In this document: piece by piece, positions 1-64,000 of the stretch
How positions within the stretch are numbered: the stretch's first letter is position 1
Layout: every line of letters begins with the position of its first letter
Source: Cyanobium sp. NS01
GTDB taxonomy: Bacteria > Cyanobacteriota > Cyanobacteriia > PCC-6307 > Cyanobiaceae
Assembly: GCF_014280235.1 (NCBI RefSeq)
Contig: NZ_CP047940.1
Span: 930,001-994,000 of the forward strand
Direction of reading: 5' to 3'
DNA: 64,000 nucleotides
Program-made: the position numbers and the translations under genes
Notes under the pieces: model-generated
What the model was told of the DNA's origin: nothing
What the model saw: only the letters and a program-made list of their open reading frames with translations
The model's database searches: none

Positions 1-403
1 ACCGTTGCTGGTGGGCTTCGCCGCCAGCTTCGCCGCCAAGCTCGGTGACACCTGTGGCAGCGAGATCGGCAAGCGCTGGGGCCGCCACACCCTGCTGATC
101 ACCACCTTGAGGCCCGTACCTCCCGGCACCGAGGGGGCGATCAGCCTGGAGGGCACGGCGGCCAGCCTGCTGGGCAGCGTGGTGATGGCCGCCTGGATGC
201 TCCTGCTGGGCCTGCTGGGCGGCTGGGCAGACGCCGGGCTGGTGGCGGCCGTGGGACTGCTGGCCACCCTGGTGGAAAGCCTGATCGGTGCCACCCTGCA
301 GCCCCGCCTCGCCTGGCTCAGCAACGAGCTGGTGAATGGCCTTCAGACCACCCTGGCCGCGGTGCTGGCGATTGTGCTCTGGCTCTGGTGGGCCTCGCCC
401 TGA
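1..403 (+). CDS. DUF92 family membrane protein (C-terminal part)
   Basis: The frame is already open at the first base, so this is the C-terminal ~133 residues of a longer protein. The motif GDTCGSEIGKRWG near the visible start and the three hydrophobic segments after it match the DUF92 family (TIGR00297), integral membrane proteins related to the plant phytyl-phosphate kinase VTE6. In photosynthetic organisms such proteins may help recycle phytol into tocopherol or phylloquinone precursors, but the substrate here is inferred only. The last 61 bp overlap the 3' end of the converging sigma-factor gene. Confidence 0.75.
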   Translation, partial: PLLVGFAASFAAKLGDTCGSEIGKRWGRHTLLITTLRPVPPGTEGAISLEGTAASLLGSVVMAAWMLLLGLLGGWADAGLVAAVGLLATLVESLIGATLQPRLAWLSNELVNGLQTTLAAVLAIVLWLWWASP

Positions 404-1263
404 AGCTGGGCCAGCAGCTCACCGCCCCGCTGCCGGCAGTGTTGGGGGGCCAGCCCCAGCTGCCCGGCCAGGTCGCTCCAGGTGAGGCCATCGATCCAGC
501 GGCCTTCCAGGAGCTGCCGGTCCAGGGGCGCGAGGCGGGCCAGGTGTCGGCGCAGCCAGGCGAGCTGGGGATCGTGCTGGTCCGCCGCATGGTCGCAGGC
601 GGTGCTGACGGGATCAGCGAGCAGGTCGAGCCGGCACGGCGGGGCGCCCTCGTCGCCATCGCTGCCCAGGGGCGCATCCAGGCTGCTCAGCTGCAGGGCC
701 CGCCGCACCCGGCCGGCCTCCTCCAGCTGGGCCTGCGTGCAGCCCAGGGCGGTGGCCATTGCCGCCAGGTTCAGCGGCGGCAACCCTGCGCTGCGACGCT
801 GCTCCAGCCAGCGATCGGCCCGCTGGTTCAGCTCCCGCAGCCGCCGGGGAGTCTGCAGGGGCTGCAGCCTGTCGCGGCGCTCCATCTGCATCGCGCCCCT
901 GACGCAGGGCACCGCATAGGTGCTGAGGCTCACCGGGCGGCTGGTGTCAAAGCTGTCCACGGCCCGCACCAGCCCCTCGTAGCCCACGGAGCAGAGGTCG
1001 TCGAAGGGCTGGCCGGTGCGGCGGCTTTCGCGCTGGGCCACCATCCGCACCAGGGCCAGGTTGTTCACCACCAGGGCGTTGCGCCATTGCAGCTGCACCG
1101 CCCTGGGCCCGGAGCGGCCCAGCCGCCGCAGCAGGGTGCGGTTGTGGCTGCTGTGGTCGGGAGAGGCGGCCCGCAGCCGGGTGGAAGCGGTGCGGAGAGG
1201 AGGGCGGCGCCGAGGGGCGGCAGTGTTGGCCTGCATGGCGGTGGAGCGGGGACGGGGATCCAT
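343..1263 (-). CDS. Sigma-70 family RNA polymerase sigma factor (group 3-like)
   Basis: About 306 residues. Region 2 spans about residues 60-130 and carries DDLCSVGYEGLVRAVDSFD followed by SLSTYAVPCVRGAMQ, the core-binding/-10-recognition signature seen in SigF-type and other alternative sigma factors. Region 3 follows with a linker, and region 4 (about 240-295) is a helix-turn-helix with LDRQLLEGRWIDGLTWSDLA. The region 1 of a primary sigma factor is missing; the first ~45 residues are basic and low in complexity. A GTG lies two codons upstream of the chosen ATG, and an ATG 27 bp downstream is also possible. It converges on, and overlaps, the DUF92 gene. The regulon is unknown. Confidence 0.85.
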   Translation of the reverse strand: MDPRPRSTAMQANTAAPRRRPPLRTASTRLRAASPDHSSHNRTLLRRLGRSGPRAVQLQWRNALVVNNLALVRMVAQRESRRTGQPFDDLCSVGYEGLVRAVDSFDTSRPVSLSTYAVPCVRGAMQMERRDRLQPLQTPRRLRELNQRADRWLEQRRSAGLPPLNLAAMATALGCTQAQLEEAGRVRRALQLSSLDAPLGSDGDEGAPPCRLDLLADPVSTACDHAADQHDPQLAWLRRHLARLAPLDRQLLEGRWIDGLTWSDLAGQLGLAPQHCRQRGGELLAQLQGEAHQSQSTIASTAARVV

Positions 1264-1318
1264 CTCCACGCTCTGTGGCCTGGCGCCGGACTGGCTCGCC
1301 GCCGGGAGTGATCCGCTC

Positions 1319-1996
1319 TCACCCGAATGGGTGAGGCGCGGCTGCCGAGGTCAGTCCAGCCCAGCTGTTGAGGGCGGGCCACTCGCGCAGGCGACGAAAC
1401 ACCTCCGCATGGCCGCTGCCGTTGAGGTGAAGGCCGTCGGCGCACAGCCAGCGGGGCCAGCTCGTGTCGCAGAGCAGGGGGCGCAGCAGGGGCAGAAAGG
1501 GCACGTCGGCCTCGAGGCAGGCCAGCTCCAGCAGGGCCTCGTAGCGCCGCAGCTGCTCCTGGGAATACCACAGCACATCGGCGAAGGGCATCGCCTGCTC
1601 CACCACCGGGGTGAGGCCCACCACCAGCACGGGGGCCAGCTGGCCCGCCCGTTGCAGCAGCTGCTGCAGGCCATAGAGAAAGCCATCGGCATCGAGCTGG
1701 GGGCGCCCGTCCGGACGACCCACCCGGGCCGTGTCGTTCACCCCCACCGACAGCAGGATCCCCTGGGGCCTCTGGCGGCGCAGCTCACCCCTGCAGCCCA
1801 CCTCCCGCTCCAGCCGGGCCGCCACCCGCTCCAGCCCATCGCCCCGCACCCCCAGGGGGTACACCACAGGGGCCTGGGGCAGGGCCATCCAGTGCCGCCG
1901 CAGCCGCTCGCACCAGCCCCCCTGCTCGGGATCGCCCCAGCCGTACACGCCGCTGTCCCCGATCACGATCAGCTTGCGGGGAACCTGGAGACCCAT
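1319..1996 (-). CDS. SGNH/GDSL-type esterase or lipase family hydrolase
   Basis: 225 residues. Block I of the SGNH superfamily (IGDSGVYGWG, about residues 12-21) supplies the nucleophilic Ser. SVGVNDTARVGR in the middle carries the block III Gly-x-Asn-Asp, and ADGLHLNGSGH near the C-terminus supplies the Asp and His of block V. No signal peptide is evident, so it is probably cytosolic. The substrate cannot be read from the sequence; family members are esterases, lipases or thioesterases. The ATG gives an N-terminus that runs straight into the first beta strand. It is divergent from the selenouridine synthase gene. Confidence 0.85.
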   Translation of the reverse strand: MGLQVPRKLIVIGDSGVYGWGDPEQGGWCERLRRHWMALPQAPVVYPLGVRGDGLERVAARLEREVGCRGELRRQRPQGILLSVGVNDTARVGRPDGRPQLDADGFLYGLQQLLQRAGQLAPVLVVGLTPVVEQAMPFADVLWYSQEQLRRYEALLELACLEADVPFLPLLRPLLCDTSWPRWLCADGLHLNGSGHAEVFRRLREWPALNSWAGLTSAAAPHPFG

Positions 1997-2101
1997 GGCG
2001 AGACGGCCGGGAAGGGAACCGCTGCTGATCCTGCAGCACCCCGGTGCCGGCCGCTGCGGCCCACGGCCGGGGAGGATTGGCTCCCTGACGCCGCGATCGC
2101 C

Positions 2102-3184
2102 ATGGCACCCCGGCTGACGGTGGCCGCTTTCCTCGCCCAAGCCGGGCCGCTGCTGGACGTGCGCAGTCCAGCGGAGTTCAGCCAGGGCCATCGGCCGGGG
2201 GCGATCAACCTCCCCCTGTTCAGCGATGAGGAGCGGGCCGAGATCGGCACCCTCTACAAGCAGGCCGGTCGCGAGGCCGCCGTGCTGCGCGGCCTGGGCC
2301 TGGTGGGCCCGCGGCTGCAGGCGATGGCGGCGGAGCTGGCGGCCCTGCCGCCGGGGCCCCTGCGGCTGATGTGCTGGCGGGGCGGCATGCGCAGCGCCAG
2401 CGTGGCCTGGCTGGCGGAGCAACTGGATCGGCCGGCCCTGCTGCTCGATGGCGGCTACAAGGCCTACCGCCGCTGGGTGCTGGAGCTGTTCGAGCGGCCC
2501 TGGCCCCTGCGCCTGCTGGGCGGACGCACGGGCACGGGCAAGACCGACCTGCTGCTGGGCCTGGCCCAGCGCGGCGTGGCGGTGGTGGACCTGGAAGGAC
2601 TGGCCCACCATCGCGGCAGCAGCTTCGGTGGTCTGGGCCTGCCACCCCAGCCCAGCAGCGAGCACTACGAAAACCGGCTGGCCACGGCCCTGACCGCCCT
2701 CGACGGGGCCGCTGAGATCTGGCTGGAGGCCGAGAGTGCCCAGGTGGGCCGCTGCCGCATCCCGATCGGTCTCTGGCGCCAGATGGAGCAGGCCCCGGTG
2801 CTGGAGGTGCTGCGGCCCCTGGAGGAGCGGGTGGAACAGCTGGTGCGGATCTACGGCGGCCAGGATCCTGAGGCTCTGGCGGAGGCCACCCGTCGCATCA
2901 GCCGCCGGCTGGGGCCCCAGCGCACGGCCGTGGCCCTGGCGGCGATCGCTGCCGGCGACTGGCCCCTGGCCTGCCGCCAGATGCTCGACTACTACGACCG
3001 CTGCTACGACCACGACCTGGGCCGCCATGGAGGGCGCCAGTCCGTTGCCCTGGAGGGGCTGGATGAGGCCCAGGCGGCAGACCAGCTGCTGGAGCAGGGA
3101 CTGGTGCGGCTCAGCCGGTTGCCGGCCGGGGCGCCAGCAGGCGCTGCCGGGCCCGATCGCTGCCCTCCTCCCCCAGCAGGGTGA
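2102..3184 (+). CDS. mnmH: tRNA 2-selenouridine synthase
   Basis: 360 residues. An N-terminal rhodanese domain (1-125) has the catalytic loop CWRGGMRS with Cys91. It is followed by a P-loop domain with GGRTGTGKT (140-148). This two-domain order is specific to MnmH/SelU, which geranylates 2-thiouridine and replaces its sulfur with selenium at the wobble base of Lys, Glu and Gln tRNAs, using selenophosphate. The ATG at 2102 starts just before the rhodanese fold. The 3' end overlaps the ABC permease gene by 74 bp in convergent orientation. The adjacent PhnD-like transporter may supply selenium. The selenophosphate synthase gene (selD) that would be needed was not seen in this window. Confidence 0.93.
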   Translation: MAPRLTVAAFLAQAGPLLDVRSPAEFSQGHRPGAINLPLFSDEERAEIGTLYKQAGREAAVLRGLGLVGPRLQAMAAELAALPPGPLRLMCWRGGMRSASVAWLAEQLDRPALLLDGGYKAYRRWVLELFERPWPLRLLGGRTGTGKTDLLLGLAQRGVAVVDLEGLAHHRGSSFGGLGLPPQPSSEHYENRLATALTALDGAAEIWLEAESAQVGRCRIPIGLWRQMEQAPVLEVLRPLEERVEQLVRIYGGQDPEALAEATRRISRRLGPQRTAVALAAIAAGDWPLACRQMLDYYDRCYDHDLGRHGGRQSVALEGLDEAQAADQLLEQGLVRLSRLPAGAPAGAAGPDRCPPPPAG

Positions 3185-4697
3185 GCAGGGCGTAGACCAG
3201 CACCAGGGCCAGCAGCTGGTCGTAGGCGAAGGAACTGAGGGCCTCCATCAGCTGGCTGCCCAGGCCCGTGGCGCCCACCAGCCCCACCACCACCGATTCC
3301 CGCAGGATCACATCGGCGCGGTAGGCGCTGTAGGCGAGGTAGGGACGGGCCAGGCCACTGAAGCGCCCGTAGAGCAGGGCCTGGCGGGGGCCCGCCCCGG
3401 CACAGCTCAGGGCCTGCTGGGCTCCGGCGGGGCTGGATTCAGTGCTCTCCAGCAGCAGGCGGCCGAGCACGCCCAGGTTGTGAAAGCCCAGGGCCAGCGC
3501 TCCGGTGATCACCCCCGGCTCCAGCACGAACAGCAGCAGCAGGGCCGTCAGCGGCGGCGGCCAGAGTCGCCCCATGGCCCAGAGCCCCCGCAGCGCGGTC
3601 CGGGCCATGGGCCAGGGCTCCACCAGCAGCAGCAGCAGGGGCGCCACGCCCACCGCCAGGGCCGCGGCCAGCAGCGTGAGGCTGAGGGTATTGGCCACCA
3701 GCCTGGGCCAGGGCAGGGCTGCCACGGCAGGCCAGTCGGCGGGTCCCATGGGGGGCCAGCTCTGCCACTGCAGCAGGCTGGCCGGATTCACCTGCAGGGC
3801 CCAGGCAAGCGCCAGCAGCAGCGGCAGCAGCAGCCCGCCGGCCAGCAGCAGCTCTCGCCCCCGCCAGCCCACGCCGCCGCGGCCGAGGCTGAGGCGCTCC
3901 GGCATCGCCCAGCGACGGCGCAGCCAGCCCAGCAGCGCCTCCAGCGCCAGCATGGCGGCCAGCAGCAGCCACAGCCCACTCCAGAGCTCGTGGAAGGCGA
4001 GCGACTGCAGGGTGAGCCGCAGCTCCGTGCCGAGCCCGCCAAGCCCGAACACCCCCAGCAGGGTGGCGCTGCGCAGGGCGCATTCCAGCCGGTAGCCGCC
4101 GTAGCTGATCAGCTGGGGCAGCAGCGGTGGCCCCAGGGCGGTGAGCAGGGCCGCCGGTGCCGCCGCCCCGCTGGAGCGCAGGGCCTCGAGGCCCGTGGTG
4201 GGCAGGTTGTCGATCTGATCGCTCACCACCCGGGCCACCAGGGCGCCGAAGGGCAGGGCGATCGCCGCGATCGCCACCACCGGCTGCAGCCCCAGCAGCT
4301 GCAGCAGGGCCAGGCCCCAGAGCAGCTCGTGGATCGAGCGGGGCAGAGCCAGCAGCCGCCGGATCAGCCCGGCCGGCCGGGCCGTTCCCAGGCAGGTGAG
4401 CCACACGCGCCGGGAGCTGGCGACGCCCAGGCTCAGGCCGAGCACGATGCTGAAGGCCCAGCCCAGCAGGGCGATGGCGAGGGTCACCCCGAGCCCCTCC
4501 AGCACCGAGCGCAGCACCACCGGATCCAGGGAGGGCTGGAGCGCGCCCAGCAGGAACCGCCCGATCAGGCTCCAGCCCCCGCCATGGCTGATGCCCGGCA
4601 GCGCGATCAGCAGCGGCACCGCCGCGAGGGCGGGCAGCAGCAACCACAGCGGCGCCGCCGGCCGCAGGGCCACACTCCTCATCGCCCCACTGCTCAT
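3111..4697 (-). CDS. ABC transporter permease, two fused PhnE-like domains
   Basis: 528 residues with about a dozen hydrophobic segments. Two binding-protein-dependent permease domains are fused in one chain, each with an EAA-like loop (the second near RQALLYGRFSGLARPYLAYS). In many PhnE systems they are separate or homodimeric. It lies 4 bp from the ATPase gene and completes a substrate-binding protein/ATPase/permease operon on the minus strand. PhnE-type permeases move phosphonate, phosphite or phosphate. A related subfamily found next to selenouridine synthase genes is described as putative selenate transport, which fits this location. Substrate is inferred from context. Confidence 0.85.
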   Translation of the reverse strand: MSSGAMRSVALRPAAPLWLLLPALAAVPLLIALPGISHGGGWSLIGRFLLGALQPSLDPVVLRSVLEGLGVTLAIALLGWAFSIVLGLSLGVASSRRVWLTCLGTARPAGLIRRLLALPRSIHELLWGLALLQLLGLQPVVAIAAIALPFGALVARVVSDQIDNLPTTGLEALRSSGAAAPAALLTALGPPLLPQLISYGGYRLECALRSATLLGVFGLGGLGTELRLTLQSLAFHELWSGLWLLLAAMLALEALLGWLRRRWAMPERLSLGRGGVGWRGRELLLAGGLLLPLLLALAWALQVNPASLLQWQSWPPMGPADWPAVAALPWPRLVANTLSLTLLAAALAVGVAPLLLLLVEPWPMARTALRGLWAMGRLWPPPLTALLLLFVLEPGVITGALALGFHNLGVLGRLLLESTESSPAGAQQALSCAGAGPRQALLYGRFSGLARPYLAYSAYRADVILRESVVVGLVGATGLGSQLMEALSSFAYDQLLALVLVYALLTLLGEEGSDRARQRLLAPRPATG

Positions 4698-5449
4698 CGC
4701 CCCACGGGCGCTTCGGCGTAGAGCGCCTCCAGCCTTGCGCTGGTGAGGCCCCTCACCGGCAGGTCGAACACGAGTCGGCCCTGGCGCAGCCCCAGCACGC
4801 GATCGAAGCCAGCCACCAGGTCCGGGCGGTGTAGGCTCAGCAACAGGGCGCGGGGTTGGCGGCCCTGCTCCAGCAGCAGGTGCAGCAGGTCTTCGGCCAG
4901 CCGGGGGTCCAGGCTGGCCAGGGGCTCATCGGCCAGCAGCAGCACCGGCTCCTGGCGCAGCAACCGGGCCAGGGCCACCCGCTGCCGCTGACCGCCCGAG
5001 AGGCGGGCCACAGGCTGATCCAGCAGGGCCGGATCGAGATCCAGGCGGGCCAGCACGGCGCTGCAGGCGGCGCTCTCCAGCGGCAGCAGCAGGTTGAGCA
5101 ACGCCCGCGGCCAGCCCCAGACGGCCAGGCGGCCGGCATTGAGGTTCTGCTGCACGCTGAGCTCCTCGATCAGGCGCAGGTCCTGCCAGAGGGTGCCGAT
5201 GCGGGCCTGCTGCAGGCGGCGGGCGCGTCTGGAGCGGGCCAGGGGCCGGCCCTGCCAGCGCACCTCACCGGCCTCGGGCTGAAGCAGGCCATTGGCCACG
5301 CTGAGCAGGGTGCTCTTGCCGGCACCGCTCGGGCCCAGCAGGGCCACGCGCTCGCCCGGCTGCAGCTGCAGCGTCACCGCCTCCAGGCGGGGGCGGCCAC
5401 GGCCAGGCACCCTCACGTCCTGCAGCTCCAGCACCCAGCAGGGATCCAT
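4694..5449 (-). CDS. ABC transporter ATP-binding protein (PhnC-like)
   Basis: 251 residues, the usual size for a single nucleotide-binding domain. Walker A GPSGAGKS is at 39-46, Q-loop near LWQDLRL (about 88), signature LSGGQ at 150-154, Walker B LLLADEP at 170-176, and the switch His in LSLHRP. The start ATG overlaps the stop of the binding-protein gene (TGATG), and its stop overlaps the permease start by 4 bp, so the three are translationally coupled. It would power import through the fused permease. Closest family by overall pattern is PhnC; the selenium-oxyanion role is inferred from the neighbouring mnmH. Confidence 0.88.
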   Translation of the reverse strand: MDPCWVLELQDVRVPGRGRPRLEAVTLQLQPGERVALLGPSGAGKSTLLSVANGLLQPEAGEVRWQGRPLARSRRARRLQQARIGTLWQDLRLIEELSVQQNLNAGRLAVWGWPRALLNLLLPLESAACSAVLARLDLDPALLDQPVARLSGGQRQRVALARLLRQEPVLLLADEPLASLDPRLAEDLLHLLLEQGRQPRALLLSLHRPDLVAGFDRVLGLRQGRLVFDLPVRGLTSARLEALYAEAPVGR

Positions 5450-6405
5450 CAGCGGACCTTGCCCACCTGGCGCCCCACCGCCTCGATCGCCTCGTATTGC
5501 TTGTTGCTGGCAGGGACGAAGGTCTCGGCGCCGAACAGCTCCAGGATCTGAGCCTGGCGGGGATCGGAGGGGTCGAGGCCGGTGAAGGCCTGCTCCAGCC
5601 GTTCGGTGAAGCCCTCGCCGTAGTCCTTGTCGAGGCCGGGCTGCACCACCCAGGTGTAGTTGGCGTAGCCGGGGGTGCGCCACAGCTCCACCACCTTTGT
5701 GGTGTCCACCTTGCCCTCCTCGATCCGGCTGCGCCATACCTGCTCGTTCACCACGCCGGCGTCGTAGGTGCCGCTCTGAACCAGGGCGATCAGGGCGTCG
5801 TGGCTGCCGCTGAAGCCCGGGTTGCCACCGGCGAAGTCGCTCAGCTGCACGCCCGCCTGGTCGAGGAAGTACTGGGGCATCAGCCGGCCTGAGGTGGAAC
5901 TCTCGGAGCCGAAGGTGAAGCGCTTGCCCTTGAGTTGGGTCAGGTCGCTCTGGGCGCTGAAGGGCTTGAGACCACTGCTGGGGTTGGCGATGAACACGCT
6001 GTGGAAGGAGCGGTCGATGTCGCGCTGGGCCAGGGCCCGGGCACCGGGTTTCTGAAGCCGGGCCTGGACGCCGGTGAGGCCGCCGAACCACACCAGGTCC
6101 AGGTCGCCGGTGCGGAAGGCGCTCACGGCGGCGGTGTAGTCGGTGACGGGCACGAACTGCACGGGCACCTTGAGCTGCTCGCTGAGTTCTTCGGCCACGA
6201 GGCCGTAGAGGCGGTTCAGTTTCTCGGGGTTCTGATCGGGGATGGCGCCGATGCGCAGCACCCGTTTCTCGTTGGGCCTGGCAGCCTCGCTGCTGCTGCC
6301 GTTAGGTGCTGTGGCGCCGTCGGGGCGCGGGGTGCAGGCCGTTGGCAGCAGGCCGATCAGGAGGAGGCCGGCAAGCGCAACGGCCCAGCGTTCTCGGGTG
6401 GTCAC
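5449..6405 (-). CDS. PhnD-like substrate-binding lipoprotein, putative selenium-oxyanion transporter
   Basis: 318 residues. A type II signal peptide ends in LPTAC, so Cys24 would be lipidated and the protein anchored on the periplasmic side. The mature domain carries hallmarks of the PhnD family: IGAIPDQNPEKL near the start, FGSESSTSGRLMPQYFL in the middle, and YDAGVVNEQVW. PhnD proteins bind phosphonates or phosphite. A subfamily model (putative selenate ABC transporter periplasmic protein, TIGR04553 as I recall it) covers PhnD homologues encoded beside mnmH, as here. It is the first gene of the operon. Confidence 0.82.
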   Translation of the reverse strand: MTTRERWAVALAGLLLIGLLPTACTPRPDGATAPNGSSSEAARPNEKRVLRIGAIPDQNPEKLNRLYGLVAEELSEQLKVPVQFVPVTDYTAAVSAFRTGDLDLVWFGGLTGVQARLQKPGARALAQRDIDRSFHSVFIANPSSGLKPFSAQSDLTQLKGKRFTFGSESSTSGRLMPQYFLDQAGVQLSDFAGGNPGFSGSHDALIALVQSGTYDAGVVNEQVWRSRIEEGKVDTTKVVELWRTPGYANYTWVVQPGLDKDYGEGFTERLEQAFTGLDPSDPRQAQILELFGAETFVPASNKQYEAIEAVGRQVGKVR

Positions 6406-6458
6406 GGATCCGGGGGCAAAGACCCGATGATCCTGCCCTCCCGAGCTCAGGCCTGTCG

Positions 6459-7742
6459 TCAGAGCCCCGCGAAGAATCGCTCCAGGCGCTGCAGGCCGTC
6501 CTCGATCGCGGCTGGGGAGGCGGCGCAGGAGAGGCGGATGCAGCGATCGTCGCCGAAGGCCACGCCGGGCACCACGGCCAGCCCCACCCTGTCGAGCAGG
6601 CGATCGCAGAGGGTCATGGAGTCGAGCCCGCAGGCGCTCACATCCGGGAAGGCGTAGAAGGCGCCCTGGGGCTGGGGCAGGGTGACCCCGGGCAGGCGGC
6701 GCAGGCCCTCGCTGAGCAGGCTGCGCCTGCGGTTGAACTCGGCTGCCATGGTCTGCACACAGTCGCGCGGGCCCTCCAGGGCGGCCAGGGCGCCGAACTG
6801 GGCGAAGCTGCAGACGTTGCTGGTGGACTGGCTCTGCAGGGCCGAAGCGGCCCGGATCACCGGCTCGGCACCGGCCAGCCAGCCGACCCGCCAGCCGGTC
6901 ATGGCCCAGCCCTTGGCAAAGCCGTTGACGATGAAGATCCGCTCGGCCAGGTCGGGGGCCACAGCGGCCAGGCTGTGGTGGACCAGGCCTGGAGCGAGCA
7001 GGTATTCGTAGATCTCATCGCACACCACGGCCACCCGGGGATGGCGCCGCAGCACCGCGGCCAGCTGCTCCAGTTCGCCGCGGCTGATCACGATCCCGGT
7101 GGGATTGCCGGGGCTGTTCAGCACCAGCAGCCTGGTGGCTGGGCTGATCGCCTGCTCCAGCTGCTGGGGGTCGAGCCGGAAGCCAGCGGTGGCCTCACAG
7201 GGCAGCACGGTGACGCTGGCTCCGGCCAGCCGCGCGATCTCGGGGTAGCTGAGCCAGTAGGGCGCCGGCAGCAACACCTCGTCGCCGGGATCGAGCAGCA
7301 CCTGGAACAGGTTGAACAGGGCCTGCTTGCCGCCATTGGTGACCAGCACCTGGCCAAGGCTGGTCGGCACTCCGTTCTCGCGGCTCAGTTTGCCGGCAAT
7401 GGCCTCCCGCAGCGCGCTCTCCCCGGCGGCGGGGCCATAGCGGGTGTGGCCCGCCTCCAGGGCCTGGGCCGCCGCCTGGCGGATGAAGGCGGGGGTATCG
7501 AAATCCGGCTCACCGGCGCTGAGGCTGCAGATGTCCTGGCCGTCGGCCTTCAACTGCCGCGCCTTGGCGGCGATGGCCAGGGTGAGCGAAGGGTGCAGCC
7601 CCCGGGCCCGCTGGGAGAGCTGGACGGCCTCAGCCGGGGGCTGTATCCGGGGCGCCGTGGAATCGAGGGATGGATGAAGCGGAGCGGCCATCTTCAGGGC
7701 CGCTGTCGGGGCCACAGCGGCCAACATCCCAGGGTTCGGCAT
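6459..7742 (-). CDS. PLP-dependent class I aminotransferase (aspartate/prephenate type)
   Basis: Up to 427 residues. The fold type I signature is clear: SAGEPDFDTP substrate loop, NSPGNPTG, CDEIYEYL, and FAKGWAMTGWRVGW, where the Lys (about 277 in the long version) forms the Schiff base with PLP. This pattern belongs to subgroup I-gamma enzymes, which transaminate aspartate and, in many cyanobacteria, prephenate. The start is uncertain: the first ~45 residues are low complexity, and ATGs at 7727 and 7691 are alternatives. It is divergent from the uracil-DNA glycosylase gene. Confidence 0.88.
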   Translation of the reverse strand: MPNPGMLAAVAPTAALKMAAPLHPSLDSTAPRIQPPAEAVQLSQRARGLHPSLTLAIAAKARQLKADGQDICSLSAGEPDFDTPAFIRQAAAQALEAGHTRYGPAAGESALREAIAGKLSRENGVPTSLGQVLVTNGGKQALFNLFQVLLDPGDEVLLPAPYWLSYPEIARLAGASVTVLPCEATAGFRLDPQQLEQAISPATRLLVLNSPGNPTGIVISRGELEQLAAVLRRHPRVAVVCDEIYEYLLAPGLVHHSLAAVAPDLAERIFIVNGFAKGWAMTGWRVGWLAGAEPVIRAASALQSQSTSNVCSFAQFGALAALEGPRDCVQTMAAEFNRRRSLLSEGLRRLPGVTLPQPQGAFYAFPDVSACGLDSMTLCDRLLDRVGLAVVPGVAFGDDRCIRLSCAASPAAIEDGLQRLERFFAGL

Positions 7743-7863
7743 CGGCGTCGGGCCGGCATTTGGTGAGCTCGGCTACATCAAGAGGCCATCCTGCATCACT
7801 CCTCACCCGCAGAGAGGTTCGAGGTGGCACGAAAACGCCTGTTTTGTCCAGCTCTGTCACAGG

Positions 7864-8562
7864 ATGGCCATGTCCGTCCCCTGCCTTGCACCCATGACCG
7901 GAGAGGCCCAGCAGTCCGACCTCTTCGGCTTGAGCGCCCCTGCCCAAGGCGCAGAAGGCCAGCTGGGCCTGGAGGCGCTGGCGGCGGCCTGCAGCGCCTG
8001 CCGCCGCTGCGGTCTGGCGGCGGGTCGTCAGCAGGTGGTGGTGAGCCGTGGCCATCCCGCCGCCCGCCTGATGGTGGTGGGTGAGGGTCCCGGTGCCCAG
8101 GAAGATGCCAGCGGTGAGCCGTTCGTGGGCCGGGCCGGGCAGTTGCTCGATCAGATGCTCGGCAGCGTGGGCATCGATTCCAACCGCGACGCCTACATCG
8201 GCAATGTGGTGAAGTGCCGCCCTCCTGACAACCGCAAACCGAGCGGGGCGGAGATGGCCGCCTGTCTGCCGTGGCTGGAGCGCCAGATCGCCCTGGTGGA
8301 TCCCGCCGTGATCCTGCTGGCCGGCGCCACGGCCATGGAGGGGGTGCTGGGGGTGAAGGGAGGCATCACCCGGCTGCGCGGCCAGTGGCGCCAGGGCCAT
8401 GGCGGTGTACTGCAGGGGCGGTGGCTGATGCCGATCTTTCACCCCTCCTATCTGCTGCGTAACCCCTCGCGGCAGCAGGGCAGTCCGAAGTGGCTCACCT
8501 GGCAGGACCTCCAGGACGTACGCCGGCGGCTGGACCAGCTCGCGACCGAAGCCGCCGGTTGA
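7864..8562 (+). CDS. Type 4 uracil-DNA glycosylase (Fe-S)
   Basis: 232 residues. ACSACRRCGL at 42-51 supplies cysteines for the [4Fe-4S] cluster, with others at NVVKCRPP and EMAACLPW. GEGPGAQED is the uracil-binding motif of family 4, and HPSYLLRN is the C-terminal catalytic-site motif. The enzyme removes uracil from DNA to start base excision repair. Three in-frame ATGs (7864, 7870 and 7894) are possible starts; the conserved part begins after all of them. It lies 44 bp upstream of ispG on the same strand. Confidence 0.9.
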   Translation: MAMSVPCLAPMTGEAQQSDLFGLSAPAQGAEGQLGLEALAAACSACRRCGLAAGRQQVVVSRGHPAARLMVVGEGPGAQEDASGEPFVGRAGQLLDQMLGSVGIDSNRDAYIGNVVKCRPPDNRKPSGAEMAACLPWLERQIALVDPAVILLAGATAMEGVLGVKGGITRLRGQWRQGHGGVLQGRWLMPIFHPSYLLRNPSRQQGSPKWLTWQDLQDVRRRLDQLATEAAG

Positions 8563-8606
8563 GCCCTCTCCTGTGACAGGCTTTGGCCACTCTCCGGCCC
8601 GCCGCC

Positions 8607-9857
8607 ATGACCGGTACTCTGGCTCGCCCTGACGCCGCTGCCCCGCCAGCCGGTCTCCCCGCCGACTGGGCCAGCAACCCCCGCTACGACACCCTGATCC
8701 GGCGCCGCAAGACCCGCAGCGTGCGGGTGGGCGACGTGTGGGTGGGCAGCGAGCACCCGGTGGTGGTGCAGTCGATGATCAACGAGGACACCCTCGACAT
8801 TGAGGGCGCCACGGCCGGCATCCGCCGCCTGCACGAGGCGGGCTGCGAGATCGTGCGGCTCACGGTGCCCTCCCTGGCCCATGCCAAGGCGGTGAAGGAG
8901 ATCCGCCAGCGCCTGGAAGACACCTACCAGCCGGTGCCACTGGTGGCGGATGTGCACCACAACGGCATGAAGATCGCCCTGGAGGTGGCCCAGCACGTTG
9001 ACAAGGTGCGCATCAACCCGGGGCTGTATGTGTTCGACAAGCCCGATCCCAACCGCACCGAATTCACCCCTGAGGAGGTGGCGGCGATCGGCCAGCGCAT
9101 CCAGGCCACGCTCGAGCCGTTGGTGAGCCTGCTCAAGGAGCAGGACAAGGGCCTGCGCATCGGGGTGAATCATGGCTCCCTGGCCGAGCGGATGCTGTTC
9201 ACCTACGGCGACACGCCCCTGGGCATGGTGGAGAGCGCCATGGAGTTCATCCACATCTGCGATCGCCTCGACTTCCACAACATCGTGGTGTCGATGAAGG
9301 CGTCGCGGGCGCCGGTGATGCTGGCCGCCTACCGGATGATGGCTGACCGCATGGACGCCGAAGGCTTCCACTACCCCCTGCACCTGGGCGTCACCGAGGC
9401 CGGTGATGGCGACTACGGCCGCATCAAGAGCACCGCCGGCATCGCCACCCTGCTGGCCGAGGGCCTGGGTGACACGATCCGGGTGTCGCTCACCGAGGCG
9501 CCGGAGAAGGAGATCCCTGTCTGCTATTCGATCCTGCAGGCCCTGGGCCTGAGGAAAACGATGGTGGAGTACGTGGCCTGCCCCAGCTGCGGCCGCACCC
9601 TGTTCAACCTGGAGGAGGTGCTGCACGTGGTGCGCAACGCCACCGCCCACCTCACCGGCCTCGACATCGCCGTGATGGGCTGCATCGTCAACGGCCCCGG
9701 CGAGATGGCCGACGCCGACTACGGCTACGTGGGCAAGACGCCTGGCACCATCTCCCTCTACCGCGGCCGCGACGAGATCCGCCGGGTGCCGGAGGCCGAG
9801 GGGGTGGAGGCCCTGATCGCCCTGATCAAGGAGGACGGCCGCTGGGTGGATCCCTGA
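8607..9857 (+). CDS. ispG: 4-hydroxy-3-methylbut-2-enyl-diphosphate synthase
   Basis: 416 residues from the ATG at 8607; a TTG 24 bp upstream is less likely. N-terminal TIM-barrel region with [20 protein letters not shown], and C-terminal iron-sulfur domain with CPSCGRTLF and GCIVNGPGE, which hold the three cluster cysteines and the conserved Glu. IspG converts ME-cPP to HMBPP in the MEP isoprenoid pathway that feeds carotenoids, the chlorophyll phytyl tail and quinones. In cyanobacteria ferredoxin is the likely electron donor. The length fits the ~400-residue bacterial/cyanobacterial form. Confidence 0.97.
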
Positions 9858-9964
9858 AGGCCGTGATCAGGGTTCCCTTTCCAGACCGGTCACCCCTCCA
9901 TGGGCACACCGTTCTGCGGCGCTAGCTTGACTGAACGTTTCCCTGGCCTTCCAGGTCTGCTCCG

Positions 9965-11305
9965 ATGGGTCGCAGCCGCACCAGTCTGATCGTGCTGGTG
10001 GGTGTCAGTGCCTGCGCTGCCACCGCCGTGATGGCACGCGAGGCGGTCACCTCCCCCGGCGGTGTCGGCCGTATCTCCGACAGCCCCAAGGAGGTGATCG
10101 ACCAGACCTGGCAGATTGTCTTCCGCGATTATCTCGACGTCAACGGCAAGTACACGCCGCAGCAGTGGCGCGATCTGCGCCGCGATGTGCTGGCCAAGAG
10201 CTACGGCACGCCCAAGGATGCCTACGACGCGATCCGTGGCATGCTCGCCACCCTCGATGACCCCTACACCCGCTTTCTGGATCCGCGGGAGTTCAAGGAG
10301 ATGCAGATCGACACCTCCGGGGAGCTCTCCGGGGTGGGCATCCAGCTGAGCCTCGACAAGGACACCAAGGAGCTGGTGGTGGTGGCCCCGATCGAGGGAT
10401 CGCCCGCCTCCCGGGCCGGCGTGATGCCCAAGGACGTGATCACGGCCATCGACGGGGCCAGCACCAAGGGCATGAGCACCGAGGACGCGGTGAAGCTGAT
10501 CCGTGGCCAGGCCGGCACCACCGTGACCCTCACCCTGCGCCGCAGCAGCCAGACGCTGAGTGTGCCGCTGGAGCGCGACCGGATCGAGCTGCACGCGGTG
10601 GACAGCCAGATCAATGTGACGCCCGATGGGGTGAAGGTGGGCTACATCCGCCTGAAGCAGTTCAACGCCAATGCCACCAAGGACATGCGGGCGGCCCTGC
10701 GGGAGATGGAGGGCGAGGACGTGCAGGGCTATGTGCTGGACCTGCGCAGCAACCCCGGTGGCCTGCTCGGGGCGAGCGTGGAGATCGCGCGTCAGTGGCT
10801 GAACGAGGGCACGATCGTGTCCACCAAGACCCGCAACGGCATCACCGACATCCAGCGGGCCACCGGCCGTGCCCTCACCGACAAGCCCCTGGTGGTGCTG
10901 GTGAACGAGGGTTCGGCCAGTGCCAGCGAGATTCTCTCGGGTGCCTTGCAGGACAACAACCGGGCCGTGCTGGTGGGTCAGAAGACCTTCGGCAAGGGGC
11001 TGGTGCAGTCGGTGCGGGGCCTCTCCGATGGCTCCGGCATGACCGTGACCATCGCCAAGTACCTCACCCCCGAGGGCCGCGACATCCACAAGTACGGGAT
11101 TGACCCGGATGTCCAGGCGAAGATGAGTGAGCAGGAGGCGCAGCGCCTCAGCCTGGAGGATCTCGGCACCAACAAGGACACCCAGTACCGGGTGGCCGAA
11201 ACCACCCTGAGCAAGAAGCTGAAGGCCGCCAGCACCGTGGGTCGCTCCTACAGGCCCGGTGAAGCCAACGTTCCGGCTGCCCTGGAAGCCTCCTCCAAAC
11301 CTTGA
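9965..11305 (+). CDS. ctp: Carboxyl-terminal processing protease (S41)
   Basis: 446 residues. An N-terminal hydrophobic segment (7-24) acts as signal or anchor. A PDZ domain spans about 115-205 (SGVGIQLSL, SPASRAGV, GQAGTTVTL). The S41 catalytic core has LRSNPGG, GSASASE with nucleophile Ser319, and KTFGKG with general base Lys344, 25 residues apart as in CtpA. Cyanobacterial members act on the lumenal/periplasmic side; CtpA trims the C-terminus of photosystem II D1. Which paralogue (CtpA, B or C) this is cannot be settled here. It lies 107 bp after ispG. Confidence 0.92.
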   Translation: MGRSRTSLIVLVGVSACAATAVMAREAVTSPGGVGRISDSPKEVIDQTWQIVFRDYLDVNGKYTPQQWRDLRRDVLAKSYGTPKDAYDAIRGMLATLDDPYTRFLDPREFKEMQIDTSGELSGVGIQLSLDKDTKELVVVAPIEGSPASRAGVMPKDVITAIDGASTKGMSTEDAVKLIRGQAGTTVTLTLRRSSQTLSVPLERDRIELHAVDSQINVTPDGVKVGYIRLKQFNANATKDMRAALREMEGEDVQGYVLDLRSNPGGLLGASVEIARQWLNEGTIVSTKTRNGITDIQRATGRALTDKPLVVLVNEGSASASEILSGALQDNNRAVLVGQKTFGKGLVQSVRGLSDGSGMTVTIAKYLTPEGRDIHKYGIDPDVQAKMSEQEAQRLSLEDLGTNKDTQYRVAETTLSKKLKAASTVGRSYRPGEANVPAALEASSKP

Positions 11306-11314
11306 GGATCTGGT

Positions 11315-11551
11315 GTGAGCGACACTGATCCCAGCAGGGGCTCAGGCGACAACCTCTGGTCTGTCAAGCCCTGGTGGTGTCAACCCTGGAGCATCGTGCT
11401 CAGCGGGGTGGTCGTAGTGGTGTTGAGCTGGCTGTGGCTCGGTCGTTGGTGGCTCACCGCACCGCTGGGGGTGGCTGTGTCCCTGTGGTGGTGGCTGTTT
11501 CTGGTGGTGGTTCCCACGGCCTATGCCCGCCAGTCCCAGGAGATCAGCTAG
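11315..11551 (+). CDS. Small two-helix membrane protein (resembles DUF6737)
   Basis: 78 residues, starting at GTG 9 bp after ctp, so probably co-transcribed. Two transmembrane segments are separated by a short WLGRWWLTAP loop, after KPWWCQPWSI. This Trp-rich opening recurs in a conserved family of small cyanobacterial membrane proteins of unknown function, which I believe is DUF6737. The function is unknown. A short GC-rich inverted repeat lies just after the stop (about 11557-11573) but has no T-tract. Confidence 0.7.
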   Translation: MSDTDPSRGSGDNLWSVKPWWCQPWSIVLSGVVVVVLSWLWLGRWWLTAPLGVAVSLWWWLFLVVVPTAYARQSQEIS

Positions 11552-11743
11552 GGGAAGCCGCCGCCCCGGCGGTGCGTTCGGCCCTCAGAACACAAGGGGA
11601 GGGATGGGGTCGAGGGGAGGTGTCGGTGGCATCCCCATGGATCAGAAAACCAGTGCTGCCCGCCGTGATCACATGCAGCTCGACCTGCGGGTGCAACAGC
11701 GGCTGCGGTGCTTTTAGCTCTGGCGATGGAGCCACCCAGGGGC

Positions 11744-11920
11744 TCAGGCCACCGGCTGCATCAAGCCTCCACCGGGGCTGGAGTCATCATCGTCGTTGTT
11801 TTCGTTGGAGTCGCTGAACAGGGCATACAGACCCAGGGCCAGCAGGCTCACCACTCCTGAAACGAAGGTCATGCCGCTCTGGACACCCAGCGCACCAGCC
11901 GAACCAACAAACTCACCCAT
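11744..11920 (-). CDS. Small single-pass membrane protein, hypothetical
   Basis: 58 residues. A Gly-rich N-terminus is followed by one hydrophobic segment (about 14-36, GMTFVSGVVSLLALGLYALF) and an acidic, Asn/Asp-rich tail. GAGAGGG lies 7 bp before the ATG and makes a good ribosome-binding site, which decides the start inside a longer open frame. The function is not recognised. It stands alone between the ctp cluster and mfd. Confidence 0.6.
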   Translation of the reverse strand: MGEFVGSAGALGVQSGMTFVSGVVSLLALGLYALFSDSNENNDDDDSSPGGGLMQPVA

Positions 11921-12011
11921 GAAACCCTCTCGTTTCCGAGAGTGTAACGAAGTTTTGCGCAGATGAGGGGATGGGGCGGGATTGGGGGGTTCCAGGGGCT
12001 CGAGTGCCGGC

Positions 12012-15000
12012 TCACACCGCCAGCACCGCCTCGTTCCGGGCGGCGGCCTGTTCTGCCCGCTGGGTTTCGTTGAGGCCATCGGCGCCGGGGATCTGGGCTT
12101 CCATCTGCTTCAGCCAGCCCATCAGCTCCTCCAGCTGCCGTTCCATCGCCAGCACCCCCAGCCCCCGGGCCAGCACCTTGGCGGTGCTGCCGCTGCCGCC
12201 CTGGTACACCAGCCGGCCGTGCAGATGCTGGGGCAGCCCCTGGCGCAACAGCCGGAAGGCGGGCTCCTCCATCGGGGTTTCCAGGGCGATGTTCGGTTTT
12301 TCGGGTTTGATGCGCGAGAAACCGCAGCGCTTGGCCAGCAGCTTCAGCTCCATCAGCTGCAGCAGCGCGTTCACCGGGGCGGGAATGGCGCCGTAGCGGT
12401 CCACCCAGCCGGCGGCCAGCTCCACCAGGGCCTGCTTGCTGCCGCAGCCGGCGGCGGCGCGATAGGCGGCGATCTTCTCGTCGTTTTCGCTGATCCAGTC
12501 GCCGGGGATGAAGGCGGTGATCGGCAGGTCGATCTGGGTGTCGTCCACGGCGGGGATGTCCTGGCCCTGGATCTCCGCCAGGCTCTCCTGCAGCATCTCC
12601 ATGTAGAGGTCGAAGCCGATCAGCTCCATCTGACCGCTCTGCTCCACCCCCAGCAGGTTGCCCACACCGCGGATCTCCATGTCGCGCATGGCCAGCTGAT
12701 AGCCGCTGCCCAGCTGGGCGAACTCCTGGATCGCCCGCAGCCGTTTGCGCGCCGCTTCGCTCAGGGAGGCATCGCCGGGATAGAACAGCCACGCATGGGC
12801 CTGGATGCCGCTGCGGCCCACCCGGCCGCGCAGCTGATAGAGCTGGGCCAGGCCGAACTTGTGGGCGTCCTCGATCAGGATCGTGTTCACCCGGGGAATG
12901 TCGAGGCCGCTCTCCACGATCGTGGTGCAGAGCATCAGATCGGCCTCGCCGGCGTTGAAGGCCACCATGGCGCTCTCCAGTTCCCCCTCGGCCATCTGGC
13001 CGTGGGCCACCAGCAGCCTCAGGCCCGGGAGCATCTGCCGCAGCCCCTCGGCCACCTCCTCAATGCCCTCCACCCGCGGCACCACATAGAAGATCTGGCC
13101 GCCGCGGTCGAGCTCCTGGCGGATGGCACTGCGCACCGCCTCCTCATCGAGGCCGGCCAGGTGGGTCTTGATCGGCCGCCGCAGGGGCGGCGGCGTGGTG
13201 ATCAGGCTCATCTCGCGCACCCCCGACAGGCTCATGTAGAGGGTGCGCGGAATCGGCGTGGCGCTGAGGGTGAGCACGTCCACGTCCTTGCGCAGCGCCT
13301 TGATCTTTTCCTTCTGGTTCACCCCGAAACGCTGCTCCTCATCCACCACCAGCAGCCCCAGCTGCTTGAAGCTGGTGCTCTTGCCCAGCAGCTGGTGGGT
13401 GCCCACCACCACATCCACCGTGCCGGCGGCCAGACCCTCCTGGATCACCTTGCGCTCGGCGCTGGTGCGGAAGCGATTCAGCAGGCTCACCTTCATCGGG
13501 TAAGGCGCGAAGCGCTCGCTCAGGGAGCGCCAGTGCTGCTGGGCCAGCACGGTGGTGGGGGCGAGCATGGCCACCTGGCGTCCGGCGGTGACGGCCTTGA
13601 AGATCGCCCGGATCGCCACCTCAGTCTTGCCGAAGCCCACATCGCCGCACACCAGCCGGTCCATCGGCTCGGGCTTCTCCATGTCGCGCTTCACATCGGC
13701 GATCGCCTTCACCTGATCGGGGGTGGGGTCGTAGGGGAAGGAGTCCTCCAGTTCGCCCTGCCAGGGGCCGTCCGCGGGGAAGGCGAAACCCTGGGCCTTG
13801 AGCCGGGCGGCGTAGAGCTTCACCAGATCGAGGGCCACCTTGCGCACGGCCTTGCGGGCCCGCTCCTTGGCCTTGGTCCAGGCGGTGCCGCCCATGCGGT
13901 TGAGCTGGGGCGGGCTCTCGCTGGTGGCGCGGTAGCGGCCCAGGCTGCCCAGCTGGTCAGCGGCCACCCGCAGCAGCCCATCGGCGTACTGCACCACGAG
14001 GTAGTCGCGCTCCTCACCGCCGATCGCCAGCTTCTCCAGCCGCAGAAAGCGGCCGATGCCGTGGTTGCGGTGCACCACGAAGTCGCCGGGCTGCATCTTG
14101 CCGGGGTCCACCGTGCGGCTGGCCGCCTTGCGGCGACGGCGCACGTAGCCGCTGGCGGCCAGGGCGTGCTGGCCGAAGAACTCCCGGTCGCTGATCAGCA
14201 CCAGCTTCCAGGCGGGCAGCTGCAGGCCCTCCAGTTCGGCGGTGCCGCGGAGTTTGAGCGCCACCGGCGTGTTCTGCTCGATCAGGCGCTCGATCGCCGG
14301 CTGATCGCCTGGGTTGGGCACGAAGCGGGTGATGCAGTCGTGCTCCTCCAGCAGGGCCACCGCCCGCGAGGGCTGGGCCGAGAGCAGCCACACCCGGGTG
14401 CGGTCCTGCTGGAACCCCTTGATCAGCGACGCCAGCTTGCCGAAGGCATTGGGGTGGGCCGGCACCGAGCGGGAGGCCAGATCGAAGCTGTTGGCATGGC
14501 CATCGCTCTCGTGCAGCTCGGCCAGATCAAAGCCGGCGAAGGCCTGGGCCTGCGCCAGGGCCTGCTCAGGCGGGCGGTGCAGCCCGGCCGGCAGCGGCCC
14601 GCCCAGCTCCAGCTCCAGCTCGGCGTGGTGCTCCTCGGCGTGCTCGAACCACTGCTGGCCATGGGCCAGGCACTGGCGCCGTTCGTCCACGGCGATCAGG
14701 GTGCCTTCCGGCAGGTAGTCGAGCAGGGAGGCGGGCTGCTGCCAGGCCAGGCCCAGCAACCGCCGCAGCCCCGGCGGGGTGCCGCCCTCCAGCAGCTGCT
14801 CCAGGGCCTCAGGGGCCAGCAGCTGATCCAGCTCAGCCGGCATCGACTGCCGCAGGGCCTCGGCGATCAGCGGCGTGTAGCCGGTGGGGGTGAGGCGCGC
14901 CACCTCGGTGGTGTCGAGGGAGCGCTGGCTGGTGGGATCGAACTCCCTCAGCTTCTCCAGCTCCTCGCCGAAGAACTCAAGCCGCACCGGCAGCTCGGCG

Positions 15001-15581
15001 CTCACCGGAAACACATCCACGATGTCGCCGCGGCGGCTCCAGGTGCCCTCCTGCTCGATCGTGGGCACCCGCTCGTAGCCGAGCTGGGCCAGGGTGGCGG
15101 CGAGCTGCTCCAGGGGGATGGTCTGGCCCTTGCGCAGGCTGATGCAGCGGGCCTCGAGGGCGGCTGGAGGGGGCAGGTGGGGCTGCAGGGCCCGCTCTGT
15201 GGCCACGATCGCCAGGCGGCGCCGATCGGCTGCGCTCGATTCCCGATCGAGCAGCTCGCTGAGCACCTGCAGCTGGCCCCAGGTGATCTCGCTGGTGGGG
15301 TCGAAGCCCTCGTAGGGGCTGCCCTCGCTGGTGGGGTAGAGCTGGCTGCTGCGCCAGCCCATCAGTTCCAGCAGGGCCGCCCAGCGTCCGGCCTCCTCCA
15401 GGGTGGGCACCACCACCAGCAGCGGTGCCTCGGCCACGCCGGCCAGGGCACTGCTGATCAGGGTCCGGGCGGCCCGGCCGGCGCCGCTCAGCCGCAACCT
15501 GGTGCTGCGCCGACTGCGCTCCAGCAGCTCAGCGGTGAGCGGCGCCTGCTGCAACTGGCGCACCAGGGCGGAGAGGGGCAT
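12012..15581 (-). CDS. mfd: Transcription-repair coupling factor Mfd
   Basis: 1189 residues from the ATG at 15581 (the open frame runs 15 codons further), close to the family's ~1150-1190. UvrB-homology domains come first ([17 protein letters not shown] and following). The RNA polymerase-interacting domain follows ([12 protein letters not shown], about a third to half way). The SF2 translocase has Walker [19 protein letters not shown] and [14 protein letters not shown], plus a [13 protein letters not shown] and LRGRVGRSG second RecA domain. A C-terminal TRCF domain ends the chain. Mfd removes stalled RNA polymerase and recruits UvrA. A long open frame on the plus strand over this gene is an antisense shadow. 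Confidence 0.98.
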
Positions 15582-15654
15582 GGCGGCACGCTGGCAGAGG
15601 CAGCCACCGATCTTGCCAACCGGCACCCCGCGGCGGAGACGACAGAATGCGCGC

Positions 15655-16638
15655 GTGGCACCCTTCCTCTGCCCCTCCTGCCATCCCAGACCCCTGACCG
15701 CGCGGCGTCAGCCCGATGGCGTCTGGGTCTGCGGCCGCTGCGGCGATCTCCTGCGGCGGCTGCCGGCAAGGCGGGTCATGGCGCTGCCCCGGGTGGCGCC
15801 CGTGGCGGTGGTTGCCGGCCTGCTGCTGTCCCTGGGGGTGGGGCTGACGCTGCTGCCGAATCGCTGGCGGCTGCGGGAGTCTGCTGCCGTGCCGACCACA
15901 CAGCTGGCCGCAGAGCAGCAGAAACTCAAGGACGCTTCGGAGCTGGCGCCGCCGCTGCAGCCGTTGTGGGACGCCCTGGCCCTGGCGCCCCAGCCCGGCG
16001 GCCTGCGGAACATCGACCAGGAGATGTTGCTGCAGCAGCTGAGAGCGGCCGATGCCGCCTGGATTCCCACGGCTGAGCGGTTCCCGGACGGCAGCACCCG
16101 CTACCACTACCAGCGCCGGGCCGGCGAGCCCCAGCTCTCCCTGGCTGAGATCCGCCACAAGATGGCCAATCCCCCCAGCTTCGATGCCGAGCAGGCCGCC
16201 ATCAGGGATCTGATCGAGGTGCTGATCCAGGCGGGCGTGCAGATCGAGCTGGCGCCGCCCCGCAAGTCCGGGGCGGCGGCTGAATGGGACCCCCAGGTCC
16301 GCACCCTGCGCATCAAGCCCCGGGTGATCGCCAGCGGCAGCACCGAATTTGCCGAGGTGCTCAACCACGAAGCCATCCACGTGGCCCAGAGCTGCAGCAA
16401 TGGCGGCGTGCGGGCCATGCCGGGCCTGCTGGGCCTGAGCCGCGATCTCCCGCCCCATCTCGACGCGGTGCTCGGCGATGCGGTGTACCTGAGCGCGTCG
16501 CCGCAGATGAAGGAGCTGGAAAAGGAGGCCTATGCCAACCAGAAATGGCTGGATCTGGGCCTGCGGCTGGTGCGGCAGCACTGCGGGCTGGCGGCACCTC
16601 CTTCAGGTGGCGGGGGAAGCCTGGCCGGCGCCAGCTGA
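15655..16638 (+). CDS. Zinc-ribbon membrane protein with an HExxH metalloprotease-like motif
   Basis: 327 residues, starting at GTG in the 73-bp gap upstream of the divergent mfd. Residues 6-33 form a four-Cys zinc ribbon (CPSC, then CGRC). A transmembrane helix follows (about 48-65). The soluble part ends with [11 protein letters not shown], an HExxH motif (HEAIH) typical of zincin metallopeptidases, and a downstream Glu-rich stretch [11 protein letters not shown] that could supply a third ligand, as in gluzincins. No named family is recognised. Proteolysis is inferred from the motif. The last 36 bp overlap the convergent downstream gene. Confidence 0.75.
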
Positions 16639-17367
16639 GGGCTTGGCGGCCAGCAGCTTCTCCTCCAGCTGCATGTTGAACTCCAGCAGCTGGGTGTCGT
16701 TGAGGTGCTGGCGGCTGCTCAGGCCGAAGAGCTGATCGAGGCAGTGGCGACCCTGCTGGGCGTCCCAGCCCAGCTGACCCAGCAGCAGATCGCACTGGGC
16801 CAGCAGGTCGCGGCGTCGCAGAGGAACTGCTGCGCTGGTGGGATCACTGCCGGCGGGCAGGGCTGTGAGGGCCTGCAGGTAGCTCTGCAGGTCGGCGTAG
16901 GCGGTGAGCCTGCTGCGGCTGGGATGGCCGAAGGCCCGCTCCAGATAGACGCCCTCCTGCTCGCGCTGCCAGCTCAGCCGGCCCAGCTGGAGGTCGATCT
17001 GGGCCAGCTCGCTGCTCCAGTCCTCGGGGTCAGGCTCCGGTTCCTGGGGGCGCTCGGCCGCTGCAGCGGCCACTGCAGGTGGATTGGCTGGAGAGGCCGT
17101 TGCTGCAGCCTGCGCAGCCGCGGGAGCTGCTGGTGGCATCGGGGCAGGGGCAGAACCTGGTCCAGCCTTGGCGATGGGCACCGCCACAGTCGCGGGGATG
17201 GCGGGAGCCAACTGCTTCGCCAGGCGGGCGCGGGCCCTGTCCTCAGCCTCCTCGGCCGTCTGGGCCTCCCCCAGGGCACTGCCCAGGGTTTCCCCCTGCC
17301 GATAGGCCGTGACCTCCACCACCCGCTGCCCGGGCTCGGCGTGGACCAGGCGGACCTGCAGTTGCAT
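16603..17367 (-). CDS. Conserved-looking hypothetical protein with Ala/Pro linker
   Basis: 254 residues. An N-terminal ~55-residue module begins MQLQVRLVHAEPGQRVVEVT. A long Ala/Pro-rich linker (about 55-105) joins it to a C-terminal helical domain of ~140 residues with repeated Leu/Gln-rich segments. The pattern suggests two folded modules joined by a flexible tether. The function is not recognised. The start ATG is chosen because the conserved-looking N-terminus begins there; the frame stays open far upstream. It is divergent from the TerC gene. Confidence 0.65.
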   Translation of the reverse strand: MQLQVRLVHAEPGQRVVEVTAYRQGETLGSALGEAQTAEEAEDRARARLAKQLAPAIPATVAVPIAKAGPGSAPAPMPPAAPAAAQAAATASPANPPAVAAAAAERPQEPEPDPEDWSSELAQIDLQLGRLSWQREQEGVYLERAFGHPSRSRLTAYADLQSYLQALTALPAGSDPTSAAVPLRRRDLLAQCDLLLGQLGWDAQQGRHCLDQLFGLSSRQHLNDTQLLEFNMQLEEKLLAAKPSAGAGQASPAT

Positions 17368-17421
17368 CGGGAGTTCGGCTCGGGGACTGGTCTTCCTAGA
17401 GTGATCCTCTTGCAGGGTCTG

Positions 17422-18219
17422 ATGGAAGCCGAGTCGATTCAATCCCTGACCCCGCTGCTGCAGGAGGTCGACCGCTGGCATGAAATCCTGCTCGTGCTGC
17501 CCCTGCTGGTGGCGCTGGAGGCGGTGCTGTCCGCCGACAATGCCGTTGCCCTGGCGGCCATCTCCCGCCGTCTCCACGACCGTTCCCGCCAGGAGACGGC
17601 CCTCAACCTGGGCCTGTTGCTGGCCCTGGTGTTCCGGGTGGGTCTGATCCTGGCCGCCCGCTGGGTGCTGGACTTCTGGCCCCTGCAACTGGCCGCTTCG
17701 AGCTATCTGCTCTGGCTGTGTGGCCGCCATCTGGTCCAGCTGGCCGCCGGCGCCCCGCAGGTCCAGGAGCTGACGGAAGCCGAGGCCCCTGGGGCCGTCA
17801 CCGCCAGCATGGCCAGCGTCGTGGCCACCCTGGCGGTGACGGACCTGGCCTTCTCGGTGGACAGCGTGGCCGCCGCCGTGGCGGTGACCGATCGTCTCCC
17901 CCTGGTGATCGCCGGTGGCGTGATCGGCGTGATTGCCCTGCGGCTCACGGCTGAGCTGTTCATCCGCTGGATCGAGCTGTTCCGTCACCTGGAAACCGCC
18001 GGCTATCTGGCCGTGGGTCTGGTGGGTCTGCGGCTGCTGCTGCGCCTCGCCAGCCCTCAGCTGGAGCTGCCGGAGTGGGCCTTGCTGTCTCTCGTGGCCG
18101 CCCTGTTCGTCTGGGGCTTCTCCGTGCGCCGCAGCCCTGGGCCGCAGTGCGCTGAAGAGCTGCCGGCGGTGGAACAACCGGTGGAACAAGCGGTGGAGCC
18201 AGCGGCTCCCCTGAGCTGA
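17422..18219 (+). CDS. TerC/Alx family integral membrane protein
   Basis: 265 residues with seven or so transmembrane segments. EAVLSADNAVALAAI near residue 35 and VTDLAFSVDSVAAAVAV in the second half are the paired acidic motifs of the TerC family. Relatives export manganese (Alx, MeeF) or help membrane protein insertion in thylakoids (plant TerC). The Asp residues in the two motifs would lie in the membrane and could bind a metal. The C-terminal tail is acidic and repetitive. It is followed after 3 bp by a DUF6464 gene. Confidence 0.85.
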   Translation: MEAESIQSLTPLLQEVDRWHEILLVLPLLVALEAVLSADNAVALAAISRRLHDRSRQETALNLGLLLALVFRVGLILAARWVLDFWPLQLAASSYLLWLCGRHLVQLAAGAPQVQELTEAEAPGAVTASMASVVATLAVTDLAFSVDSVAAAVAVTDRLPLVIAGGVIGVIALRLTAELFIRWIELFRHLETAGYLAVGLVGLRLLLRLASPQLELPEWALLSLVAALFVWGFSVRRSPGPQCAEELPAVEQPVEQAVEPAAPLS

Positions 18220-18222
18220 GCC

Positions 18223-18573
18223 ATGCAGGTGGAGGTGCGACTGATCGGCAGCGACCGGCTGCTCGACACCTACGAGGTGGAGCACCAGGGACAGATTCCG
18301 CAACCGGGCCGCTGGCTGAACCTGGGTGACCAGAGCGTTCTGGTGCTGCAGCGCCGCCATCGCTACCGCCTCAGTAATGGCCGCTACGCGCTGGGCAGCG
18401 TGGCTCTGCAGGTGAAGCTGGAAGCCCAGCCCGCCGATGCCAGGCCCTGGGGCCACGGCTGGGTGATCGGCGACCCCGACTGCCGCTACAACGCCCGCAG
18501 CCCCCTGCTGCGCTGCGCGGTGCTGCCGGAGGGGCCCTGTGAGCGCTGCAGCCACTTCGAGCCGCTGCGCTGA
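18223..18573 (+). CDS. DUF6464 family protein
   Basis: 116 residues. The N-terminal part is a beta-rich module (VEVRLIGSDRLLDTYEVEHQ). The C-terminus carries DPDCRYNARSPLLRCAVLP and CERCSHFE, a Cys pattern (DCxYNA..LLRCAV..GPC..C) that I associate with the cyanobacterial DUF6464 family and that may bind a metal. The function is unknown. It begins 3 bp after the TerC gene and is probably co-transcribed. Confidence 0.8.
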   Translation: MQVEVRLIGSDRLLDTYEVEHQGQIPQPGRWLNLGDQSVLVLQRRHRYRLSNGRYALGSVALQVKLEAQPADARPWGHGWVIGDPDCRYNARSPLLRCAVLPEGPCERCSHFEPLR

Positions 18574-18617
18574 CGAATCCGCACCGCCCGTAGGGTGAAG
18601 GTCTGCAAGCTCTCCAC

Positions 18618-19979
18618 CTGCCCCCCATCACCCGCTCATCCCGCCCCGCCGCCCCCATCCCCCGCAGGGGGCAGGCTTCCGCTGCAACCACCGCGGCCCC
18701 TCTCTCCAGCGAGGGCAGCCCGGCTCCAGGCTTCGGGGATCTGGGGCTCGGCCTGCCGATCCTCAAGGCGGTGGCCGAGAAGGGCTACACCACCCCCTCG
18801 CCGATCCAGCTGCAGTGCATCCCCGCCGTGCTGGCCGGCCACGACGTGATGGCGGCCGCCCAGACGGGCACCGGCAAGACGGCGGGCTTCACCCTGCCGA
18901 TGCTGGAGCGCCTGCGCCATGGCCCCCATGCCCGCGGCAGCGTGGTGAGGGCCCTGGTGCTCACCCCCACCCGGGAGCTGGCCGCCCAGGTGGCCGAGAA
19001 CGTGGCGGCCTATGGCCGCTACCTCGACCTGCGCAGTGACGTGGTGTTCGGTGGCGTCAAGGCCAACCCCCAGATCAACCGCCTGCGGGCCGGTGCCGAC
19101 ATCCTCGTGGCCACGCCGGGCCGGCTGCTCGATCTGCAGCAGCAGCGTGCGCTTCGCCTCGATCGGGTCGAGGTGCTGGTGCTGGATGAGGCCGACCGCA
19201 TGCTCGACATGGGCTTCATCCGCGACATCCAGAAGCTGATCGCCCTGATGCCCCCGAAGCGGCAGAACCTGCTGTTCTCCGCCACCTTCAGCCCCTCGAT
19301 CCGCAAGCTGGCCCAGGGTCTGCTGCACCAGCCGGTGCAACTCCAGGCCACTCCTGAAAACCAGGCGGCTCCCACCGTGGAGCACCTGCTCCACCCCTGC
19401 GACATGGCCCGCAAGCCTGAGCTGCTCACCCATCTGATCGCCAGCAACGGCTGGCAGCAGGTGCTCGTGTTCTCCCGCACCAAGCACGGCGCCAACCGCA
19501 TGGCCGACCGCCTCAGCCAGGCCGGCATGGCGGCCGCCGCGATCCATGGCAACAAGAGTCAGGGGGCGCGCACCCGTGCCCTGGCGGGATTCAAGAGCGG
19601 TTCAGTGCGGGTGCTGGTGGCCACCGATCTGGCCGCCCGGGGCATCGACATCCACCAGCTGCCCCACGTGGTGAATCTGGATCTGCCCAACCAGGCCGAG
19701 GACTACGTGCACCGGATCGGGCGCACGGGCCGGGCGGGTCACCCCGGCCAGGCGATTTCGCTGGTGGCCGCGGAGGAAAGGGAACTGCTCGCGGCGATCG
19801 AGGGCCTGCTCGGCTCCAGGCTGCCCAGGCAGCCCGTGGCCGGATTCGAGCCCACCGTGCTGAACGCGCCACCCCTGGACCTCAGTGGTGGCCGGGGAGG
19901 ACGCCGTGGTGCTGGTGGCGGTGGTTCCCGTGGCCGGGGCGGCGGACGCGGCGGGGCTGGGGGGCGTTCCAGCCGCTGA
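18618..19979 (+). CDS. DEAD-box ATP-dependent RNA helicase with RGG tail
   Basis: All DEAD-box motifs are present: Q motif [18 protein letters not shown], Ia [43 protein letters not shown]. The C-terminus is Gly/Arg-rich and probably binds RNA, as in RhlE/CrhR-like enzymes that unwind structured RNA, often in the cold. The start is unusual. The frame is open from 18594, and residues homologous to the family ([14 protein letters not shown] from 18732) precede the first GTG at 18771, yet no ATG, GTG or TTG lies in frame upstream of it. The coordinate given uses CTG at 18618 and is tentative; GTG 18771 is the conservative choice (402 residues). Confidence 0.85.
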
Positions 19980-20022
19980 CTGGCGGCTGACCAGGCCGGC
20001 TGCGGGTCTGAAAACGGCAACA

Positions 20023-20259
20023 ATGGACACAACCGCCCTGGCCGCTCTCGGCTCGGATGGCACCGCACCGAACGACCCCATGCCTTACGAGCCCGGTTCC
20101 ACCGAATGTCGCGTGCTGATCGACTGCAAGAGTCAGATCGAGTCGATGCTGCTGGCCCTTGGGCGCATTGAGAACAGCGCCCACATCCGTGACCAGCTGC
20201 GGTCGGTGCACAATCAGCTGGAGGGGCTGCACGGCCTCTATCGGCGCAGCAACAGCTAG
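20023..20259 (+). CDS. Small hypothetical protein
   Basis: 78 residues from the ATG at 20023; an ATG at 20080 would give 59. The C-terminal 50 residues look like a helical hairpin (VLIDCKSQIESMLLALGRIE, then HIRDQLRSVHNQLEGLHGLY). The function is unknown. It sits 43 bp after the helicase on the same strand and converges on the next gene, with 7 bp between the stops. Confidence 0.6.
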   Translation: MDTTALAALGSDGTAPNDPMPYEPGSTECRVLIDCKSQIESMLLALGRIENSAHIRDQLRSVHNQLEGLHGLYRRSNS

Positions 20260-20266
20260 CTGGCCG

Positions 20267-20578
20267 TTAGCCGAAAGCGCTATTCAGCTCAGACGGGTGC
20301 TCGATGTCATGGCAGAGGCTGTAGGCACAGGCCAGGGTGGCCACACGCTTCAGGCCGCCTGGCAGGTCCCGGTGGCACACCAGGTAGCCCCTGGCCAGAT
20401 CGCGAAAGATCTGGCAATCGGGGCTGGCCTCGGCCACATAGGTGAGGGAGCCCTGGGTGATCCCAGCCCCGCCGGCCGCGATCGCCCGCTTCAGGGGTGA
20501 CAGCACGGTTGCAGCCACATCCGCCTGGCCAGCGGGGCTGCCCTCGGCGTGGGACTTGGAAGGGAAACCGTTGGCCAT
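20267..20578 (-). CDS. Small hypothetical protein
   Basis: 103 residues from the ATG at 20578. It has four Cys spread over the C-terminal 55 residues (DCQIF, LVCHRD, LACAYSLCHD) and ends in a helical stretch. No family is recognised. The Cys/His content could reflect metal binding, but spacing does not fit a known finger. No clear ribosome-binding site decides between this ATG and starts further upstream. Confidence 0.5.
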   Translation of the reverse strand: MANGFPSKSHAEGSPAGQADVAATVLSPLKRAIAAGGAGITQGSLTYVAEASPDCQIFRDLARGYLVCHRDLPGGLKRVATLACAYSLCHDIEHPSELNSAFG

Positions 20579-20698
20579 GGCACCTGCCTCAAGACCAGAC
20601 CCCTCAGCTCTAACGCCCCAGGATGGCCGCCTGCTGTGTGCGAACCCTAACCACACAGAACGTATTGAGAGCGGCTGGCGGCGGCGGCGGTGCAGCTG

Positions 20699-21772
20699 TC
20701 AGGCCGGGGTCGCCGTTGCTGCAGGCTCACCCGCAACCGCCCCCAGGGCCTCGCCCGGAAGGGCGCTGAGCTGCTGGATCAGAGCCTGGCCGGAGCAGGC
20801 CCGCTTGCCCTCCAGCTGACCCTCGCGCACCAGCACGGGGCAGCCCCCACTGGCCACCACCAGCCCCAGGCCGGGCTCGACGGCCAGCACGGTGCCGGGC
20901 TGCGGCGATGGCGTGGCTGGTGGGTCAGCAGCGGCTGGCCATCGGCCACAGAGGGCGGCCGCCTCGCCACTCAGCTGTCCCGCCAGGCGTTGCACCAGGG
21001 GTTCGGTGGCGAGCAGCTTCAGTCTTTGGCCCCGCCAGCAGGTGTGGGCGCCGGGGTAGAGGCCCATGACACGGCGGTGGATCGCCAGGGCCGAGTCGCT
21101 CCAGGCGATGCGGTAGTCGTCCTTGGTCAACAGGCGGGCGTAGGTCATGCCCTCCGGGCTCTGGGGGCGCAAGCCCAGCCGCCGCCAGCGCTCAGCTTCA
21201 GGGCCCTTGCCGGCGGCGGCAATGCGGGGCAGCGCCTCCAGCAGCAGTTCGGCGGTGAGCCGGGAGAGCCTCTCGCCCAGCTGCCTGGCATTCTCCAGCA
21301 GGCCGATGGGCAGGCGCTGCTCCAGCAGCACCGGGCCCGTGTCGAGGCCGGCCTCCATCGCCATGATGCCCACCCCGGTTTCGGCATCGCCCTCCAGCAG
21401 GCTCCACTGAATCGGCCCTGCACCGCGCCAGCGGGGCAGGAGTGAGCCATGGCCGTTCCAGCAGCCCAGAGGGGGCTGGGCGAGCACTTCCGGCGGCAGG
21501 ATCTGGCCGAAGGCCACCACCACCGAGAGGTCGGCAGCCAGGGCCGCCAGCTGGGCCTGAGTCTCGGGGTCGCGGCGAATCCGCTGCGGCGTGATCACCG
21601 GCAGCTCCAGCTCCAGGGCCCGTTGCTTCACGGGTGAGGGCAGCAGCTGCTGGCCGCGACCGCGGCGTCGATCGGGCTGGCTCACCACCCCCACCACGCT
21701 GTGGCCGGCCGCCACCAGGGCCTCAAGGCTGGGCACGGCGTAGGCGGGTGTGCCCCAGAACAGCAGTCGCAT
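20699..21772 (-). CDS. fmt: Methionyl-tRNA formyltransferase
   Basis: 357 residues, slightly longer than the usual ~315-340. The N-terminal Rossmann domain begins LLFWGTPAYAVPSLEAL. SLLPRWRGAGPIQWS is the catalytic/substrate loop, with preceding Asn and His, and the catalytic Asp is in the AGLDTGPVL segment. The C-terminal OB-like domain (TYARLLTKDDYRI onward) binds tRNA. It transfers a formyl group from 10-formyl-tetrahydrofolate to initiator Met-tRNA. The gene lies 18 bp downstream of pmbA on the minus strand, so the tldD-pmbA-fmt trio is probably one transcript. Confidence 0.96.
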   Translation of the reverse strand: MRLLFWGTPAYAVPSLEALVAAGHSVVGVVSQPDRRRGRGQQLLPSPVKQRALELELPVITPQRIRRDPETQAQLAALAADLSVVVAFGQILPPEVLAQPPLGCWNGHGSLLPRWRGAGPIQWSLLEGDAETGVGIMAMEAGLDTGPVLLEQRLPIGLLENARQLGERLSRLTAELLLEALPRIAAAGKGPEAERWRRLGLRPQSPEGMTYARLLTKDDYRIAWSDSALAIHRRVMGLYPGAHTCWRGQRLKLLATEPLVQRLAGQLSGEAAALCGRWPAAADPPATPSPQPGTVLAVEPGLGLVVASGGCPVLVREGQLEGKRACSGQALIQQLSALPGEALGAVAGEPAATATPA

Positions 21773-21790
21773 CGCGATGGGGGCCGGGGG

Positions 21791-23152
21791 TCAGGCTTCG
21801 CCGGTCACCGAGAGGCCGTCCACCCACACCAGGGGACAGAGGCCATCAGGGGTCAGCTTGGCTTCGCCTTCGAATCCCACCACCGCCTGCAGCAGCTCGC
21901 GGATGTCTCCCGCCACGGTGGCCGCCTCGATCGAGCGCCGCTCGCCGCCCTGGAGCAGCCAGCCGTCGAAGGGCAGGGAGAAGGAACCCTGGCTGGCCTT
22001 GACGCCGGCGTGAAGAGCGGAGAGCGAATCGATCCACACCAACGGCGTGTCGGCCGCCAGGCGATCCAGCCCCTGGGCGCCGCCGCCGCTGCCTGGAGTG
22101 GCGCCGATTTCGAACCAGTCGGGCCCCACCGACACCTTGGCGCCCATGCCGGCGTGGCCGGTGGGTTGAGCGCCGAAGGCCCGGGCGGTGGCTTCCGAGT
22201 GCAGGAAGTTCTGCAGCACCCCGCCCTCCACCAGGGCCAGCCGCCGGGTCGGGGTGCCCTCGCCATCGAAGGCGGCGGCGCCGATGTTGCCGGGGTGGAG
22301 GCCGTTGTCGTGGATCGAGAGGAAGGGCACGGCCAGAGCCTGGCCGAGGGAGTCGCGGTTGCTGAGGCTGACGCCATCCAGCACGGCGCGGGCGTTGAAC
22401 AGGCTGCTGAAGGCGCCGATCAGATCCAGAAAGGCCTCTGGACTGAACACGCAGGTGTAGCGCCCCGTGGCGATCGGCCCGTAGTCCAGGTGGCTGATGG
22501 TGCGTTCGGCGGCCTCCTGCACACAGCCGTCGATGTCCAGCGCGCCGGCGCCATAGGCCAGGCGCATGGCGCCGGCACTGCGGGGTTTGCGGCCCGCTTC
22601 CTCGGCGCGGGCATAGAGGTAGAGGCTGGCGGTGGTGAGCTGCTGCTGGCGGCAGGCGCCATCGCTGTTGAGGTAGAGGCGCTCACTGCTGCGCTGGGCC
22701 AGGCCGTTGTAGGGGACGGTGGCAATGGCGGGATGCCGCTCCAGCAGTTGGTGCTCGGCCTGCTTGAGCGTGCCGAGCAGCTCAAGGATCGGCTTGGGAG
22801 CGTGCCTGGGCTGCTCCAGCGTGGCCAGCGGGGCAGTGGCCAGGGGGGAGAAGGCGGGTGTGTCGGCGGCGTTGCCGAAGGCGCTGGCCGCCTGGGCGCC
22901 GGCCAGCGCCTTGTCGAGGCCACCATCGGAGAGGTCGGAGGTGCTGGTGACTCCCACCAGGCCATCGCCGTTCCAGACGCGGATGGTGATGGCGCTGCGC
23001 TGGGCACCCTTCATCTGCTTGGCCTCGCCCCGGTCCACCTGCACAGAGGTGTCGGTGCTGCAGGAGGCCCCCAGATCCCACTGGCTGATGCCGTGACGCT
23101 GGGCCAGTTCGGCGAGACGCTGCTGCAGCGTCGTGGCGTTGAGGGTGGTCAT
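21791..23152 (-). CDS. pmbA: TldD/PmbA family protease subunit PmbA (TldE)
   Basis: 453 residues. It lacks the HExxH zinc motif of its partner and carries the PmbA-type features: SAITIRVWNGDGLVGVTS in the N-terminal half, HPGNIGAAAFDGEGTPTRR in the middle, and a beta-rich C-terminus. The E. coli TldD/TldE heterodimer is a metalloprotease that degrades unfolded peptides and matures microcin and CcdA. The start ATG is 2 bp from the tldD stop, supporting co-translation of the pair. Confidence 0.92.
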   Translation of the reverse strand: MTTLNATTLQQRLAELAQRHGISQWDLGASCSTDTSVQVDRGEAKQMKGAQRSAITIRVWNGDGLVGVTSTSDLSDGGLDKALAGAQAASAFGNAADTPAFSPLATAPLATLEQPRHAPKPILELLGTLKQAEHQLLERHPAIATVPYNGLAQRSSERLYLNSDGACRQQQLTTASLYLYARAEEAGRKPRSAGAMRLAYGAGALDIDGCVQEAAERTISHLDYGPIATGRYTCVFSPEAFLDLIGAFSSLFNARAVLDGVSLSNRDSLGQALAVPFLSIHDNGLHPGNIGAAAFDGEGTPTRRLALVEGGVLQNFLHSEATARAFGAQPTGHAGMGAKVSVGPDWFEIGATPGSGGGAQGLDRLAADTPLVWIDSLSALHAGVKASQGSFSLPFDGWLLQGGERRSIEAATVAGDIRELLQAVVGFEGEAKLTPDGLCPLVWVDGLSVTGEA

Positions 23153-23154
23153 GG

Positions 23155-24597
23155 TCAGCGACCCCCCACGGTGATCGAGTCGACCTTGATGTGGGGCTGG
23201 CCCACCGTGACGAAGATGCTGCCGCTTACCGAGCCGCAGAAGCCGGCGGCCAGGTCGAGGTCGTTGGCGCACATCGAGATGCGGGGCATCACCTCCTTGG
23301 CCTCGCCGATCAGGGTGGCTCCCTTGACCGGGCGGGTCAGGGCGCCGGCCTCAATCAGATAGCCCTCCTCCACCGCGAAGTTGAACTGGCCCGTGGGGCC
23401 GACGCTGCCGCCCCCCATCGACTTGCAGTAGAGGCCCTTGTCGACGGAACCGATCAGCTCCTCGGGGCTGTGGGGGCCCGGGGCGATGTAGGTGTTGCGC
23501 ATGCGGCTGGCGGCCGCAAAGCTGTGGCTCTGGCGACGGCCGCTGCCGGTGCGCTGGTGGCCGGTGCGCATTTCGCCGGCCCGGTCGCTGATGAAGCGCT
23601 GCAGCACGCCGTTCTCGATCAGCACCGTGCGCTGGGCCTCCATGCCCTCGTCGTCGATGCAGAGCGAGCCGAAGGCGCCGTCGCTGAGGCCCTCATCGAT
23701 GGCCGTCACGGCGCTGTGGGCGATGGGCTCGCCGATGCTCTCGGCGAAGGGGGTGGTGCCGCGCTCCACCTGGGTGGTTTCCAGCAGGTGGCCGCAGGCC
23801 TCGTGGAAGATCACGCCGCCGAAGCGGTTGGCCAGCACGGCGGGCATCTGGCCCGCCTGCACATAGTCGGCGTAGAGGATGCTGGCGGCGCTGCTGCACA
23901 CGTCCACGGCGCTGGCCTCGACGTCCCAGTGGCGCAGGTCGTCCGGCCGGCCTGAGGTGCCGTAGCGGCGGCCGAGGCCGGCGCGATGGTCGCCGTCGGC
24001 GGCGAGCACGTTCAGGCCCACGGACTGGTGCAGCCGGATGTCGCGGGCAAAGGTGCCGTCGCTGGCGGCCACGAGGATCTCCTGCCAGTCGCGGGCGTAC
24101 TGGCTGCGGCGGGCCTGCAGGTGGCGTCCGTGCTGCTCCAGCCTGGCGGTGGCCTGCAGCAGTTTGTCGCTGCTCTCCTGCAGAACGGGGCAGCGCTGCA
24201 GCCAGTCGCGTTTGGTCTGGGCGAAATCTCTCAAGGCCGGCAGGCCGGCGAAGGCGCTCCGCAGGGCGCCGCTGTTCTGGGCAGGAGCTTCCAGGCCGAG
24301 CATGCCCAGTGCCTGCTCCAGGGCCTGCAGCAGCCCCCGCTCGGAGAGGTCGTTGGTGCTCACGAAGCCATCGCGCAGATCGCGGAACACCCTCAGGCCC
24401 GCCCCCATGCCGAAGGAGGGACTCACACTGGTGATCGTGTCCTGTTCGGCCAGCAGGCCCAGGTGGTCGGTGCGCTCCAGGAACACCTCCACCAGGTCCG
24501 CTCCGGCGGCCCGACCCGTGGCGAGCAGCAACTCCAGCCGTGCTTGCCAACTCTGGTCGAACAGCTCAAGGGTCGGCGCTGCGGCGGAGAGAACCAC
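23155..24597 (-). CDS. tldD: TldD family metalloprotease
   Basis: About 480 residues. [10 protein letters not shown] is the HExxH zinc-binding motif that marks the catalytic TldD subunit. [20 protein letters not shown] and [16 protein letters not shown] are typical C-terminal motifs. It pairs with the PmbA/TldE protein encoded directly downstream. The start is uncertain: GTG at 24597 is used here because homology begins just after it, while the frame opens at a TTG at 24636. Confidence 0.93.
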
Positions 24598-24678
24598 GGG
24601 AAACGTTCGGGTGAGCGTGGAACACGGTTGTAGCAAAAACCCCTGGGCCGCAGGGCCTGGACCAGGGGTGGGCCGTGC

Positions 24679-25782
24679 TCAGCGCACCGCCGGCTGGAAG
24701 GCTTCGCTGCGGATGGGTTTCATCAGGAACAGCTTGGCCATCTCGGCGCCGTTGGCGATCCAGTAGGGCAGCTTGCGCAGGGCCTTGAGGGGCGCCGGAG
24801 CAGTGCTCTGATCGGCCTTGGTGAGGGCGGCGTTGTTGTCAACAAGACGCTCCAGCCGCACCCAGAAGCGGGGATTGCGCACGTCGAGCACCACCGGGAA
24901 CACCCGGGCGGAGGTCTCGTTGGTCTTGTCGATCACGTACTTGTCGTAGGCGCGGGCATCGAGCCCCAGGGCTTCGTAGAACTCCTTGCGGGCCACATCG
25001 CGCACATACATGGTGGCGAACACCGCCAGCAGGAAGAAGCGGCACCAGAGCCTTGCCTGCAGACCACGCACGGTGTCAGGCTGGGCCTTCATCAGGGCAT
25101 CAAAGAAATCGCCATGGCGGTTTTCGTCCTGGCACCAGTTTTCGAAGAAGTTGAAGATCGGGAAGATCTTGCTTTCAGGGTTTTCCTGAAGGTGGCGGTA
25201 AATGGCGATGTAGCGCCAGTAGCCGATCTTCTCGCTGAGGTAGGTGGCATAGAAGATGAATTTCGGCTTGAAGAAGGTGTAGGCCTTGTTGGCCGTGAGG
25301 AAGCCGAGGTCGAGCTGGAGGCCGAAGTCGCTCATCGCCTTGTTGAGGAAGCCAGCATGGCGGGCTTCATCGCGGGCCATGTGGGCAAAGCACTCCGCCA
25401 GCAGGGGGTTCTTCTGCTTGATGCGGCGGCTCAGTTCCTTGTAGAGCAGAAAGCCGGAAAACTCCGAGGTGCAGCTCTGCTCCAGGAACTCCACGAACAC
25501 CTTGCGGGTTTCGGGGTCGAGCTTGTCTGCAGCGCCATCGAACTCGGCATTGCGCACGAAGTGGTGCCGGTTGTAGTCCTTGCGGAACTCCTCGCAGATG
25601 GCCTCGAGTTCCACTTCGTTCGGCCGCAGATCCATGGCCGCCATGGCCTCGAAGTCTGTGGTGTAGAAGCGGGGCGTGAGGATCGTGTCCTTGGCCGGAT
25701 CCTTGATGGCCGGGCCATCCGGGGTGCCGATAGCGGCGCCTGGCGTGGCGCTCGGGTCGGCTACGGCGGTGGGAGGCACCAT
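24679..25782 (-). CDS. acsF: Mg-protoporphyrin IX monomethyl ester oxidative cyclase (aerobic)
   Basis: 367 residues, the normal length. Diiron-binding motifs are present: [22 protein letters not shown] and DENRHGDFF, with the Glu and His ligands expected for this ferritin-like family. The enzyme makes the isocyclic ring of protochlorophyllide with O2, so the organism makes chlorophyll aerobically. The N-terminal ~35 residues are low in complexity and precede the conserved [15 protein letters not shown]. It has no close co-directional partner; the next minus-strand gene starts 80 bp downstream. Confidence 0.98.
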
Positions 25783-25902
25783 TCGATGGGCTGCACAGGG
25801 CGTGGCGGCATCGTAGGCGGCCTCGGCCAGGGTGCGGCGGGGATGTAACGCCGATCGGTCAGGTCAGCCGGAACGCTGAATCGACACCACCGGTCGGCTC
25901 GC

Positions 25903-26388
25903 TCAGTTGGGCCCGAGCCACTTCTGGCCGTTGAGGCGCGACACCACGCGCGACACCAGCAGGGGCAGGGTGACTTTCTTCTCGTCGATCAGAAACGACT
26001 CCACCTGGGAGGGTTCGGCGCCGGACTCGGCCACGATCACGGTCTTCGCCGCGGTGAGGCTCTCACTGGTGAAGCAGAGCCAGAAGCGGCGCTGGCCAGG
26101 AAGCGTGCCCACCACCATGGAGCAGTCCATGCCGACCACCGGCATCGGCCCCTGCTGGAAGGAGAGCTGGGGTGCCGGCCCCCCGTAGGCCTGGATCTCC
26201 TTCTCCAGGGCCGGGATCAAGAGGTTCGGCACGAACGAGCCGAAGGGCTGGTCTTCGGGAGCGGGGGGCTTGGCGGCTGCCTTGGCGGCCGGTTTGGGCT
26301 TTGCCGGGGCTGCTTCGGCAGCCGCAGCGCTGCTTGGCTTGGGATTGCTGGCGTCACTCACCGACTCAGGCACCGACTCACGCCTCAA
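25903..26388 (-). CDS. DUF2996 family protein
   Basis: 161 residues. An Ala/Pro/Lys-rich N-terminus (1-45) precedes a compact domain with FVPNLLIPALEKEIQAYGG, CSMVVGTLPGQRRFWLCF and FLIDEKKVTLPLLVSRVV. This is the pattern of DUF2996, a family known from cyanobacteria and plastids; the plant relative LPA3 helps assemble photosystem II CP43. A thylakoid assembly role is possible here but not shown by the sequence. Confidence 0.85.
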   Translation of the reverse strand: MRRESVPESVSDASNPKPSSAAAAEAAPAKPKPAAKAAAKPPAPEDQPFGSFVPNLLIPALEKEIQAYGGPAPQLSFQQGPMPVVGMDCSMVVGTLPGQRRFWLCFTSESLTAAKTVIVAESGAEPSQVESFLIDEKKVTLPLLVSRVVSRLNGQKWLGPN

Positions 26389-26451
26389 CGAGGAATGGCC
26401 GAACTGTAGGGCGATTTCAGCGGCATCAAGGTGCTCAGGTCGCCTCGCTGA

Positions 26452-27051
26452 TCACCACTCGTTCTGGAGCGGGCTGCCCCAGTCATCGCCTGACGCCGCA
26501 GCCGGCTGGCTGGCCCTGGGGGCCGCCTGCGCCGTGTGTTGCGCTGCTGCGTGGGCTGCGTGGGAGGCCGCGGTTTTGGCCCTGGCAGGGGCTGCGGCGG
26601 TGGCCCGGCGAATCACCCGGAAGGGCACGGCCACGGTGGGCACGGCCTCACCGGCCGCCCGGGTCGGCCCCGCCACTGGGGTGTCGAGAGGCGGCTGTGG
26701 GGCAGGAACGGGGGTGTTCCAGGGCTCCGGCTGGCCGGCGTCATCCCCTGCGTCGGGCTCAGGCCAGGGGCGCCCGCGGCTGCCGTTCTCCCGTTCCAGA
26801 GGCTGCCGCACCTGTCGCTGCAGGGGTCGCTGCTGGCCGGCGGCCAGGGCCAGGCCGGTGCCGAGGGCACTGAGGCCGGCTCCGGCCGTGGCCGCCACCA
26901 TGATCCATACCCCGATCGGCAGGGCCGGCGAGGTCCAGATCAGCAGGCGCAGCGCCACGGCGGGCCTGGGGTTGAAGGCGCCGATCAGCAGGGCTGCCAG
27001 CAACGGGGCGAGCAGGGGGAGCAGCAGCAGCTGGCGCAGCAGGGGGGTCAA
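26452..27051 (-). CDS. Hypothetical membrane protein with Pro/Ala-rich tail
   Basis: 199 residues from TTG at 27051, four bases after the ubiX stop. Two transmembrane helices (about 4-25 and 33-60) are followed by a long polar, Pro/Ala-rich C-terminus without clear folding motifs. No family is recognised. The TTG start is preferred because it removes a non-homologous arginine-rich leader that would overlap ubiX. Co-transcription with ubiX is likely. Confidence 0.6.
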   Translation of the reverse strand: MTPLLRQLLLLPLLAPLLAALLIGAFNPRPAVALRLLIWTSPALPIGVWIMVAATAGAGLSALGTGLALAAGQQRPLQRQVRQPLERENGSRGRPWPEPDAGDDAGQPEPWNTPVPAPQPPLDTPVAGPTRAAGEAVPTVAVPFRVIRRATAAAPARAKTAASHAAHAAAQHTAQAAPRASQPAAASGDDWGSPLQNEW

Positions 27052-27055
27052 GGGT

Positions 27056-27712
27056 TCAGACCTGGGTGGGGATCCCTTCGGGCCGTGGCTCCAGCGTCCC
27101 CATCCCGCGGACCGGGCCCTGCCATCGCTGCAGGTCACCCAGGTCGTAGCCGAGCACGTCAAACACCCGGATCACCAGGAAATCCACCATGTCCTCAATC
27201 GTGCTGGGCTGCTGGTACCAGGCCGGCACGGGTGGGGCGATCCTGGCGCCCGCCTCGGCGAGGGCGGTGAGGTTGCGCAGATGCACCAGGTTCCAGGGGG
27301 TCTCCCGGGGACAGATCACCAGGGGCCGCCCCTCCTTGAGATGCACATCGGCCGCCCGCTCCACCAGATCGAGGGCCACTCCTGAGGCGATCCGCCCCAC
27401 CGTGCCCATGGAGGCCGGCAGGATCACCATGCCCTTGGTGCGGTAACTGCCGCTGGCGATGCCGGCGGCCTGGTCGTTCCAGCGGTGGCAGCGCAGGCTG
27501 CCGCTCCGGCAGCCGGTCTGATGGCGCCAGAATTGCTCCTGAGCCTCCGGTTCGCTCGGCACCCGCAGGCCGAGCTCCGCCTGCCACACACCGATGGCGC
27601 CGCGGCTGGTGACCATCTCGACCCGTTCACCGGCCTGGAGCAGCAGCTGCAGAGCCCGCTGGGCCAGGGGCTGGGCGGAGGCCCCGGAAACGGCCAGCAC
27701 GACGGGATCCAT
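27056..27712 (-). CDS. ubiX: Flavin prenyltransferase UbiX
   Basis: 218 residues. VVLAVSGASAQPLAQRAL is the N-terminal FMN-binding strand-loop, with the conserved SGAS. VILPASMGTVGRIASGVA matches the central PCS-x-(K/T) region, and RPLVICPRETPWN is the characteristic UbiX motif. It attaches a prenyl group to FMN to make the cofactor of UbiD decarboxylases, which act in quinone synthesis. It begins 4 bp after the RNase-like gene stop. Confidence 0.94.
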   Translation of the reverse strand: MDPVVLAVSGASAQPLAQRALQLLLQAGERVEMVTSRGAIGVWQAELGLRVPSEPEAQEQFWRHQTGCRSGSLRCHRWNDQAAGIASGSYRTKGMVILPASMGTVGRIASGVALDLVERAADVHLKEGRPLVICPRETPWNLVHLRNLTALAEAGARIAPPVPAWYQQPSTIEDMVDFLVIRVFDVLGYDLGDLQRWQGPVRGMGTLEPRPEGIPTQV

Positions 27713-27716
27713 CGGT

Positions 27717-30056
27717 TCAGGCCTCGCTCAGCACGGCGACCGGGGTGAAGGGGTCGATCTCAGGATCCCCGCTCTCGGTGTCAGGGATGGCTGCCTCGCT
27801 GGAATCGGCGCCCTCTGCCATGGGAACGGCGAGATCGATCTGATGGCGCAGGGCATCCACCTTCTGGATCTCCACCTCCACGGCGTCGCCGAGCATGTAG
27901 GTGCGGCGGTTCTTGCGCCCCACCAGCCGGTTCTGGCGGGAGCGGTACTCGTACCAGTCGTCCTTGAGCGAACTCACGTGCACCAACCCCTCCACCTGGG
28001 AGGGCGGCACTTCCACGAAGAAGCCATAGCTCTGCACGCCGCTGATCACCCCGGGCAGCACCTGGCCGACGAGGGGCTCGGCCTGGCGCGCCTGGGCCAT
28101 GGCCAGCAGATCCGCCTCGAACTCCACCAGAAAACGGCGACGCCCGTTGAGCCGCTGCAGCAGGCCCTGGTCCCTGGTCTGCTGGAACGGAGCAAGGGCG
28201 CTGTTGGGCAGCAACGCCCAGTCGATCGTGCCGTGACAGGAATCGGCGGCCAGGTCTACGCCGATCTTGTGGCGCACGCTGGGACGGTCCTTGCCTTCGC
28301 TGAGGAGCAGGGTCAGCAGCTGCTGGTTCCAGATGTCGACGTAGTGGAGGGTGGGGCAGCACCAGGGGGCCAGGGCCGCCGGCCTGCCATCGCGTTCCTC
28401 CTCGGAGAGTCCGGCCACGGCATGGCGACCGGGCTGCTCCGAGAGGCTCACCGGTTTCAGCACGCCTCGAAGCTGCTGCTGCAGGGGACGGCAGCGGTCG
28501 GTGGCAGCAAAGGCGGCCGCAAGTTCGGCCCCACTGGCGTGGCCCTCCTCACCGAGTTCGAGGGGGATGTCCAGAGCCAGGGCTGCCCGGGCCACGTCGT
28601 TGAGATCGGCGGCCTCGGGAGGCGGGTTCAGGGCGTAGATGGCGGGGAGGTTCAAGGCGCTGAGGTGATCGCCAAGGGCCATCTCGGCCATCAGGAAGGC
28701 CTCCCGCAGGATCGCCGTGGGGTGATGGGCCGGCAGCTCCACGAACCAGCCCTGCCCGCCGCCTTCAGGTGACGGCACGGCCAGGTCGCCCAGGCTGTCG
28801 ATCAGGGGCATGGACAGCTTGAGATCGATGGAGCCCTGGGCCAGACGCCGCTGGTGCAGCTGCGCGGTGAGCCCCACCAGAGCCTCCAGCTGGCCCAGCT
28901 GCTCCTTGATCGGCTTGAGGGCCGCCGGGGTGGTGCGGGCTTTGGGCTTGCGCTCCGCCAGGGCTTCCAGGGCCTCGGCTCCCACTGTGGCGACGGGCTT
29001 CACCAGGCTTCGGCAGAAGCGGTAGTGCTCCAGCACGCCTTCCGGGCTGAGCTCCAGGGCGACCGAGAGCGCCGCCTGGCTCTCGCCCGGCTTCCAGGCC
29101 GTGGCCTTGATCAGGCCGGGGCTGAGCAGGGGGAGCCACTGGCGCCCGGTGCAGAGGGCGTCGGCCTGCTCGCGCAGCCAGAGGTCGAGGCTGCCGTTGG
29201 CGCTGAGCCGCTCAGCCACGGCGGGGCTGTGGACCCACAGGGTCCAGCCCCCCTCCCGCTCCTCCAGGGCCAGAGCCGCCAGCTCGGGGGCGTTGCGTCC
29301 CTGCCAGCCACTGATCAGCAGGCAGGGCTCGCTGGTGAGATCGGCACGCTCCTTGGCGGCAAGACTTTTCAGCGCCGTACGGGGCGCCGTGGAGCGGGTG
29401 TTGAGCCGGTGCTTGGTGAGCAGCAGGTCGAGGTCGGCGGCCTCGCCGCCCCGGATCGGCAGGCGGCGGGCCACGTGGCCCTGGGGAGCGAACTGCGCCA
29501 CGGGGTAGCGATCAATCGCCACCTCCACCACGGAATTCTGCTCGGGATCGAGATAGCTCGAATCGCCAGCCGGAAGGGTGACGGCGGTGAGCAGGCGGTC
29601 GTCGAGGGGCAGGGCCACCAGGCGTTCGTTCTGCTCCTCCACCTGGGCCAGCATCGAAGTGGTCTGGCGGGCCAGGATGCAGCGCACCCCCCCCTCCGGG
29701 GAGCGGCGCCTGCCGCCCTCGCGGGTCACCTGCACCAGCACCCGGTCGCCGTTCCAGGCGTGGTTGAGCTCGTGGTCACGGATGTAGATGTCCTCGCCGC
29801 CGTCCTCCCGCAGAGCAAAACAGAAGCCCTTGCTGGAACAGCGCAGCCGGGCCTGAATCAGCTCGGGGGTGTCGCAGCGCTGCAGCCCCTGCTCGGCCTG
29901 CTCCAGCAGTCCCAGTTTCACCAGGGCGTCCACGCCGATCAGCAGCATGGCTTTGTCGCGGGAGTTGCTCAGGCCGAGGGCCTTCTCCAATTTCGTGATC
30001 GGCAGCGGCTCTCCGGCGGGGAGCTGGTCGAGCAGGTCGGCGACCGAGAACTTCAT
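27717..30056 (-). CDS. RNase II/R-like protein with degenerate RNB active site
   Basis: 779 residues. An N-terminal winged-helix region (1-60) is followed by cold-shock-like segments, an RNB-type domain (about 240-600), and a C-terminal S1 domain (about 670-755; GVISGVQSYGFFVEVPP, GLVHVSSL). RNase II and RNase R are 3'-5' exoribonucleases. The RNB entry is altered: after DLTSEPCLLI, where active members have a D-x(5)-D-x-D-D pattern, residues 248-262 contain no Asp. Later RNB motifs such as HYVDIWNQQLL are recognisable. It may bind RNA without degrading it. ATG 30056 is used; the TTG one codon upstream is unlikely. Confidence 0.85.
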   Translation of the reverse strand: MKFSVADLLDQLPAGEPLPITKLEKALGLSNSRDKAMLLIGVDALVKLGLLEQAEQGLQRCDTPELIQARLRCSSKGFCFALREDGGEDIYIRDHELNHAWNGDRVLVQVTREGGRRRSPEGGVRCILARQTTSMLAQVEEQNERLVALPLDDRLLTAVTLPAGDSSYLDPEQNSVVEVAIDRYPVAQFAPQGHVARRLPIRGGEAADLDLLLTKHRLNTRSTAPRTALKSLAAKERADLTSEPCLLISGWQGRNAPELAALALEEREGGWTLWVHSPAVAERLSANGSLDLWLREQADALCTGRQWLPLLSPGLIKATAWKPGESQAALSVALELSPEGVLEHYRFCRSLVKPVATVGAEALEALAERKPKARTTPAALKPIKEQLGQLEALVGLTAQLHQRRLAQGSIDLKLSMPLIDSLGDLAVPSPEGGGQGWFVELPAHHPTAILREAFLMAEMALGDHLSALNLPAIYALNPPPEAADLNDVARAALALDIPLELGEEGHASGAELAAAFAATDRCRPLQQQLRGVLKPVSLSEQPGRHAVAGLSEEERDGRPAALAPWCCPTLHYVDIWNQQLLTLLLSEGKDRPSVRHKIGVDLAADSCHGTIDWALLPNSALAPFQQTRDQGLLQRLNGRRRFLVEFEADLLAMAQARQAEPLVGQVLPGVISGVQSYGFFVEVPPSQVEGLVHVSSLKDDWYEYRSRQNRLVGRKNRRTYMLGDAVEVEIQKVDALRHQIDLAVPMAEGADSSEAAIPDTESGDPEIDPFTPVAVLSEA

Positions 30057-30245
30057 CAATTCAGCAGCTGGGTGGCGGGATCCGCCGGGGGGCAGCCCAG
30101 GGGGCCGGCGGCGGCGTGGGGGAGGCGATGAACCGGGCTCGGAGCGATGCCCATGTCCACAGACGTCCGTTCAATCAGTGGCGACTCTAGGCAGCCGGGT
30201 GGGCAGGGGCAGGGCCCGTACGATCCGGCGCACTCCCGGCGCCCC

Positions 30246-30617
30246 TCAGGAGCTCGCGTCCTGATCGCTGGGCGGCCCCTGGGCATCAGGCGCCAAGGCT
30301 GGATCCGTGCCGCCCACGGAGATGGCCTGGGCGTGCTCCTCTTCGGCTGCCGCCATCAGCAGCAGCCGAACGCCCAGCACCAGAAAGCCCACTGAGGCGG
30401 CGAGCTGCAGGGTGTCGGTGGGAATCACGGCGGAGAGGGAGCCACCGGCCCCGGCACCCAGCAGGCTGGCCAGCACCAGGGCGCTGGAGCTGCCGGCAAA
30501 CACCGCCCCGGGCCGCGGCGAGGTGCCGCTGATCGTGACGATCGCGAGCTGGGTCTTGTCGCCGAGTTCGGCCAGAAACACCGTGACAAACGTGGAGGCC
30601 AGCAGGGCAAGATCCAT
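30246..30617 (-). CDS. Half-size TMEM165/Gdt1 family cation exchanger, subunit 2
   Basis: 123 residues with three transmembrane helices. FLAELGDKTQLA at about 15-26 is the E-x-G-D-(K/R)-(T/S) motif that binds Ca/Mn in the Gdt1 (UPF0016) family. Full-length members have two such motifs; this is a single repeat and follows a second single-repeat gene with a 6-bp gap. In cyanobacteria such pairs (hemi manganese exchangers) are thought to form a heteromer that moves Mn across the cytoplasmic membrane. The C-terminal tail is polar and acidic. Confidence 0.88.
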   Translation of the reverse strand: MDLALLASTFVTVFLAELGDKTQLAIVTISGTSPRPGAVFAGSSSALVLASLLGAGAGGSLSAVIPTDTLQLAASVGFLVLGVRLLLMAAAEEEHAQAISVGGTDPALAPDAQGPPSDQDASS

Positions 30618-30623
30618 CGGGCT

Positions 30624-30986
30624 TCAGGAGAGGGGGGGCAGGCTCGGAGCGGGGGCCACCAGGTGGAGCACCGCCTGCCGGCCCAGCCACAACCCCAGGG
30701 CCACCATCAGCCCGCCGGCCAGCCGTTCCAGTTGCTGGGCCGGCATCACCCGGGCCAGCCAGCGCCCCAGCAGCACCCCCACGAGGCTGGAGCAGATCAG
30801 GGCCAGTGAGGCCCCCAGAAACACCTGCAGCGGGCGGCCCGACTGGGCCGAGAGCAGCAGGGCGGCCAGCTGGGTCTTGTCGCCGAGTTCGGCCAGGAAC
30901 ACGGTGGTGAAGGTGGTGATGAACGCCACCCCCCAGCTGCTCCGTTCGGTCGCTGGGTGAGCGCTGCCCTGGCTGTCGCTGCTCAT
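30624..30986 (-). CDS. Half-size TMEM165/Gdt1 family cation exchanger, subunit 1
   Basis: 120 residues, three transmembrane helices. VFLAELGDKTQLAALLLS is the conserved Gdt1 motif. The start overlaps the YkgJ gene stop (30983-30986), so translation is coupled, and its partner half-protein follows 6 bp after the stop. The two proteins differ outside the motif, which fits a heterodimer rather than a recent duplication. Likely role is Mn2+ or Ca2+ exchange; Mn supply matters for photosystem II. Confidence 0.88.
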   Translation of the reverse strand: MSSDSQGSAHPATERSSWGVAFITTFTTVFLAELGDKTQLAALLLSAQSGRPLQVFLGASLALICSSLVGVLLGRWLARVMPAQQLERLAGGLMVALGLWLGRQAVLHLVAPAPSLPPLS

Positions 30987-31372
30987 GGCCGCCGCCGGAT
31001 CGTCCGCAGAAATCGACGCATCACCTTGTCACGGCCCCCGTATTCCGAGCGGATCTGTTCCAGGCAACAGGCGATGGCCATGGCACCAGGTTCGGCCTGG
31101 GCCGCGCCGTCAGCACCATCCATCAGGCCACCGAAGAGGGGCACCAGGGTGCTGACGTGGCAGAAATCAGGCCGCTCCTCGTAAATCCGGCAACGACGCC
31201 CGCCCGTGTCGTAATGGATGCACCAGCCATCGGCTCCCACCATGGAGAGGTAGCGGGTCTGCTGGTCTGGGCTGAGGGCGGCGATGGCCTCGGGCCGCAG
31301 GGCGGGATCGAGGCGGCAACAGGCGCCGCAGCCCTGAATGCATTGCCAGTGCCGCTGCTGCCGTGATGCCAT
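30983..31372 (-). CDS. YkgJ family Cys-cluster protein
   Basis: 129 residues. WQCIQGCGACCRLDP at the N-terminus and CRIYEERPDFC in the centre form the CxxxCGxCC...C...C cluster of the YkgJ (CxxCxxCC) family, which probably binds zinc or an Fe-S cluster. Function unknown. It is the first gene of a three-gene unit with the two Gdt1-like genes, with a 4-bp stop/start overlap. It diverges from psb30. Confidence 0.85.
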   Translation of the reverse strand: MASRQQRHWQCIQGCGACCRLDPALRPEAIAALSPDQQTRYLSMVGADGWCIHYDTGGRRCRIYEERPDFCHVSTLVPLFGGLMDGADGAAQAEPGAMAIACCLEQIRSEYGGRDKVMRRFLRTIRRRP

Positions 31373-31461
31373 GGCTTCCCCGAACGGGCATCGCCAACGG
31401 ATTGGCCCCGCTCGACCCTATCCAAAGCGCCGTCATGGCGCCGGCCCGGCCAGAGCAGGCC

Positions 31462-31480
31462 CTGTGACAACCAGTCACAG
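31462..31480. promoter_or_regulatory. Perfect inverted repeat, possible operator for psb30/ykgJ
   Basis: CTGTGAC, five bases, GTCACAG: a perfect 7-bp inverted repeat in the 182-bp gap between the divergent ykgJ and psb30 genes. The half-sites resemble the TGTGA/TCACA of CRP-family regulators, but the spacing is one base longer than the CRP consensus. It lies about 40 bp upstream of the likely psb30 -10 element, where an activator could sit. Confidence 0.4.
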
Positions 31481-31517
31481 CCTCCGAGGCGCCCTGAGAG
31501 ATCAAGGGAGAGGCGAG

Positions 31518-31523
31518 TAGAAT
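31518..31523 (+). promoter_or_regulatory. Candidate -10 element of psb30
   Basis: TAGAAT, 31 bp upstream of the psb30 ATG, matches the -10 consensus in four of six positions including the key T, A and final T. No good -35 box is visible 16-18 bp upstream, which fits activation from the inverted repeat at 31462-31480 but does not prove it. Confidence 0.35.
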
Positions 31524-31554
31524 CCCGCGCATTCCCTATCCAGCGCCGGTTGCC

Positions 31555-31662
31555 ATGGGCATCGACTTTCACCTGATTGCCAACTTCGGTGCCCTGGCTC
31601 TGATCACCCTGGCTGGCCCCGCCGTGATCTTCATCCTCTTCTACCGCCGCGGCGCCCTCTGA
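31555..31662 (+). CDS. psb30: Photosystem II protein Psb30 (Ycf12)
   Basis: 35 residues: [20 protein letters not shown], then [16 protein letters not shown] single transmembrane helix followed by the C-terminal GPAVIFxLxxRRGxL matches the Ycf12/Psb30 family, a low-molecular-mass subunit at the periphery of the photosystem II core that stabilises the complex. The length is right. The last 22 bp overlap the convergent chloride-channel gene. It has its own short upstream region with a candidate -10. Confidence 0.88.
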
Positions 31663-32978
31663 GCGTCCTTCTTGGCTTCGCCGTCCAGGTCGGCGAGGGC
31701 GTGATAGATGGGCCTTGACTCCAGCCTGCGTCCTGCATAGGCCCCCAGCACGGCGCTGAGCAGGATCCCGAACAGCAGCTGCTGGTCACCGGCCAGCCGC
31801 AGCGAAAACAGCACGGTCATCATCGGCAGCTGGGTCGCACCGGCCAGCCCCGCGGCCATGCCGAGGGCCACGCCCACCTGGGCGCTGGATCCCAACAGGG
31901 CCAGCACACCGCTGCCGAACACCGCCCCGATGGTCAGGGCTGGATCGATCAGGCCGCCAGGCACCCCGGCCCCCAGGGCCAGAAGCGGGGCCAGCAGCCG
32001 TGACGCCAGCACCAGCAGCCAGCCCATCTGGCCGAGGGGTGAGCCTGGAACAGGCAGCGGACCGCGCTCCACCAGCAGCTGGCCCATCAGGGCCTCCCCA
32101 TCGCCGCCACTCCAACCGCCGCTGCCCAGCGCCATCAGGGCCAGCCCGCCTCCGAGCGCCAGGCCCCAGCGCCAGGGCTGGCTGCGCACCCGCGGTTGCA
32201 GCCAGCCGCTGACGTTGAGCAGCAGGCGTGCAAACAGGCCGCCAAGCAGGCCGCCGCCCACCCCGATCGGCACGGCCAGAGCCAGCTGCTGCCACTCGGG
32301 CATGTTGACGTCCAGCAGCCCCAGGGGGAACAGCGGAATGCCGCTGAGGTTGCTGATCAGGGCGGCTGCCGAGCAGGTCACCAGCGCAGGCCACACCAGC
32401 GAACTGCTGTAGCGGCCAACGAGCTCCTCCATCACGAACAGGGTGCCCATCAACGGGCTGTTGAAGCCCCCGGCCAGGCCGGCTCCAGCCCCGATCGCCA
32501 TCAGGTCGCGGGTCGGTACCCCCTTGAACAGGCGCGGAAAGCGCCGCTGCAGAAACTCGGCCACGGCGGCACCGAGGTGCACTACGGGGCCCTCGCGCCC
32601 GAGGGGCATCAGCGCCAGGCTGGCGGCTGTCCAGAGCCCGATGCGTGCCACGGTGGGGCTGGCTCCCAGCAGCTTCTCGGCCCGCTCGGGATGCTCCAGG
32701 CTGCGAAGCGTCTGGGGGATGCCAGAGCCTGCGCCATGGGCCAGGCGCCGGGCCTGCAGGGCCAGCAGCAGGGGCATCACCAGCACAGGCGCCGCCGCAA
32801 TGGCGATCGTGAGGGGCGTCCAGCCAGCTCCGGTGAAGGCCGGCAGTTTCTGCTGCAGGAAGGCCTGGGCCATGTCCACCAGATTCAGGGGCAGACAGGT
32901 CAGCCCCACGGCCACCCCCACCAGGAGCAACCGGGCCAGGCTGCCCAGGTCGTGGCGGTGCAGGGGCAGGCGGGACAT
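31641..32978 (-). CDS. ClC family chloride channel / H+-Cl- antiporter
   Basis: 445 residues, many transmembrane helices. The selectivity-filter motifs are GSGIPQ (about 82-87) and [10 protein letters not shown], whose Glu is the gating glutamate of ClC proteins. [11 protein letters not shown] carries the inner proton glutamate found in exchangers rather than channels, so a 2Cl-/H+ antiporter is favoured. The start ATG overlaps the recJ stop (TGATG), so it is translationally coupled to recJ. The 3' end overlaps psb30. Confidence 0.92.
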
Positions 32979-34891
32979 CAGGCGGCGAGACCGAGGGCCA
33001 GGGCCGCATCCTGAAGCAGGGCGCGGAGATAGGGGTGTTCAGGCGTGCTGCTGCTGAGCAGTTCCTCCCCGGCGGCGTTGCGCACCACGACGCCATTCCC
33101 CTGGCGGCGGCACCAGTAGGAGCGCCCGCAGCGCTGCAGGCGCACCTCCCCCTGGCTCTCGGGGTCGCCGCAGCCCCTCAGGCCCACCAGTTCCAGTTGG
33201 AGCCGCTCCTGGCCCTGCCAGCGATCCAGCCGCAGCCGGTAGGCCACATCCACCCAGGCGGGCAGGTCGGCCGATCCCTGCCAGCGCCAGCCCATGGCGC
33301 GCAGGCTGCAGTCACCCTGACGCAGCTCCAGCTGCAGGTGGCCGCCCCGCAGCAGCTTCTGCTGGCTGACGCGGCAGGCCGAGCTCCAGTACACCGGCTG
33401 GGGATGGCCGATGCCGAAGGGCTCCAGCCGTTGCTGCTGGTGCAGGAAGTCGCGGTCGATCTGCTCCAGGCGGAGCAGCACCTCGGGTTCCACCGGGTGG
33501 CCGCCGCCCTGGATCTCCAGCCAGGCGCGGGCCAGGCCGTTGAGCCGCTCCTGCAGGGCCGCCACGTGCTGGGCGCGCACCGTGAAGCCCCCTGCTGCCG
33601 GGTGGCCGCCATGGCGCTCCAGCAGGTCGGCGCAGTGGCTGAGGGCCTGGTCCACGGCAAAGCCCCGCGGGGCCCGCACCGAGGCCCGCAGCCTGCCCCC
33701 CCCCTCGCCGGCCAGCAGGGCCGCCGGCAGGCCGAGGCGCTCCACGAGCCGGGCGGCCACGATGCCGATCACGCCGTGGTGCCAGTGGCCCTGGGCCAGC
33801 AGCACAAAGGGGCTGCGCTGGGGGCCGTCGGCCTCCAGCAGGGCCAGGGCTTCGGCTTCGATCGCCTCGCAGAGTTCACGCCTCTGGCGGTTGAGCGCTT
33901 CGCACTCTCGCGCCAGTTCCAGGGCCCGCTGCCCGTCCTCGGTGGTGAGCAGTTCCACCACCAGGGCGGGATCGCCCAGGCGGCCGACGGCATTGATGCG
34001 CGGGGCGATCTGGAAGCCCACGGCCTGGGCATCGAGGGGCGCCTCCTCCACCCCGGCCAGCCGCTGCAGGGCCTGCAGCCCCGCCAGGGGCGAGCGGCGC
34101 AGGTGCGGCAGGCCATCCAGCAGCCAGCGGCGGTTCACGCCGTTGAGGGGCGCCATGTCGGCGATGGTGCCGATGCAGAACAGGTCGCGGGCCATCTGCA
34201 GGGCATCGGGGCGCCGCAGCGCCTCACACAGGGCCGCCGCCAGGACGTAGGCCAGCCCCACCCCCGCCAGGCCCCGGAACGGGGAGTGCTCCGGGGTGCG
34301 CTGGGGGTGCAGCAGGGCCAGATAGGGCGGCACCACGGCCGGGATCGTGTGGTGATCGGTCACGATCACCTCCACCCCCAGCTCCCGGGCCCGCAGCAAG
34401 GCCGCCGCCGCCGCGATGCCGTTGTCCACGGTCACCAGCAGCGTCACGCCCTGGTCTGCCAGCCGCTCCACCATGGCGGGATTGAGGCCGTAGCCCTCCT
34501 CCAGGCGGCTGGGGATGGCGGCCAGCGGCTGGGCTCCGAGTCGCTTGAACACCCCCAGCAGCAGGGCGGTGCTGGTCATTCCGTCTGCATCGTAGTCGCC
34601 ACAGATCGCCACCGCCTCGCCCTGGCGGCAGGCCTGCTGCAACCGCTCCAGGGCCTTGCCCAGATCCGGAAAGTGCTCCAGGGCTGCTGGTGCGGCGGGC
34701 GGCTCCAGCAGGGCTGTGATGGCCGCGCTGGTTCGGTGGCCGCGGCGGGCCAGCAGCGCCAGCAGCGGCGCCGGCAGGGACGCCAGCCCGGGGGGATTGA
34801 GCTGGGCCAGGGCCTGGGGATCGGCCAGCTCTCCCAGGGGGGTGGGCAGGTGCCAGCGTTGCTCGTCGAGCGGGGGCAGCAACGGGGCCAT
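32978..34891 (-). CDS. recJ: Single-stranded-DNA-specific exonuclease RecJ
   Basis: 637 residues from the ATG at 34891; the open frame runs upstream into non-homologous sequence. DHH-family motifs: AICGDYDADGMTSTALL (motif I), VTVDNGI, VIVTDHHTIP (motif III, DHH), then DHHA1 motifs including GHWHHGVIGIVAARL and HGGHPAAGG. RecJ degrades single-stranded DNA 5'-3' in recombination and mismatch repair. A C-terminal OB-like domain follows. It is divergent from the CbbY-like gene and coupled to the ClC gene. Confidence 0.95.
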   Translation of the reverse strand: MAPLLPPLDEQRWHLPTPLGELADPQALAQLNPPGLASLPAPLLALLARRGHRTSAAITALLEPPAAPAALEHFPDLGKALERLQQACRQGEAVAICGDYDADGMTSTALLLGVFKRLGAQPLAAIPSRLEEGYGLNPAMVERLADQGVTLLVTVDNGIAAAAALLRARELGVEVIVTDHHTIPAVVPPYLALLHPQRTPEHSPFRGLAGVGLAYVLAAALCEALRRPDALQMARDLFCIGTIADMAPLNGVNRRWLLDGLPHLRRSPLAGLQALQRLAGVEEAPLDAQAVGFQIAPRINAVGRLGDPALVVELLTTEDGQRALELARECEALNRQRRELCEAIEAEALALLEADGPQRSPFVLLAQGHWHHGVIGIVAARLVERLGLPAALLAGEGGGRLRASVRAPRGFAVDQALSHCADLLERHGGHPAAGGFTVRAQHVAALQERLNGLARAWLEIQGGGHPVEPEVLLRLEQIDRDFLHQQQRLEPFGIGHPQPVYWSSACRVSQQKLLRGGHLQLELRQGDCSLRAMGWRWQGSADLPAWVDVAYRLRLDRWQGQERLQLELVGLRGCGDPESQGEVRLQRCGRSYWCRRQGNGVVVRNAAGEELLSSSTPEHPYLRALLQDAALALGLAA

Positions 34892-34943
34892 CGGCGAGGG
34901 TGAGGGCCATTCTGGTGGGCACCCGACGCTTCCCCCTGGCTCG

Positions 34944-35681
34944 ATGGCCCTGCGTGCCCTGCTCTGGGATGTGGACGGCACCCTGGCCGAAACCGAGCGC
35001 GACGGCCACCGCGTGGCGTTCAACCGGGCGTTTGCCGAGGCCGGGCTGCCGCTCCATTGGCAGGAGGGCGACTACGGCCGCTGGCTGGAGATCAGCGGTG
35101 GCCATGAGCGGCTGCGCTTCGCTCTCACGGAGCTGGAGGGGGAGCCCCCCGAGCCGGAGCGGGTTCGGGCTCTGCAGGTCTGCAAGCAGCGCCACTACAC
35201 CAGCCTCCTGGCCGCCGGTGGCCTGGGCCTGCGCCCGGGGGTGGCGGAGCTGGTGGCGGAGGCCCGGGCCGCCGGCCTGGCGCAGGCCATCGTGACGACC
35301 AGCGGCCGCCAGGCCCTGCAGGGCCTGGAGCAGCAGTTGCTGGGATCCATGGGTCCGGCCTTCAGCCTGCGCCTTTGCGGGGAGGACGTGGCACGCAAGA
35401 AGCCCGATCCCGAGGCCTATCAGCGGGCCGTGACGGCCCTGGGCTGGCCGGCCGCCGACCTGCTGGCCATCGAGGATTCCCCCCAGGGCCTGGCGGCGGC
35501 CACGGCGGCCGGGCTGCCCTGCCTGCTCACCCTCAGCCATTACAGCCGCCCGCTGCCCCTGGAGCGCTTCGCCTCGGCCCGGGCGGTGGTGAGTGGCCTC
35601 GGCGCTGACGCCATGGTGCTTCGGGGCCCGCCTTGCCAGGCTGGGCGGATCACGCTCTCCTATCTGCAGAGCCTGCTCTGA
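34944..35681 (+). CDS. CbbY-like HAD family phosphatase
   Basis: 245 residues. HAD motif I WDVDGTLAETE, motif II VTTSGR, and motif III/IV GEDVARKKPDPEAY with IEDSPQGLAAA. The cap domain between motifs I and II, with ERDGHRVAFNRAF after motif I, resembles CbbY, which removes the RuBisCO inhibitor xylulose 1,5-bisphosphate. The role in carbon fixation is inferred. It lies 11 bp upstream of ycf20 and heads a three-gene unit. Confidence 0.85.
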   Translation: MALRALLWDVDGTLAETERDGHRVAFNRAFAEAGLPLHWQEGDYGRWLEISGGHERLRFALTELEGEPPEPERVRALQVCKQRHYTSLLAAGGLGLRPGVAELVAEARAAGLAQAIVTTSGRQALQGLEQQLLGSMGPAFSLRLCGEDVARKKPDPEAYQRAVTALGWPAADLLAIEDSPQGLAAATAAGLPCLLTLSHYSRPLPLERFASARAVVSGLGADAMVLRGPPCQAGRITLSYLQSLL

Positions 35682-35692
35682 GATCCCACCCC

Positions 35693-36025
35693 TTGCAGTC
35701 GACCCGTTTCAACCGGTTCAGTGTGGGCCTGGCCCAGGGACTGCTGGCCAGCCTGCGCGGCAACTGGCGTCACCGCAGCGTGGTGCTGCTGGCCCTCTTG
35801 CTGGGCTTCTATGCCGGCGGCAACCTCACCAGCTATCTGCTGCTCTTCTTCCCCGGCGGGCGGCCGATGGCGGTGCTGGCGCTGGTGCTGCTGCTGGAGC
35901 TGGTGGTGCGCTTGCGGGGCCGGCTGGTGCAGGAAAGGCCCGGGCTGGGCTGGGTGGTGCTGGACAACCTGCGCATCGGCCTGGTGTATGCCGTGGTGCT
36001 GGAGGCCTTCAAGCTGGGCACCTGA
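35693..36025 (+). CDS. ycf20: Ycf20 / DUF565 family membrane protein
   Basis: 110 residues from TTG at 35693. It has FNRFSVGLAQGLLASLRGNW near the start and three hydrophobic segments, followed by LDNLRIGLVYAVVLEAFKLGT, the characteristic C-terminus of the Ycf20 family of cyanobacteria and plastids. In Chlamydomonas a relative affects non-photochemical quenching; the molecular role is unknown. It overlaps the next gene by one base (TGATG). Confidence 0.88.
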   Translation: MQSTRFNRFSVGLAQGLLASLRGNWRHRSVVLLALLLGFYAGGNLTSYLLLFFPGGRPMAVLALVLLLELVVRLRGRLVQERPGLGWVVLDNLRIGLVYAVVLEAFKLGT

Positions 36026-37002
36026 TGGATCCCTGGCTGCAACGGCACTGCGGCATCGCCGATCTCGAGGCGTGGCGCCGGCTCTGGACCGCCGAGCACC
36101 TGGCGGAGCTGCCGATCCAGGTCAGCCTGGCCGAGGCCTTTGCCCTGCCGTTGCTGGCGCGGCTGCAGCGACGGGTCGGCCAGGGGGCGCGGCCGATCCT
36201 GGCCCTCAACGGCCCGGTGGGGGCCGGCAAGACCAGCCTGGGGCGCGCCCTGCTGCAGCTGGCTCCCCGCTTCGGGCTGCGGCTGGGGGTGGCCTCGATC
36301 GACGACTACTACCTGCCCTGGCCGCAGCGCCAGCGGGCCATGGCCGGCAACCCCTTCGGCGTCAGCCGCGTGCCGCCCGGCAGTCACGACCTGCCCCTGC
36401 TGGCCGAGAGCCTGGAGGGTTGGGCGGCGGGGGAGCCCTGGCAGCTGCCGCGTTTCGACAAGCGCCTGCGCGGCGGTGAGGGTGACCGTGCCGGCATGGA
36501 CATGGTGACCTGCGAGGCCGTGGTGCTGGAGGGCTGGCTGCTGGGCTGCAAGCCGCTGGGCCCTGCTGGCCTCGAGCGAGCCCAGCTCTTTGCTGGAGCC
36601 CCGGGTGCGCCGGAGCTCACGGCCAGGGAAAGGCTCTGGTTGCCCCACTGGGACGAGGCGCTGGAGACCTATCAGCCCCTGTGGCGGCGCTTCGAGGAGC
36701 TCTGGCTGCTGCGGCCGCTCCACTGGAGCCTGCCCAGACGTTGGCGCTTCCAGGCCGAAGCCCGCCAACGGAGACGTGGCGACAGCCTTGGCGAGGGATG
36801 GCTGAGCGGCGCCGCCCTGGATCGGCTGGTGCGCGCCAGCCTGTGCAGCCTGCCGCCGGGCCCTTATCAGGATCCCCTCGCCTCGCAGCCCGGCAGGGTG
36901 GTGGCGCTACTCGATGGTCGGCGCCGCTGTGTTCGATGCACGTCCGGCGGAGAAGCCGGCGGGGATCAGTCTTCGGACTCTTCTTCGCTGTCCATGGGAT
37001 AG
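36025..37002 (+). CDS. D-glycerate 3-kinase-like P-loop kinase
   Basis: 325 residues. P-loop [16 protein letters not shown] at about 59-74, followed by [10 protein letters not shown] and [18 protein letters not shown], patterns of the GLYK-type glycerate kinase that ends photorespiration by making 3-phosphoglycerate. [16 protein letters not shown] and [13 protein letters not shown] are further family segments. The last ~18 residues (Gly/Ser/Asp-rich) are read from sequence antisense to rpmF and may be an extension particular to this strain. It is coupled to ycf20. Confidence 0.82.
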
Positions 37003-37142
37003 ACGAAGCCCTGGGCGCGGCCGCTCAGCACGGCCTTGCCGATCGACAGAGCCTTGCCGGCGGCGGTGGCCGCCTTGGCTTTCCAGTGGGCGTGGCGCTG
37101 GTTGCGCTTGCCCTTCGATGTTTTCTTCTTGGGGACAGCCAT
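36966..37142 (-). CDS. rpmF: 50S ribosomal protein L32
   Basis: 58 residues beginning [20 protein letters not shown], the diagnostic L32 N-terminus. The C-terminal zinc-finger cysteines of some L32 proteins are missing, as in many cyanobacteria. The acidic tail MDSEEESED overlaps the convergent kinase gene end by 37 bp. The ATG matches the known start; a longer open frame begins 8 codons upstream. It diverges from ftsH. Confidence 0.97.
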
Positions 37143-37229
37143 CCCAGATCTCTCACAACCAAACAAGGATCCTCCGCTGCCGTCTGGCCTTTCGTCAAAT
37201 CGCTAAAGTCGCCTGAAAGCCGGACCCCC

Positions 37230-39134
37230 GTGAGCAAGAGCCCGTCTCCGGCTGCTGCAAGCGTTCCTGATTCCGAAAGCGCCCCCGTGCCAGGGCCAGG
37301 CTCCTCCCCTGCAGCGGCCCCAGCTCCAGACGCTGACCCTGCGCCGGCCACGACAGAAGCGCCCTCCTACAGCGGCCTGCTGGCCGATCTGCGCGAGGGC
37401 AGGGTGCAGGAGCTGGTGCTCTCACCCCGCCGCCGCGATGTGGCGGTGACGTTCAAGGACGGCAGGGAGGCCCGCGTGCCTGTGTTCAGCAACGACCAGT
37501 TGCTGCTGAACACCGCGGCGGCCGCCAATGTGCCGCTCACCGTGCGCGATGACCGCGCTGAGCTGGCCACGGCCTCCTTCCTCTCCAACGGCCTGCTGGT
37601 GCTGCTGCTGGTGGGGGCCCTGGTGCTGATGCTGCGCCGCAGCACCAAGGTGGCCAACCGGGCCATGGGCTTTGGAGCCAGCAAGCCCAGGGTCCAGCCT
37701 GAGAACACCGTGCAGGTGCGCTTTGAGGACGTGGCCGGGATCGCCGAGGCCAAGGAGGAGCTGCAGGAGGTGGTGACCTTCCTCAAGGCGCCGGAGAGTT
37801 ACACCGCCATCGGCGCGCGCATTCCCAAGGGGGTGCTGCTGATCGGGCCGCCGGGCACGGGTAAGACCCTGCTGGCCCGCGCCATCGCCGGCGAGGCGGG
37901 GGTGCCCTTTTTCTCGATGGCGGCCTCGGAGTTCGTGGAGATGTTCGTGGGGGTGGGAGCCAGCCGGGTGCGGGACCTGTTCCGCAAGGCCAAGGCCAAG
38001 GCCCCTTGCATCATCTTCATTGACGAGATCGATGCGGTGGGCCGGCAGCGGGGCGCCGGCATCGGCGGCGGCAACGACGAACGCGAGCAGACCCTCAACC
38101 AGCTGCTCACCGAAATGGACGGTTTCGAGGAGAACTCCGGCGTGATTCTGGTGGCCGCCACCAACCGGGCCGATGTGCTCGATCGGGCCTTGATGCGCCC
38201 CGGCCGCTTCGATCGCCGCGTCACCGTGGATCTGCCTGACCGCCGCGGGCGGGAGGAGATTCTCGCCGTGCATGCCCGCACCCGCCCCCTGGCGGAGGAG
38301 GTGTCCCTGGCCAGCTGGGCCAGCCGCACGCCGGGCTTCTCCGGCGCCGATCTCTCAAACCTGCTCAACGAGGCGGCGATCCTCACGGCCCGGCGCCGGC
38401 TCAATGCCATCGACAACCAGGCCCTCAGTGATGCCCTGGAGCGCATCACCATGGGCCTGGCGGTGGCCCCGCTGCAGGATTCGGCCAAGAAGCGCCTGAT
38501 CGCCTATCACGAAGTGGGCCATGCCCTGCTCACCAGCGTGGTTCCCCATGCCGACAGGCTGGACAAGGTGACGCTGTTGCCCCGGGCCGGCGGCGTCGGC
38601 GGTTTCGCCCGCACGATGCCGGATGAAGAGGTGCTCGATTCCGGGCTGATCAGCAAGGCCTACCTCCAGGCCCGCATGGTGGTGGCCATGGGCGGCCGGG
38701 CGGCCGAGCTTGTCGTGTTCGGACCGAGCGAGGTGACCCAGGGCGCGGTCGGCGACCTGGAACTGGTGGCCCGCATCGGCCGCGAGATGGTGACCCTCTA
38801 CGGCTTCTCGAGCCTGGGACCCCAGGCCCTCGAGGGCAGCGGTGCCGAGGTGTTCCTCGGGCGTGACTGGCTGCGCTCGGAGCCGCCCTACTCCCAGGAC
38901 ACCAGCACCCGCATCGATGCACAGGTGCGCGACCTGGCCCGCCGGGCCCTGGCGCAGGCCGTGGCGGAGCTGCGGCCCCGCCGGGCCCTGATGGACACCC
39001 TGGTGAACAGGCTGATCGCTGAGGAGACCATCGACGGCGACAGCTTCCGCAGCCTGTTGGAGGCCGATGCCCAGGCCTCAGCCGGCCAGGCCACCGCTGA
39101 AGCGGATGTCGAGGCTGCGCAGGTAGGTGTGTAG
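37230..39134 (+). CDS. ftsH: FtsH-type AAA+ zinc metalloprotease lacking the first membrane helix
   Basis: 634 residues from GTG at 37230. AAA+ domain: Walker A GPPGTGKT (206-213), Walker B IIFIDEID (261-268), second region of homology near [20 protein letters not shown]. The zinc protease has HEVGH at 427-431. FtsH hexamers extract and degrade damaged membrane proteins such as D1. The N-terminus is odd: instead of the usual first transmembrane helix there are ~45 Pro/Ala/Ser-rich residues, then the extracytoplasmic module ([17 protein letters not shown]), then one helix (118-136). No better start was found upstream. The end overlaps the cupin gene by 57 bp. Confidence 0.93.
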
Positions 39135-40061
39135 GCCGGCGTCCTGGATCGGCAGCAGCCGCGCCATCCGCCCGCTCTCGTTGGTGTGGGCGTGCCAGTG
39201 GCCCGGCGGCGTCACGAAGGCGGCGCCGGGCTCCCAGATCGAGCGGCTGGGGTTGCGGATGGTGCCGTCCTCGTTGAGCTCGGTGCCCACCAGGGTGTAG
39301 CAGCCCGGATCGCAGTCGATCACCAGATCCAGGGCCACCGACTGGTGCCGGTGGGGCCGCTGGGCCGTGGCCGCCGGCACCAAACCGAGCATGGCCCAGA
39401 GGGTGTGGGTGGCGGTGCGGCTGGTGGGGCAGTCGGCGTTGGCCAGCAGCAGGCTGAGGCGGTTGCTGCGGGCCGAGCTGGGATCGGCGAGCAGGGCCTG
39501 CAGATCCCGCTCCAGCATCGCGGCCGGGAAGTGGGTGGCCTCAAAGCGCGGCGTGGTGGGCTCAGCGCCTAGGAAGCGCAGCAGGGGAGCGTCGTGCACC
39601 CAGTAGAGAACGCTGTCGCAGCTGGCCTGCAGCAGGGGGGCATCGCCGCTGGGCAGGGTGATCACATCCCCCTGCTGCCAGCTGAGGCTGCGGCCGCCCC
39701 AGTGCAGCTCACCCTCGCCGTGCAGCACGTAGAAGAGGGCGCTGGTGGCAGCGGCGGCGGCCTTGAGGCCCTCGCCGGCCAGGATGCGCAGGAAGTTGGC
39801 CGAGAGGGCGGGGCTGGTGGCAGGGCCGCTGCAGCCCAGGGTGGCGCTGATGTCGAGGGGGATCACGCCGGTGGGGCCGGAGCGGTGCACTTCGGGGCCC
39901 CAGTGGTGATCGGGGATGGGCTCGGTGAGGCCGCGGCGGATCGGATTGGCGGCCTGGCGGTAGTCGAAGGTCTGGGCTTTCTCCTGCCAGCGGCAGGCGT
40001 CTGGACTGCTGGCCGCGGGGGCCGTGGAAGAGCTCAGGGGCTGCAGGGGAACCTGGGTCAT
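39078..40061 (-). CDS. Bicupin protein, gentisate 1,2-dioxygenase-like
   Basis: 327 residues with two cupin barrels. The first has [17 protein letters not shown] and [10 protein letters not shown]. The second has [14 protein letters not shown], an HxH metal-binding pair, and [11 protein letters not shown]. Overall it resembles gentisate 1,2-dioxygenase-like cupins, but substrate cannot be deduced and no aromatic-degradation genes are near. It probably binds a metal through the second barrel. It converges on ftsH with overlapping ends. Confidence 0.78.
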
Positions 40062-40188
40062 GGGATGGGCCGGGTAGGCGCTCCGCCGGCTTCGCGGGGA
40101 AGGGCGGAAACGTTGCGTTGAGTGACGTTATTCAGCAGCAACCCCGACTGCCTGACTGCCGCCATGGCTACGGCCCGGGCGCTTCGGC

Positions 40189-40464
40189 TCAGCCGCCGGC
40201 CACGGCCGGCACGATCGACACCTCGTCGCCGTCCTTGAGGGCGGTGGTCTGGTTCTCGAGGAAGCGGATGTCCTCGCTGTTCACGTAGATGTTGAGGAAG
40301 CGGCGCAGCTTGCCGTTTTCATCGCAGAGACGGGCCTTGAGGCCTGGGAAGCGGCCCTCGAGGGCCTCGATCAGGCCGTCGATGCTGGAGGCCTCCAGCT
40401 CCACGCTGGCCTCCTCGCTGGTGAATTTCTGCAGGGGGGTGGGGATCAGAACCTGGATGCCCAT
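40189..40464 (-). CDS. MoaD/ThiS-like sulfur carrier protein
   Basis: 91 residues from the ATG at 40464, beginning [20 protein letters not shown]. The beta-grasp fold is suggested by [19 protein letters not shown] and [17 protein letters not shown], and it ends in VAGG, the C-terminal Gly-Gly that is adenylated and thiocarboxylated in MoaD, ThiS and CysO. It follows thrC by 100 bp on the same strand. In actinobacteria the relative CysO donates sulfur for cysteine synthesis; a link to threonine-, cysteine- or homocysteine-related sulfur transfer is possible here. Confidence 0.85.
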
Positions 40465-40564
40465 GGGGGGAAGCGGGGGGACGGGAGGAGGAAAATGACC
40501 TGGCTTGAGCACAGCGAGGCGTGGGGCCGGAACCTTCAGGTTGTCCTGCTCGGGGCGGGAACCT

Positions 40565-41830
40565 TCAAGCTGCGTGGCTGGCCTGGGCCTGCTGCCAGGC
40601 CGCCTTGAAGCTGTCGAGCTGGGCTTCGATGGTGTAGGGCTCGCCGATCACGTCGGCCACGGCCTCGGTCGTCTTGAGGCCGTTGCCGGTGATGTAGGCC
40701 ACGGTGGTTTCATCGGGATTGATCTTGCCCTGTTCCGCCAGCTTCTTCAGCACGGCAATGGTGGTGCCGCCTGCGGTTTCGGTGAACACGCCCTCGGTTT
40801 CGGCCAGCAGCTTGATGCCCTCGATGATCTCGGCGTCGCTCACGGCGGCGATGCTGCCCTGGGTGCGGTTGGCGATGTCGATGGCGTAGGGGCCATCGGC
40901 CGGATTGCCGATGGCGATCGACTTGGCGATGGTGTTCGGCTTCACCGGGGTGATGAAGTCACGTCCGGCGGCGAAGGCCTGGGCGATGGGGCTGCAGCCC
41001 TCGGCCTGGGCGCCGCTGAAGCGCACCGCTTTTTCGTCCACCAGGCCCACCTTGATGAACTCATCAAAGCCCTTGCGGATCTTGGTGAACAGGGAGCCCG
41101 AGGCCAGGGGCGCCACGATGTGATCGGGGAGCTGCCAGCCGAGCTGCTCGATCACCTCGTAGCCGAGGGTCTTGGAGCCCTCCGAGTAGTAGGGACGGAG
41201 GTTGATGTTCACGAAGCCCCAGCCGAAGGTGTTGGCCACCTCGGAGCAGAGGCGGTTCACCTGGTCGTAGTTGCCGTGCACCGCCATCAGGGTGGGGTTG
41301 TAGATCAGGGTGCCGAGCACCTTGCCCAGCTCCAGATCGCTGGGGATGAACACACAGCACTCGAGGCCGGCGTGGGCGGCGATGGCGGCGGTGGAGTTGG
41401 CCAGGTTGCCGGTGGAGGCGCAGCTCACCGTCTTGAAGCCGAGTTCCTTGGCGCGGGTGAGGGCCACGGACACCACCCGATCCTTGAAGGAGAGCGTCGG
41501 CATGTTGACGCCGTCGTTCTTGATGTAGAGGCTCTTGAGACCGAGCCGCCTGGCCAGGTTGTTGGCCTTGAGCAGCGGCGTGAAGCCCGTGCCCACGTCG
41601 ATCGGGTCGCCCTCGATCGGCAGGAAGTCGCGGTAGCGCCAGATCGAGGCGGGGCCGGCTTCGATCGTGGCCCGGCTCACCTTGTTGCGGATCGCCTCGT
41701 AGTCGTACACCACCTCGAGGGGCCCGAAGCAGACGTCTTCACAGACGTGGCGGGCGGCGGCTTCATAGGCGTGGCCGCATTCCTTGCAGCGCAGACCGGT
41801 GAAGGTGGAGCGGGAGAGGGTGGCCGTCAC
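40565..41830 (-). CDS. thrC: Threonine synthase
   Basis: 421 residues. An N-terminal zinc-ribbon-like segment ([17 protein letters not shown]) precedes the PLP fold type II core. [15 protein letters not shown] contains the PLP lysine, and [13 protein letters not shown] is the phosphate-binding loop. The enzyme converts O-phosphohomoserine to threonine. Length and zinc ribbon fit the class I-like cyanobacterial form. It is divergent from the UPF0182 gene, with a 154-bp gap holding a perfect 12-bp palindrome. Confidence 0.95.
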
Positions 41831-41905
41831 AGCGATCGCCCGTTGTTGATGCCGAACCCTAACAGCGCCTTCCAGGGACTCGTTTTAATGCCGAGTTCTG
41901 GGATC

Positions 41906-41917
41906 GGAATTAATTCC
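41906..41917. promoter_or_regulatory. 12-bp perfect palindrome between divergent genes
   Basis: GGAATTAATTCC, an AT-centred perfect palindrome in an otherwise GC-rich 154-bp gap between thrC and the UPF0182 gene. Such a site could be a dimeric regulator's operator acting on one or both genes. No regulator can be named from it. Confidence 0.3.
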
Positions 41918-41984
41918 AGGGTCTGAGCCGGTGAGCTCTGCCGCTGGGGCTTGTCGCTTTGAGCAGGCTGCCTAGCCTCAGCCC

Positions 41985-44828
41985 GTGACCCGTTCCGACC
42001 GCCCAGCACCCCGCGGCCGCCTCCCGTGGCGGCTCGGCCTGCCGTTGCTGCTGCTGGCTGCCTGCCTCGCCGCGGTGCTGGCCTCCCGGCTCTGGGTGGA
42101 GTGGAGCTGGTTCTCCCAGTTTTCGCTCGACTCCGTGCTGCTGCGCCGCTGGGGCCTGCAGCTGCTCGGCCTGGGCCTGGGCCTGGGCCTCACGGCCCTG
42201 CTGCAGGCCTGGCTGCTCTGGTTCTGGCGTTTGCCCGGCGCCGCCAGGGGGCGTCTGCCCCTGCCGACGCTTCCCTACGGCCTGCTGCTGCTTGTGCTGC
42301 TGGCGGGCACTCTGGTTCCCCTGGCCCTGGTCTGGGGCCTGACGGCCCGGCTGGCCTTTCAGCCCTTCGACCCGCAGCGCCTGCACGGCCTGATCGGCCT
42401 GGCGGGGCTCAGTCCCGGTCCGCTGCTGCTGGCCGCGGTGGTGGCCGCCGTGCTGCTGGGGTTTCGCCCCGAAGCCGGGGCGCGACTGCTGCACGCCGTC
42501 CTGGGGCTCGGCCTGGCCCTGGTGCTGGGGCGGGGCTGGGGTCTCTGGAGTCTGGCGGTGGTGGCCGAGCCCAGCGGCATCCGTGAGCCGCTGCTGGGCG
42601 CCGACGTGAGCTTTGTGCTGCTGCGCTTCCCCGCCCTGGCCCTGGCGCTCACCCTGGCCCTGGCTCTGGTGCTGGGCAGCCTCTGCCTGGCGCTCTGGGG
42701 CCTGCTGGCACGGGGCTCCCAGCTCAGCGACGGCCGCTTTGAGGGCTTCAGCCCGCCCCAGCTGCTGGCCCTGCGGGCGCCCCTGGCCCTGCTGGCGCTG
42801 CTGCTCGCCCTGGCCTTCTGGCTGGGCCGCCACCAGCTGCTGCTCAGCACCACCGGCAGCGTGCCGGGGGCTGGCTGGCTGGATGTGCATCTGGCCCTGC
42901 CCCTGCGCACTGCAGCCGCCGCCGTGGCCCTGCTGCTGGCGGTGGTGCTGTTGGTGCCGCTGGCCCGGGAAGGGCGGCGGGCCCCGCTGGCCCTGGGCCT
43001 GGCGCTGCTGCTGCCCCTGCTGCCCCTGGCCGAGGGGCTGCTCGGCCCCCTGCTCCAGAACCTGCTGGTGAACCCCCAGGAGCTGGAGCGGGAGCTGCCT
43101 TACCTGGCCCGCTCGATCGGGGCCACCCGCCGGGCCTTCCAGCTCGACGGCATGACGATCGTGGATCGGGTGCCCAGCGCCCGCCTCACGCGCCAGGACC
43201 TCACCGCCGGCGAGGCCACCCTCAGCAACGTGCGCCTCTGGGACAGCGAACCGCTGCTGGCCACCAACCGCCAGCTCCAGCAGCTGCGGGTGTACTACCG
43301 CTTCTCAGAGCCGGTGGTGGATCGCTACCGGCTGCGCTCCGAGGAGGGCCTGGGGCGCCAGCAGGTGTTCATGGCGGCCCGGGAACTCGACCAGGGAGCC
43401 CTGCCCAGCACTGCCCGCACCTGGCTGAACCGCCACCTGGTGTTCACCCACGGCAACGGCTTCACCCTGTCGCCGGTGAATACCAGCGGCCCCGAGGGCC
43501 TGCCCGACTTCTTCATCTCCGATCTGGGCCCCTCCACCCGGGTGGAGGGCAACAGCCAGCTGGGCATCACCAAGGCCGAGGTGCAGCAGGTGGTGCCCAC
43601 TCAGGACCCCTTCCTCTACTTCGGCGCTCTGCCCTCCCCCTACGCGCTGGCGCCGACGGCGGTGCAGGAGTTCAACTATCCCCAGGGCGACGAGAACTTC
43701 TACATCCACTACAGCGGCGGTGCCGGGGTGCCCCTGGCCCAGGGCTGGCAGCGCCTGGCCGCAGCGATCTACCTGGGGGAGCCCAAGCTGCTGGTGGGTG
43801 GTGAACTCACCGGCGACACCCGCCTGCTGCTGCACCGGGAAGTGCGCGACCGGCTGCGCACGGCGGCTCCCTTCGTGCGCTTTGAGGCCGATCCCTACCT
43901 GGTGTCGGTGCAGCTGGATGGCTCAGCACCGTTCAGCGCCGACCAGCACCAGTACTGGATCGTGGATGGCTTCACCACCAGTGCCTTCTACCCCTACAGC
44001 GCCGCGGTGCCGGACCGGCCTGAACTGCGCTACGCCCGCAATGCGGTGAAGGCGGTGGTGGATGCCTTCACCGGCCAGATGGTGCTGTACGTGGCGGAGC
44101 CCGCCGATCCGCTGATTCGCAGCTGGCAGAAGCTGTTTCCAGAGCTGTTCCAGCCGATCACGGCGATGCCCGCGGCGATCCGGGAGCACATCATGTATCC
44201 CCGCTGGCAGTTCGAGGTGCAGACCACCCAGCTGCTCCGCTACCACGTGACCGATCCGCGCATCTTCTACAGCGGCGACGACGTGTGGCAGGTGCCCAAG
44301 GAGCTCTACGGCGAGGAGCAGGTGCGGGTGGAGCCCTTCCACGCCAGTGCCCAGCTGCCGGGGGAGAAGGAGCCGGAGTTTCTGCTGCTGCAGCCCCTCA
44401 CCCCGCTGGCCCGCCCCAACCTGGTGGGCTGGCTGGCCGCCCGGAGTGATGCCCCCCACTACGGCGAACTCACCCTGCTGCGCTTCCCCAGCCAGCTGCC
44501 CATCTACGGGCCTGAGCAGGTGCAGGCCCTGATCAACCAGAACCCGCGGATCAGCCAGCAGTTCGGCCTCTGGGACCGGGCCGGTTCCAAGGTGATCCAG
44601 GGCAATCTGCTGGTGGTGCCGATCGGCGAGGGTCTGCTCTATGTGGAGCCGGTGTACCTGCAGGCCCGGGCCGGCGGCCTGCCCACCCTGACGCGGGTGG
44701 TGGTGAGCGACAGCTCTCGGATTGCGATGGAGGCCAGCCTCAGCGAAGCCCTCGAGGCCCTGCTCGACCCCGGCCGCTCCACAGCGGCCACGGCGGTGGA
44801 GCCGCTGAACGGATCCGACGGAACGTGA
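41985..44828 (+). CDS. UPF0182 family membrane protein
   Basis: 947 residues from GTG at 41985. Seven or more transmembrane segments occupy the first ~360 residues (Leu/Ala-rich). A large soluble C-terminal half follows, with TIVDRVPSARLTRQDLTAG, NLRLWD-like, TVQEFNYPQGDENFY and YPRWQFEVQTTQLLRYHVTD, typical of UPF0182. The family is widespread in cyanobacteria and actinobacteria without known function. The soluble half probably faces the periplasm. The last 89 bp overlap the convergent alkB-like gene. Confidence 0.92.
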   Translation: MTRSDRPAPRGRLPWRLGLPLLLLAACLAAVLASRLWVEWSWFSQFSLDSVLLRRWGLQLLGLGLGLGLTALLQAWLLWFWRLPGAARGRLPLPTLPYGLLLLVLLAGTLVPLALVWGLTARLAFQPFDPQRLHGLIGLAGLSPGPLLLAAVVAAVLLGFRPEAGARLLHAVLGLGLALVLGRGWGLWSLAVVAEPSGIREPLLGADVSFVLLRFPALALALTLALALVLGSLCLALWGLLARGSQLSDGRFEGFSPPQLLALRAPLALLALLLALAFWLGRHQLLLSTTGSVPGAGWLDVHLALPLRTAAAAVALLLAVVLLVPLAREGRRAPLALGLALLLPLLPLAEGLLGPLLQNLLVNPQELERELPYLARSIGATRRAFQLDGMTIVDRVPSARLTRQDLTAGEATLSNVRLWDSEPLLATNRQLQQLRVYYRFSEPVVDRYRLRSEEGLGRQQVFMAARELDQGALPSTARTWLNRHLVFTHGNGFTLSPVNTSGPEGLPDFFISDLGPSTRVEGNSQLGITKAEVQQVVPTQDPFLYFGALPSPYALAPTAVQEFNYPQGDENFYIHYSGGAGVPLAQGWQRLAAAIYLGEPKLLVGGELTGDTRLLLHREVRDRLRTAAPFVRFEADPYLVSVQLDGSAPFSADQHQYWIVDGFTTSAFYPYSAAVPDRPELRYARNAVKAVVDAFTGQMVLYVAEPADPLIRSWQKLFPELFQPITAMPAAIREHIMYPRWQFEVQTTQLLRYHVTDPRIFYSGDDVWQVPKELYGEEQVRVEPFHASAQLPGEKEPEFLLLQPLTPLARPNLVGWLAARSDAPHYGELTLLRFPSQLPIYGPEQVQALINQNPRISQQFGLWDRAGSKVIQGNLLVVPIGEGLLYVEPVYLQARAGGLPTLTRVVVSDSSRIAMEASLSEALEALLDPGRSTAATAVEPLNGSDGT

Positions 44829-45435
44829 GGTTGATGCGTTCCTGGCGCAGTCGCAGGCGCCGGGGCACCTGGTGCAGCCAATGCTCCTGGGTGGGGGGAT
44901 CCATCACCAGCAGATCCCCATGGCCCAGCTCGTAGACCAGCGGCTTGCCTTGATTGCGGCCAGGGGCCCTGGGCTTGAGCCGGAAGCTGCGGGGAGCCCC
45001 GAAGCTCAGGGACGCGATCGGCGCCCGGGGATCGAGCTCCGGCTCGTTATCGGCATGCCAGCCCATCGCGTCGCGACCATCGCGGTAGCGGTTCAGCAGC
45101 AGGGAGTTGAAGCGGCAGCCCGCCGCGGTCTGCACCCGCTCTCGAAGCTGCTGGAGCAGGGGCGACCAGGGCTCGATCGGGTCGGCAACGCCGCTGTAGG
45201 TGTAGGAGCAACCCGGATCTCCCACCCAGCAGGTGAGGCGTGGCACGGGGTGGGTGCAGCCAAACAGGGTGATGGAGTCATGCTTCCAGGGCACCTCACG
45301 CCTGAGTTGTTCCATCCACCTGTCGGCCCCGGGGCCGGCCCAGCTGGGCCAGAAGCGCAGGGCAAGGCCAGGTAACTCCTGGGTATGTGGAGCAGCGCTG
45401 AGGGAGGGGTCAAAGATGCCCAGCTGGCCGCTCAT
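44740..45435 (-). CDS. AlkB-like 2-oxoglutarate/Fe(II) dioxygenase
   Basis: 231 residues. LLNRYRDGRDAMGWHADNE contains the substrate loop and the HxD iron ligands, EHWLHQVPR provides the second His, and RINLTFR supplies the Arg that binds 2-oxoglutarate. This matches AlkB-type nucleic acid demethylases, which repair 1-methyladenine and 3-methylcytosine. The start follows the fba terminator by about 40 bp, so it likely has its own promoter. The C-terminal ~20 residues, Pro/Trp/Arg-rich, lie antisense to the UPF0182 end. Confidence 0.9.
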   Translation of the reverse strand: MSGQLGIFDPSLSAAPHTQELPGLALRFWPSWAGPGADRWMEQLRREVPWKHDSITLFGCTHPVPRLTCWVGDPGCSYTYSGVADPIEPWSPLLQQLRERVQTAAGCRFNSLLLNRYRDGRDAMGWHADNEPELDPRAPIASLSFGAPRSFRLKPRAPGRNQGKPLVYELGHGDLLVMDPPTQEHWLHQVPRRLRLRQERINLTFRRIRSAAPPPWPLWSGRGRAGPRGLR

Positions 45436-45477
45436 CGAGGCTCGCTCCAAGGCGGGATCATCGGCGACGAAGCAAAC

Positions 45478-45529
45478 AAAAAAGGGGGGCCTAGGCCCCC
45501 TGCATGGTTTGGGCCCGCCTTGGCGGGCC
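45478..45529 (-). terminator. Tandem hairpin Rho-independent terminator of fba
   Basis: Read on the minus strand after the fba stop, two hairpins follow each other: one of GGCCCGCC/GGCGGGCC (45512-45529), and one of GGGGGCC-TA-GGCCCCC (45485-45500) followed directly by six T residues (45478-45483). The second is a textbook intrinsic terminator. It separates fba from the downstream alkB-like gene. Confidence 0.85.
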
Positions 45530-45545
45530 GTGGGAGTAGAAGCGA

Positions 45546-46619
45546 TCAGGCGGGCACGGCCACCTTGGGCTCCAGTTCGCCCTTGGCGTAGAGGGCGGCG
45601 TAGTAGTTGATGTCGCGCTGCTTGATCTTGCTGGCGTTGCCGGCGCACCAGAACTGCTGGTAGCGGTCGAGGCAGACCTGCTTCATGTAGGCCCGGGCAG
45701 GCTTGTTGAAGTGTCGGGGATCGAAGTTGGCGGGATCCTTGGCGGCTGCTTCCCGCACCGCAGCGGTGAAGGCCAGGCGGTTGTCGGTGTCGATGTTCAC
45801 CTTGCGCACGCCATTGCGGATGCCTTCCTGGATCTCTTCCACGGGCACGCCGTAGGTCTCGGGGATGGCGCCGCCGTACTTGTTGATCATGTCGAGCCAC
45901 TCCTGGGGAACCGAGGAGGAGCCATGCATCACCAGGTGGGTGTTGGGCAGAGCCTTGTGGATCTCAGCGATGCGGCTGATCGCCAGCACCTCGCCCGTGG
46001 GCTTGCGGGTGAACTTGTAGGCGCCGTGGCTGGTGCCGATGGCGATCGCCAGGGCGTCCACCTTGGTCTTGGCCACGAAGTCGGCGGCTTCGGCTGGATC
46101 GGTGAGCAGTTGCTCCTTGGAGAGAGCACCCTCGAAGCCGTGGCCGTCCTCGGCCTCACCCTTGCCGGTTTCAAGGGAGCCGAGGCAGCCCAGCTCGCCC
46201 TCCACGCTCACGCCGATGGCGTGGGCCACGTCCACCACCTCTTTGGTGACGCGCACGTTGTACTCATAGGAGGCGGGTGTCTTGGCATCGGCCTCCAGGG
46301 AGCCGTCCATCATCACCGAGGTGAAGCCGTTGGCCGCGGCGCCGAAGCAGGTGGCGGGGCTGTTGCCGTGGTCCTGGTGCATCACCACCGGGATGTCCGG
46401 ATAGGTTTCGGTGGCGGCCAGGATCAGGTGGCGCAGAAAGGCCTCACCGGCATAGGCGCGGGCACCGCGGGACGCCTGCAGGATCACGGGGCTGTCGGTT
46501 TCATACGCCGCCTCCATGATCGATTGCACCTGCTCCAGGTTGTTCACGTTGAACGCGGGAATGCCGTAACCGTTCTCGGCAGCGTGATCAAGCAGCAGCC
46601 GAAGCGGAACCAACGCCAT
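45546..46619 (-). CDS. fba: Fructose-bisphosphate aldolase, class II
   Basis: 357 residues. [19 protein letters not shown] start, zinc and substrate motifs [40 protein letters not shown] and [13 protein letters not shown], then [11 protein letters not shown] at the end. It cleaves or forms fructose 1,6-bisphosphate and sedoheptulose 1,7-bisphosphate in the Calvin cycle and glycolysis. A GAGG sits 7 bp before the ATG. A strong tandem terminator follows. Confidence 0.97.
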
Positions 46620-46709
46620 GGGAAACCTCGCAGAAAGGAGACGGAACTGGAGGCGAGTCTAGGTGATGCCCCCCGCGGCTTTGGCTCGTGGCGTGGTAAG
46701 CGAGGCGAC

Positions 46710-46823
46710 TCAGTCGATCAGGTGCTGACGGCGCAGGGCCTGCAGGCTGAACGCGTCCTGCTTGGCGGCGCGGCGGGCGGCCTCGGCCTGGCGGGCCAGC
46801 TGACGGGCGGTGGTGATGGACAT
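46710..46823 (-). CDS. Possible 37-residue small protein
   Basis: Reads MSITTARQLARQAEAARRAA and then KQDAFSLQALRRQHLID, a basic amphipathic helix rich in Ala and Arg. A GGAG lies 9 bp before the ATG. It sits in the 291-bp gap between fba and the Gfo/Idh/MocA gene. No family is recognised; the support is the start signals and plausible composition only. Confidence 0.35.
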   Translation of the reverse strand: MSITTARQLARQAEAARRAAKQDAFSLQALRRQHLID

Positions 46824-46910
46824 GGACGTGGCTCCGAAAGGGCGCACCCGGTGAAGCCCGGGCTCAACGCCCCTGAATCGTAGCGGTTGTTACCGAATGC
46901 CGGTGTTTCG

Positions 46911-48002
46911 TCAGGTGCTCTGGCGGGCCTCATCGCAGCAGCGCTGGCTGCTCGCGGCCTCGGCCAGCCCCGGCACCATCGGCCGCCCCTGCCGCACCGC
47001 CTGGCTCCACCAGCCGTGCAGGCGGGCCACCGGCGCGATGCGGCCGTCCTCCCAGCTGCGCGGAAAGGCCAGGGCCGGATCGGGCTCAAGCCGGCGCAGC
47101 GGCTCCCCGGCCTGGGAGCACCAGAGCTGGAAGCCGTGCACGTAGTCGGCCTGGTTGTCGGAGCCCAGCACGGCCGTGCCCTGGCGGCCGTAGAGCTCCA
47201 GCCAGCAGCCGCGGCCGCGGCGGGCCACCGAAGAGAGGGCCACCTGGGCGGGCACGATGCGGCCATCGGCCGCCTCCAGCTCCAGCTGCACCAGGGCAAC
47301 GTCTTCGGCGTCCACGGCGGCCAGCCGGCCGCTGCCATCCGGCAGGGGACGTTCGCCGATGGCGGTGCTGAGCTGGCCATGCACCCGCCGGCCCGGACCC
47401 ACGAACCACCGCAGCATGTCGAAGGCATGGGTGCCGAGGGCCCCCAGCACTCCGCCGCCGGCCTCGGCCTGGGAATACCAGCTCCAGGGCCGGGAGGCAT
47501 CGGCCCGGCTGCCCATCAGCCAGTCGAGCTTCACCAGCACCAGATCGCCCAGCTCACCGCTGCGCAGCAGGGCGTCCAGCTGCTGGAACTGGGGCACCGC
47601 CCGGTATTCAAAGTCCACCGCCACCGTGAGCCGCCGGGCCAGGGCCAGCCGCTGCAGCTCCTCCACTTGGCCGGCGTTGAGGGCCACGGGCTTTTCAAGC
47701 ATCAGGTGCTTTCCCGCCTCCAGCGCCTGCTGGGCCAGGGCAAAGCGGGGTCCTGGCGGCGTGGCGATCACCACCGCCTCCACACTGGGATCGGCCAGCA
47801 GGGCGGCAAAGTCGCTGTGGCCGGGCAGCTCCTGCTCGCCGCAGACGCGGTCCAGCCGCTCCTGGCGGGGGTGCCAGAGGGCCACCGGTTCAGTGCCGGC
47901 ACAGGCCCGCAGGGCCGGCAGGTGCACGCTCGCGCCGAAGCCGAGGCCGGCCACGGCCACGCCCAGGGGGCGCTGGGAGAGGGAGGCGGGGCTCACGGCC
48001 AT
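46911..48002 (-). CDS. Gfo/Idh/MocA family NAD(P)-dependent oxidoreductase
   Basis: 363 residues from the ATG at 48002. GVAVAGLGFGASVHLPALRA at about 13-32 is the dinucleotide-binding fingerprint. VVIATPPGPRFALAQQALEAG and HLMLEKPVALN hold the EKP motif with the catalytic Lys, and ALGTHAFDMLRWFVG supplies the conserved GTHxxD His/Asp. Substrate is probably a sugar, inositol or similar polyol. It starts 19 bp after a secreted-protein gene on the same strand. Confidence 0.9.
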   Translation of the reverse strand: MAVSPASLSQRPLGVAVAGLGFGASVHLPALRACAGTEPVALWHPRQERLDRVCGEQELPGHSDFAALLADPSVEAVVIATPPGPRFALAQQALEAGKHLMLEKPVALNAGQVEELQRLALARRLTVAVDFEYRAVPQFQQLDALLRSGELGDLVLVKLDWLMGSRADASRPWSWYSQAEAGGGVLGALGTHAFDMLRWFVGPGRRVHGQLSTAIGERPLPDGSGRLAAVDAEDVALVQLELEAADGRIVPAQVALSSVARRGRGCWLELYGRQGTAVLGSDNQADYVHGFQLWCSQAGEPLRRLEPDPALAFPRSWEDGRIAPVARLHGWWSQAVRQGRPMVPGLAEAASSQRCCDEARQST

Positions 48003-48021
48003 CGGAGCAGGGAGAAGGGAC

Positions 48022-48459
48022 TCAGGCAGCCTGCAGCAGCGCCGCACCGGCCTGGCAGCTCTCGGCGATCACCGAGCTGATCAGGTCGTCGCCGGCGGCG
48101 GGCTGCCACTCGGAGCCGAACTGGGGCAGGCCATTGATTGAGGTGTCCCGGTAGAGCTTCTGGCCGCAGTCCACCTCCATCACATAGAGATCTCCCATGC
48201 GGGGCCGGTCAGAGTCGCTGGCGGGCTGGAAACGGCTCAGCACCGAGAGGTAGCCGTCACGGCTGCGGCGCAGGCTGCCGGCATCCCACCACTGGCGCCC
48301 CTCGTCCGTTGAAGGCACCTCGTGCCAGTCCACCGAGCCGGCAGCGGCCGGTGCCACGTCCAGCCACCGTCCCAGCTCCAGGCCAGGCAACGGTGCCAGC
48401 AGCAGCAGGGCCAGCACCAGGCCAGCGAACAGCGACCACAACGACTGGCGCGCTCTCAT
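48022..48459 (-). CDS. Secreted hypothetical protein
   Basis: 145 residues. An N-terminal signal peptide (about 8-28, Leu-rich) precedes a ~105-residue mature region with [20 protein letters not shown] and [14 protein letters not shown], and two Cys that could form a disulfide. No family recognised. The ATG overlaps the accD stop by 3 bases (ATGA), so translation is coupled to accD. Confidence 0.7.
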
Positions 48460-49343
48460 GGGGTGGCTCCTGCCGCCACCTGTTCGCGGCAGCCGTGCAG
48501 GCGCAGCAGCTCCGCCAGGGTGGTCCGGAAGTCGGGACGCGCGACGATCGCATCTACGAAGCCATGGTCTTGGAGGTATTCGGCGGTCTGGAAGTCGTCG
48601 GGCAGCTTTTCGCGCAGGGTCTGCTCGATCACGCGCCGGCCCGCAAAGCCGATCAGGGCTTTGGGCTCTGCCAGGATCAGATCTCCCAGCATGGCGAAGC
48701 TGGCGGTCACCCCACCGGTGGTGGGGTGGGTGAGCAGGGGGATGTAGAGCAGTTCGGCGGCGCGGTGGCGTTGCAGGGCGCCGGACACCTTGGCCATCTG
48801 CATCAGGCTGAGCATGCCCTCCTGCATGCGCGCACCGCCGGAGGAGCACACGATCAGCAGCGGATAACGCCGTGCCGTTGCGGTTTCGATCAGGCGGGTG
48901 AGTTTTTCCCCCACCACCGAGCCCATCGAGCCGCCCATGAAGCGGAAGTCCATCACGCCAAGGGCGAGCGGCAGGTCGCTGCTGCGGCACAGACCGGTGA
49001 CCACGGCATCGCGCAGGCCGGTGTTCTGCTGGCAGTCGCGCAGCCGGTCGGTGTAGCTGCGCCGGTCCTTGAAGGCGAGGGGGTCGGTGGGGGCCACGTC
49101 GGCATCGAGCTGCTCGAAGCTGCCCGGATCGGCAATCAGGCGGATGCGCTCCTCGCTGTCGATGCGGTGGTGGTGGCCGCAGCCCTTGCAGACACTGGCA
49201 TTGGCGATCAGGTCCTTGCGGTACACCACCAGGCCGCAGTCCGGGCACTTGCTCCAGAGGCCATCCCCCTCCTCCGGCTCCTGGGTGACGCGCACCACCG
49301 GCGGCGGCTTGCGGCGATCGGCGAACCAGTCGAACAGGGACAT
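48456..49343 (-). CDS. accD: Acetyl-CoA carboxylase carboxyltransferase subunit beta
   Basis: 295 residues from the ATG at 49343. An N-terminal zinc ribbon has [13 protein letters not shown] and [10 protein letters not shown]. The crotonase-fold catalytic part contains [14 protein letters not shown] and [16 protein letters not shown], the acetyl-CoA site. It makes malonyl-CoA for fatty acid synthesis. It lies 53 bp after the prepilin peptidase gene and overlaps the next gene by 4 bp. Confidence 0.97.
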
Positions 49344-49396
49344 CGGCGCAGGGCGAGACGCATCGGGCTGGAGGCACCATTTAAGGCGCTTGCCGA

Positions 49397-50272
49397 TCAG
49401 CCAGCTCCCACCAGACCCCAGCGCCCCAGCAGTTCGATCCAGAAGCCGTTGCCCAGCAGCCACACCCCGGCCCCGCCGCTGGCCAGAAAGGGGCCGAAGG
49501 GCATTGGATCGTGGCGGGCCAACCGGCCGCTGAGCCGACCGGCCAGCCCCACCAGGGCGCCAGAGCCCACGGCCAGCGCCACGGTGATCCCCAGGCCGCC
49601 CAGCCCCAGCCAGGCGCCCAGCAGGGCAGCGAGCTTGGCATCGCCCAGGCCAAGGGCCGGTTGGCCGACCACTCGTTCAGCGAGGGCGCTCATCGCTTCA
49701 AAACCGAGCAGCCCCAGCCCGGCGGCCAGCAGATGGTTCAGCACCAGGGCCCGGCCGACCGCCCCCCCCTGGGCCAGGCCGAGCAGGGCCGTGGCGGCCA
49801 GACCCAGCAGCAGTCCGAAGCGGCAGAGCGGTTCGGGCAGCCACAGCCGATCCAGGTCGATCAGGGTGAGGGGAATCAGCCAGCTGAGCAGCAGCCAGCC
49901 GGCCAGCACCCTTCCCCAGGCCAACGGTTCAGGCCCCATGGCGCTGGGCACGGCCAGCACGGCTGCCACCCAGAGCCCGGCGGTGAGCAGCTCCACCAGG
50001 GGATAGCGAACGGGGATCCGGCTGCGGCAGTGGCGGCAACGAGCGCCCAGCCCAAGCCAGCTCAGCAGCGGGATGTTCTCGAACCAGGCCAGGCGGGTGC
50101 CGCAGCGGGGGCAGTGACTCGGGGGGCTCAGCAGGGATTCCTCCCGGGGCAGGCGCCACACCACCACATTCAGAAAGCTGCCGACGCAGGCCCCCAGCAG
50201 ACAGGCTCCCCACAGCCAGAGTTCCGGCGGTGAGGGGGCCGGTGCCGTGAGGTTGGACAGGAGGGGCGCCAT
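49397..50272 (-). CDS. pilD: Prepilin peptidase (A24 family)
   Basis: 291 residues with eight or so transmembrane segments. It has the N-terminal CPRCGTRL / CRHCRSRI zinc tetracysteine motif of bifunctional prepilin peptidases/methylases, the first catalytic Asp in [10 protein letters not shown], and the second in [13 protein letters not shown] (GxGD). It processes type IV pilins or pseudopilins, implying pili or a competence system encoded elsewhere. It starts 11 bp after the preceding small gene ends. Confidence 0.93.
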
Positions 50273-50282
50273 GGCTGGGGAT

Positions 50283-50534
50283 TCAGCTGGGCCTGGCCCA
50301 GCGCAGGCGGCTGCCTCCGCCCCGGGTGAGCCGGCCCCGGATCAGCTCGATCGGAATGAACTGCTCATCCGGCAGCAACACCGGCATCTCCAGCACCACG
50401 CGTCCCCGCTCGGCCTGGAGCACCACGCCGCAGGGATCAGGGCCGCCGGGGCAGCGCTCCATGTAGCTGAACAGGGCCCGGCGGGCCAGCAGCACCACCT
50501 GCTGGCTGTTGATGCGATCCAGACGCAGATTCAA
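50283..50534 (-). CDS. Small hypothetical protein
   Basis: 83 residues from TTG at 50534, a weak start. RINSQQVVLLARRALFSYME near the start and VVLEMPVLLPDEQFIPIEL later give an alternating helical and beta pattern. It has a CPGGPDPC motif. No family recognised. It lies between prk and pilD and is probably co-transcribed with pilD. Confidence 0.55.
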   Translation of the reverse strand: MNLRLDRINSQQVVLLARRALFSYMERCPGGPDPCGVVLQAERGRVVLEMPVLLPDEQFIPIELIRGRLTRGGGSRLRWARPS

Positions 50535-50680
50535 TCCGGGAGAAACAGACGCTCCAGGGATCAGAAAGGAAGGACAGAGTGGTCCGGATGGGGCGTTGCT
50601 AATGGTCTCACCGCCTCCAGATTGCTCAGCACAGCATAAGCGCTGTTGCCGTTATGCGGATGCAGCCGTTGCTGGCCAGC

Positions 50681-51583
50681 TCAGGCTGCGGCCTTTTTCA
50701 CCTCGATCATGCGGTGGATGATCGGGGTGAGGATCAGCTCCATGGCGAAGCCCATCTTGCCGCCGTTCACCACGATCGAGGTGGGGCTGGACATGAAGGA
50801 GTCGTGGATCATGTCGAGCAGATAGGCGAAGTCGATCCCCCACTTCTCGCGGGCACCCTTGCGGAAGTGGATGATCACGAAGCTCTCATCCGGGGTGGGG
50901 ATGTTGCGGATCTTGAACGGGTTCGAGGTGTCCACCGTGGGAACCCGCTGGAAGTTGATGTCCGTCAGGCTGAACTGGGGGCAGATGTGGTTGATGTAGT
51001 CCGGCATGCGGCGCAGGATCGTGTCCACAACCGCCTCGGCCGAGTAGCCGCGTTCAGCGTTGTCGCGGGCGATCTTCTGGATCCATTCCAGGTTGGTGAT
51101 CGGCACCACCCCCACCAGCAGGTCAACCATGGCCGCCACGTCGTAGCCGTCGCCGACGACGCCGCCGTGCAGGCCTTCGTAGAAGAGCAGATCGGTGCCG
51201 GCGGGAATCGGCTCCCACGGGGTGAACTGACCGGGATCGAGCGTGACGCCCAGGCGGGCGTTGTGCTCAGCGGCCTCCTCAGCGGAGTGGAGGTAATAGC
51301 GCTTCTGACCGCCACCGGTTTCGCCGTAGGAGCGGAACAGCTCCTCGAGCTTGTCGAACAGATTGGCCTCGGGCCCGAAGTGGGAGAAGTTCTCGCCATT
51401 GGCCAGGGCGCTGGCCATCGCCTCTTTCATCGGCCCGCGCTCATAGCGGTGGTAGCTGTCGCCCTCCACCACGGCCGGGGTGATGCCCTCGCGCTGGAAG
51501 ATGGTCTCGAAAGCCCGCTTCACAGTGCTGGTGCCCGCGCCGGACGACCCGGTGACAGCAACAACCGGATGACGCTTCGACAT
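50681..51583 (-). CDS. prk: Phosphoribulokinase, proteobacterial-type (class I)
   Basis: 300 residues. The P-loop is VTGSSGAGTSTVKR, followed by VEGDSYHRYERGPMKEA and FSHFGPEANLFDKLEEL, LFYEGLHGG and LEWIQKIARDNAERGY. These motifs and the length match the ~290-residue bacterial class I enzyme, not the ~330-residue class II enzyme of plants and most cyanobacteria, which has the redox cysteines for CP12 control. The reaction is ATP-dependent formation of ribulose 1,5-bisphosphate for RuBisCO. Confidence 0.95.
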   Translation of the reverse strand: MSKRHPVVAVTGSSGAGTSTVKRAFETIFQREGITPAVVEGDSYHRYERGPMKEAMASALANGENFSHFGPEANLFDKLEELFRSYGETGGGQKRYYLHSAEEAAEHNARLGVTLDPGQFTPWEPIPAGTDLLFYEGLHGGVVGDGYDVAAMVDLLVGVVPITNLEWIQKIARDNAERGYSAEAVVDTILRRMPDYINHICPQFSLTDINFQRVPTVDTSNPFKIRNIPTPDESFVIIHFRKGAREKWGIDFAYLLDMIHDSFMSSPTSIVVNGGKMGFAMELILTPIIHRMIEVKKAAA

Positions 51584-51662
51584 GCGCGGGGATCAGTGAA
51601 ACTCCGGCTGAGTTTGACAGGTCGCCCCCCCAGGCCCAGCCAAGCCCCATGGAACGTTGCCT

Positions 51663-51678
51663 GGCCAGCCGGCTGGCC
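51663..51678. repeat. 16-bp perfect GC palindrome between prk and leuB
   Basis: GGCCAGCCGGCTGGCC in the 110-bp gap between leuB (stop at 51694) and prk (start at 51583). It could fold into a stem but has no T-tract on either side, so termination is uncertain. No other role is evident. Confidence 0.4.
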
Positions 51679-51693
51679 CGACCAGCTGCAGGC

Positions 51694-52779
51694 TCAGCCC
51701 TCCAGGGCGGCCAGCAGCTGGTCGGCCATGGCGGCGCAGCCCAGCTCGGTGCAGCCGGGGGCCATCAGGTCGCCGGTGCGATACCCCCGGGCCAGCACCA
51801 GATCCACAGCGCTCTCCAGGGCGGCGGCGGCGACCTCCTGCTGCAGGCCCACCCGCAGCATCATGGCGGCGCTCAGCACCATCGCCATCGGGTTGGCCCT
51901 GTCCTGGCCGGCGATGTCCGGGGCGGAGCCGTGGATCGGCTCAAACAGGCCAGGCCCGTCACTGCCCAGGGAGGCCGAGGGCAGCATGCCGATCGAGCCA
52001 CTCAGCATCGCCGCCTCATCGCTGAGGATGTCGCCGAACAGGTTGCCGGTGAGCAACACGTCGAACTGGCGCGGCTGGCGCACCAGCTGCATGGCGGCGT
52101 TGTCCACGTACAGGTGGCTGAGAGCCACCTCCGGGTAGGCGCTGGCGTGGAGGCTCTCCACCCGCTCGCGCCACAGCTGCGACACATCCAGCACATTGGC
52201 CTTGTCCACGCTGCAGAGCCGGCCGCTGCGCTCCTTGGCCAGCTCGAAGCCCACCTTGGCGATGCGGTCGATCTCGTGGTCGCTGTAGGCCATGGTGTTG
52301 AAGGCGCGCACGCCGGCGTCGGTCTCGACGCGTCCCTTGGGGCTGCCGAAGTAGATGCCGCTGGTGAGTTCCCGCACCACGATCAGATCCACCCCCTCCA
52401 CCACCTCGCGCCGCAGGCTGCTGGCCTCGATCAGGGCGGGCAGGATCTTCACCGGCCGCAGATTGGCGAACAGCCCCAGGCCGGCCCGCAGGCCCAGCAG
52501 GCCGGTTTCCGGGCGCTGCTGGCGCGGCAGGCTGTCGTACTGGGGTGAGCCGATGGCGGCCATCAGCACCGCATCACTGGCCCGGCAGGCCTCCAGGGTG
52601 CTCTCCGGCAAGGGAACGCCGCAGCTGTCGATCGCGGCGCCGCCGATCGGCTGCTCGTCGTAGTCGAGGCTGAAGCCGTGCCGGAGGCTCACCGCGTCGA
52701 GCAGCTGGCGGGCGACGGCCAGGATCTCCGGCCCGATGCCGTCGCCGGCGAGCAGGGTGATCCGGTGGCGGGAGGACAT
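51694..52779 (-). CDS. leuB: 3-isopropylmalate dehydrogenase
   Basis: 361 residues from the ATG at 52779. LLAGDGIGPEI starts the fold. VRELTSGIYFG and FNTMAYSDHEIDRIAKVGFE are substrate motifs, SVDKANVLDVSQLW holds the catalytic Lys/Asp region, LYVDNAAMQLV follows, and GDILSDEAAMLSGSIGMLPS is the signature. It oxidises 3-isopropylmalate in leucine synthesis. It lies 53 bp after lpxD on the same strand. Confidence 0.97.
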   Translation of the reverse strand: MSSRHRITLLAGDGIGPEILAVARQLLDAVSLRHGFSLDYDEQPIGGAAIDSCGVPLPESTLEACRASDAVLMAAIGSPQYDSLPRQQRPETGLLGLRAGLGLFANLRPVKILPALIEASSLRREVVEGVDLIVVRELTSGIYFGSPKGRVETDAGVRAFNTMAYSDHEIDRIAKVGFELAKERSGRLCSVDKANVLDVSQLWRERVESLHASAYPEVALSHLYVDNAAMQLVRQPRQFDVLLTGNLFGDILSDEAAMLSGSIGMLPSASLGSDGPGLFEPIHGSAPDIAGQDRANPMAMVLSAAMMLRVGLQQEVAAAALESAVDLVLARGYRTGDLMAPGCTELGCAAMADQLLAALEG

Positions 52780-52832
52780 GGAGGGAGGCGACCGAGCCTG
52801 GAGCGTGAGGCTACGCGTCGGCCTCAACGGCC

Positions 52833-53924
52833 TCAGCGTTCGCCCCCGGCCTGCTCCTGGGCGCCCAGGCGCTTCTCCAGCTGCCGCAGCTGGCGGCTGA
52901 GTTCGGGCAGCTTGCTGAAGGCCGCCGAACAGCGCAGCCACAGCCGGTTGGGGATGGCGGGATAGCCGCTCACTACCTCGCCGGCGGCCACGCTGCCGTG
53001 GATCCCAGACTTCGAGGAGGCGATCGCCCCGTTGCCCATCACGGCCCGGTTGGCCAGCCCCACCTGGCCGGCGAGGATCACGCCGTCCCCCAGGCGCGCT
53101 CCGCCGGCGATCCCCACCTGGGCGGCCAGGGCACAGCCCCGGCCCGTGGTCACGCCATGGCCGATGTGCACCAGGTTGTCGATCTTGGTGCCGGCGCCGA
53201 TGCGGGTTTCGCCCACCGTGGGGCGGTCGATGGTGCTGCCGCAGCCCACCTCCACGCCGTCTTCCAGCACCACCCGGCCGGTCTGGGGCATCTTGCGCCA
53301 GCCGGCGGCGGTGGGCACGAAGCCGAAGCCCTCGCTGCCGATCACGGCGTTGGCGTGCACCACGCAGCCCCGGCCCAGGCGCGTGCCGGCATGGAGCACC
53401 GCGCCGGCGTGCAGCGTGCAGCCCTCGGCCAGCTCCACGTCGTCGTAGAGCACCACGGAAGGGTGCAGGCAGCAGTGGGCCCCGATCGCGGCCCTGGCCC
53501 CCACCACCACGTTCGCGCCGATGTGGCTGCCGAGCCCCAGCTGCGCTGATGGGTCCACCACGGCGCTGGGGGCCACGCCCGCCGGCAGGGGGTCGGCTGG
53601 AAACAGCGCCTCCAGTGCCTCGGCGAAGCCCAGCCGCGGGTCGGGCAGGGCCACCCAGGCCAGGCCGCGGGCGCTGGCCAGCTCCTGCAGAGCCTGGGCC
53701 TCCTCGCCCCGCGCGGGCAGGAGCACGGCGGCGGCGTTGCAGCCCTCCAGGGCTGCGCGCAGGGCGTGGCCCGGCTCAAGGAAGCAGATCTGGGCGGCCC
53801 CGGCCTGGTCGAGGGCGGCAGCCCCCTCGATGCCGGGGTCGCCAGCCAGGTGGTGGGCCACGGCCCCTGCACCACCGGCGGCCTGCACGTCGCTCAGGAG
53901 GCCGAGCAGGTCGCTGAAGCGCAT
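52833..53924 (-). CDS. lpxD: UDP-3-O-acylglucosamine N-acyltransferase LpxD
   Basis: 363 residues. The N-terminal uridine-binding domain is followed by a left-handed beta-helix of hexapeptide repeats, including [19 protein letters not shown] and [15 protein letters not shown] with the catalytic-region His. A C-terminal helix with [13 protein letters not shown] ends the chain. It adds the N-linked acyl chain in lipid A synthesis. It starts 11 bp after the proB stop. Confidence 0.95.
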
Positions 53925-53935
53925 GGCCGCTGGAA

Positions 53936-55063
53936 CTACGAGCTGGGCCGGATCGTAGAGCGATCGCGGTGACCGACCGCGGCCTCACCCACCAGGGCCA
54001 TGTGGTCGCGGTGCACCACCTCCACCCCGGCCTGGCCGATCAGCTGGCGCAGCTCGGCGCTGCCCCGGGTGGCGAGGCCCCGGCCCAGCTCACGGCCGTC
54101 GTTGCTGAGCAGACGCACGGCCTCCCGGGGCAGAAAGTCGCCCTCCACGGCCAGCACGCCCACCGCCAGCAGGGAGGCCCCATGGCTGATCAGGGCCTGC
54201 TCGGCCCCCACGTCGAGCCGCACACTGCCCTGGGGCAGCAGGGCATGGGCCAGCCAGCGCTTGCGGTCGGGCAGGGGGGTGGCGGCGGGCTGGAACAGGG
54301 TGCCGACCCGCTTGCCGGCCACCAGGGCATCGAGCACGGCGGGATCACGGCCATCGGCCAGGTGCACGCGGATGCCGCTGGAGGTGGCGATGCGGGCGGC
54401 CGCCAGCTTGGTGGTCATGCCGCCCGTTCCCCACTGGCCACCGCCGCTGGCTCCCTGGCTGAGGCGCTCCAGCTCCGCCAGGCTGCCCACCTCGTTGATC
54501 GGTTCGGCGCTGGCGTCCTGGCGGGGATCGCCCGAGTAGAGACGGTCCACGTCGGTGAGCAGGATTAGCTCGTCGGCGCCAACGGCCACGGCCACCAGGG
54601 CCGAGAGGGTGTCGTTGTCGCCGAAACGCAGCTCATCGGTGGCCAGGGTGTCGTTCTCGTTCACCACGGGCACCACCCCCCAGGCGAACAGCTGGGCCAG
54701 GGTGCGGCAGGCGTTCTGATAGCGCCGCCGCGAGGCCAGATCCCCCCGGGTGAGCAGCACCTGGGCCGCCTTGAGGCCGCGCACGGCGAAGGCGTCCTGG
54801 TAGAGGCCCATCAGCCGCCCCTGGCCGATGGCGGCGGCGGCCTGCAGGGCTTCCACCTCCGTGGGGCGGCGGGCCAGGCCAAGAATGGAGCAGCCCAGCC
54901 CCACCGCACCGCTGGTGACCAGGGCCACACTGTCGCCCTGGCGGCGGGCCCGGTTGAGGCTGGCTGCCAGGTCGGCGATCACTGCGGCGGTGGGTCGTTC
55001 GGCCGAGCCGCGCAGCAGGCTGGTGCCCACCTTCACCACCCGGCGCAGGGGGGTGGTGCTCAT
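53936..55063 (-). CDS. proB: Glutamate 5-kinase with PUA domain
   Basis: 375 residues. An amino-acid kinase domain (1-255) has [31 protein letters not shown] and [15 protein letters not shown], and a C-terminal PUA domain (about 275-360) has [16 protein letters not shown]. It phosphorylates glutamate as the first step of proline synthesis. The start overlaps the yqeG-like gene stop by 4 bp (ATGA). Confidence 0.97.
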
Positions 55064-55599
55064 CGGCCCCGGCCACTGCCCATCCCACTGCCCAGCCCGC
55101 TGCCCAGCCAGTGGGCCATGCGCAGCTCCAGCCGCTGCAGGCCATCGCGACGGCAGGGCTGCCCCTGGGGATCGATCGGTTTGACCAGCACCGTGAACAG
55201 CCCCAGCCGGTTGCCGGCGATCACGTCGGTGAACAGCCGATCGCCGATCAGGGCCACCTGGTGATGGGGCAGGGCGAACTGGTTCAGCACCTTGCGCAGG
55301 GCGCCACGGCGGGGTTTGCCGGCTGAGGTGGTGAAGGGCAGGTCCAGCTGCCGGGCCACGGCGCCGATGCGTTGCCGCGACGGGTTGTTGCTGAACAGGT
55401 GGATCGGCAGCTGCTCGCGGGCCGCCTGCAGCCAGCGCAGGGCGCTCTCCGGCAGGATCGTGGCCGTGCCCCTGGGCAGCAGGGTGCGGTCCACATCGAG
55501 CACCAGGGCGCGGATGCCCTGATCCAGCAGGTCCTGCAGCGGCAGTTCCGCCAGGGTGCGATCGATCAGCCAGTTCGGCCGCAGCAGCTGACGCAGCAT
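55060..55599 (-). CDS. YqeG family HAD-IIIA phosphatase
   Basis: 179 residues. VLDVDRTLLP (motif I), HLFSNNPSRQR (motif II) and ALIGDRLFTDVIAGNRLGL (motif III/IV) define the YqeG-type HAD subfamily; related proteins include the mitochondrial phosphatidylglycerophosphatase Gep4. A role in phosphatidylglycerol synthesis is therefore possible. ATG 55599 overlaps the DUF3727 stop (TGATG); a GTG one codon upstream is the alternative. The C-terminal tail is Gly/Ser/Arg repetitive. Confidence 0.88.
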   Translation of the reverse strand: MLRQLLRPNWLIDRTLAELPLQDLLDQGIRALVLDVDRTLLPRGTATILPESALRWLQAAREQLPIHLFSNNPSRQRIGAVARQLDLPFTTSAGKPRRGALRKVLNQFALPHHQVALIGDRLFTDVIAGNRLGLFTVLVKPIDPQGQPCRRDGLQRLELRMAHWLGSGLGSGMGSGRGR

Positions 55600-56165
55600 C
55601 ACGCCAGCCCCTCCCGCTCCTCCAGCTCGGCCTCGATGCGGGGCTGCACCCGATCGAATTCCTCGCCTTCCACCACCAGGGCGCCGTTGCCCTCCATGCG
55701 GGCCACCACGAAGAAGGGATCGAGGGGGATGTAGAGGCCGTACTCCTGCTCGTCGGCCATGAAGGTCACCAGCAGCTCGTAGGTCTCTGTCTCGTCATCC
55801 TCTTCGTCTTCCTCGAGCTCGTCGGGATCGGGCTCATCGAGTTCGCCGCTCACCGTGAGGGTCACCGCCGAGCGCACCAGGGTGAGGTCATGCTCCTGCA
55901 GCACCACATCGGCCACCGAGAGGATCGGTTCGCTGGCCTCCAGGGTGTCGATCAACTCGGGCAGGTCGTCATCGTCGTTGAGGCGGAACAGGCACACCGG
56001 CGTGTCCACCGGCGTCAGCAGGCCGTAGTCGTGGCCATCGAGGGGAATCAGCTGTTCCAGGAAACAGAGCAGTTGGCGGCCCTGCTGATCCCGCACCAGG
56101 AGGGTGGGCACATCGGAGCGGATCTCGCCGGAGCCAGTCATGAATGAACCTGCGGTGCTCGCCAT
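55599..56165 (-). CDS. DUF3727 family protein
   Basis: 188 residues from ATG 56165, or 180 from ATG 56141. VRDQQGRQLLCFLEQLIPLDG, YGLLTPVDTPVCLFRLND and EYGLYIPLDPFFVVARMEG are tandem-like halves, separated by an extremely acidic stretch (DEPDPDELEEDEEDDE). DUF3727 is restricted mainly to cyanobacteria and plastids and its function is unknown. It is coupled to the downstream HAD gene. Confidence 0.85.
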   Translation of the reverse strand: MASTAGSFMTGSGEIRSDVPTLLVRDQQGRQLLCFLEQLIPLDGHDYGLLTPVDTPVCLFRLNDDDDLPELIDTLEASEPILSVADVVLQEHDLTLVRSAVTLTVSGELDEPDPDELEEDEEDDETETYELLVTFMADEQEYGLYIPLDPFFVVARMEGNGALVVEGEEFDRVQPRIEAELEEREGLA

Positions 56166-56182
56166 CGGAGGAGCTGTGCCCC

Positions 56183-56704
56183 TCAGGATGGTGCAACGTG
56201 GGACTCCGCGCCCCTGGCGATGGTCGCCCGCTCCACCGGCGCCTGCATGGCGGGTTCCGGACCCTCCTGCAGCCACTGCTCCAGCAGCAGCTGGGCGGCC
56301 GCGCTGTCGAGGGCACCGGAGCGGTCGCCGTGGAGGCCATGGCGCTCGGCCGCCGACCAGCTGCTGCCGTGCTCGTTCACCCAGGCCAGGGGCAGGCCGG
56401 TGGCTTTGGCCAGCTGCTCGCCGTAGCGGCGGCAGTGGCGGCACTGCTCGGTGGGCTGGCCAGCGCTGTCGAGGGGAAGGCCCACCACCAGGGCCTCGAC
56501 CCGCCGCGTCGCGATCAGGGGTTGCAGGCGGGTCAGGTCAACCGCAAAGCGCCCCCGGGCCAGGGCCGGCAGGGGGCTCACGGTGAGGCCCAGCGGGTCG
56601 CAGCCGGCCAGGCCGATGCGACGGCGGCCCACATCAACCGCCAGCACCGAGCGGGGGCGCGGGGCCTGCCGCCGCCTGCCTGCGGCGAGCGCCTCAGGGG
56701 GCAT
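56183..56704 (-). CDS. ruvX: Putative pre-16S rRNA nuclease / Holliday junction resolvase RuvX (YqgF)
   Basis: 173 residues from the ATG at 56704. It has LAVDVGRRRIGLAGCDPLG (RNase H-like first strand with the catalytic Asp), LVVGLPLDSAGQPTEQ, and VNEHGSSWSAAERHG in place of the usual DER region. YqgF proteins mature the 5' end of 16S rRNA and are structurally RuvC-like. The start lies 11 bp inside the upstream GNAT gene end. The usual C-terminal DxxAA (LDSAAAQLLLEQWL) is present. Confidence 0.88.
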   Translation of the reverse strand: MPPEALAAGRRRQAPRPRSVLAVDVGRRRIGLAGCDPLGLTVSPLPALARGRFAVDLTRLQPLIATRRVEALVVGLPLDSAGQPTEQCRHCRRYGEQLAKATGLPLAWVNEHGSSWSAAERHGLHGDRSGALDSAAAQLLLEQWLQEGPEPAMQAPVERATIARGAESHVAPS

Positions 56705-57809
56705 CGGCCACACCGCCCTGCCCTGGGCCCACCGGCGTGGGCATGGGCTGGCGACGGGGCTGCCACTGTTCCCACACCGCTTCCAGACGACGGGCGGCCA
56801 GCTGGGCAGGGGCCCGCAGCTCCTGCCGGTGCCAGACGCTGCGGGCCATCAGCACCCGCTCACCGCGCTCCTCGGCACCGCTCTGGGCCAGCCAGCGCTG
56901 GCCGTTCTCCTGGCTCACGTCGCAGCCGAGCCAGAGGGCATGACCCTCGGCGAAGCTGTGCTGGGCCTGGCTGAGCAGCAGCGCGGTGGCGTCTCCGAAC
57001 AGGTGCTGCCAGCCGGGATGCACGGTGAGCTTCACGTCGTGGCCGCCACCGGCGTGCTCACCGATCCAGCGCACCGCAGCCACGGCCTGCTCCCGGCAGG
57101 GATCGAACAGCATCCAGCCGCGGCCGTGGCTCTGGGCCAGGAGGTCGTCAACGCGTCGGTCCAGCAGCTGGCGCAGCTGGGCGGCACAGGCGGCCTGCTC
57201 CAGATGCCACAGCTCGGGCGCGGTGCGTCGGTTGAGGGGGCGCAGCTCCAGGCCGGCGGCGTCGCCACGGCAGGGGCTGGTCGGGGGCCAGCGCCACAGC
57301 CGATCGGTGCGCAGCGGCTGAAAGCCCTGCTCCCGCAGCACCGCCAGACGGTCGCGGTCGAGGCTGGAGGCGGTGGCGATCCAGCTGCTGGCCCCCCGGC
57401 CCCGCCGGATCGCCTCCCTCAGCAGGGTGCCGGCCAGCTCCCGCCGCGCCTGCGTGGCCGAGAGGCGCAGGTGTTGCACCTGCCAGCAGCTGCCGCTGCG
57501 GTTGAGCCGCCGGGTCACGATCAATCCCTGGGGCGTCTGCTGGCGCAGGGCCACCAGCACCTGCGGGCCCAGGGAGGGCCGGCTGGTCAGCAGCTGCAGC
57601 AGCCTCTGGGGCATGGTGAGCAGCACGGCGCGCTGCAGCAGCGGGTGCAGGGGCAGGTAGGCGGGATCATGCAGCAGCGGAATGTGCCAGCCAGCCAGTG
57701 GATCCAGCCGCAGAGTTGTATCGAGCCCGGAGCCTTCGCCGCCAGGAGAGCCGTGGCTCGGTGGAGCCTCCATGGGGGTGCGGGCAGTGGATGGGGGAAG
57801 CACCGACAT
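56694..57809 (-). CDS. GNAT-like N-acetyltransferase
   Basis: 371 residues from ATG 57809, with GAGG 10 bp upstream; ATG 57773 and an upstream ATG at 57884 are alternatives. Two GNAT-like halves can be seen: VQHLRLSATQARRELAGTLL resembles motif A of the acetyl-CoA site, and VKLTVHPGWQHLFGDATALLL matches V/L-x-V-H-P...G a second time. The substrate is unknown. It leads the ruvX-DUF3727-yqeG-proB run. Confidence 0.7.
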   Translation of the reverse strand: MSVLPPSTARTPMEAPPSHGSPGGEGSGLDTTLRLDPLAGWHIPLLHDPAYLPLHPLLQRAVLLTMPQRLLQLLTSRPSLGPQVLVALRQQTPQGLIVTRRLNRSGSCWQVQHLRLSATQARRELAGTLLREAIRRGRGASSWIATASSLDRDRLAVLREQGFQPLRTDRLWRWPPTSPCRGDAAGLELRPLNRRTAPELWHLEQAACAAQLRQLLDRRVDDLLAQSHGRGWMLFDPCREQAVAAVRWIGEHAGGGHDVKLTVHPGWQHLFGDATALLLSQAQHSFAEGHALWLGCDVSQENGQRWLAQSGAEERGERVLMARSVWHRQELRAPAQLAARRLEAVWEQWQPRRQPMPTPVGPGQGGVADAP

Positions 57810-57951
57810 CCCTGGCAGACCTCGGAATGGACCTTGACAGGCTCGAGTGTGGGCTGAGCAGTGGACTGGCTCAAACCAAGCCACCCTGGGCCGATGCTAT
57901 CGCCGCTGAGGCGGCACCGCTTGGCCGCCGCGGCGGCTGGGGCCGTGGGGT

Positions 57952-59154
57952 TCAGGCCGGCCGCACCAGCACCACGGGGGTGCGTTCGTTGGCATTGCCC
58001 GCCGGGTTGGGGCGCAGGGCGCGCTGCAACAGGGTCTCGTCGCAGCCACTGCTGGAGGCCAGCACCTTCACCCGGCCCAGGTCGTTCACGTCCACCACGG
58101 CCACCGCCACCCCCAGGGCCGCCGCCATGCGGGCGCAGAAGACTTCCGGCTGGTGGGGCCCCAGCACGATCGTCTGGTCGTAGGGGGGCGTGGTGCCGGT
58201 CACGTCGTCGATGAGGCGGGCCTGTTCGCCGGCCAGCCGGTAAAACCAGCCCTTGGAGCCCACCAGCTTGAGGGCCGTGCCCACCAGCCAGGCGCCCAGC
58301 ACCCGGGCCGGGCCCACCAGGTCGATCAGGGTCTGCAGCCCGCAGGCGGTGGCGAGGGAACTGGTGGGGTGGAACACCCGGCAGAGCAGCCGCGCCAGGC
58401 CTGAGGGTGTGACCATCTCCGGGTGCTGGTAGCGGCCCTGCATCACCGCCAGGGGGGTCTCCCCCAGGGTGAGCACGTCACCTGGCTGGAGCAGGGCACC
58501 GGCGTAGCGACGCAGCACGGCCTCGGCGTCATCGAGGCTGCCGAGCAGGTGGGTGCGCACGGGCAGCACTGCACAGCGTTCCCCTGCACGCCAGGTGGCG
58601 GTGGCGGGCTCCACCGGGGTGGGCAGCCGCAGCGGCACCAGAATTCCGTCCCGGCGCCAGAGGCGGCCGAACGGGCCGTAGTTGACCCACAGCACTTCGA
58701 GCCAGAGGGTGTCGAGCAGGGCGTCGAGGTCCTGGCCGGGTCCGGGGCGCAGCTCAAGGCTGAGGCGCGCGCTGGTGGCCTTGCGGCCCTTGACGATGTA
58801 GGCGGCCCAGTAGCCATCGGCGCGGCCCTCCTCGTCGGGATGGTCAGCACGCACCCGGCTGAGCAGCTGCACGCCGGCCAGGTCGCCGCGACCCAACAGG
58901 GTGGGGCGCAGCTCCAGCTCGGGCACGAACACCTCCATGCGGGGGTGGGGGTTGCGGATCGTGATCGTGCCGCTCACCCGGTAGCCCCCCGGCAGATCGG
59001 CGGGGGAACGCTCCACGGTGAATCCATCGGCGCTGAGCCTCAGAGGAGACGCCGGCCGCAGCCGGTGGCGCAGCTCCAGCCACAGCAGCAGCAGCCCCAG
59101 CAGCAGGGCCAGCACCAGGACGATCTTGAACACGGCAGCGAGGAACAACGGCAA
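57952..59154 (-). CDS. CofE-like (F420-0:gamma-glutamyl ligase-related) protein with membrane anchor
   Basis: About 400 residues. One N-terminal transmembrane helix (8-27) is followed by a beta-rich domain. The C-terminal part has VLTLGETPLAVMQGRYQHPE, LGPHQPEVFCARMAAALGV and VAVVDVNDLGRVKVLASS, resembling the CofE ligase fold that adds glutamate to coenzyme F420-0. Cyanobacterial members of this group are annotated this way but no F420 pathway gene lies near. The start is uncertain: TTG at 59154 or GTG at 59133. Confidence 0.75.
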   Translation of the reverse strand: MPLFLAAVFKIVLVLALLLGLLLLWLELRHRLRPASPLRLSADGFTVERSPADLPGGYRVSGTITIRNPHPRMEVFVPELELRPTLLGRGDLAGVQLLSRVRADHPDEEGRADGYWAAYIVKGRKATSARLSLELRPGPGQDLDALLDTLWLEVLWVNYGPFGRLWRRDGILVPLRLPTPVEPATATWRAGERCAVLPVRTHLLGSLDDAEAVLRRYAGALLQPGDVLTLGETPLAVMQGRYQHPEMVTPSGLARLLCRVFHPTSSLATACGLQTLIDLVGPARVLGAWLVGTALKLVGSKGWFYRLAGEQARLIDDVTGTTPPYDQTIVLGPHQPEVFCARMAAALGVAVAVVDVNDLGRVKVLASSSGCDETLLQRALRPNPAGNANERTPVVLVRPA

Positions 59155-59228
59155 CGGCGTGTGGCTCGCCGGAGCGTACGTGCAGCCGGGGATCTAGCGT
59201 CGCTGCCAGCTGGCCGTGCGGCCTGGGG

Positions 59229-60626
59229 ATGCGCAAGACCTTCGTGCTCGACACCAACGTGCTGCTGCACGATCCGGCCGCGCTCACCCGCTTTGAAGAC
59301 AACGCGATCGTGATCCCGATCGAAGTGGTGGAGGAGATCGACCGCTTCAAGCGCGACCCCGCCGAAAAGGGTCGCAATGCCCGCCAGGTGTCACGTCTGC
59401 TCGACGACCTCAGGGCCCAAGGCAACCTGGCCGACGGCGTGCCCAACGGCGACCAGGGGGGAACCCTGAAGGTGGTGTTCTGCCGCGCCGAAACCCTGGC
59501 GCAGCTGCCCCCGGAGCTGAAGGCCGGCAACGGCGACAACAACATCCTCGCTGTGGCCCTTGAGGCCCAGCGGCTGGAGGCGGTGATCGGCAGCCAGCCG
59601 CCGGTGGTGCTGGTCACCAAGGACACCAACCTGCGCATCAAGGCCGATGCGGTGGGTCTGATCGCCCAGGACTACAGCACCGACAAGGTGGCGATCGACG
59701 ACCTCTATCCGGGGGTCTGCGAGCTGTGGGCCCGTGCCGAGCAGATGGATCAGGTGAAGCAGGGGGCCGGGCTGAGCGTCGACGGCCTGGAACTGCCGGC
59801 GCCTCCCCAGGCCAACGAGGGGGTGATGCTGATCGACCTGGCCCAGCCAGCCCACACCCTGCTGAGTCGCTTCCAGGCCCAGACGGGCACCCTGCAGCCG
59901 CTGCAGCGGGCCCAGAAGGTTCGCCTGGGCCGGATCCAGGCCCGTAACCGGGAGCAGACCTTCGCCCTCGACCTCCTGCTCGATCCCGACATCCAGCTGG
60001 TGACCCTGGTGGGCAAGGCGGGCACGGGCAAGACCCTGCTGGCCCTGGCGGCCGGCCTGCACCAGGTGGCCGATGAGCGCCTCTATGAACGCCTGCTGGT
60101 GACCCGGCCGGTGATCGCTCTGGGCAAGGAGCTGGGCTTCCTGCCCGGCGATCTCGAAGAGAAGATGGGTCCCTGGATGCAGCCGATCATCGACAACCTC
60201 GACTTCCTGCTGGGTGGCAGTGCGGAGGAGGCGGGTCGCAGCAACGGCCCTGGGGGCACAGGAGGTGGGCGAAGTCAGCGCTCTCAGCGCGGCAACTGGT
60301 CGGATCTCAAGGGCATGGGACTGCTGGAGGTGGAGGCGATCAGCTACATCCGCGGCCGCTCGATTCCCCGCCAGTTCATGGTGGTGGATGAAGCCCAGAA
60401 CCTCACTCCCCATGAGGTGAAGACGATCGTGACCCGGGTGGGTGAGGGCACCAAGATCGTGCTCACCGGTGATCCCTATCAGATTGACAATCCCTATGTG
60501 GACGCGGAGAGCAATGGCCTCACCTGGCTGGTGGAGCGCTTCAAGGGCCAGCCGCTGGCCGGCCATGTGACGCTGATGCGCGGTGAGCGCTCACCACTGG
60601 CGGAGCTGGCGGCGAATCTGCTTTGA
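59229..60626 (+). CDS. PhoH family ATPase with N-terminal PIN domain
   Basis: 465 residues. The PIN domain (1-150) has VLDTNVLLHDP, VVEEIDRFK, NNILAVAL and LVTKDTNLRIKADAVG, with the expected acidic residues of a Mg-dependent RNase. The PhoH domain follows with [16 protein letters not shown] (Walker A), LVTRPVIALGKELGFLPGDLEEKM, and MVVDEAQNLTPHEVKTI (Walker B). PIN-PhoH fusions (PhoH2-like) unwind and cut RNA. A Gly/Ser/Arg-rich insertion of ~25 residues (from about 334) is unusual. The start ATG is 10 bp after GGCCGTGCGGCC. Confidence 0.93.
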   Translation: MRKTFVLDTNVLLHDPAALTRFEDNAIVIPIEVVEEIDRFKRDPAEKGRNARQVSRLLDDLRAQGNLADGVPNGDQGGTLKVVFCRAETLAQLPPELKAGNGDNNILAVALEAQRLEAVIGSQPPVVLVTKDTNLRIKADAVGLIAQDYSTDKVAIDDLYPGVCELWARAEQMDQVKQGAGLSVDGLELPAPPQANEGVMLIDLAQPAHTLLSRFQAQTGTLQPLQRAQKVRLGRIQARNREQTFALDLLLDPDIQLVTLVGKAGTGKTLLALAAGLHQVADERLYERLLVTRPVIALGKELGFLPGDLEEKMGPWMQPIIDNLDFLLGGSAEEAGRSNGPGGTGGGRSQRSQRGNWSDLKGMGLLEVEAISYIRGRSIPRQFMVVDEAQNLTPHEVKTIVTRVGEGTKIVLTGDPYQIDNPYVDAESNGLTWLVERFKGQPLAGHVTLMRGERSPLAELAANLL

Positions 60627-60691
60627 CAGCCATGCCCCAGCAGCGCAAGTCCTAAAGCGTCTTCAGCCATGACGGCTGGGGGAGCATCAGC

Positions 60692-60835
60692 GTGGCTGAG
60701 TTCGAGAACCTTGAGGAGACTCAGGAGCTGTTCCGTCTTTGGAATGCGCGTTGTCACGGCATGTCGTGTCTGACCTGGTTCCTTGGAGCTGTCATCCAAT
60801 CCCCCATGGAACCAGCTCATTCCCTGCGGATCTGA
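60692..60835 (+). CDS. Possible 47-residue small protein
   Basis: GTG start with GGGGGAG 7 bp upstream. It reads MAEFENLEETQELFRLWNAR and then CHGMSCLTWFLGAVIQSPME before ending. It lies between the PhoH and DUF2256 genes. No family recognised. The good ribosome-binding site is the main support. Confidence 0.35.
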   Translation: MAEFENLEETQELFRLWNARCHGMSCLTWFLGAVIQSPMEPAHSLRI

Positions 60836-60859
60836 TCTGAACCTTCCCCTGAATTCCCG

Positions 60860-61036
60860 ATGACCAATTCCGCAGAGCGCGCCAGCAAGATCTGCCCCGT
60901 GTGTGGGCGACCGTTTCAATGGCGTAAGAAATGGAAGGACGTGTGGGAGGAGGTGCGGTACTGCTCGGAGCGCTGCCGGCGCCGGCGCCACACTATGAGC
61001 AGCGATTCATCGTTGCTCCTACACTCGTTCTTCTGA
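60860..61036 (+). CDS. DUF2256 family zinc-ribbon protein
   Basis: 58 residues. [20 protein letters not shown], then [12 protein letters not shown], gives CxxC...CxxxC, the small four-Cys metal-binding pattern of the DUF2256 family. Length and motif agree. Function unknown; in many bacteria it is encoded next to cryptochrome/photolyase-type genes, which are not seen here. The C-terminal 14 residues beyond the finger look less conserved. The ATG has no clear Shine-Dalgarno. Confidence 0.78.
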
Positions 61037-61146
61037 ACCCTTCATCGATAGACAAGAAATCGAGGGAACCCCATCTCTATCCGAGGTGAGACTCGTTCAA
61101 TCGGCAGCATTCCTCCGCGTCGTTGGCCTTGCACACCTCATTGCAG

Positions 61147-61238
61147 AGCTAACGCTGCCCCTGAGTGGCAGGCATGAAGCCTGGCGTGGGGCACCATAGA
61201 GTTGGTGGTGCCCTGTCCACTCGAGGGGTGTGTTCGAA
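61147..61238 (-). repeat. attC-like recombination site 1 (end of vapBC cassette)
   Basis: 92-bp imperfect hairpin. Read on the minus strand: R'' box TTCGAAC (61232-61238), 3-nt spacer, stem arm 61210-61228, a 36-nt loop region containing its own GGCACCA/TGGTGCC stem, opposite arm 61158-61173, 4-nt spacer, R' box GTTAGCT (61147-61153, minus strand). The arms pair as CCCCT, GAGTGG, CAGG with two extra bases on the 61210-61228 arm (T61216, G61223). This matches attC: R'/R'' boxes, an unpaired central spacer, and two extrahelical bases separated by 6 bp. Its R' is close to the GTTRRRY consensus. Confidence 0.82.
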
Positions 61239-61296
61239 GTGTCGCTTCTCTATAGACAACCTCCGCAGACCTTCGCATCTACTGCAGGATCCAGAG

Positions 61297-61707
61297 TTAT
61301 CGCGGGCTGACCAAAGGAATCGTTTGCCTTCCATGGCGGCGGTAGATATGGAAGTCGTTATCGGTAGTGAGAAGCAATGGTGAGTCGTTCATCTCCGACA
61401 GTCGAATCAAAGCAGTATCAGCTAGAGATGCAGGAACATTCTCATACCGCTTGAAGAGTGAACTCACAGAGCCGATCTGCTCCTGGAGAACGAAAGGCAA
61501 TTGAACGACCCCTCGCTCAATGAACTGCAACGCCAGGGAAGGATCAAAACCGGAGCGCTTCAGCAGAAAACAAGTCTCCGCAACGACAGCCTCACAGCTC
61601 AGCAACGGAGGCTGAAAACACCGAAACTGTTCAATAGCCCATCTATGGTGGGTGTCGTTGCGACTCAACACGGCAACCCAAGGGCCTGTATCCAGCAGCA
61701 CCGCCAT
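61297..61707 (-). CDS. vapC: VapC-type PIN domain toxin
   Basis: 136 residues. Catalytic acids of the PIN fold are D6 (VLLDTGPW), E44 (VVAETCF), D97 (SLADTALI) and D116 (TTDNDFH). VapC toxins are Mg-dependent RNases, many cutting tRNA. It follows vapB with 2 bp between stop and start, so expression is coupled and the antitoxin comes first. The gene lies in a putative integron cassette ending at the attC-like site 61147-61238. Base composition is unlike the chromosome. Confidence 0.9.
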   Translation of the reverse strand: MAVLLDTGPWVAVLSRNDTHHRWAIEQFRCFQPPLLSCEAVVAETCFLLKRSGFDPSLALQFIERGVVQLPFVLQEQIGSVSSLFKRYENVPASLADTALIRLSEMNDSPLLLTTDNDFHIYRRHGRQTIPLVSPR

Positions 61708-61709
61708 AA

Positions 61710-61967
61710 TCAGTTTGTACCGAAGTCAGACATGTAAGCAGGGTTAGATGACAGATCTACTGGTCCATCTTCACAACAACCAACCAAATCGGCTAACAGA
61801 TCAGCGGCGGATTGTGGTGCTGAGTCTTCCACACCCTGCTCTGAGGACTGGAGAAACGCTGTCAATGCTCGTCGAACCAACTCAGACTTGCTCAGCCGAC
61901 GACGATGAGCCTGCTCCGTGAGCTGCGCATCAAGGGCTCCGGTCAACTTGAGTGAGATCACAGCCAT
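61710..61967 (-). CDS. vapB: VapB-type ribbon-helix-helix antitoxin
   Basis: 85 residues from the ATG at 61967. MAVISLKLTGALDAQLTEQA followed by RRRLSKSELVRRALTAFL is a ribbon-helix-helix DNA-binding domain; the acidic C-terminus (about 55-85) would bind and neutralise VapC. RHH antitoxins repress their own operon. An extended -10 element lies 27 bp upstream and the gene begins the two-gene operon. Confidence 0.85.
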   Translation of the reverse strand: MAVISLKLTGALDAQLTEQAHRRRLSKSELVRRALTAFLQSSEQGVEDSAPQSAADLLADLVGCCEDGPVDLSSNPAYMSDFGTN

Positions 61968-61993
61968 GGCAAGCACCCCGCTTCTACTCCATC

Positions 61994-62002
61994 ATCATAC
62001 CA
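61994..62002 (-). promoter_or_regulatory. Candidate extended -10 promoter of vapBC
   Basis: TGGTATGAT on the minus strand, a TGnTATnAT extended -10, lies 27 bp upstream of the vapB ATG. A -35 is not obvious, as is common for extended -10 promoters. It lies inside the cassette, so the toxin-antitoxin pair would not need an integron promoter. Confidence 0.5.
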
Positions 62003-62122
62003 GCTGCCAAACGGTATTACGGCCATCGTTGGCGGGCTTTTCGCGGAACTGGTTGCAGGGTCTACTTATGCCAGCAGCAGCGGCCTCCTCCACGGGGCAT
62101 TTCTGCTCGCTCTTACCGATCC

Positions 62123-62212
62123 TTCGAACGCTGTCCCTGAGTGGCAGGCAAGAAGCTATCGCAATCCATCGAGAATTGACTAAGGCCTGTCCACTCAAGG
62201 GGCTTGTTCGAA
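62123..62212 (-). repeat. attC-like recombination site 2 (end of higBA cassette)
   Basis: 90-bp imperfect hairpin read on the minus strand: R'' TTCGAAC (62206-62212), 3-nt spacer, arm 62185-62202, 35-nt loop, arm 62135-62149, 5-nt spacer, R' GTTCGAA (62123-62129). The R boxes pair perfectly. The arms pair as CCC(C)T, GAGTGG, CAGGC with extrahelical T62190 and A62197, at the same positions as in sites 1 and 3. The arm sequence is nearly the same as in site 1. Confidence 0.82.
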
Positions 62213-62265
62213 GGTGTCGCTTCTCAACAGGCAGCGATTGCAGACCGTCGCTTCGCCAGCAGAGC

Positions 62266-62574
62266 TCAAGCCACCTCAGCTTCACTTCTCACAGTGGCAC
62301 TCAACTTAAGCCCCAAGGCCGACACGACCTTGAGGATCGTGTCAAAGCTCGGACTGCGGTCCCCCGAGAGTGCCTTATAGAGACTTTCTCTGGATAGCCC
62401 TGAATCCTTGGCCACTTTGGTCATCCCTTGGGCGCGTGCGATGTCACCAAGGGCCTTGGCAATGAAAGCCACATCTCCATCCGCCTCCTCGATGCAGGCT
62501 TCCAGATAGGCCGCCATCTCCTCTTGGGTTCGTAGATGCTTGGCAACGTCGTAGGGGCTGGTCGTGACTTTCAT
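62266..62574 (-). CDS. higA: HigA-like HTH antitoxin
   Basis: 102 residues. The helix-turn-helix (GMTKVAKDSGLSRESLYKAL, about 50-69) and the pattern GDIARAQGMTK...SGDRSPSFDTILKVVSALG match the HigA-2 addiction-module antidote (TIGR02684-like). It follows higB, the toxin-first order usual for higBA. The start overlaps the higB stop by one base (TGATG). It should repress the operon through the upstream inverted repeat. Confidence 0.88.
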   Translation of the reverse strand: MKVTTSPYDVAKHLRTQEEMAAYLEACIEEADGDVAFIAKALGDIARAQGMTKVAKDSGLSRESLYKALSGDRSPSFDTILKVVSALGLKLSATVRSEAEVA

Positions 62575-62876
62575 CAGATCTCCTCACTCAGGTTGTCTGC
62601 CAGCAGAAGCGCCTCATCAATGTCCTTGGCCTGTGAGGACTTGTCTCCTCCAGCCAACAGGATGATCAATGCGGAGCCCCTCTGCAGGTAATAGACCCTG
62701 TATCCAGGGCCATAGTTGATGCGCAGCTCAGACACGCCGGCCCCGACGGGTTTGACGTCACCAGGATTGCCGCCGATGAGGCGTTCGATCCTGGCCTGAA
62801 CCTTCGCTCTGGCCCTCAGATCACGCAGACCCGCAAGCCACTGGACGAAACGCTCTGTCTGGCGGACTTCAACCAT
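62574..62876 (-). CDS. higB: HigB-like RelE/ParE-superfamily toxin
   Basis: 100 residues. TERFVQWLAGLRDLRARAKV, then IERLIGGNPGDVKPVGAGVSE and LRINYGPGYRVYYLQRG, ending in LLAGGDKSSQAKDIDEAL: the phage Gp49-like / HigB pattern (TIGR02683-like). Such toxins cut mRNA at the ribosome. It precedes its antitoxin. Within a putative integron cassette. Confidence 0.9.
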   Translation of the reverse strand: MVEVRQTERFVQWLAGLRDLRARAKVQARIERLIGGNPGDVKPVGAGVSELRINYGPGYRVYYLQRGSALIILLAGGDKSSQAKDIDEALLLADNLSEEI

Positions 62877-62885
62877 AACCCAACT

Positions 62886-62901
62886 GTAGCCTCTTGGCTA
62901 C
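62886..62901. promoter_or_regulatory. Inverted repeat, likely higBA operator
   Basis: GTAGCC-TCTT-GGCTAC, a perfect 6-bp inverted repeat with a 4-base spacer, 10 bp upstream of the higB ATG. It overlaps a possible minus-strand -10 (TACAGT). Toxin-antitoxin operons of this type are commonly autorepressed at such palindromes. Confidence 0.6.
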
Positions 62902-62948
62902 GGCCACGCAATGCTGCCTTGCTGGCTCCCATCAAAGACGACACATCC

Positions 62949-63038
62949 TTCGAACGCTTGCCATCACCTGGCCGCTGTGAGTGAGGCATAAAGGAAATGG
63001 CCTTGCGGTGGCGGCTCAGGTGAATGGCGATGTTAGGT
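62949..63038 (-). repeat. attC-like recombination site 3 (end of HNH cassette)
   Basis: 90-bp imperfect hairpin read on the minus strand: R'' ACCTAAC (63032-63038), which fits RYYYAAC exactly, 3-nt spacer, arm 63011-63028, 35-nt loop, arm 62960-62975, 4-nt spacer, R' GTTCGAA (62949-62955). The arms pair as GCCAT, CACCTG, GCCGC with extrahelical T63016 and A63023. The arm sequence is different from sites 1 and 2, but stem lengths and both extra-base positions are the same. The HNH gene stop codon lies inside R''. Confidence 0.85.
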
Positions 63039-64000
63039 GGTATGAGTCAGATTGTGCAAATTACTCTTTCCCAAATTGCATTTCGAGCAAAGCGTCTGCA
63101 AGTTGTCGAGTTCTGTTTCGCCACCTTTTGACCATGGAACAATATGATCTACATGGAGCTCGGTCTCAGGGTTTTTGGCAGGAGACGCACCACAAGCGCG
63201 ACACTTAAATGCATCCAGCTGTAAGGTTCGAAATCTCAACCTAAGATTTATATTCCTCGGCGTTCTCTTCTTTCTATTTTCTCCTGCAGCGTCCACTTCC
63301 GTATATGGGATGACTGACTCTTCGCTTGCTACATTGTCAAGGTCGTCCTGATTCGGAGAGCTACCGTCGCTTACATATTCCAAGAATGCTACCAGCGTAT
63401 TTCTCCATCCACCAAACCGACGGCTAAGCGCTTCCAAGGATATTCTTGAGATTCCTCGTTTAAGATCAGTAGTCGTAGGCTGCCTGCCAAGGGCTGTCCA
63501 TATTCTTTCTGTCTCTGTGAATACTTCAATGTCGGAGTATTTCGCAATAAAGCCGGTTACAGAAAGACCGGCATTCTCAAGTAAGTTCTTCCAACTTCCA
63601 AACTTCTCTATTACCGTTGGGAATGCATAAGCTCCAAGGGCTTCATACTGCTTTGACGTAACAATGCATGTGTTCAGCTCAGCCGCGATACGCTTGACGT
63701 CAGAAATGATGTTATCAGGATCAACCTTCTTCATTTCGGAACGAGGCTTGACCTGCTCTAGCCCAGACACCGCTAGAACTTTTGTCCAAGATCCAAATCG
63801 TCTCCTGAACGTATGATCCCCGTAGCGACCACCGGCTTTTCTATATCGCTGATATGAAAGATACTTATTGCCAACAAGCTTTGCAATTTTCCTGACATCT
63901 TCTGTCAACTCATCTCCGGTGACTCCTTGGCGGTATTCACTGAGCTGAAATTCCATCTCGCTACACCTTGGAGAAAGACTTTTGAAACAACTATACTAAT
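62955..64000 (-). mobile_element. Putative integron gene cassette carrying an HNH endonuclease gene (start beyond window)
   Basis: Ends with attC site 3; the other end is outside the window. It holds one AT-rich gene in minus orientation. This is the upstream-most cassette seen, so any integrase and attI should be beyond position 64000. Confidence 0.7.
63033..63956 (-). CDS. HNH endonuclease with three HNH-associated repeats
   Basis: 307 residues. Three ~60-residue N-terminal repeats each end in an aromatic-Gly-x-Trp turn: RFGSW (53-57), KFGSW (118-122), RFGGW (180-184), as in the homing-endonuclease/HNH-associated repeat family, thought to bind DNA. The C-terminal HNH nuclease has C252/C255, HVDHIVPWSKGG (H268, D270, H271), N285 and C290/C293, so the active site and zinc ligands are intact. 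The stop codon lies in the R'' box of attC site 3. The coding sequence is far more AT-rich than the chromosome, a sign of transfer. Role unknown; defence is possible. Confidence 0.88.
   Translation of the reverse strand: MEFQLSEYRQGVTGDELTEDVRKIAKLVGNKYLSYQRYRKAGGRYGDHTFRRRFGSWTKVLAVSGLEQVKPRSEMKKVDPDNIISDVKRIAAELNTCIVTSKQYEALGAYAFPTVIEKFGSWKNLLENAGLSVTGFIAKYSDIEVFTETERIWTALGRQPTTTDLKRGISRISLEALSRRFGGWRNTLVAFLEYVSDGSSPNQDDLDNVASEESVIPYTEVDAAGENRKKRTPRNINLRLRFRTLQLDAFKCRACGASPAKNPETELHVDHIVPWSKGGETELDNLQTLCSKCNLGKSNLHNLTHTT

Follow-up and report, generated by a model that had tools for sequence, protein, structure and literature searches.

The gene at positions 27717..30056 on the minus strand of the window (the whole 64,000-nucleotide stretch of Cyanobium sp. 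NS01 DNA analyzed here) is, judged from sequence, zam, and its 779-residue product, an RNB-family pseudonuclease, is an orthologue of the cyanobacterial protein Zam. We consider it likely that this Zam descends from RNase R and has become a pseudonuclease, unable to hydrolyze RNA and acting as a redox-switched regulator through the cysteines of its first cold-shock domain (CSD1). This reading is based on the lost catalytic acids, the kept RNA-binding domains, the kept cysteine pair, the presence of an intact paralogue and the orthology to Zam. The Zam family and its non-exonuclease reading are already known from Thomas et al. 2022 (PMC9145284); new here are Zam relatives with three of the four catalytic residues and the adjacency of zam to ubiX, both modest additions.

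Identity of the gene

The open reading frame at 27717-30056 is real. Its start is the ATG at 30056, which is conserved and is the codon next after an in-frame TTG from which the frame would encode 780 residues. Translation from the ATG gives MKFSVADL, similar to the M-x-F-[S/T]-[I/V]-A with which most relatives begin. All domains lie on the minus strand: an OB_RNB or first cold-shock domain (PF08206, 29685..29849, E 6.5e-19), an RNB domain whose catalytic acids are lost (PF00773, 28299..29348, E 9.5e-39, profile positions 1-325 of 326) and an S1 RNA-binding domain (PF00575, 27828..28073, E 1.4e-11), together with a Pfam match to the CSD2 domain (E 2.6e-9). The resulting order of cold-shock/OB domains, RNB and S1 matches that of Zam. 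The top NCBIfam match is RNase R (TIGR02063), whose curated cut-off of 597.85 bits the protein does not reach with its 187.4 bits, and the nearest sequence relative in the PDB is also an RNase R (8cdu, 4.5e-33).

Comparison with the published PCC 7002 protein (PMC9145284) places the equivalents of its redox-active C73 and C79 at the codons for Cys73 (29838..29840, minus strand) and Cys79 (29820..29822, minus strand), in the context LRCSSKGFCFA and with residue numbers identical to those in PCC 7002. In the account of Thomas et al., Zam forms a cyanobacterial RNB clade whose active site is extremely degenerate and whose conservation is concentrated in the OB-fold domains, and many genome annotations call it an exonuclease (PMC9145284). 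They report that zam deletion leads to acetazolamide tolerance and low phycocyanin in PCC 6803 and PCC 7002, that the redox-active C73 and C79 sit in the first cold-shock domain, and that changing either cysteine to serine reproduces the deletion phenotype of low phycocyanin and altered PSI:PSII (PMC9145284). The purified protein showed a redox mobility shift, and neither nuclease activity nor RNA binding was seen with purified PCC 7002 Zam, a result qualified by the tendency of the protein to aggregate (PMC9145284). Naming Zam correctly prevents a false count of 3'-5' exonucleases.

Phylogenies place the window protein with Zam. A tree of 102 RNB proteins, built without the catalytic columns, set 78 Zam rows including the window's apart from 22 Rnb proteins and two from E. 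coli, with SH-aLRT support of 98 for the Zam split and 100 for the clade of the window's family, and a second tree of 87 rows separated the 78 Zam rows from 9 others with support of 92. Both were quick searches that drew program warnings on long branches and uneven composition, and the clade, which holds no named PCC 6803 or PCC 7002 Zam, owes its name here to the cysteines, distribution and architecture of its members.

Searching with the window protein gave matches in 383 of the 388 class genomes, an upper count since a few matches are weak (G455 at 1e-4, G581 at 7e-9); among the 380 class genomes with completeness of 90% or more and contamination of 5% or less, 377 matched. In a sample of the phylum, 188 of 386 genomes matched, 187 of the 188 inside the class; the one match outside it (G010) was weak (1.7e-5) and fell on an RNB protein. 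The single RNB protein of G455 is of the Rnb type. Both tested genomes of its family, which belongs to the class (f57; G455 and G463), hold an Rnb-type protein only and seemingly no Zam, a state useful for dating the origin of Zam. We also considered a viral origin of the gene and rejected it, as six peptide patterns run against viral contigs in one scan brought up no relative.

Loss of the catalytic site

The degenerate motif SGWQGRNAPELAALA (29268..29312, minus strand) stands at the expected site of the four catalytic aspartates and contains zero aspartates and one glutamate. It spans residues 249-263 counted from the ATG, or 250-264 counted from the TTG; the earlier note had read the sequence correctly and numbered it 248-262, off by one. 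The corresponding site of E. coli RNase II comprises D201, D207, D209 and D210 in DSASTEDMDD, and that of E. coli RNase R reads DGEDARDFDD. No aspartate of the window protein aligns to D201, D207, D209 or D210, which bears out the earlier claim that the catalytic aspartates are missing; the four-aspartate set of active RNase II/R enzymes is absent. Two alignments put S, P, L and A at the four positions versus S, N, P and E in two others, the register of the site being uncertain by two residues between alignments. Glu258 is the sole acid that can occupy the D210 position, and D209 is lost in either register. Alignment to RNase II further shows Tyr253 changed to Cys and Arg500 to Leu.

Asp209 is reported to be the most critical residue of RNase II, the D209N change abolishing activity and not RNA binding (PMC3293843). 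All 45 members of the window's family have a non-acidic residue at the D209 position, and so, in the second register, do all 28 members that it resolves. Because the RNB profile is matched almost from end to end and D209 is non-acidic throughout the family, the missing motif is not a chance result. A frameshift or sequencing error is likewise ruled out by the loss of D209 in all 45 members.

AlphaFold2 run on the window protein with 33 relatives (from a scan set of mostly Nostocales) gave a model with a mean pLDDT of 57.8, too poor for placing side chains, and we left it out of the catalytic question. A Foldseek search with this poor model returned RNase R first (1.5e-35, rmsd 20.9), which agrees with the sequence comparison and adds little.

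The question raised in the earlier note, whether the genome has a second, intact RNB protein, is answered positively. A whole-genome search with PF00773 matched two places only, the window gene (136.8 bits) and C1:1225925-1226785 (229.1 bits), where the site reads IDDPDTRDIDD; this second match rules out Zam as the only RNB protein of the genome. The Rnb open reading frame has 684 residues. Among small-genome members of the family (L067-L069, L071), the open reading frames of the intact Rnb partners have only 398 to 452 residues.

Conservation outside the catalytic site

Mean pairwise identity was compared among domains in a genus set (11 proteins), the window's family (45) and other families (61). 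CSD1 scored 0.95, 0.84 and 0.82 and S1 0.97, 0.78 and 0.80, against 0.71, 0.49 and 0.44 for RNB; the catalytic site itself reached 0.60 in the genus set. This higher conservation of CSD1 and S1 than of RNB agrees with the published OB-fold pattern. The suggestion in the earlier note of an RNA-binding or regulatory protein rather than an exonuclease gains support from the loss of the acids alongside retention of the OB/cold-shock and S1 domains, from the greater conservation of CSD1 and S1 and from the intact paralogue, all of which point toward it.

Graded loss across Zam proteins

None of the 154 Zam examined keeps all four acids. Three aspartates, in the form D-[A/V/T/S]-D-D, are kept in 28 of the 154, and the cysteine pair is present in each of these 28. 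The pair is kept in 150 of all 154 (104/106, 40/40 and 6/8 in the three sets) and in the window protein; the four that are short of one or both cysteines are L133, L151, L316 and L319. The 106 proteins come from a 133-row alignment, from which duplicate loci, S1-only matches (L043-L045) and a partial copy (L042) had been removed beforehand; both frames of L152 were left out of the counts, and the second register resolved all four positions in 81 of 108 rows.

Within the window's family, 33 of 45 proteins have no acid at any of the four positions in the register used; the other register gives several members an acid at one or two of the D201, D207 and D210 positions, and no member an acid at D209. 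Tyr253 is Cys in 43 of the 45 and Arg500 is lost in all of them. At least 95% of the family hold W252, P258, L260 and A262 (TTG numbering) at the old site. Among 61 Zam of other families, 55 have an acid at D209, eight have D-D at D209/D210, and three have three aspartates. A further 40 Zam, mostly from families in which D-D had already been seen, include 38 with D-D and 25 with three aspartates and A, V, T or S in second place (25/40 is not a class rate), none with four acids, and all 40 with the cysteine pair. No more than one acid is present in any of eight Zam from families f50 and f18, and six of these eight keep the cysteine pair.

Several irregular copies were seen in passing. Two Zam of genus g38 in family f18, L151 (G082) and L319 (G427), lack both redox cysteines and the catalytic loop, and in G238 of the same genus zam (L152) is split over two reading frames. 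In G126 (L150), a 177-residue open reading frame about 3 kb downstream of zam encodes one more S1-like segment, which shares 56% identity with residues 634-747 of the window protein.

Taken at the level of sequence, the window's family marks the extreme of complete loss in this range. Loss of the catalytic site was probably staged, and the cysteine pair probably predates the complete loss. The simplest reading is a Zam ancestor that lacked D207 and had D-D and the cysteines, with the rest of the site decaying later, because D-D is common to RNase R and Rnb and the cysteine pair to nearly all Zam. We tentatively join these points into one reading, in which an RNase R-like ancestor had only D207 replaced and the cysteines arose before the remaining site was given up. 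Within it, and held just as guardedly, the families with D-[A/V/T/S]-D-D, which mostly have Tyr253, Tyr313 and Arg500, would still hold the early state; their Zam are perhaps slow nucleases, or clamps that hold RNA 3' ends. The parts of Thomas et al. that we draw on make no mention of near-complete Zam sites (PMC9145284).

The trees allow more than one course for this loss. In the first, the eight D-D proteins form one nested group (support 91), implying two changes, or five losses without regain; in the second, they are basal and one change suffices, with support for that placing of only 90. The tree with D-D as one group is 7.05 log units better than the placing of the second tree, and the test does not reject this grouping (p-AU 0.62). 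The trees do not fix the point at which the D-D proteins branch, and the number of losses may be anywhere from one to five or more. Because of this we hold the joint reading at slightly less than even odds. Our claim that D-D was retained from the ancestor is made because regain at the canonical places is unlikely, and not from the trees. If true, staged loss would parallel, in bacteria, what has been proposed for fungal Dis3L2/Ssd1. Since Zam with three aspartates and Zam with a fully lost site share the cysteine pair, activity and redox control could be compared across natural variants; the graded site makes it possible to test how an enzyme of RNA decay turns into a regulator, and may bear on the conflicting activity reports for Zam.

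Genomic neighborhood

Four nucleotides downstream of zam lies a ubiX-like flavoprotein gene (PF02441, 27056..27712, minus strand). We take this neighbor to be ubiX, encoding a flavin prenyltransferase, whose prenylated flavin presumably serves the plastoquinone route. In the window's family, 37 of 39 loci have a same-strand ubiX directly 3' of zam, and the remaining two stop at contig ends; in the scan set (mostly Nostocales) 77 of 80 loci have it, the exceptions being two contig ends and one locus with an 819-base gap. In another 40 loci, with one or a few from each family and six from the window's family, the arrangement recurs in 22 (17 of 34 after removal of those six), and three of the 18 misses have under 700 bases downstream. 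A limited full-text literature search found no paper on a zam-ubiX link, which is weak evidence of absence. The pair may tie Zam to the supply of prenylated flavin or plastoquinone.

Next in line is a gene for a small membrane protein (26452..27078, minus strand), for which a profile search gave a LapA-like match below cut-off. A comparison with the scan-set loci (mostly Nostocales) found no sequence similarity, and a similar-looking gene holds the equivalent place in the Anabaena subtropica locus. Upstream of zam, at 30246-30986, are two adjacent GDT1-family half-transporter genes; GDT1-like matches fall within all 38 zam loci of the family versus none of the 80 scan-set loci (mostly Nostocales).

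Proposed function and alternatives

In the mechanism we propose, the OB/cold-shock and S1 domains would bind either RNA or a component of the decay machinery, for which RNase E is the published candidate, and the RNB domain would serve mainly as a scaffold. A disulfide between Cys73 and Cys79 in CSD1 may switch this binding with the photosynthetic redox state, and RNA turnover and the output of light-harvesting genes would thereby follow electron transport. Speaking against a mechanism based on RNA binding, the purified protein did not bind RNA, in experiments whose authors warn of aggregation (PMC9145284).

Published work on the Anabaena protein complicates the picture. Alr1240 is described in a review as degrading unstructured RNA like RNase II and binding RNase E, and according to Thomas et al. 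the Anabaena protein that binds RNase E is Zam (PMC9145284). If Alr1240 is active and is also Zam, then there are active enzymes among the Zam proteins. The two statements do not sit easily together, and the RNase E link depends on the same Anabaena protein. A published table puts alr1240-alr1241-alr1242 in a single transcription unit, and in Anabaena subtropica zam leads a set of three genes on one strand, which is circumstantial evidence on the identity of Alr1240.

This activity report is one of the grounds for supposing that Zam is a weakly active or differently activated exonuclease, in which Glu258 or nearby Asp or Glu residues hold the metal ions. Glu258 may occupy the D210 position in two of the four alignments, 55 of 61 Zam outside the window's family keep an acid at D209, and 25 of 40 Zam from selected families have three aspartates. 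We regard this as quite improbable given that D209 is never acidic in the window's family, where Tyr253 is Cys in 43 of 45 members and Arg500 is lost in 45 of 45, and that D209N by itself is reported to abolish RNase II activity (PMC3293843). The opposite possibility, that Zam of the window's family is a decaying remnant without function, would account for the fast-evolving RNB domain, the long stem of the family (1.39 changes per column) and the split zam of G238, a member of another family. It is very improbable when set beside matches in 383 of 388 class genomes (an upper count), identities of 0.84 in CSD1 and 0.78 in S1 across 45 family members, and the new residues W252, P258, L260 and A262 (TTG numbering) held in at least 95% of them.

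The arrangement of zam and ubiX suggests a narrower role, in which Zam would act at the RNA level, in response to redox state, on the ubiX operon or on quinone supply. The 4-nucleotide gap in the window and the same-strand adjacency at 37/39, 77/80 and 22/40 loci are consistent with it, but the adjacency is missing at 18 of the 40 further loci and so is not needed everywhere, and shared transcription can have other causes; we think this role unlikely. A pseudonuclease switched through the CSD1 cysteines remains the reading that we prefer.

Comparison with known systems

The closest counterpart is Zam itself, the acetazolamide resistance protein (Synechocystis Sll1910, PCC 7002 A1543), which belongs to an RNB clade and shares its domain order with the window protein. 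The degenerate site, the C73/C79 numbering and the genomic Rnb partner given by Thomas et al. are as in the window. The window's family differs from other Zam only in degree, by also lacking D209, Tyr253 and Arg500, whereas many others keep one to three acids. RNase R has the same domain order, but the window protein lacks all four of its aspartates. The cyanobacterial Rnb (RNase II type, Sll1290), the second RNB protein of the genome, shares a superfamily with Zam and separates from it in trees, and its rows carry D-[D/E]-D-D in 23 of 23 cases.

Outside the bacteria, yeast Ssd1 is an RNase II-family pseudonuclease with an RNB fold that lacks catalysis, as proposed here for Zam, and its cold-shock domains are better conserved than its RNase domain, as in Zam (PMC8934651, PMC8097288). 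It was among the fold matches of the poor model of the window protein (1.9e-19). RNA binding in Ssd1 is reported to have moved to a surface patch, and its branch to have acquired active-site mutations on four or more occasions, with its cold-shock domains conserved (PMC8934651, PMC8097288). Ssd1 descends from Dis3L2 in fungi, and the abstracts of these papers name no redox cysteine switch (PMC8934651, PMC8097288). By analogy, Ssd1 is the closest known counterpart of a pseudonuclease such as that proposed for Zam, a likeness of kind.
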